From a virus: 22,969 nucleotides of DNA. The position numbers and the translations under genes were made by a program. The notes beneath the pieces were generated by a model. It did not search any database. It worked only from the letters and a program-made list of their open reading frames with translations, and had not been told where the DNA came from. Positions 1 through 22,969 of the stretch are shown piece after piece. Location: the IMG/VR virus record IMGVR_UViG_3300012920_003337, positions 1 through 22,969 of that record. The stretch is one strand, 5' to 3'. Each line of letters begins with the position of its first letter. The stretch's first letter is position 1.

Positions 1-63
1 GAGTTTAACGAACCTAATCCTACTAGAGAAATGAATGAAGAGATGCTAATGTTGGATGAATAA
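1..63 (+). CDS. C-terminal end of an upstream gene (partial, possibly portal)
   Basis: The frame starting at base 1 is open for 20 codons and ends with TAA at 61-63. The tail is acidic (ends MLMLDE). The stop overlaps the next ATG as TAATG, the junction type used throughout this window, which supports the frame being real. Its place just before the scaffold and capsid genes suggests the end of a portal protein, but nothing in 20 residues proves that. It is cut by the window edge. Confidence 0.5.
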   Translation, partial: EFNEPNPTREMNEEMLMLDE

Positions 64-389
64 TGGCAGGCACAATGAAAATAGAATGGGATAATCCCGA
101 TATTGAAAAACTAGATAATCATTTTTCTAAAATAAACAAATTGTATGGAGCAATGGATACTACAGAATTACCTTTTATGCTCATACAGGATTTATACAAT
201 AAGTCAGGTAGAAACTTAAAAAGATCTATGAAAGCACTAGAAAGGATTAATAGTCAAATTGAAAAAGATCCAAATTTTGATAAGTTTGGTGGTGGAGACT
301 ATTTAACTAGGTGGTATGAATTAACTGAAAGTCCTTTTGAAGAAGGATTACCTATGGATAATCAAATGATGCCAGAGGATTTTAGATAA
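63..389 (+). CDS. Hypothetical 108-aa protein in the head module
   Basis: I do not recognise this protein. It is a charged, probably helical 108-residue product with no signal peptide or membrane span. Its middle (about residues 45-70) is rich in Lys, Arg and Glu and its C-terminus is Met-rich and acidic (ends PEDFR). It starts inside the previous stop (TAATG) and its own TAA overlaps the next start in the same way, so it is translationally coupled on both sides. Lying between the presumed portal end and the metallopeptidase/scaffold genes, it is likely part of head assembly, but that is inferred from position only. Confidence 0.75.
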   Translation: MAGTMKIEWDNPDIEKLDNHFSKINKLYGAMDTTELPFMLIQDLYNKSGRNLKRSMKALERINSQIEKDPNFDKFGGGDYLTRWYELTESPFEEGLPMDNQMMPEDFR

Positions 390-1111
390 TGGCAACATAT
401 TACCCAGACGGAAATAGAGATTTTAGAAGGTATATGGAAAGTTTTGTACCCGGATTAGGAATAGGAGGTGCTAATTTATTGTACATGACTCAAATGGGAA
501 AAATGGCTGGCAAAAATAAAGGTCTAGCATCTGCTTTAGCAAGAGAAGCAAAACGAATAGATCCTAGATTAAAAATTAATTACTCAAATCCAAACAACAT
601 GTTTTATGCTATGGGAGCAAAACCTCCATTTGATATGTCTGCTTTTGGTGCATTTTACGATTCTAGAAATAATATGGTAAATGTTCCAAAAGGTAATTAT
701 GGATTTTTAGCACACGAATTAGGTCATGCAGAACAGTATAGGAATCCTTTATATAGAAAAACATTAGCTCCTTTATCATCAATAGGAAGAGTAGCAGGTA
801 AATATGGATTACTAGCACCTATTTTTACAGACAATGAGCAAGAAGCAAAAAGAAATGCACTTATTGCAGGTGGTCTTCAGGTTCCAACATTAATAGAAGA
901 AGTTGATGCATCTCGTAGGGGTTCAAGAATTTTAAATGATCAAATAAAAAATAAGCCAGTTGCTATGGGAACTAAAACTAGTAAACTTGGTCAAGCTTTA
1001 ACAAGGCTTAGACCTTTTGTCGGTTTACCAACATATGCTCTAGCAGCTATATCACCTTATTTGTTATATAAATATTATAAATCAAGAGGTATGTATGAAG
1101 GTACATACTAA
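389..1111 (+). CDS. Putative HELGH zinc metallopeptidase in the head module
   Basis: The 240-aa product carries the zincin motif HExxH as HELGH (H109, E110, H113). It is followed about 57 residues later by an EEVDAS segment (E170/E171), a plausible third zinc ligand in the style of gluzincins. Before the motif comes a region that looks like a short beta strand (NMVNVP). Near the C-terminus, about residues 212-230 are hydrophobic and aromatic and could form a membrane-associated helix. Phage prohead proteases of this genome position are usually serine proteases, so a metal-dependent enzyme here would be unusual. It could process scaffold or capsid, act on host cell wall, or be carried in the virion. 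The motif is clear; substrate and family are not. It is coupled to the previous gene by TAATG. Confidence 0.65.
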   Translation: MATYYPDGNRDFRRYMESFVPGLGIGGANLLYMTQMGKMAGKNKGLASALAREAKRIDPRLKINYSNPNNMFYAMGAKPPFDMSAFGAFYDSRNNMVNVPKGNYGFLAHELGHAEQYRNPLYRKTLAPLSSIGRVAGKYGLLAPIFTDNEQEAKRNALIAGGLQVPTLIEEVDASRRGSRILNDQIKNKPVAMGTKTSKLGQALTRLRPFVGLPTYALAAISPYLLYKYYKSRGMYEGTY

Positions 1112-1163
1112 AAAATTGAAGAAAGCGGTTGCTGGAAATAACCAAATCGCAAAGGAAAAGTAA
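1095..1163 (+). CDS. Tiny basic ORF (22 aa)
   Basis: An ATG at 1095 inside the end of the metallopeptidase gene opens a 22-codon frame ending at TAA 1161-1163, which overlaps the start of the scaffold-like gene as TAATG. The peptide is Lys-rich (7 Lys in 22 residues, containing KKLKKAV). Support is the TAATG junction, which links most confirmed gene pairs here, and the fact that it fills an otherwise unexplained gap. It may be a real small basic protein, a leader that couples translation of the peptidase and scaffold genes, or chance. Length alone gives no statistical support. Confidence 0.4.
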   Translation: MKVHTKKLKKAVAGNNQIAKEK

Positions 1164-1990
1164 TGGAGAATATCATAGAAACACGTAATGCTGATCAGGC
1201 ACCACAAGAGGATGCAATGCTCAATGTAGAGCAACCTGCAATACCTAATGGGGAGATACCACTAGATAGTGGTGTGTCTGAGTCAATTACGCAAGAAACG
1301 CAAGAAGTCTCCCCAAGAGACGACTCAACTCGTTTTGAATATTGGCAATCACAAGCTGATAAAGCCAAGGGAGAGCTTAATGCACTACGTCAAGAGTTAG
1401 ATTATTATCGTAACGGACAAGACGTGCAGAGCTCTGCCTCCAATGGACAACCTCAAGCATACCCTGAACAAGGATTGCAAGAGCCTTCATTGAAGGAGCC
1501 TACAGCACCTGAAAGACCACATTCATACAATGAGGTTGATGCTTATAATGATCCACAAAGTGAATCGTTTAAGTATCGAGTGGCTAAAGAAGCCTATAGA
1601 GATAAGTACATGGATTTTCTAAAAGAAAAAGACCAAGTACGTGAACAGGAACTGCAAGCACAATACCAAGCTCAAATGCAACAACAACAGGCACAGATGG
1701 TACAGCAACAGGCTATGAGCCATGCTGTAAATAACTTCGGATGGGATCAGAATAAAGCTATGGAGTTTGTACGGTGGTCACAGAGTCCTGAAAATCTTAC
1801 ATTAGACAATTTAGCCAAGTTGTTTGAATTAAGGACAAACCCTAACCCAGTAGTAAAGCAAAGAACAGAAGAAATGCAGAATCAGGCAAATCGTTTAAAT
1901 GTGCCTAAAACAACTGCAGTTCAAACTGGTCAGGCAGAACAGCCTAAAACAGAAGAACAACTCTTTAGTGATGCTTTATTGGGTAGGTAA
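1163..1990 (+). CDS. Putative capsid scaffolding protein
   Basis: The product is 275 aa, hydrophilic and low in complexity. The N-terminal 50 residues are acidic, about residues 57-84 (RFEYWQSQADKAK onward) look like a coiled coil, and about residues 155-185 are Gln-rich and helical. No membrane segment or enzyme motif is visible. A highly charged, helical, Gln/Glu-rich protein directly upstream of the major capsid gene is the classic profile and position of a phage scaffolding protein, which shapes the procapsid and then leaves. The assignment rests on position and composition, not on a motif. The start ATG overlaps the stop of the 22-aa ORF. Confidence 0.7.
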   Translation: MENIIETRNADQAPQEDAMLNVEQPAIPNGEIPLDSGVSESITQETQEVSPRDDSTRFEYWQSQADKAKGELNALRQELDYYRNGQDVQSSASNGQPQAYPEQGLQEPSLKEPTAPERPHSYNEVDAYNDPQSESFKYRVAKEAYRDKYMDFLKEKDQVREQELQAQYQAQMQQQQAQMVQQQAMSHAVNNFGWDQNKAMEFVRWSQSPENLTLDNLAKLFELRTNPNPVVKQRTEEMQNQANRLNVPKTTAVQTGQAEQPKTEEQLFSDALLGR

Positions 1991-2024
1991 GTCATAAAGT
2001 AAACTAGAACAATAGGAGTTAAAA

Positions 2025-3386
2025 ATGGCAGCTACAGAAAAGCTACTAGGAGCTTCTGGTGTACTTTTTACGGATAGACGAAATTTTTACGTAGATCCGC
2101 AGGTCACTAAGGAGCTATGGACAGACGTTGCCCCTTTTACTACAATGATTAGTAATCAGGAGCAACGTGATGTACCAGACCCAGTTTTTAAGATGTTTGA
2201 ACATCGTAATCCTTGGGTAAAACAAGAGTTTAAAGCAAAAGAAGATGTTGATGATGTAGATAACAACGCTACTTTGCCAGCAAATGATGTTGGATCAGTT
2301 GAATTAGAAATTGATTCAATACAAGGTTTGGCAAGTCCAGTTGATTCATCATACATAGGTTTACAGTGTGAAGTATGGAACAGCGACAAAACTTCTAAAA
2401 AAGGTGTTGTTTATGTTTCTGCATTAGGGTCAACTGCAGGTCACATTATTATTAAAAATATTGGCGGATCTGCAATGGACATTAATAACAATGATTGTTT
2501 TTTAGTTATTGGTAATGCACATGGTGAGGGTAGTTCAGCACCAGAAGCATGGGCAGATGAACTAGACGTTGTTTACAATTCTTGTCAGATCTTTAAAACA
2601 CCTCTTCAAGTTACTGGTACTCTAGAAGCAGCAGTGCTTAGAGGTGAGTCATCTGAATTAGCTAGACTTCGTAGAATGAAAGCACAAGAACACAAAATGC
2701 AAAAAGAAAAAGCATTTTTGTTTGGTAAAAGACTCGGTGGTACAGGCCTTGGAGATGCAGCATACGATGCTGGTAACGTAGGATCAGACCCTGCTGAAGG
2801 TGTTTTAGAAGATGGTGGAAGAACAGATGCTAATGGAAATCTTGTAAGAACAACTTATGGGATTATATCAGCATTAGAACAGTATGGTAACAGTACAGCT
2901 ACAGACGATGCACAAAACATATTTACAATAGATGATTCATATGGCTATGCAGACTTTGTTGATGATATGGAAAAAGTATTTCAGTATATTCCAGAAGCAG
3001 GTGTTAAGCGTGCTTTTGTTGGTGCTGGTGCTTTAGGATACTGGTCTAAAATGGCAGGTTCATCAGGATTATCTGGCAACTCAGGTTGGACAGTAAATCT
3101 TGGAGATATGGCACGTGATTCACTTGGTTTTAATTACAGAGTGCTTGAAACACCTCATGGAATGTTGCAGTTGATTCCAACTCCAGCACTACGTGGGCCT
3201 TACAACAAGTATATGGCTGTAGTTTCTGAAGAGAATCTATTTCATGCTATATATCGCCCATCTATGTATCAGACAAATATTAAGACTGATAATGCCTTTG
3301 ATGGTGTTAAAGATCAATACATGTCTGACGAAGGTGTTGGTATACAGCTAATTGAAAGTCATCACTTGTTTAAAATCACAGCGTAA
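2025..3386 (+). CDS. Major capsid protein
   Basis: This 453-aa product has the size and position of an HK97-fold major capsid protein. About residues 181-234 form a recognisable block: a strand segment (NSCQIFKTPLQVTGT) followed by a long charged helix with many Lys, Glu and Arg ending in LFGKR, much like the core of the SU10/DUF5309 capsid group. The C-terminal part (KYMAVVSEENLFHAIYRPSM and after) resembles the closing beta strands of such capsids. Residues about 90-165 may be an inserted beta domain. The start is well marked: TAGGAG lies 6 bases before the ATG. Family placement at DUF5309 level is from memory and uncertain; major capsid is the best call given the scaffold upstream and decoration gene downstream. 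Confidence 0.8.
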   Translation: MAATEKLLGASGVLFTDRRNFYVDPQVTKELWTDVAPFTTMISNQEQRDVPDPVFKMFEHRNPWVKQEFKAKEDVDDVDNNATLPANDVGSVELEIDSIQGLASPVDSSYIGLQCEVWNSDKTSKKGVVYVSALGSTAGHIIIKNIGGSAMDINNNDCFLVIGNAHGEGSSAPEAWADELDVVYNSCQIFKTPLQVTGTLEAAVLRGESSELARLRRMKAQEHKMQKEKAFLFGKRLGGTGLGDAAYDAGNVGSDPAEGVLEDGGRTDANGNLVRTTYGIISALEQYGNSTATDDAQNIFTIDDSYGYADFVDDMEKVFQYIPEAGVKRAFVGAGALGYWSKMAGSSGLSGNSGWTVNLGDMARDSLGFNYRVLETPHGMLQLIPTPALRGPYNKYMAVVSEENLFHAIYRPSMYQTNIKTDNAFDGVKDQYMSDEGVGIQLIESHHLFKITA

Positions 3387-3391
3387 GGAGG
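3385..3391 (+). promoter_or_regulatory. Strong Shine-Dalgarno overlapping the capsid stop codon
   Basis: AAGGAGG begins within the capsid gene's TAA (3384-3386) and lies 6 bases before the ATG at 3398. It is the closest match to the full anti-SD sequence that I noticed in the window, consistent with a highly expressed virion protein downstream. Confidence 0.75.
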
Positions 3392-3397
3392 CTTATT

Positions 3398-3808
3398 ATG
3401 GCTAGACCTTACTTAGGTGGTTCAAGTGCAGGAGTCAAAGAACTGACTGCTGCTTCAACATTGGCTATTGCTGATAGTGGTAAAGTTTTTATGCTTAACT
3501 CAAGTTCTGAGTTTGCAACAACTTTACCTGCCCCTAGCAACATTGGATGGGAAGCTACATTTATTGTAAAAGCTGCACCTTCAGGTGCAAGTTATACAGT
3601 AGTTACTCCATCAGGTGCAATACTAGGATCAGTAAGTGCTGGTGCTGCTGATGATGTAGCAGATACAAGTGATGGTAGTGATACTACTATTACATTTGTT
3701 GACGGTTCTGCAGTCGCAGGTGATTATGTAAAGTTGGTAGCAGATGGTACTAACTACTACATAGTTGGCGGTCTTGGAAAAGTCGCTGCTGGTATAACAA
3801 TCAGTTAA
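3398..3808 (+). CDS. Putative capsid decoration or head protein
   Basis: The product is 136 aa, rich in Ala, Ser, Gly and Thr, almost free of Lys/Arg clusters, and predicted to be mainly beta. It has the pattern GKVFMLNSSSEFATTLPAPS near residues 28-47, a GxxYTVVTPSG strand, and an ending GDYVKLVADGTNYYIVGG. I recognise this pattern from small proteins that follow the capsid gene in marine and other tailed phages and are often labelled head decoration or head fibre proteins. It sits 12 bases after the capsid gene, has a strong ribosome site, and is followed by a terminator-like hairpin, so capsid and this gene may be transcribed to high level together. Confidence 0.65.
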   Translation: MARPYLGGSSAGVKELTAASTLAIADSGKVFMLNSSSEFATTLPAPSNIGWEATFIVKAAPSGASYTVVTPSGAILGSVSAGAADDVADTSDGSDTTITFVDGSAVAGDYVKLVADGTNYYIVGGLGKVAAGITIS

Positions 3809-3823
3809 TAAACAAAACAAGTT

Positions 3824-3849
3824 GGGGGAGTGTAATGCTCCCCCTTCTT
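3824..3849 (+). terminator. Intrinsic terminator-like hairpin after the decoration gene
   Basis: GGGGGAG at 3824-3830 pairs perfectly with CTCCCCC at 3838-3844 across a 7-base loop, followed by TTCTT. The stem is G/C-rich in an otherwise AT-rich region and sits in one of the few intergenic gaps. The T-tract is short and interrupted, so termination may be partial, lowering transcription of the adaptor genes relative to capsid and decoration. Confidence 0.75.
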
Positions 3850-3863
3850 AACTAGGAAAAATT

Positions 3864-4094
3864 ATGGGACTACAAAATTTTACAGTAAAAGAAAGTGTAT
3901 CTCCTTACCATAAAGCAGTAGTAGCTACTACAAATGCACAAGCTGAGAGTAGAGCTATATATGTTAAGGTAGCAGGTGATTACACTTTAACAATTAATGG
4001 TGCAGATATTGCATTTAATGGTTTATTAAAAGGCCATATCTATCCATTGGCAATAACAAAATCTAGTTCAGCAAACGTTATTCTTTTGTATTAA
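3864..4094 (+). CDS. Hypothetical 76-aa virion-type protein
   Basis: The product is short and beta-rich. About residues 30-50 alternate hydrophobic and polar residues (AIYVKVAGDYTLTINGAD), followed by GHIYPLAITKSSSANVILLY at the end. Small proteins with the same kind of ending occur near the capsid/neck genes of many phages and are thought to be structural, but no function is established that I can name. It is the first gene after the terminator-like hairpin, has an AGGA ribosome site about 8 bases before the ATG, and couples to the next gene by TAATG. Confidence 0.7.
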   Translation: MGLQNFTVKESVSPYHKAVVATTNAQAESRAIYVKVAGDYTLTINGADIAFNGLLKGHIYPLAITKSSSANVILLY

Positions 4095-4699
4095 TGGCAA
4101 CATTTAAACAAAAAATGGAGCAATTGGTAGGAACAATAGATTCCTCTGTTGCTGATACAGACTTGAATGTATTTCTAACCAATACTGCTTATGAAGTATT
4201 AGAGATAATACCTGACAAAATAGCTATTAGATATACTATAGATAACGAGCAAACAGATAATAGCGGATTTAATAGCACTAACAACAGAGTATTGGGAGTT
4301 ATAAGAAATGGATTTGAAGCACAAGAAGTATCTATTGGATTGAGTACACAAATAGAAGATGCTGACTCTATACACTTTAGAAGTGCTAGAACGCCTGTGT
4401 ATTACTATGACAATGGAACAATTGTAATAAAACCAGATCCTACAAATAGTGAAAAAGCACAAATCAAAACTATAGCATATCCTATTGTAACACACAGTGG
4501 AACAGCTATAACAGGGTTTCCAGACACAGCAGAATATGCGGTAGTGTTAGGTGCTTGTGTTAAATATTTATATGATGTATTAAATACTGCAGTAAACATA
4601 GATGAAGACATTGAAATAACACAGGCTATTAAACTGCAGATAGATTCATTAATGCAGTTATATCAACAAGAATTAAAAAGGATTAGTGAGATAAAATGA
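4094..4699 (+). CDS. Putative head-tail adaptor / neck protein
   Basis: The product is 201 aa. The N-terminal third is helical (FKQKMEQLVGTI), the centre is beta-rich (HFRSARTPVYYYDNGTIVIK), and the last third is helical, with the segment GFPDTAEYAVVLGACVKYL followed by a long C-terminal helix. A pattern like AEYAVVLGA near the end is common in virion proteins of marine phages placed at the head-tail junction. Its size is close to that of the podovirus tail-tube A/gatekeeper class (about 200 aa), so it may form the ring between portal and nozzle. That is inferred from length, fold pattern and position. It starts by TAATG coupling and ends with an ATGA overlap with the next gene. Confidence 0.6.
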   Translation: MATFKQKMEQLVGTIDSSVADTDLNVFLTNTAYEVLEIIPDKIAIRYTIDNEQTDNSGFNSTNNRVLGVIRNGFEAQEVSIGLSTQIEDADSIHFRSARTPVYYYDNGTIVIKPDPTNSEKAQIKTIAYPIVTHSGTAITGFPDTAEYAVVLGACVKYLYDVLNTAVNIDEDIEITQAIKLQIDSLMQLYQQELKRISEIK

Positions 4700-4959
4700 A
4701 ACAAAAGCAGTTACACGAACTAATTCAATCACACCATCCTGAAATGAAAGAGGGTGAAATAAGGCTACGCTTGAATAATGCATTAAAAGAGTTTTGTAGA
4801 AAAACAAGAATATTGCAAGGTGCATTCAAGTTTACAACTCAATCTGGTCAAAGATATTATGGGTTAGATGAAAAAATTATAGAAATAACAAGTGTTGATT
4901 ATGATGGTGAGTCTATAGAAAGATTATCAGGCAGACCTAATAAAAGAGATTTAACATGA
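4696..4959 (+). CDS. N-terminal half of a putative split head-tail adaptor
   Basis: The 87-aa product has a helical start (about residues 1-42, including LNNALKEFCRKT), then a beta section reading FKFTTQSGQRYYGLDEKIIE, which matches the typical first half of phage head-tail adaptor proteins: helices, then an aromatic strand after a T-x-x-G-x-x-Y pattern, then I-x-x-V/I strands. It ends abruptly at the point where the family would continue into more strands and C-terminal helices, and those are found in the next gene. ATGA overlaps join it to both neighbours. Confidence 0.6.
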   Translation: MKQKQLHELIQSHHPEMKEGEIRLRLNNALKEFCRKTRILQGAFKFTTQSGQRYYGLDEKIIEITSVDYDGESIERLSGRPNKRDLT

Positions 4960-5321
4960 AGATTTATTTTATTGAACGTGATGCAATAGCAATTGCAGAA
5001 ACAAGTGATAGGGTAACATTTACAAGTGTTACTGAAGCAAAAGAAGTTACCTTATTTTGTGTAAAAGAAGATGAGGAGTTTGTATCTGACAATACGTCTG
5101 CTAGTGGAATAGGCATGAACGAAGAACCAAATATAGCAGATGAGTTTCACGAAGCATTAGCATACAGAGTTATACAACAAGGTTATGAAAGAAAACCTGA
5201 AGAAATACAATTAGCAGCATATTTTAAACAGCAGTTTAATGAAACAGTTAGAGAAGCTAAAAAGTCTGCTAATAAAAACTATGATGGAAGTGGCTATGCA
5301 ATAAGAGGCTATGATTACTAA
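4956..5321 (+). CDS. C-terminal half of a putative split head-tail adaptor
   Basis: The 121-aa product starts directly with beta strands (KIYFIERDAIAIAETSD, then VTLFCVKEDEEFV) and continues to a helical end with EFHEALAYRVIQQGYE and FKQQFNETVREAKKSANK. An EFHEAL segment followed by helices with a residue pattern like xAxYFKQQFN is typical of the C-terminal half of head-tail adaptor proteins. It lacks the helical N-terminus, which is instead supplied by the preceding 87-aa gene, overlapping by ATGA. The two may work as a heterodimer or together replace one polypeptide. Confidence 0.6.
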   Translation: MKIYFIERDAIAIAETSDRVTFTSVTEAKEVTLFCVKEDEEFVSDNTSASGIGMNEEPNIADEFHEALAYRVIQQGYERKPEEIQLAAYFKQQFNETVREAKKSANKNYDGSGYAIRGYDY

Positions 5322-5569
5322 TGAGTTATGTTTCTAGAAAACCAAAAACAAATAATAGTATTGGAGATTCTTTTTGGCAGAACGTTTCACAAGAATGGCG
5401 TTTTATTGATGCCATAACAAAGAATGGTCTTGATTTTAAAATAGATCAATATGCATTAACTCAGAAATTATTAAAATACTCAAAGCCTACTTACACAGCT
5501 CCATCTGATTATGTTGCTCCAATAAGAAATGAAGTATCAATACCAACAACAACAATGACGAGTGTATAA
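5321..5569 (+). CDS. Hypothetical 82-aa protein
   Basis: I do not recognise this protein. It has an early aromatic segment (DSFWQNVSQEWRFIDAI, about residues 17-33), a mixed middle, and a Thr/Pro-rich, low-complexity C-terminus (ends TTTMTSV). No membrane span or enzyme motif is visible. It sits between adaptor genes and fibre genes and is joined to both neighbours by TAATG, so a tail-associated structural role is plausible but unproven. Confidence 0.65.
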   Translation: MSYVSRKPKTNNSIGDSFWQNVSQEWRFIDAITKNGLDFKIDQYALTQKLLKYSKPTYTAPSDYVAPIRNEVSIPTTTMTSV

Positions 5570-5832
5570 TGTCTAGTTTATATAATAAAAAAGTAAGAGA
5601 AACCTTTCCAGATTTATTAACTGTATTAGGCAGTTCCGTTGGAGAAGGATTAACTACATCTGCTAAAAGAATATTTGATGGAGATGGTACAGGTAGTGCA
5701 TTATTATTAAGTACAACTACACTTCAAGTAGATGGAACATTAAATTTAAAAGAACAATCATCAGCACCAAGTAGTCCTACGGTTGGAGATTTGGCATTCA
5801 TTAATGATGAATTGTATATAGCCAAACAATAG
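5569..5832 (+). CDS. Short fibre-like protein
   Basis: The product is 87 aa. The first 40 residues are mixed and helical. The rest reads like fragments of fibre shafts: TTLQVDGTLNLKE, then SSAPSSPTVGDLAFINDELYI, the latter resembling the SAPSSPTVGDLYF-type segment found in many phage tail fibres. It may be a small fibre base or anchoring protein for the larger fibres that follow. Its TAG stop forms part of the ribosome site TAGGAG of the next gene. Confidence 0.55.
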   Translation: MSSLYNKKVRETFPDLLTVLGSSVGEGLTTSAKRIFDGDGTGSALLLSTTTLQVDGTLNLKEQSSAPSSPTVGDLAFINDELYIAKQ

Positions 5833-5841
5833 GAGAACATT

Positions 5842-6747
5842 ATGGCAACATGGAAAAAGGTCATTACAGTAGACGATGACGCTAACTATAAAAATGAATC
5901 AATAACATTAGCACAGCTAGATGCAGGATTAGATGGTGAATCTGGTTACGGTGCTAATAAAGTACTAAAAGTTAATAGCTCTGGTAATGCTATTGAATGG
6001 GCAGATGATAGCACAGTTACAACTTTAAATTCATTAACAGATGTAACTATATCTAGCGTAGCAGATCATGAAGTATTAGCATACGATAATGCTAGTAGTG
6101 AGTTTATAAACATGACTGCTGCAGAAGCAGGTTTACAAACTGCACTTACATTTGGAACTGCAAATGGTAATTCAGTTAAAGTGGTTACAGGAATAGGTGC
6201 AGATATAGATGCAAATGATTTTGCTGTGTTTACTAATGACCACGATCAAGCAGGTGGTGGTTTAAAAGGATTAAGTGCACAACAAGCTAGAAGTGCTATG
6301 AGTGCTGCTAATGTAAGTGGAGCAACTAATCAAGATTTTAGTGCTCAAAATTTAACAGTAACTGGAGATTTAACAGTTACTGGTACTACAATAAGTACAG
6401 CTACAGAAAATATTAAAATAGAAGATTCTGTAATGACTGTTAATAGTGGTGTGGCAAGTGGTAACACTGCTGCAGATGGTGGCTTTATTGTTGAAAGAGG
6501 TACAAATGGAGCTACTGCAGGTCTAGTTGGAACTGATGGTCACAATGTGGGCTTTGGATTTGATGAGTCTGCAGGATATTTTGGGTTTAGTTCTGGTAGT
6601 TCTACAAGTGCATTTACTTTTGTAGCAGGAGTACCTACAGCAACAAATCATGCAACAAACACAGCACCATCTAACGATGATATAGGCCCAATAGGTTCAA
6701 TACATGTTGCTACAGATTCTGATTCTGTATATATCAGAGTAGCTTAA
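5842..6747 (+). CDS. Tail fibre protein (301 aa)
   Basis: The N-terminus reads MATWKKVITVDDDANY, a WKKV start common in marine phage fibres and shared with the long fibre at 7059. About residues 45-95 contain a LNSLTDVTISSVADHEVLAYD segment of the type used in fibre shafts. About residues 155-190 contain NLTVTGDLTVTGTT, a beta-helical repeat style. The C-terminal 100 residues are Gly/Ser/Thr-rich and end with a compact strand VYIRVA. A long, beta-rich, cysteine-free, repetitive protein with this N-terminus is very likely a tail fibre or tail-attached structural protein. AATAGGAG precedes the ATG. Confidence 0.75.
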   Translation: MATWKKVITVDDDANYKNESITLAQLDAGLDGESGYGANKVLKVNSSGNAIEWADDSTVTTLNSLTDVTISSVADHEVLAYDNASSEFINMTAAEAGLQTALTFGTANGNSVKVVTGIGADIDANDFAVFTNDHDQAGGGLKGLSAQQARSAMSAANVSGATNQDFSAQNLTVTGDLTVTGTTISTATENIKIEDSVMTVNSGVASGNTAADGGFIVERGTNGATAGLVGTDGHNVGFGFDESAGYFGFSSGSSTSAFTFVAGVPTATNHATNTAPSNDDIGPIGSIHVATDSDSVYIRVA

Positions 6748-6917
6748 TGTCAAAGATAACGCCTGTTAAAAAGAATAAAGAATCGTTTACTGTTAAAGAC
6801 ACAGACTTTTTATTGAAACTTATTATGAGGTCAAGCTTTGACGGTGCTGATATAGATATAGCATACAATGTTCTTAAAAAACTAACTGAACTACATAGGT
6901 CTAAACTTGAAAGTTGA
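6747..6917 (+). CDS. Small protein, 56 aa, member of a tandem pair
   Basis: An ATG overlapping the 301-aa fibre's stop as TAATG opens a 56-residue frame ending at TGA 6915-6917. The product is Lys-rich at its start and then has a DTDFLLKLIMRSSFDGADID segment, ending in a helical YNVLKKLTELHRSK. The TAATG coupling, tight fit between two fibre genes and gapless similarity to the next small ORF support it. No function is known to me. Only a minus-strand reading frame would otherwise cover this stretch, and that is a shadow. Confidence 0.7.
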   Translation: MSKITPVKKNKESFTVKDTDFLLKLIMRSSFDGADIDIAYNVLKKLTELHRSKLES

Positions 6918-7059
6918 TTTATCAATAGATGATTTAAGCATTCTTAAACAGGCATTAGAAACCATGACAATAAGAGGTAAAGATGCTATGTTTGTAGGAA
7001 AGTTATTAGAAAAGATTACAATCTGTTTTGATAAAGAGTTAGCCAAGGAATCTAAATAA
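6907..7059 (+). CDS. Small protein, about 50 aa, second of a tandem pair (TTG start)
   Basis: The frame is open from 6886 and ends at TAA 7057-7059, which overlaps the long fibre's ATG as TAATG. There is no ATG near its beginning. The best start is TTG at 6907, inside the previous small gene and 8 bases before its stop, giving a 50-residue product that reads LKVDLSIDDLSILKQAL then TIRGKDAMFVGKLLEKI. An internal ATG at 6964 would remove the conserved front, so TTG is preferred. The middle 33 residues align without gaps to the previous small protein (7 identities, many conservative changes), suggesting tandem duplication. Confidence 0.6.
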   Translation: MKVDLSIDDLSILKQALETMTIRGKDAMFVGKLLEKITICFDKELAKESK

Positions 7060-9605
7060 TGCCCAGTTGGAAAAAAGTAGCGTTAGCTGATGCAACTAAT
7101 ACATTTACTTCTGACCAAATAGTTGATGGTGGAACTACATCAAGATTAATTATAAATAGTTCTACCCACAATGCAAGTGTAGCTAATGAAGCTAGACTGC
7201 AACTTGGATTTGGTCATTCTGGTGCACCTGATGCTGTAGGCTATGTTAAGCTAACCGAAAATGCTACCAATTCATTTGATGGTACAATAACTATAGGTGT
7301 ACCATATAATAATGGTTCTGGTGGTAGTGCTACAAGAGATGCACTTACTATAAGACAAACAGGTGATGTTACTTTTTTTCAACACGCTAATTTTCCTGAC
7401 AATGGTAAAGCTTTGTTCGGAGCATCAAACGATTTACAGATATATCACAATGGAATACATAGTTATATAAATGAAGGCGGTACTGGGAACCTAATTATTT
7501 ATCAAGGTTCAAATACTGCTGTATTTAGTCCAACTGCAGTTACTATTAATCGTAATGCTACTTTTTCTGGTGATATTCTTGTTGCCAATACAACTCCAAG
7601 TCTGTCACTGCAAGATACAGATGGTACAAACCAAATATCTGAGTTCCTTACAAGTGGAGCAACTACATATCTAAGTTTAAGAAATGGCTCAAGTCACGGA
7701 AGTTTAGTAATTAGAGGCTACAATGGAAGTGTTTATTCTACTGCACTCACCATAGACTCAAGTCAAAATGCTACTTTTGGTGGGAGCATATCAGGTGGGA
7801 GTGATGGTAACAATATAAAATTTACCCAAGCTGATAGTCAATTATATTTTTTAAAATTAACAAGAAGTACAACATCACTTACTACTGTTGGAAATATTGG
7901 TGTAGGTACTACAAATGCAGCAGGTAAATTATCTGTAGTAACGACAAGTGATACAAATGGAACACCAACTGCTTATGATGATAAATTTTTTACAGTTGGT
8001 GAAGGTGGGACAACTGGTGGTAATGTATTTATATCTTACGACCAAACAAATAATAGAGGTTATATTGGTGCATTGTCACCTTCAGTTGCTTGGAGAGATT
8101 TAATATTAAATACTGGTGGTGGAGATGTGGGTATACGAGTAACGAATCCAGATGGCACTCTTCACGTTCATACTGCAACTGCTGGCACAGTGAATGCAGA
8201 TGTTTGGGTAGATGATTTAGTAGTTGAAAATAGTTCAGATGGTGGAATATCAATACTAACTCCAAGTGCGAATCAAGGTGCTATTGCTTTTGGAAGCCCA
8301 ATTGATGCAAATAGAGCCCAAATAACTTACCAACACAGCACAGATAAGATGATAATTAAGTCTGGTGGTAGCACTGCACTCACTATAGATTCAAGCCAAA
8401 ATGCTACTTTTTCTGGTGCAATAACAAGTGATGGCAACTTAACACTACGCTCTGATAGTGGTGCGAATATTTCTTTTACAGAAGCTGATGGCAGTGCTGA
8501 TGAAATGATGATTGGTTATGACCAAGCTAATCAAAGATTAAGATTTAGAAGTAATGCACATTCTTTGGATAGAATGTTAATTACAAAAACAGGACAAGTT
8601 GGTATAAACATTGTTCCAGCAACTACTTTAAATGTAGCATCTCCTGTTAGTTCAAATGTCACAACATTTCCAACATTAAGATTAACAAGTCAAACAGAAA
8701 CAGCAGACTGGGATGCTGGAGATGTTAATGGTGCTTTTGAATTTTATAGTGCCGACTTAAGTGGAAATGCTCCATACGTTAACGCTTTTATAAAGTCTAT
8801 AAATGAACAAGAAAATGGAACACTGCCAAGTGGTTCTTTGTCTTTTGGTACTGCTACTTATAATGCAGTTGGTGGTGCAGTTGAACGTATGAGAATTGAT
8901 AGCTTAGGCAATTCTATTTTTTATGGCAATGTAAAAGTGTTAAATACCTCTTCTCCAAGCATTAGATTAAATCCAGATGTTTCAGATTTGACTGATAGTC
9001 ACAGAGCATTTATTGGATATGCTACTAGTAATGATAATTTTATTACTGGTACAGTAGATAATGACTTAGCAATCAGAAGTTCAGCAACAGGAAATATTGT
9101 ATTTGGTCGTGGCACTACTGAGTCAGCAAGACTAGATTCGTCAGGTAATTTAGGTATAGGTACAGAAAGTCCTGACTCACTTCATAAATTAACAATTAAA
9201 ACTTCTGCTACTGGTGGAGACTGGATTTTAGGTCAGCAATCTGATGGTGGGCAAGGTTTTAGAATTGGTGCAGATACTGGTGATGATGCTTTTTTTGAAT
9301 TAGGAAGTGCCGGAACAAGTAATGCTGTTCTTATACAAGCAGATGGAAATAGTCATTTTAATGGTGGAAATGTTGGTATAGGTACAACTAGTCCTACTAG
9401 CCCTGCAGGTGTTGGACGATTTTTAAACATTGCCCATACATCTCATGCAGGTATTGTACTTCAAGATACAAATTCTACAGCATATGACATATACAGTGCA
9501 GATGGTCATGTATATTTTTACAGTCAATCTTTAGCTACAAATACAGTAAAATTGAAAAAGATGGCAATGTTGGAATTGGAACAACAAGTCCATCAAAAAA
9601 ATTAG
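7059..9605 (+). CDS. Giant tail fibre, N-terminal part (frameshifted)
   Basis: The 848-aa frame starts MPSWKKVALADATNTF, the same WKKV-type anchor as the 301-aa fibre. It is built of beta-rich repeats: DLQIYHNG at about residue 125, ALTIDSSQNATF at about residues 229 and 440, a VERMRID segment, LGIGTESP and VGIGTTSP (about residue 770). These are typical of marine phage fibre shafts. The last residues after VKLKK are out of keeping with the rest and end quickly, while the neighbouring frame carries on with DGNVGIGTTSPSKKLEVDG from the same bases. The true gene is therefore probably 7059-11614, interrupted by a one-base shift at about 9548-9560. The protein likely binds host receptors or connects to such a tip. 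TAATG joins it to the preceding small gene. Confidence 0.8.
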   Translation: MPSWKKVALADATNTFTSDQIVDGGTTSRLIINSSTHNASVANEARLQLGFGHSGAPDAVGYVKLTENATNSFDGTITIGVPYNNGSGGSATRDALTIRQTGDVTFFQHANFPDNGKALFGASNDLQIYHNGIHSYINEGGTGNLIIYQGSNTAVFSPTAVTINRNATFSGDILVANTTPSLSLQDTDGTNQISEFLTSGATTYLSLRNGSSHGSLVIRGYNGSVYSTALTIDSSQNATFGGSISGGSDGNNIKFTQADSQLYFLKLTRSTTSLTTVGNIGVGTTNAAGKLSVVTTSDTNGTPTAYDDKFFTVGEGGTTGGNVFISYDQTNNRGYIGALSPSVAWRDLILNTGGGDVGIRVTNPDGTLHVHTATAGTVNADVWVDDLVVENSSDGGISILTPSANQGAIAFGSPIDANRAQITYQHSTDKMIIKSGGSTALTIDSSQNATFSGAITSDGNLTLRSDSGANISFTEADGSADEMMIGYDQANQRLRFRSNAHSLDRMLITKTGQVGINIVPATTLNVASPVSSNVTTFPTLRLTSQTETADWDAGDVNGAFEFYSADLSGNAPYVNAFIKSINEQENGTLPSGSLSFGTATYNAVGGAVERMRIDSLGNSIFYGNVKVLNTSSPSIRLNPDVSDLTDSHRAFIGYATSNDNFITGTVDNDLAIRSSATGNIVFGRGTTESARLDSSGNLGIGTESPDSLHKLTIKTSATGGDWILGQQSDGGQGFRIGADTGDDAFFELGSAGTSNAVLIQADGNSHFNGGNVGIGTTSPTSPAGVGRFLNIAHTSHAGIVLQDTNSTAYDIYSADGHVYFYSQSLATNTVKLKKMAMLELEQQVHQKN
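7740..7778 (+). repeat. Fibre repeat unit, copy 1
   Basis: These 39 bases encode TALTIDSSQNATF. They differ from the copy at 8373-8411 at only three third-codon positions, so the protein repeat is identical and the DNA nearly so. Confidence 0.85.
8373..8411 (+). repeat. Fibre repeat unit, copy 2
   Basis: This is the second copy of the TALTIDSSQNATF-coding unit, with three silent differences from 7740-7778. It lies in the same frame, 633 bases downstream. Confidence 0.85.
9548..9560 (+). other. Probable frameshift site in the giant fibre
   Basis: The reading frame that carries the fibre up to VKLKK has to move back by one base to continue as DGNVGIGTTSP. Restoring one A to the AAAA run at 9548-9551 would give VKIEKDGNVGIGT, which fits the family better. 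Alternatively, a -1 slip on AAA AAG at 9555-9560 would give VKLKKDGNVGIG. The full slippery heptamer A AAA AAG is not present because the preceding base is G, so a simple one-base deletion (natural or sequencing/assembly error) is favoured over programmed slippage. Confidence 0.75.
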
Positions 9606-9757
9606 AAGTAGATGGCAGTTTTAATTTAGGCTCAAATGCTTTTATTAATTACAACGCTACTTATCCATATACAATTAATGTAGAAAACACTGCAGGAGTT
9701 GGAAACTTAACATTTCAAGCAGGAACTGGGTCTACTGGTTTTAAATCTAAAATAGAA

Positions 9758-11614
9758 TTGCAAGGTGGCAATACAGCTACTGATGCATCTATTACACTAA
9801 CTACTGCTGATAGTGCTAGAATGACTATTTTAAATAGTGGTGATGTTCAACTCACAAACAATCTTTCACTAACAAATGCAAGTCCAGTTATGTACATGAG
9901 TGGTAGTGGAGGAGACCATGCTAGGTTTGGATGGACAGAAGGCGACCCTGATACTGCTTATTGGAGATTCTATCAAAACGGTGGAATGACTGCATCTATT
10001 ACTATGGATGCTTTTACAGAAAATACTGCAGGTGGTAGAATAGAATTTAATAGCGGTGCATCAGAAGTAGCTATGGCATCTATAGGTACTTATGGTGTTT
10101 TTTTAGGAAGAGATGCAGTTGGTCAACAATCAACAACAGAACTTGGCGGATATGGAGTTTTATCTGTAAATGGTCAACGGTATGGTAATTACGGTTGGCT
10201 AACATTTAATGCACCTACAACTAATTTTACAGCTAGTTCAAGAGGTTGGGCATTAACTAATGGTTATAAAGCACATAGTTTTGCAATATTAAAATCTAGT
10301 ACTGCAAGTACTGAACCTAGTTTAACTACTAACGGTGAAGTAGGTAGTGGCACTACTGCACCTTTAGTTATTGATAATTCTGGAAACACAGAACTAGGTG
10401 CAAATCTAACAGTTAATGGAAATCTAGTATCATTAGAAAAAGATATTGGAGGTAATGCATCTTTTGTAAGAATGAATTATAATATGGAAAACTCTACGGA
10501 TGATGCATTTGGTACTGTTGGAATGCAAAGAACTTCAAGTACTACCTATTTAGGTATGCTTATTTCTTCTGACTCTAGAGATGGTATACGATTTAACACT
10601 GCTAATGGAACTCCAGTAGAACGTATGAGAATAAACGCTACAGGACAAGTTGGTATAGGGACAGGTACTCCTTCTCAAAGATTAGAATTAGCAGGTGGTA
10701 CTTCTGGTCAAGCATTGTGTTTTTCAAATACTGGTGTCAATACAACTGATGGAGCAAGAGTACAGGCAAATATAAGATATAAAACTGGTTCCTACTCTGG
10801 TCAAAATACAATACAGATAATAACAGAAACTCAATTTGATGATAGTTCAGCAGTGGTTTTTAATACTGGTGGAAGCAGTGCTGAAAGGATGAGAATAAAC
10901 TACCAAGGAAAAGTTGGTATAGGAACAACTCAGCCAGATAAAACATTGCACGTTTCCAGTTCTGATAATGTGCTTACTACAATAGAAAGTACAACCACTC
11001 ACGCTACTGTTAGATTAATTGACCCAGATACAAGCAACGAAGCTACACTAACTAGGGTAGGAGACAACCTAGAGATAGTAAAAGATGGTGGCAATGTCAG
11101 TATTGGAAAAGATAACCCTGCACAAGCACTTGATGTAAATGGTAGCATTATATCTAGTGGCGTACTACTTGCTCCTACTTATGTAACATTTAATCACAGT
11201 TTCTATGACGATATAGGTACTACCGCACATTATTTACCTTGGGGCAATCTTGCTGAAGCAACAGGCAATGATTCTAGTGCTACATCGTTTCTTGTTCCAA
11301 TGAGTATGACACTAAAAAAATTATTTGTAAGAATAGAAAGTATAACAAATCTTGGTAATCACAATCTTACTGTTACATTAGTAAGAAAAGCAGATGGTAC
11401 TATAACAAATACAACAGTAGCAAGTGCTACTAAAGCTTTTTCTGCTGCTAATAGTAATAAGACTGTTACATACCTTGAATCAGATTTTAGTGCCACACCT
11501 AGATTAACACAAAAACAATTAGGCTCATTAAAAATTCAATTTGCAAGTGATTATGGTAACCAAACTGATTTTTTTGTTACTAGCGTATGGCAAATGAATA
11601 ATAACACACTATAG
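9758..11614 (+). CDS. Giant tail fibre, C-terminal part (frameshifted)
   Basis: The first ATG in this frame is at 9758, but the frame is open from 9488 and codes for fibre sequence from about 9551 (DGNVGIGTTSPSKKLEVDG), so the ATG at 9758 is unlikely to be a true gene start and no ribosome site precedes it. The 618 residues from that ATG continue the fibre shaft with two ERMRIN-x4-6-VGIGT units (about residues 288 and 376) and KTLHVSS, QALDVNGS spacers. From about residue 470 the sequence changes to a non-repetitive beta domain ending VTSVWQMNNNTL, the likely receptor-binding tip. I see no S74-type self-cleaving chaperone motif at the end. Together with 7059-9605 the full fibre would be about 1,500 residues. 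Confidence 0.75.
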   Translation: MQGGNTATDASITLTTADSARMTILNSGDVQLTNNLSLTNASPVMYMSGSGGDHARFGWTEGDPDTAYWRFYQNGGMTASITMDAFTENTAGGRIEFNSGASEVAMASIGTYGVFLGRDAVGQQSTTELGGYGVLSVNGQRYGNYGWLTFNAPTTNFTASSRGWALTNGYKAHSFAILKSSTASTEPSLTTNGEVGSGTTAPLVIDNSGNTELGANLTVNGNLVSLEKDIGGNASFVRMNYNMENSTDDAFGTVGMQRTSSTTYLGMLISSDSRDGIRFNTANGTPVERMRINATGQVGIGTGTPSQRLELAGGTSGQALCFSNTGVNTTDGARVQANIRYKTGSYSGQNTIQIITETQFDDSSAVVFNTGGSSAERMRINYQGKVGIGTTQPDKTLHVSSSDNVLTTIESTTTHATVRLIDPDTSNEATLTRVGDNLEIVKDGGNVSIGKDNPAQALDVNGSIISSGVLLAPTYVTFNHSFYDDIGTTAHYLPWGNLAEATGNDSSATSFLVPMSMTLKKLFVRIESITNLGNHNLTVTLVRKADGTITNTTVASATKAFSAANSNKTVTYLESDFSATPRLTQKQLGSLKIQFASDYGNQTDFFVTSVWQMNNNTL

Positions 11615-11624
11615 GAGTAAAACC

Positions 11625-11951
11625 ATGAAAGGTTATGCACAAAAAAAGAAAGACAAAAAATGGTCTGTTGGAAAAACCAAAGAAGTGGTTTCTCCTGCAG
11701 TAACCGAAGTAAAAGACGAGAATGGTGTCGTAGTTCGTGAGGCACAAGCTGAAGAATCTATAGACATTATTAAACTAAGTAAAAAACGCTATGACCCAGA
11801 AACAGGAAAAGCATTAGCAGACCACGAAGAAAGAATGTCTGTAGAAAAATGTGACGAAGCTGTTAAGAGTCTAGATGAACAGATTGCTGAATTAACTGCA
11901 CAAAAAGAAGGTTGGGAAGCCTTAAAAGCAGATATTAAAGCACTCAAATAA
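11625..11951 (+). CDS. Hypothetical 108-aa coiled-coil protein after the fibre
   Basis: The product has a strongly basic N-terminus (KGYAQKKKDKKW), a Val/Glu-rich middle, and a C-terminal helix of about 40 residues (SVEKCDEAVKSLDEQIAEL and on) with heptad spacing typical of a coiled coil. No membrane segment is visible. It begins with a TAGGAG ribosome site that overlaps the fibre's TAG stop. Position directly after the fibre suggests a fibre assembly factor or accessory protein, but no motif proves this. Confidence 0.7.
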   Translation: MKGYAQKKKDKKWSVGKTKEVVSPAVTEVKDENGVVVREAQAEESIDIIKLSKKRYDPETGKALADHEERMSVEKCDEAVKSLDEQIAELTAQKEGWEALKADIKALK

Positions 11952-11963
11952 AAGGATAACAAA

Positions 11964-12203
11964 ATGCCAGATAAAAAAGAAAAAGAAAGTCAGGTAGTTG
12001 TCATTAACGATGTAGAATACAAAGTAGATGACCTTACTGAACAACAAGTAATGTTAGTTAATCACGTAGCAGACCTTGATAGAAAACTTGCAAGTAGTCA
12101 ATTTAATCTTGACCAGTTGCAGGGTGGTCGTGAATTCTTTATGAAAAAGTTAGAAGCGGAGTTAGAGAATGGCGAGAATGATGATGCTGTTGAATCTAGC
12201 TAA
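11964..12203 (+). CDS. Small coiled-coil protein (DUF6447-like)
   Basis: The 79-aa product has a short strand pair (VVVINDVEYKVDDLTEQQ), then a long helix with LVNHVADLDRKLASSQFNLD, and an acidic tail. The pattern YKVDDLTxxQ followed by NHVADLDRKLASxQFNLDQL resembles a small protein family common in cyanophages and other marine phages, which I recall as DUF6447. The name should be confirmed by a profile search; the function is unknown. AAGGA lies about 8 bases before the ATG. Confidence 0.7.
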   Translation: MPDKKEKESQVVVINDVEYKVDDLTEQQVMLVNHVADLDRKLASSQFNLDQLQGGREFFMKKLEAELENGENDDAVESS

Positions 12204-12396
12204 TATTAGTTGTAGTAGTGGTTGGTCAGTGGGTGGGTATGAACTCACCCCTGCCGACACAAGTAAGCCTAATGTATTTATAGAAATAATGGATACAGAT
12301 TCGGTAGTTCATTACTATCATGGAGGTTTATATGAATCATCTAATTGGTGTTGGTTGCATCAAAAATTTGAAATAGTAAAAAGAGTAGATGAGTGA
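12169..12396 (+). CDS. Hypothetical 75-aa protein overlapping its neighbour
   Basis: I do not recognise this protein. It has four Met near the start, of which ATG 12169 is the first and lies about 10 bases after GGAG, but ATGs at 12178, 12181 and 12184 are also possible. The first 12 residues overlap the previous gene by 35 bases. The rest contains a Trp/Tyr/His-rich section (YYHGGLYESSNWCWLHQKFE) suggesting a small folded domain. The last 8 bases overlap the next gene's ATG. It is likely real because it fills the gap exactly, but the N-terminus is uncertain. Confidence 0.55.
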   Translation: MARMMMLLNLANISCSSGWSVGGYELTPADTSKPNVFIEIMDTDSVVHYYHGGLYESSNWCWLHQKFEIVKRVDE

Positions 12397-12709
12397 AAAA
12401 CCACATACCGCCAGAAGCTATCGCACTGCCATTCTTGATGATAATGCCATTGTTTCTATTAATCTTAAATGGCTTGCCCAAGGTCTCGTTTTGGTTGCAG
12501 CTTTGGTATATGGTTACTTACAGATTGAAAGTAGGATTAAGACGTTGGAAAACAAATTGGTGGAAGCTGATAGCACGATTAGGAGTTTACTTGATAAACA
12601 CAGCATGGAAGAAGAGCGGAAAAGGGCAGAATTGGAAAGTAAGCTTTCATTCTATGAAAAGGAATTAAATCTTAACCCTTTTAGCTGGGGTAAAAAGAAA
12701 CGGAAATAA
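12389..12709 (+). CDS. Single-span membrane protein with coiled coil (lysis candidate)
   Basis: The 106-aa product has a short polar N-terminus, one hydrophobic segment at about residues 28-46 (WLAQGLVLVAALVYGYLQI), and then a charged helix to about residue 92 with heptad-like spacing, ending in a basic KKKRK tail. This is the layout of an inner-membrane spanin or similar membrane anchor, although spanins normally cross into the periplasm and usually come with a lipoprotein partner, which I do not see. It is part of a run of three small membrane/coiled-coil proteins before the endolysin. A GTG-started frame at 12393 overlaps it entirely and is most likely a shadow. Confidence 0.65.
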   Translation: MSEKPHTARSYRTAILDDNAIVSINLKWLAQGLVLVAALVYGYLQIESRIKTLENKLVEADSTIRSLLDKHSMEEERKRAELESKLSFYEKELNLNPFSWGKKKRK

Positions 12710-12711
12710 TT

Positions 12712-13029
12712 ATGGATTTTATGGCAGTGTATGGCGAAGCAGGAATGATTGGTGTTGTAGGTGCAATGTTTGTGTATCTAGTAATGCAGATGTCAAAAAA
12801 AGCAACTCAACAGCAAGAGGTTCTTGAAAGTTTAAAAGTAGAAAACAAAGGTCAATCTGAAACTCTTGAAAATATGGAAGGTATGGTTATTAAATTAATT
12901 GCAAGATGGAATCAGTCTGACGACAAACTTGATAGAAAGTTTGACGGACTTACTAAAGAAATAAATGATTTAGATAATCAAGTGTCTAGAATAGAAGGCT
13001 CACTTAGTAGGATAAATGGAAAACATTGA
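12712..13029 (+). CDS. Membrane protein with N-terminal span and coiled coil (holin-like candidate)
   Basis: The 105-aa product has a membrane span at about residues 9-27 (EAGMIGVVGAMFVYLVMQM) and a long C-terminal coiled coil (QQEVLESLKVEN, LDNQVSRIEGSL). This layout, with a short outer end and a long cytoplasmic helix, occurs in small phage holin-like proteins such as the BhlA/UviB type. I have no diagnostic motif, so holin is inferred from topology and from the endolysin gene 1 kb downstream. Its TGA overlaps the next ATG as TGATG. Confidence 0.6.
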   Translation: MDFMAVYGEAGMIGVVGAMFVYLVMQMSKKATQQQEVLESLKVENKGQSETLENMEGMVIKLIARWNQSDDKLDRKFDGLTKEINDLDNQVSRIEGSLSRINGKH

Positions 13030-13244
13030 TGGCACACGATAAAGATATATTAGCAATGATGGTAAAGTTTAACGAAAGACAACGAACCATATTTAATACT
13101 CTACATAGAATTGAAAAACATTTAGAAAAGTTAAATGGAAAGGTAGCTAACCACGAAACTGCTATAGCTAAGTTACAAACAGTTGGTGCAGTAGCTGTGA
13201 TTAGTATACCAATAATCGTAAACATAATAATGAGGATAGTGTAA
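13029..13244 (+). CDS. Tail-anchored coiled-coil membrane protein (XhlA-like topology)
   Basis: The 71-aa product begins at ATG 13029, which overlaps the previous TGA; a TTG three bases upstream could also be used but is less likely. About residues 13-51 form a charged helix with coiled-coil spacing (HRIEKHLEKLNGKVANH), and residues 52-71 are hydrophobic (AVAVISIPIIVNIIM), giving a C-terminal membrane anchor. This is the reverse topology of the two preceding genes and resembles the hemolysin XhlA type of phage lysis accessory protein. Sequence similarity to that family is not proven. Confidence 0.65.
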   Translation: MAHDKDILAMMVKFNERQRTIFNTLHRIEKHLEKLNGKVANHETAIAKLQTVGAVAVISIPIIVNIIMRIV

Positions 13245-13420
13245 TGTTAGCAAAGTTAATAGCAGATGATTTGTTGTCAGATGAGAATGGTGCAGAGGTT
13301 ATTGCTGAAATAAATAAAGCAGTAGACATACCCATCATATCAGAAAAAACAGAACAAAAAATATTAGAAGCACTTTGGAAAGTGATTAAGGGTGTTCTTC
13401 TAAAAAAGATTGGTGTCTAA
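13244..13420 (+). CDS. Small 58-aa hypothetical protein
   Basis: An ATG overlapping the previous stop (TAATG) opens a 58-residue frame ending at TAA 13418-13420, which in turn overlaps the next ATG (TAATG). The product is helical with a central DIPIISEKTEQKILEAL section and ends VIKGVLLKKIGV. A similar IPxxSExxE motif is familiar to me from small proteins near phage lysis genes, without known function. Coupling on both sides and exact fit of the gap make it a real gene despite its size. Confidence 0.75.
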   Translation: MLAKLIADDLLSDENGAEVIAEINKAVDIPIISEKTEQKILEALWKVIKGVLLKKIGV

Positions 13421-13740
13421 TGCCTGCCAAAAGAAAATCTACTAAAAGATCTTATAAGACTCCTGCATGGCAAAGAAAAGCAGGTAAGAATCCTAAAGGT
13501 GGATTAAATGCTAAGGGTAGAGCATCTGCTAAGAGGCAAGGTAGTAATTTAAAACCACCTCTTAGCAAAGGCACTAGTCCAAGAAGAGTAAGTTTTGCTG
13601 CAAGGTTTTCAGGAATGAAAGGCCCTATGAAAGACTCAAAGGGTAGACCTACAAGAAAAGCATTGGCTTTAAAAAAGTGGGGATTTAGTTCTGTTGCTGC
13701 AGCAAGAGCATTTGCAAATAGACATAAAAAGAAAAAGTAG
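13420..13740 (+). CDS. Basic 106-aa protein (DUF6321-like)
   Basis: The product is extremely basic, with about one residue in three Lys or Arg. It contains TPAWQRKAGKNPKGGLNAKG (about residues 14-33), GSNLKPPLSKG, a VSFAARFSGMKGPMKDSKG segment, and RKALALKKWGFSSVAAARAF near the end. I recognise this series of motifs from a small family in cyanophages and other marine phages that I recall as DUF6321; the name is from memory. The charge suggests binding to DNA or RNA, perhaps to packaged genome, but function is not established. It is the first of three basic proteins in a row. Its TAG stop is followed by GAA, forming a weak ribosome site for the next gene. Confidence 0.75.
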   Translation: MPAKRKSTKRSYKTPAWQRKAGKNPKGGLNAKGRASAKRQGSNLKPPLSKGTSPRRVSFAARFSGMKGPMKDSKGRPTRKALALKKWGFSSVAAARAFANRHKKKK

Positions 13741-13747
13741 GAATACT

Positions 13748-13927
13748 ATGCCAAGAAAAAAGAAAAAGAAAGGCTTGTATGCAAACATACATGCAAAACG
13801 TAAACGAATTAAAGCTGGTAGTGGTGAGAAAATGAGAAAACCCGGATCTAAGGGTGCACCAACTGCAGCAAACTTTAAACGAGCTGCTAAAACAGCTAAG
13901 AAAAGAAAGCCAAGAAAAAGGAGATAA
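13748..13927 (+). CDS. Basic 59-aa protein (KGLYANIH type)
   Basis: The likely start is ATG 13748, 7 bases after the previous stop; a reading frame extending back to 13694 would overlap the previous gene for no reason. The 59-aa product starts with six Lys/Arg in a row and contains GLYANIHAKRKRIKAGSGEK and MRKPGSKGAPTAANFKRAAK, a motif series I recognise from small phage proteins of unknown function (KGLWANIHAKRKRI type). It ends in another Lys/Arg cluster. A nucleic-acid-binding role is plausible from charge alone. Confidence 0.8.
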   Translation: MPRKKKKKGLYANIHAKRKRIKAGSGEKMRKPGSKGAPTAANFKRAAKTAKKRKPRKRR

Positions 13928-13929
13928 CT

Positions 13930-14091
13930 ATGCCTTACGGAAAAGGAACATATGGTTCTAAAAAAGGTAGACCACCAAAGAAAAAGAAATCAGCTAAAAA
14001 GAAAGGTAAGTCAATGCTTACTAAAAAGCAAAAGACATTGCCTAAAAAACTTCAACGTATGATTGTTAAATCTAAAAAGAAGAAGAAATAA
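13930..14091 (+). CDS. Basic 53-aa protein
   Basis: ATG 13930 opens a 53-residue frame ending at TAA 14089-14091. It starts MPYGKGTYGSKKGRPPKKKK and ends with five Lys, with about 24 Lys/Arg in total. The GRPPKKKK segment resembles an AT-hook (GRP core), which binds the minor groove of AT-rich DNA, fitting this AT-rich genome. It lies 2 bases after the previous gene and 2 bases before the endolysin, completing a block of three consecutive basic proteins. The protein is too short for confident family placement. Confidence 0.75.
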   Translation: MPYGKGTYGSKKGRPPKKKKSAKKKGKSMLTKKQKTLPKKLQRMIVKSKKKKK

Positions 14092-14093
14092 TA

Positions 14094-14492
14094 ATGCCTA
14101 GGTTTGGAAAAAGAAGTAAACAAAGACTACAAGGTGTTGATGCTAGACTTGTTAATGTTCTTAATGAAGTTGTTAAATACTTTGACATTACTGTAATAGA
14201 AGGTCTTAGAAGTCAGGAAAGACAAAATGAACTGGTTGCTAAAGGTCTAAGTAAAACAAAGTATGGTAAGCATGTACAAGGCAAAGCAGTTGATATTTCG
14301 CCATATCCGATAGATTGGGATGCTAGGGATGACTTCCATTACCTTGGTGGTTTTGTGCTTGCTACAGCAGCTTCTATGGGCATTAAGATACGTTGGGGAG
14401 GAGATTGGAACGCTAGTTCTTTGTATAAAGGTAAACGTACAACAAAAGATAATAAGTTTGACGATCTTGTACATTTTGAATTGTTGGATTAA
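14094..14492 (+). CDS. M15-type peptidase endolysin
   Basis: The 132-aa product has the full motif set of the VanY/endolysin group of M15 zinc peptidases, which cut peptide bonds in peptidoglycan: a GLRSQERQNELVAKG segment at about residues 37-51, the zinc ligands in KHVQGKAVD (H60, D67), and DLVHFEL with catalytic D124 and zinc ligand H127. The segment IRWGGDW is also typical. Length matches single-domain phage endolysins such as the T5 type. There is no signal peptide, so it needs a holin or similar to reach the wall; candidates lie upstream (12389-13244). It starts 2 bases after the previous TAA. Confidence 0.9.
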   Translation: MPRFGKRSKQRLQGVDARLVNVLNEVVKYFDITVIEGLRSQERQNELVAKGLSKTKYGKHVQGKAVDISPYPIDWDARDDFHYLGGFVLATAASMGIKIRWGGDWNASSLYKGKRTTKDNKFDDLVHFELLD

Positions 14493-15068
14493 ATGAAAAG
14501 AGCAATAGTAATACCAGATCAACACTTTCCTATACATGACGAAGAAGCAGTTAGTGTAACTCTTCAAGCTATAGAGTATGTAAAGCCAGAGATATTTATT
14601 AATCTTGGTGACGTAGGTGAATGGGATAGTGTATCCGCATGGAGATTTAAAGGTAAACGATTACCTAATCTTGAACATCAGCTTATAGATGTAGATAAAG
14701 AAATCGAAGCTGTTAATGCTGGTATAGATATGTTTGACAAATCCTTAGATAAAATAAAGTGTGAGGAGCGATACATTCTTGCAGGAAACCATGATGAATG
14801 GTTAGATCATTTTGTAAACAAACATCCATACTTAAAAGGTTACAGATTTAGAGATGCATGTAGATGGAAAGAACGTGGTTATAAATATTATGCATATAAT
14901 AAACCTTTAAAGTTGGGTAAAGTAAACTTTATACATGGAGCTTACGCTACAACATACCATGCTAAAAAACATTTAGAAGCTTATGGATCAAACATAGTCT
15001 ATGGACACACTCACGATATTCAGAGGCATAGTTTGACTAAATTAGATTCTGGTACAATTGCAGCATAG
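14493..15068 (+). CDS. Calcineurin-like metallophosphatase, ended by in-frame TAG
   Basis: The product of the first frame is 191 aa and has all the metal-binding motifs of the family in order: DQH (D9, H11), GD (D40), GNHDE (N99, H100, D101), FIHG (H148) and GHTH (H172, H174). Such enzymes hydrolyse phosphoesters. The frame ends at TAG 15066-15068, directly after DSGTIAA, and continues in the same frame as SMGCLKDMSPG, which matches the family's next block (GTxxAWSMGCL). Trp (TGG) is the expected residue, one base away. All catalytic residues lie before the stop, so the short product might still be active, but the final roughly 60 residues would be missing. The ATG follows the endolysin TAA immediately. 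Confidence 0.85.
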   Translation: MKRAIVIPDQHFPIHDEEAVSVTLQAIEYVKPEIFINLGDVGEWDSVSAWRFKGKRLPNLEHQLIDVDKEIEAVNAGIDMFDKSLDKIKCEERYILAGNHDEWLDHFVNKHPYLKGYRFRDACRWKERGYKYYAYNKPLKLGKVNFIHGAYATTYHAKKHLEAYGSNIVYGHTHDIQRHSLTKLDSGTIAA

Positions 15069-15071
15069 TCT

Positions 15072-15254
15072 ATGGGTTGTTTAAAAGATATGTCACCGGG
15101 TAAAAACAAATGGTTAAAAGGTAGATTGCATAACTGGAATCATTGTTTTGGTATTGTAACATTCTTTGATAGACCAAAAGGTAACTTTCAGATAGAACAG
15201 ATAGAAATTGTAAAAGGTCAATGTACGCTATGGGGAGAACAGTTTAATGCCTAA
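15072..15254 (+). pseudogene. C-terminal remainder of the metallophosphatase
   Basis: This open frame (MGCLKDMSPG onward, 60 aa from the ATG) is in the same frame as the metallophosphatase, separated only by TAG TCT. Its sequence matches the C-terminal end of that family (WNHCFGIVTFFDR, FQIEQIEIVKGQ). There is no ribosome site before the ATG at 15072, so it is more likely a cut-off end, or read-through product, than an independent gene. The full gene would be 14493-15254, 253 codons. Confidence 0.75.
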
Positions 15255-17811
15255 ACGAATTTTACAATTAAATGATTTTAGTGGCGGTCTTAATGTAGAA
15301 AGAGATATAGCTGATATTGCAAACAATGAAGTAGGTGTAGCTGAAAATGTTATGTTTAATATTTACGGAGGTGTGCAACCATCTTACAGTATGAATCAAA
15401 CTGCTAATAAGGTTACTGCATATCAAAGCTCAAACATACAAACAGTAGAGCCCGGATATGGTCTTGGTTATTTTGAAACAGATAGAACAAGAGATGCTCA
15501 AACTCTTGCAGTAACAACTGGTATACAAGGTGTAATAGATGTTACAGACGGTTCTCAGGTTGGTATACCAGCTCTTAATGGTTTTGTTGGATTAAAACAT
15601 AATACTGGTGGAGAATATAAAGAGTTAGCTCGTTACGTTAATAATTCTCAAGAAGATCTAACAAGCAATTTTCCAATAGGAACTGTTATAAGAATAGTAG
15701 GTGTAGATGTAACCAATCTTGGTATTTTTCAACAAGGTCAAGGTCTATATACTGTTGTAGAACATAATAGTAATAGTCTAATATTAAATAAAAAAATAAG
15801 TATACGTACAGGAGAAGGCCCTAACATTAACAAGCAAACAGTTTGGGGAGCTACTATTACAGGTCATAAGATGGGTGACAACTTAATATTTTTAGCACAT
15901 CCTTCTGTACATAAAGTAGATGTGTTTTCTACAGATGCAAGTGGTTGGCAAACTAATGCCATAACATTAAGAAACACTGATAGTGGTATTAATTCTAAAA
16001 TGTTATTTATAAAAGGTGGAGACAATATACGTTGCATAGATACTGCAGATAAAAATAACGCCACTATTCAATGGTATGGTTTTATACAAAGAGAACATTT
16101 TAGAGATTTATCTAATACAAAAACATCTGATACTCAATCATTTACAGGGTATATTGCAAGAGATAATAAATTAAGCAGACCAACAGAGACTACTCTTAGT
16201 TCTGCTATAGCTGCTAATACTGATGCTATAGGTAATAACATTAGTTATCCGTCAGCAGGTGCAGGTTTTAGGTTGAAGGTAACTACTATACAACAAGATG
16301 GAGCTATCCCTAAAGGAACTAAAGTAGATCCAGATGGAAGTAGTGATACATATGAATATGAATTTGCATCATCGTTTATATACGATGGTAATCAAGAATC
16401 ATTACTAACAAAATATTCTACTACACATAATACAGGTAATAATGATTTAAAACAATTAGCAATAAACATTGCTGTTAAAGCACCTTTTGACAGAAGAATA
16501 TCAGGTGGTAGAATATATGCAAGAGCTGTAGACAGTGATGATGAATTTATTATGGTGTTAGACATACATTTAACTAAAGGGTGTAGAACAAAGTTATCTG
16601 ATGACTATACTAAATGGCATGATGCAGGAAGCAATCAATACAATTGCCCTACTGCTACAGGGTCAGGTGATTTTATATTATCAGAGTTTGGTTTACTTAC
16701 GTATGAAGTGTTAAATGGTTTTTCGTCTAGTATATATAGTAATTATATAGGCGAAGCAGGTGAACATTTTAAAGATGCAGTTGTTGCAAACAACAGAGCT
16801 TTTGTATGCAATGTAACTATGGCAGATGAAGATACAGGTATAGACAAAGCAAACTCTTTTGATAATTCAATACTAAAGTCTTTTCCTGATAGGATTATGT
16901 ATTCGATGCCTAATCGTTTTGATACGTTTCCGTACCATAATTTTATAGAAGCTGCTAAAGCTGATGCAGATGTGTATGTAGCATTAGAAGCATATGCAGA
17001 CAGACTGTTAGCATATAAGAATAAAAGCTTAGATATAATTAATATATCAGGAGATGATCGTAATTGGTTTCTAGAAGACAGTAAACAGTATCAAGGTGTA
17101 TTGCATCCAGAGGCTGTAAAGAAAACACAGTATGGAGTTATATGGGTAAACAAGCAAGGACTTCATATGTACAATGGTCAAACAATAGTTAATCTAAAAG
17201 ATAACAAAATAAGTGACACTGTATGGGAAGCTCATGTAACAAACCTTTCTAGTATTATATATGATGAGCAAGAGTCTATGGCATTTGTTGTAAAAAACAT
17301 GAGCAATAATGGCGATGCTTATATGGTTGATTTACGTAAAGGCAACTTTACTTTAATTAAAAACTTTGTAAATGTTGCTAATGATGGAGTAACAAACTCT
17401 GTAGATACAGATAGTAATAACACACTTCTTGCTGCAGATACTGGAAACAATGTAGATGTTTATCAGTTTAATAGACAGGTAGTTTCAGCAGTTAGCAAAC
17501 TAACAACAAAGGCATTTGATTTTGGCAGTGTACATCAAGTTAAAAAAGTATATGCAATACATGTTACTTACAAATCAGATCAAGTGTTAACAGGTAAGTT
17601 TTCTTTATTAGAAGAAGACGGTACTAGCACAGCTTTAAGTGGTACAGTTGCATCTGCTACAAGCAATTGGGCAAAAGTAAAACTTACTCCGTCAGCACCA
17701 GTTGTATGTAATAAACTATCAGTAAAATTAGATAGTACATCAACAAGTGCTAAAGTGTATATTAATGATATTGGAATAGAGTATAGAATCATTCATAAGA
17801 AAGGTTCGTAA
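15247..17811 (+). CDS. Large tail protein (nozzle or tube B-like)
   Basis: The 854-aa product starts MPKRILQLNDFSGGLNVER, continuing with ADIANNEVGVAENVMFNIYG. The pattern of FSGGLN near the N-terminus followed by D-I-x-x-N/D-E-x-x-x-x-x-N-x marks a broad group of phage tail proteins. The rest is beta-rich without membrane spans, including GGRIYARAVDSDDEF and a propeller-like FPDRIMYSMPNRFD, ALEAYADRLLAYKNKSLDII, GVIWVNKQGLHMYNG series. Length is close to the T7 nozzle protein (about 800 aa) and the smaller adaptor at 4094 would be its partner. Function is inferred from these similarities and from position before the internal virion proteins. It overlaps the end of the metallophosphatase by 8 bases. 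Confidence 0.7.
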   Translation: MPKRILQLNDFSGGLNVERDIADIANNEVGVAENVMFNIYGGVQPSYSMNQTANKVTAYQSSNIQTVEPGYGLGYFETDRTRDAQTLAVTTGIQGVIDVTDGSQVGIPALNGFVGLKHNTGGEYKELARYVNNSQEDLTSNFPIGTVIRIVGVDVTNLGIFQQGQGLYTVVEHNSNSLILNKKISIRTGEGPNINKQTVWGATITGHKMGDNLIFLAHPSVHKVDVFSTDASGWQTNAITLRNTDSGINSKMLFIKGGDNIRCIDTADKNNATIQWYGFIQREHFRDLSNTKTSDTQSFTGYIARDNKLSRPTETTLSSAIAANTDAIGNNISYPSAGAGFRLKVTTIQQDGAIPKGTKVDPDGSSDTYEYEFASSFIYDGNQESLLTKYSTTHNTGNNDLKQLAINIAVKAPFDRRISGGRIYARAVDSDDEFIMVLDIHLTKGCRTKLSDDYTKWHDAGSNQYNCPTATGSGDFILSEFGLLTYEVLNGFSSSIYSNYIGEAGEHFKDAVVANNRAFVCNVTMADEDTGIDKANSFDNSILKSFPDRIMYSMPNRFDTFPYHNFIEAAKADADVYVALEAYADRLLAYKNKSLDIINISGDDRNWFLEDSKQYQGVLHPEAVKKTQYGVIWVNKQGLHMYNGQTIVNLKDNKISDTVWEAHVTNLSSIIYDEQESMAFVVKNMSNNGDAYMVDLRKGNFTLIKNFVNVANDGVTNSVDTDSNNTLLAADTGNNVDVYQFNRQVVSAVSKLTTKAFDFGSVHQVKKVYAIHVTYKSDQVLTGKFSLLEEDGTSTALSGTVASATSNWAKVKLTPSAPVVCNKLSVKLDSTSTSAKVYINDIGIEYRIIHKKGS

Positions 17812-17999
17812 TGGATAGAGTATCAAGATTTATTAACAATAAAAAACAAGATAAGATACGTGTAGTAAACTCACAACCATCTATACAATCTATGAGAGAA
17901 GGTGAAGAAGTATTATTTTTTACTAAGGATGGAAAACTTTCTAGGTATAGAAAAGAACGTGGGCAGCTATGGCGATCAGATATGGTTAAAGCAGGATAA
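17811..17999 (+). CDS. Small 62-aa hypothetical protein
   Basis: The product is basic and has the segment EGEEVLFFTKDGKLSRYRKE followed by RGQLWRS near the end, which reads like two short beta strands and a turn. Short proteins with a GKLxRxRKERGxLW type ending lie next to tail genes in other marine phages, as far as I recall, with unknown function. TAATG couples it to the tail protein. Confidence 0.65.
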   Translation: MDRVSRFINNKKQDKIRVVNSQPSIQSMREGEEVLFFTKDGKLSRYRKERGQLWRSDMVKAG

Positions 18000-18008
18000 G
18001 AGGTAGTT

Positions 18009-18929
18009 ATGTCAGTACAAAATTTATTTTTAACACAACAAATGAGAGAAACTCAAAGAAATCTTGAGAATCGTTTAGAAAAAGAAGAAGCTAGACAAAA
18101 AAAAGGTGGTCTTTTTAGTTCTATTGGAAGTGGTTTAGGCGGATTTTTAGGAGGAATTGGTGGAACAATGTTAGGTGCAGCATTAGCTCCTATGACTGGT
18201 GGTTTAAGTTTAGCTGCTACTGCTGGTTTAACAGGGTTAGGTGCTACAGCAGGATCACTTGCAGGTTCTAGAGTGGGTTTAGAATTAGGAGATGGCAAGC
18301 GATCTGATGCTATTGATTTAGGAATGAATAGAAGTGCTGTAACAGGTGAAGAAAGAGAATTTGGTCAAGACATAAAAGATAGATACAGAAGAGGAATAAA
18401 TGATTTTCAAGATTCTCTAAATAATAGAATACTATCAAGTGCTTTACAAACAGGTATTAAAGCAGCAGCATTTGCTTATGGTGGTGGAGCTTTAAATAAA
18501 CCTACAATGGCAGAAGGTACTGTTGTAGATGCATCAGGTAATGTAGTAGATATACCTAAAGCTAATGTAGCTGGTGCACAAGCATATCAACCTGCAAGTA
18601 TGGGTGGTTCAGCAAGGGTTAATGTTAGCCAATTACCTGCACCTAGTGTAGCTCCTAGAGTTAATCCTTCACTTACTACTACCACTGCTCCTGCATTAAC
18701 TACAGCACGACCACAACCAACTAATTTATTTGATCAGGCTATGATATCTCAACCTGATTTACCTGCAATGTCTAATCCTACTGTAGGTCAATTTTTTGAT
18801 AACTTTTCTAGACAAGCAGAATTAGCTCAGTTTCCTAATTCGTTTACTGGGCCTTTAGCTAATAACATGATACCTAATCAAAACAATCAACTTTTTCAAT
18901 ATATAACAGATTTTAGAGGGAGACCCTAA
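18009..18929 (+). CDS. Putative internal virion / ejection protein
   Basis: The 306-aa product begins with a charged helix (about residues 8-32) followed by a Gly/Ala-rich, hydrophobic stretch at residues 33-90 (LGGFLGGIGGTMLGAALAP, then GLTGLGATAGSLAG), which resembles glycine-zipper segments of phage proteins that insert in the host membrane during DNA delivery. The remainder is Pro/Thr-rich and low in complexity. Location after the tail nozzle and before the other Met/Gln-rich proteins matches the internal virion protein block of T7-like phages. The role is inferred. AGAGGT lies about 5 bases before the ATG. Confidence 0.6.
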   Translation: MSVQNLFLTQQMRETQRNLENRLEKEEARQKKGGLFSSIGSGLGGFLGGIGGTMLGAALAPMTGGLSLAATAGLTGLGATAGSLAGSRVGLELGDGKRSDAIDLGMNRSAVTGEEREFGQDIKDRYRRGINDFQDSLNNRILSSALQTGIKAAAFAYGGGALNKPTMAEGTVVDASGNVVDIPKANVAGAQAYQPASMGGSARVNVSQLPAPSVAPRVNPSLTTTTAPALTTARPQPTNLFDQAMISQPDLPAMSNPTVGQFFDNFSRQAELAQFPNSFTGPLANNMIPNQNNQLFQYITDFRGRP

Positions 18930-19570
18930 TGGCACATTCACCATATCATTTTGACTGGAACATTACACCGTCAGGTTTAGAACCACCTGCTAGCACAGAA
19001 TCACCTGAACAATTTTTAGAAGAGTTTTCTAATATTACTGTGGATGGATTAACAGACGAAGATAGAATATTTTTACCTGATTCTAACCAAATGGCACAAA
19101 ATATAGCTATGTCTAGATTTGGATTAGGAAATGCTATGACTGCACAAAAATTAGCTGGTACAAATAATCTTATAAACATGACTGGAGGAATGGGTGTCAA
19201 TAGCATGGGTCAAGGTTTTGGTAGAAGGCAGTCAGCTTTAACACAGGGATTTAGAGACTTTAATCAACAACAACAAGCACAGCTTCAAGAAAATATAGCA
19301 GGGTTTAGATCAGATGTTTTAGGTGAACAGTTTCGTTACCAAGATGCATTAACTACAGCTTTAGGTAATTTAATACAAAGTGGTGAAAATGATGATTTAA
19401 CTATTACACCTTCTGGGCCACCTCTTCCTTCCTTCACTACAGTTCCTACAGATTATCAAGGAGATTCGATTCTTGTAAATGGAACTAGATTACTTTGGAC
19501 AGGATCAGGGTATGCACTTGCTAATACGCCAAGAGTAAATATGCCGATTTACACAGGTACTGGTGGTTAA
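18929..19570 (+). CDS. Putative virion protein (213 aa)
   Basis: The N-terminal 50 residues are acidic (EQFLEEFSNITVDGLTDED). Residues about 60-135 are helical and rich in Gln, Met, Asn and Gly (MSRFGLGNAMTAQKLAG, GFRDFNQQQQAQLQENIAGF), and the C-terminal 60 residues are Pro/Thr/Gly-rich strands. No enzyme motif is visible. Gln-rich helical proteins in this place are usually inner-virion or tail proteins; no specific family is recognised. TAATG coupled. Confidence 0.6.
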   Translation: MAHSPYHFDWNITPSGLEPPASTESPEQFLEEFSNITVDGLTDEDRIFLPDSNQMAQNIAMSRFGLGNAMTAQKLAGTNNLINMTGGMGVNSMGQGFGRRQSALTQGFRDFNQQQQAQLQENIAGFRSDVLGEQFRYQDALTTALGNLIQSGENDDLTITPSGPPLPSFTTVPTDYQGDSILVNGTRLLWTGSGYALANTPRVNMPIYTGTGG

Positions 19571-19596
19571 ACAATAAAATTAAATAGGAGTTAATT

Positions 19597-20184
19597 ATGG
19601 CAGTAGATCCAGCATTAGTAGGCTTTGATGTAGTAAATACATTACAAGATACATTACTTAATTATGTAATGGCTAATAGAAGAATGCAACAACAAGACAG
19701 GCAGTGTAATACTCAAATGCAATTGCAACGAGATCAAATGAAAGATAGCAGAGATAGATTTGATAGAACTTTTGATGACAGTAGAGATAGGTTTGATATA
19801 AATACTGGTTTTAGAACTAGAGATGAAGATAGACTTATTTCAGCAGGTAAGTTTGATAGAAAAATGTTTGAAGATGTTTTTGTAAATGCACAAAAACAAA
19901 GAGAAGCTCAAGCAAAATACGATAGAGACTACAACGAATTTTATGATGCAAATAAATCAAAATACATGTTTGCATTAAATAGAGATAATGTAGAAAAAAA
20001 TCTTAGAAGAGAGTTTGAACAACAGGTTGGTAAACGACCAGAGTTTGTAGTTCCTCCTTTACCTGAAGGTGATTTCCTAGGATCTCCAGTTTTTACAAAT
20101 CAATATTTACAGATGATGCAAAATAATCCTGAAAATTTATTAAATATGATGATGATGTCAATGGCAGGAAGAGGAGGACAATAA
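19597..20184 (+). CDS. Putative virion protein with DSRDRFD repeats
   Basis: The 195-aa product is strongly charged and helical. Residues about 50-67 contain two DSRDRFD units, followed by further Arg/Asp-rich text (GFRTRDEDR, YDRDYNEFYDANKSKY). The C-terminus is Met/Asn-rich (LLNMMMMSMAGRGGQ). Size and position fit a T7 gp14-like internal virion protein, but no motif supports that link. AATAGGAG lies 8 bases upstream of the ATG. Confidence 0.65.
   Translation: MAVDPALVGFDVVNTLQDTLLNYVMANRRMQQQDRQCNTQMQLQRDQMKDSRDRFDRTFDDSRDRFDINTGFRTRDEDRLISAGKFDRKMFEDVFVNAQKQREAQAKYDRDYNEFYDANKSKYMFALNRDNVEKNLRREFEQQVGKRPEFVVPPLPEGDFLGSPVFTNQYLQMMQNNPENLLNMMMMSMAGRGGQ
19744..19797 (+). repeat. Short in-frame DSRDRFD repeat
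   Basis: The 21-base units at 19744-19764 and 19777-19797 both encode DSRDRFD. They differ only at three third-codon positions. Confidence 0.8.
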
Positions 20185-20813
20185 TGGATCCTAATTTAAT
20201 AATAGATTTAATAGAAAATTATAATGCAAATCCACAAAGATATACAGATGAAGAAGCAGAGTTTATTGCACAGCTTTCAAATCAAGTAGGTCGTTATTTT
20301 AATAGAGACAGTAAACCAATTAGCAAAGCTTTATTTGATTTAGCTGATACTGCTACTTTTGGATTATTACCTAATGAACTTAGACCTGTTTCTAGAGGTG
20401 AATCTGTATATGGACAAACATTTTCTGAAGATGTTGGTGGTTTACTAGGAATGTTAGGTGGCGGTGCTCTTGGTGGTGCAGGAGCTGTTAGAGGAGCTAG
20501 AGGCATTATGAATATGTTTAGAAAGAGTCCTCCTCCTTTTTATAGTCAACCACGTTTACCGGGTTCTGTTCAATATGGTAGATATGGAACACCTCCAACA
20601 AGGAATCCTTTGCAATTAACGGAAGGTCAAAGATCCTTACCGGGTCAAACTAGAAGACAAATAAGAAGAAATAGACTTCCATTGGATTCTACTTCTGGAG
20701 AACCTATTGCAATGAGAGGTGATATAATGAGATATTTAAATCCAAGTAGTTTATTAGAAAATACAGATGAATATTTAGATACTGTGTTAAATAATGCTTT
20801 ATTAAGATATTAA
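20184..20813 (+). CDS. Putative virion protein sharing an N-terminal domain with the next gene
   Basis: The 209-aa product has an N-terminal helical domain (residues 8-41, DLIENYNANPQRYTDEEAEF and on) that aligns without gaps to residues 12-45 of the next gene. A Gly/Ala-rich section follows (GGLLGMLGGGALGGAGAVRG, about residues 84-105). The C-terminal half is Pro/Arg-rich and then helical. The shared N-terminal domain suggests that both proteins are targeted to the same place, for example the inside of the virion. TAATG coupled. Confidence 0.65.
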   Translation: MDPNLIIDLIENYNANPQRYTDEEAEFIAQLSNQVGRYFNRDSKPISKALFDLADTATFGLLPNELRPVSRGESVYGQTFSEDVGGLLGMLGGGALGGAGAVRGARGIMNMFRKSPPPFYSQPRLPGSVQYGRYGTPPTRNPLQLTEGQRSLPGQTRRQIRRNRLPLDSTSGEPIAMRGDIMRYLNPSSLLENTDEYLDTVLNNALLRY

Positions 20814-20816
20814 TAA

Positions 20817-22969
20817 ATGGCATCACCATATGAAGCTTATAAAGTACGTGAGTTAGTAACAGCGTACCGATCAGATCCTACTATGTTTACAGATGATCAA
20901 TTAGATCAACTGGAAGCATTGGCTTTTGATAATGGAATAAAGTTTAAACGTATTAACAGTGAGTTTAATCTAAATAGAGCTATAAGACAGGCATTTGCTG
21001 GAGCTGTAGAAGGCTTTACTACATTTGATTTAATGTCTGAAAAGCCTCGTAATACAGGCGAAGCTATATTTAGACAGATTGGACATTTAGTAGGCTTTGC
21101 TCCGGGTATTGCTAAAGCACCTATAGTAGCTGCATCTAAAGTTGCACAACGAGTTACTGGCAAGCAAGCACCTAGTCGTTTTACAGAAGCAGTATTAGAT
21201 CATATAGATATATTAAATACTAAGTCTGTTCCTATGCAATTTAGCAGAGCAGGTAAATTAGGTTTAGATAAAATATTAACTAAAACTGGTGCAGACTCTG
21301 CAGAATTATTAAAACGTGGTACTGTTGGTAGGCAAATAGCAGATGAAGCTGTAGGCTTGGCTTTTGCTAGTGGTATAAGTAATGTTTGGAAAGGTGAAGA
21401 TGCTGTATTAGATGGTTTTATTGGTGGAGCTATAGCTGGTGGAGCTTTTGGTGGTTTAGGTAATTTTGTTTCTGTAGGTAATTTATATAAAGGTACACCT
21501 CAACAAGTTGAAAGAGCCAATTTAGCATTACGTACTGGAGTAGGTTCTTTGATTACTGGATTACCTAGTACACTTGCTGATGAGCCTACAGAAATGCAGA
21601 TATATAATTATTTATTAGGTGGATTCTTTGGGTACAATGCTAGACCTGCAGTAGATAAAGAAGCATCTAAATGGTTTAATAATAATAGAAATCCTAGAGA
21701 AAACTTCAGACCAGAAGAGTCTAAGGATTTTAAAGACCTAAGTAAAGAAGCAAAAGATTATATACGTTATGAACACCCAATGGGTTATGAGTCTAGTCAA
21801 GGAGAAGCAGGAGGTAGTTCGGGAGTAGCTTTACGATATTTAAATAGAAAAGCAGAAGAAAATGGTGAGACTATAAATTTTAGACAAGAAGCTATTGACC
21901 ATTTTAAACGTAACAATATACAGTATACTGAAAAAGATGTGCTTGATTATTACAGAGAAAGAGCTATAGAGCTGTATGATATTGGTAGAGATAATATTAG
22001 GAATGCTGTAGTATTTAGAAATAACATATATAATAACGAACAAATAGACCAGATGGACACAGTGCAACGTGATCTATTTAGTTTAAGAAAAACGTCTAAT
22101 AAAATATTTGATAAAACAGACAGGTTTGATACTAGTGTAGACGTAGCACAAACAATTAAGAATACTTTTGAGCAGTCTAACAATGACATAGAGATATTTC
22201 GTCAGAATATTAAAAATGCATTTGGTGATGTCATTAGTCCAGACATTAACAAAGAATTAACACAATACTTTATTGACAAGTCTAACATTATGCAGCCGAT
22301 TGATTTACCATTTATTCATGGAAATCAGGCTAGGTTGGCATTGGTAGAAAACGAAAGAATAGGAGATGTAACTATAAGAGAAAAAGCTCCTATGCTTCCT
22401 ATACAAAAGTTGTTACCAGATGCTAACATAAGATTTATGACACATGCTGTGTTAGATGGTAGTCCTGTAAAAATACTAGGTCAAACATCTAAGGATGGTG
22501 AAATAGTATACGATATAAATCAAAAACAACTAGGGTTGCTTAACGATGTTTTAGCAAGTAAAAACAGATACATGTTAAGTGCTAACAAAGATAAGCTTAA
22601 TGTATTTACTAGTGAGTTTAGAGACGATAACTATACGCTTGACGATATATTTAATATATTATCTAGGTCTGGCAGGAGTTTAAAAGAGTTACAAAAAAAT
22701 TATGATGATGCATTGAAATTAGAATACGAGTTGTTTGGTAAAAATGATAATGTTGCTCAAATACATAGAAGAAAGTTTATATCTAATATTGTTAATGAAG
22801 CAGAATTAGAAGGATTACCTGTAGAAGAGGCTTATAGATTTATACAAAAAGACTCACCTTATTTTAAAGATGTAGTAGACTTTAATAAACGTATGCAATT
22901 AGCTACTACTAGAATGTTTTATATGACACCTTCTAGTTTTAAAAATGTAGCAGATACAAACCAAGGTCA
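20817..22969 (+). CDS. Very large virion-associated protein (partial, runs off the window)
   Basis: The frame opens at ATG 20817 (4 bases after the preceding TAA) and stays open to the window end, giving at least 717 codons without a stop. It starts MASPYEAYKVRELVTAYRSD and shares residues 12-45 with the preceding gene. A Gly-rich hydrophobic patch lies at about residues 200-217 (FIGGAIAGGAFGGLGNF). Later parts are charged and helical, with a beta section around ARLALVENERIGDVTIREK. Large, multi-domain proteins with a hydrophobic patch at this place are typical of T7 gp15/gp16-like ejection proteins or other large internal virion proteins of marine podoviruses. I see no clear transglycosylase or protease motif in the part present. 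The C-terminus is unknown. Confidence 0.75.
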   Translation, partial: MASPYEAYKVRELVTAYRSDPTMFTDDQLDQLEALAFDNGIKFKRINSEFNLNRAIRQAFAGAVEGFTTFDLMSEKPRNTGEAIFRQIGHLVGFAPGIAKAPIVAASKVAQRVTGKQAPSRFTEAVLDHIDILNTKSVPMQFSRAGKLGLDKILTKTGADSAELLKRGTVGRQIADEAVGLAFASGISNVWKGEDAVLDGFIGGAIAGGAFGGLGNFVSVGNLYKGTPQQVERANLALRTGVGSLITGLPSTLADEPTEMQIYNYLLGGFFGYNARPAVDKEASKWFNNNRNPRENFRPEESKDFKDLSKEAKDYIRYEHPMGYESSQGEAGGSSGVALRYLNRKAEENGETINFRQEAIDHFKRNNIQYTEKDVLDYYRERAIELYDIGRDNIRNAVVFRNNIYNNEQIDQMDTVQRDLFSLRKTSNKIFDKTDRFDTSVDVAQTIKNTFEQSNNDIEIFRQNIKNAFGDVISPDINKELTQYFIDKSNIMQPIDLPFIHGNQARLALVENERIGDVTIREKAPMLPIQKLLPDANIRFMTHAVLDGSPVKILGQTSKDGEIVYDINQKQLGLLNDVLASKNRYMLSANKDKLNVFTSEFRDDNYTLDDIFNILSRSGRSLKELQKNYDDALKLEYELFGKNDNVAQIHRRKFISNIVNEAELEGLPVEEAYRFIQKDSPYFKDVVDFNKRMQLATTRMFYMTPSSFKNVADTNQG

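Follow-up and report, generated by a model that had tools for sequence, protein, structure and literature searches.

A homologous N-terminal domain in a small and a giant late protein of uncultured podovirus-like phages, and its possible role in docking

The stretch of DNA analysed here (the window; IMG/VR record IMGVR_UViG_3300012920_003337) is a virus fragment of 22,969 bases, with part of the genome missing. It ends in two adjacent genes that encode a protein of 209 aa, P1, and a giant, P2, whose N-termini resemble each other. Why should two proteins of such different size begin alike? A sequence-only reading took the likeness for a common leader, suggesting a signal for packaging into, or docking in, the virion core. 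The features considered are listed below by their positions in the window.

19597..20184, + strand: 195-aa protein preceding P1, placed by its coordinates; the order is the same in relatives.
20184..20813, + strand: P1, ORF of 209 aa with a constant N-terminus and a variable tail.
20184..20468, + strand: entire shared domain of P1, residues 1-95, from hhalign columns reaching residue 95-101; predicted helices at 45-57 and 80-93.
20205..20306, + strand: core of the shared domain in P1, residues 8-41, a predicted helical hairpin (pLDDT >90) covered by hhalign of the first part.
20421..20504, + strand: Gly-rich hydrophobic stretch of P1, residues 80-107, from the sequence, with conserved Gly columns.
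20511..20810, + strand: variable tail of P1, residues 110-209, differing in length and sequence even among near-identical phages.
20817..22969, + strand: P2, giant ORF open at the window end, which truncates it at 717 aa.
20817..21122, + strand: entire shared domain of P2, residues 1-102, from hhalign columns to residue 99-101, with predicted helices at 52-68 and 80-94; the most conserved P2 stretch tested.
20850..20951, + strand: core of the shared domain in P2, residues 12-45, a helical hairpin from profile comparison and predicted helices 4-19 and 26-38.
21423..21467, + strand: glycine-rich block GGAIAGGAFGGLGNF of P2, residues 203-217, outside the shared domain and conserved in clades A-D.

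Homologues of P1 are 146-403 aa long, occupy the same genomic place and also have a variable tail; complete relatives of P2 reach about 2,600-3,100 aa. The stop codon of the 195-aa gene overlaps the P1 start, and the two genes are therefore probably co-translated.

The gapless match between P1 residues 8-41 and P2 residues 12-45, reported by the sequence-only reading with 9 of 34 identities, is exact (19 positives); its score of 47, the best of any gapless 34-mer, was reached by none of 300 P1 shuffles (maximum 42). BLASTP of the pair alone gave E=0.004 over 125 aa, spanning the FxL and RP/GE regions and running into the Gly-rich part, the path along which a continuation had been proposed. Profile–profile comparison gave E=1.4e-4 with small profiles of close relatives, 9e-9 with larger homologue sets, and 5.9e-12 and 1.7e-11 with a trimmed and a deep set (scores 67-68). 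With about 60 unique homologues in each profile, hhalign aligned some 85 columns at 97% probability. Since a single pair has just 9 of 34 identities, two unrelated helical N-termini might be thought to look alike by chance. However, column shuffles (200 and 300) never scored above 24, the reversed profile scored 14.6, and six control families from the same gene block scored 10-23 against either profile, all far below the 67-68 of the true comparison. We therefore reject chance similarity, whose probability is negligible.

The two halves of the domain contribute unequally. The hairpin alone was matched by hhalign at 97.8% probability (E=8.8e-13), and we regard its homology, judged from the profiles, as secure. 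The second half alone, comprising the amphipathic and Gly-rich parts, reached a probability of only 20.8% when the first set was used, rising to 45% for the deep one; in the latter its score of 24.5 exceeds the maximum of 16.8 in 150 shuffles, but is weak in absolute terms. Homology reaching through the Gly-rich helix is thus probable, with an uncertain register in the middle. That the P1 and P2 N-termini are homologous is nearly certain, and their similarity covers about 95 residues.

Structure prediction, on which the sequence-only reading had made its claim depend, gave helices in the same order in both proteins. AlphaFold2, run on the two family alignments, places helices at residues 3-15, 22-35, 45-57 and 80-93 of P1 (pLDDT 89-97 for residues 1-80) and at 4-19, 26-38, 52-68 and 80-94 of P2 (pLDDT 75-92 for residues 1-100). 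The pTM values are low (0.43 and 0.49), and we therefore use the local helical pattern alone; the likeness of P1 and P2 is one of helix order. The shared residues are thus predicted to form a hairpin of two helices, followed by an amphipathic and then a Gly-rich helix, in that order in both proteins, which makes them a folded domain of about 95 residues instead of a short leader. Among PDB folds the P1 model found no match. The P2 model (N-terminal 240 residues) matched the BFVD entries A0A516LAI4 and A0A516LW39 (E=1.3e-8 and 8e-4; 28-30% identity), uncharacterised viral proteins that are silent on the function of P2.

Which other proteins carry the domain? The profile search that had been recommended found many carriers, solely among uncultured viral contigs (IMG/VR), yielding 61 unique P1 and 56 unique P2 N-termini. 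Neither of the outcomes named beforehand as refuting the sequence-only reading was obtained. The domain is N-terminal and lies in this gene block; both genes share a strand, on which P1 precedes P2. Clades A (that of the window), B and C have both proteins. A joint-profile search of 36 whole contigs, at E up to 0.1, gave exactly two matches, one P1 and one P2, in 34 of them. One of the remaining contigs begins inside the block and has a single match. The other, an 88,986-base record (G009), has three, the third being a divergent giant of clade D near the record start (L166). We rejected a third carrier per genome in this case, because the extra match is a second giant; the record probably represents two co-assembled phages, with a giant of clade A and one of clade D. 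The ORFs of the loci yielded no further carrier, and a domain spread over many virion proteins was rejected, there being two carriers per record.

In 119 of 140 loci, a redundant set with several per contig, P1 and P2 are directly adjacent; in the other 21 a gap of 700-900 bases separates them, filled by a HExxH ORF in the loci read. This extra ORF of about 257-327 aa (L035, L036, L037, L039, L041 and L042) carries the motif as PHELLHYF or PHEILHYF and matches no Pfam family. Its start (TNLLQLT or similar) resembles the LLxLT box of P1 tails (NPLQLTEG in the window).

The divergent clade D giant led to four more contigs with the same gene order. No P1 was found in the clade D records, where P2 directly follows the preceding gene. 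After P2, two of them (L172:19347-20450 and L174:17751-18896) encode a protein with a stretch like the middle of P1 (GLYRGTDDTVFGLLPSG...; FGLLP...GE), which hhalign matched to P1 at 74-83% as single sequences and at 48.5% as a pair. These proteins are possibly the P1 counterpart in clade D, a lead only.

A FastTree phylogeny of 66 N-termini, short and unrooted, separates P1 from P2 perfectly (support 1.0, branch 1.45). Clade D attaches between the P1 and P2 of clades A-C, and the main groups of the two families correspond, as in parallel descent within clades A, B and C. Because each family forms a separate clan (support 1.0), one old duplication is indicated, and the data fit such an event followed by co-inheritance of P1 and P2. 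The hhalign result and the clean split are together what a paralogous pair related by descent should give at the sequence level. Similarity between P1 and P2 is no higher within a genome (9.9/34) than between genomes (9.7/34) and thus gives no hint of concerted evolution. On this ground and on that of the clean split, we rejected a recent duplication and gene conversion. The absence of P1 from clade D may reflect either its loss or an origin of P1 after clade D had split off.

Among the parts tested, conservation is highest in the shared domain. Between the window and one relative (L013), P2 is 86% identical over residues 1-100 and 49% over residues 100-600, and P1 is 65% identical over residues 1-100 and 36% in the tail. 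Most other pairs behave alike, divergent P1 pairs having 60-72% identity in the N-terminus and 21-60% in the tail; in the N-termini pN is lower than pS, the exception being a single very close pair with too few counts. The N-terminal 100 residues or so are the best conserved part tested of P1 and of P2. In three very similar phages (L007, L008 and L012) P1 is 251-403 aa long while its N-terminal 100 residues are 95-97% identical. Sequence comparison suggests fast exchange or indels in the P1 tail.

Within the core, Y5, P9, F/Y12, D/E14, E/D18, I/L20, A/S24, F31 and R/P33 are conserved in both families, and these shared residues appear mostly structural, of the kind that holds a fold. At three other positions the families are fixed on different residues: N in P1 and R in P2 at position 6, A and L at 17, and A and E/Q at 21. 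In view of this difference, complementary subunits or docking at adjacent sites are likelier than one interchangeable packaging signal.

The position of the genes bears on their function. The capsid protein encoded in the window has distant relatives in Microcystis phage Mel-JY34 (E=4e-16) and in PaMx41-like Pseudomonas phages (E=2e-4). In the window, the capsid gene is followed by lysis-type genes with an M15 peptidase, then by genes for proteins of 854, 62, 306, 213, 195 and 209 aa and the giant. In PaMx41 the order is capsid, holin, endolysin, spanins, gp21 (1,031 aa), gp22 (305), gp23 (577) and gp24 (1,849 aa), with gp21-gp24 all annotated as structural and the last late genes. The P1 and P2 genes thus end the late structural block, in the same order in relatives and syntenic with PaMx41 gp21-gp24, and from this synteny we infer that P2 is the counterpart of gp24. 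Like P2, gp24 and the 1,894-aa protein of Mel-JY34 are giants encoded by the last gene of the structural block; unlike P2, they lack the domain, which was not detected in either giant or in the proteins preceding them. Two other ORFs of the window deserve mention. A 240-aa ORF (389-1111) with the motif HELGH has a weak Pfam match, below cut-off, to a putative zinc metallopeptidase (E=1.9e-4). A calcineurin-like phosphoesterase (14493-15254), 253 aa in relatives, is interrupted here by an in-frame stop, which leaves 191 aa and, further on in the same frame, a 60-aa ORF; the cause is a recent nonsense change or a sequencing error.

Known families offer little guidance. Neither P1 nor P2 has a known family in Pfam, PHROGs, PDB sequences, PDB folds or INPHARED, and the sequence searches did not connect them to any ejection protein that has been characterised. 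In INPHARED, tblastn with several P1 and P2 queries, drawn from all four clades, found no relative (one non-significant match); a search of cellular genome contigs with the P1 profile was negative too. Searched for large polyvalent proteins, P2 of clade A (L005, L037) gave no Pfam family above cut-off and that of clade D (L172) none at E<=0.1. The P2 blocks conserved over clades A-D contain no recognised enzyme signature or catalytic motif; near the C-terminus (L005 2468-2620, L037 2570-2690) they include TGK..SRF..FAF and LFDTALPPP. The end of L037 P2 matches phrog_11358 (E=1.1e-6), a family of 3,431 positions and unknown function.

Similarities of another kind exist. Like P1 and P2, the podovirus ejection (internal virion) proteins T7 gp14/gp15/gp16 and P22 gp7/gp16/gp20 are encoded by a few adjacent genes that end the virion block, range from small to very large, and have Gly-rich or membrane-type segments, although no sequence relation to P1 or P2 is detectable in PHROGs, INPHARED or PDB, and a P2-type giant is about twice the size of T7 gp16. 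Podovirus ejection proteins can exchange modules, as with the gp16 peptidoglycan hydrolase domain on gp15 homologues (PMC8954989). In the literature we found no report of neighbouring podovirus ejection proteins with a common paralogous N-terminal domain. The same N-terminus on two internal proteins is known from the T4 capsid targeting sequence and from the propeptides of the SPN3US head paralogues gp53 and gp54 (PMC5694885), and the proposed role of these leaders is to bring internal proteins into the prohead.

We believe that the best overall explanation is a paralogous docking domain of two internal (ejection) proteins, to which we give a probability of about 0.55. P1 and P2 are the products of the last two genes of a podovirus-like late block; P2 would be a giant internal protein that exits the virion together with the DNA, and P1 would be its small partner. 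The domain would dock both into the same assembly, be it the portal, an internal core or procapsid scaffold, or the later ejection channel, at sites that are adjacent or complementary and not identical, and would anchor the rest of P2 and the variable P1 tail. The profile homology, the common helix order, the one-to-one pairing in nearly all whole contigs, the conservation of the N-terminal 100 residues and the parallel descent are consistent with this, as is the fact that P2, like PaMx41 gp24, comes last in the late block; gp24 is annotated as structural, and the PaMx41 capsid protein is distantly related to that of the window. For the docking function itself, which we judge by the position and constancy of the domain and by synteny with the final structural genes of PaMx41, the chances are about even. 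The differently fixed positions suggest that the copies may bind different sites, clade D manages without P1, the PaMx41 and Mel-JY34 giants have no detectable domain, and the shared invariant residues mostly seem to hold the fold. A packaging or docking signal in the original sense is plausible, but fits less well with two carriers per genome, a clade D giant without P1 and different fixed residues; the idea should be restated as a duplicated folded domain.

The same observations could be read as a sign that P1 and P2 bind each other. With perhaps one chance in four, in our estimate, P1 assists P2 as its partner or chaperone, and the paralogous hairpins assemble into a heteromeric bundle of helices, such as a ring of P1 surrounding the N-terminus of P2; the domain would then be an interaction pair and not a virion address. 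The constant presence of one of each, adjacent and co-inherited, and the family-specific residues at equivalent positions agree with this. So does core position 33, at which P1 has P, S or G in the clade whose P2 has P, but R, K or Q in the others. This change may, however, be a single event on one branch, and the occurrence of P2 without P1 in clade D counts against this reading. Less probable still is a membrane-active module, built of amphipathic and Gly-rich helices upon a helical base, whose role lies in ejection and not in assembly, with P1 as a detached copy supplying extra membrane-inserting units. Both domains run into Gly-rich hydrophobic helices, and all ejection proteins of the gp14 and gp16 types have membrane-spanning segments (PMC8954989), but the securest shared part is the polar hairpin and not the Gly-rich helix. 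We consider a T4-type targeting leader removed by a prohead protease very improbable, despite the N-terminal position and constancy of the domain and the shared N-terminal propeptides of giant-phage ejection paralogues (PMC5694885). T4 targeting sequences are 10-20 residues long and cleaved, whereas the P1/P2 domain is folded over about 95 residues, with no sign of cleavage found and no conserved break onward in P2, and no candidate prohead protease was identified in the window, a partial genome.

Returning to the docking domain, we suggest, tentatively and as something rather less likely than the general reading, that a large group of uncultured podovirus-like phages uses an undescribed, non-cleaved, folded domain to dock both a small internal protein and a giant one. 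P1 would have been copied from the N-terminus of the giant, splitting one function over two subunits, and one clade would have kept the single-giant state. How very large internal proteins enter a small capsid and are positioned for ejection is poorly known. A small, constant domain found exactly twice in each genome, and better conserved than any other part tested of a protein of about 2,700 residues, offers an experimental handle for finding its partner, with clade D, which has no small copy, as a natural comparison group. It also flags the ejection block of uncultured phages in which standard annotation comes up empty.
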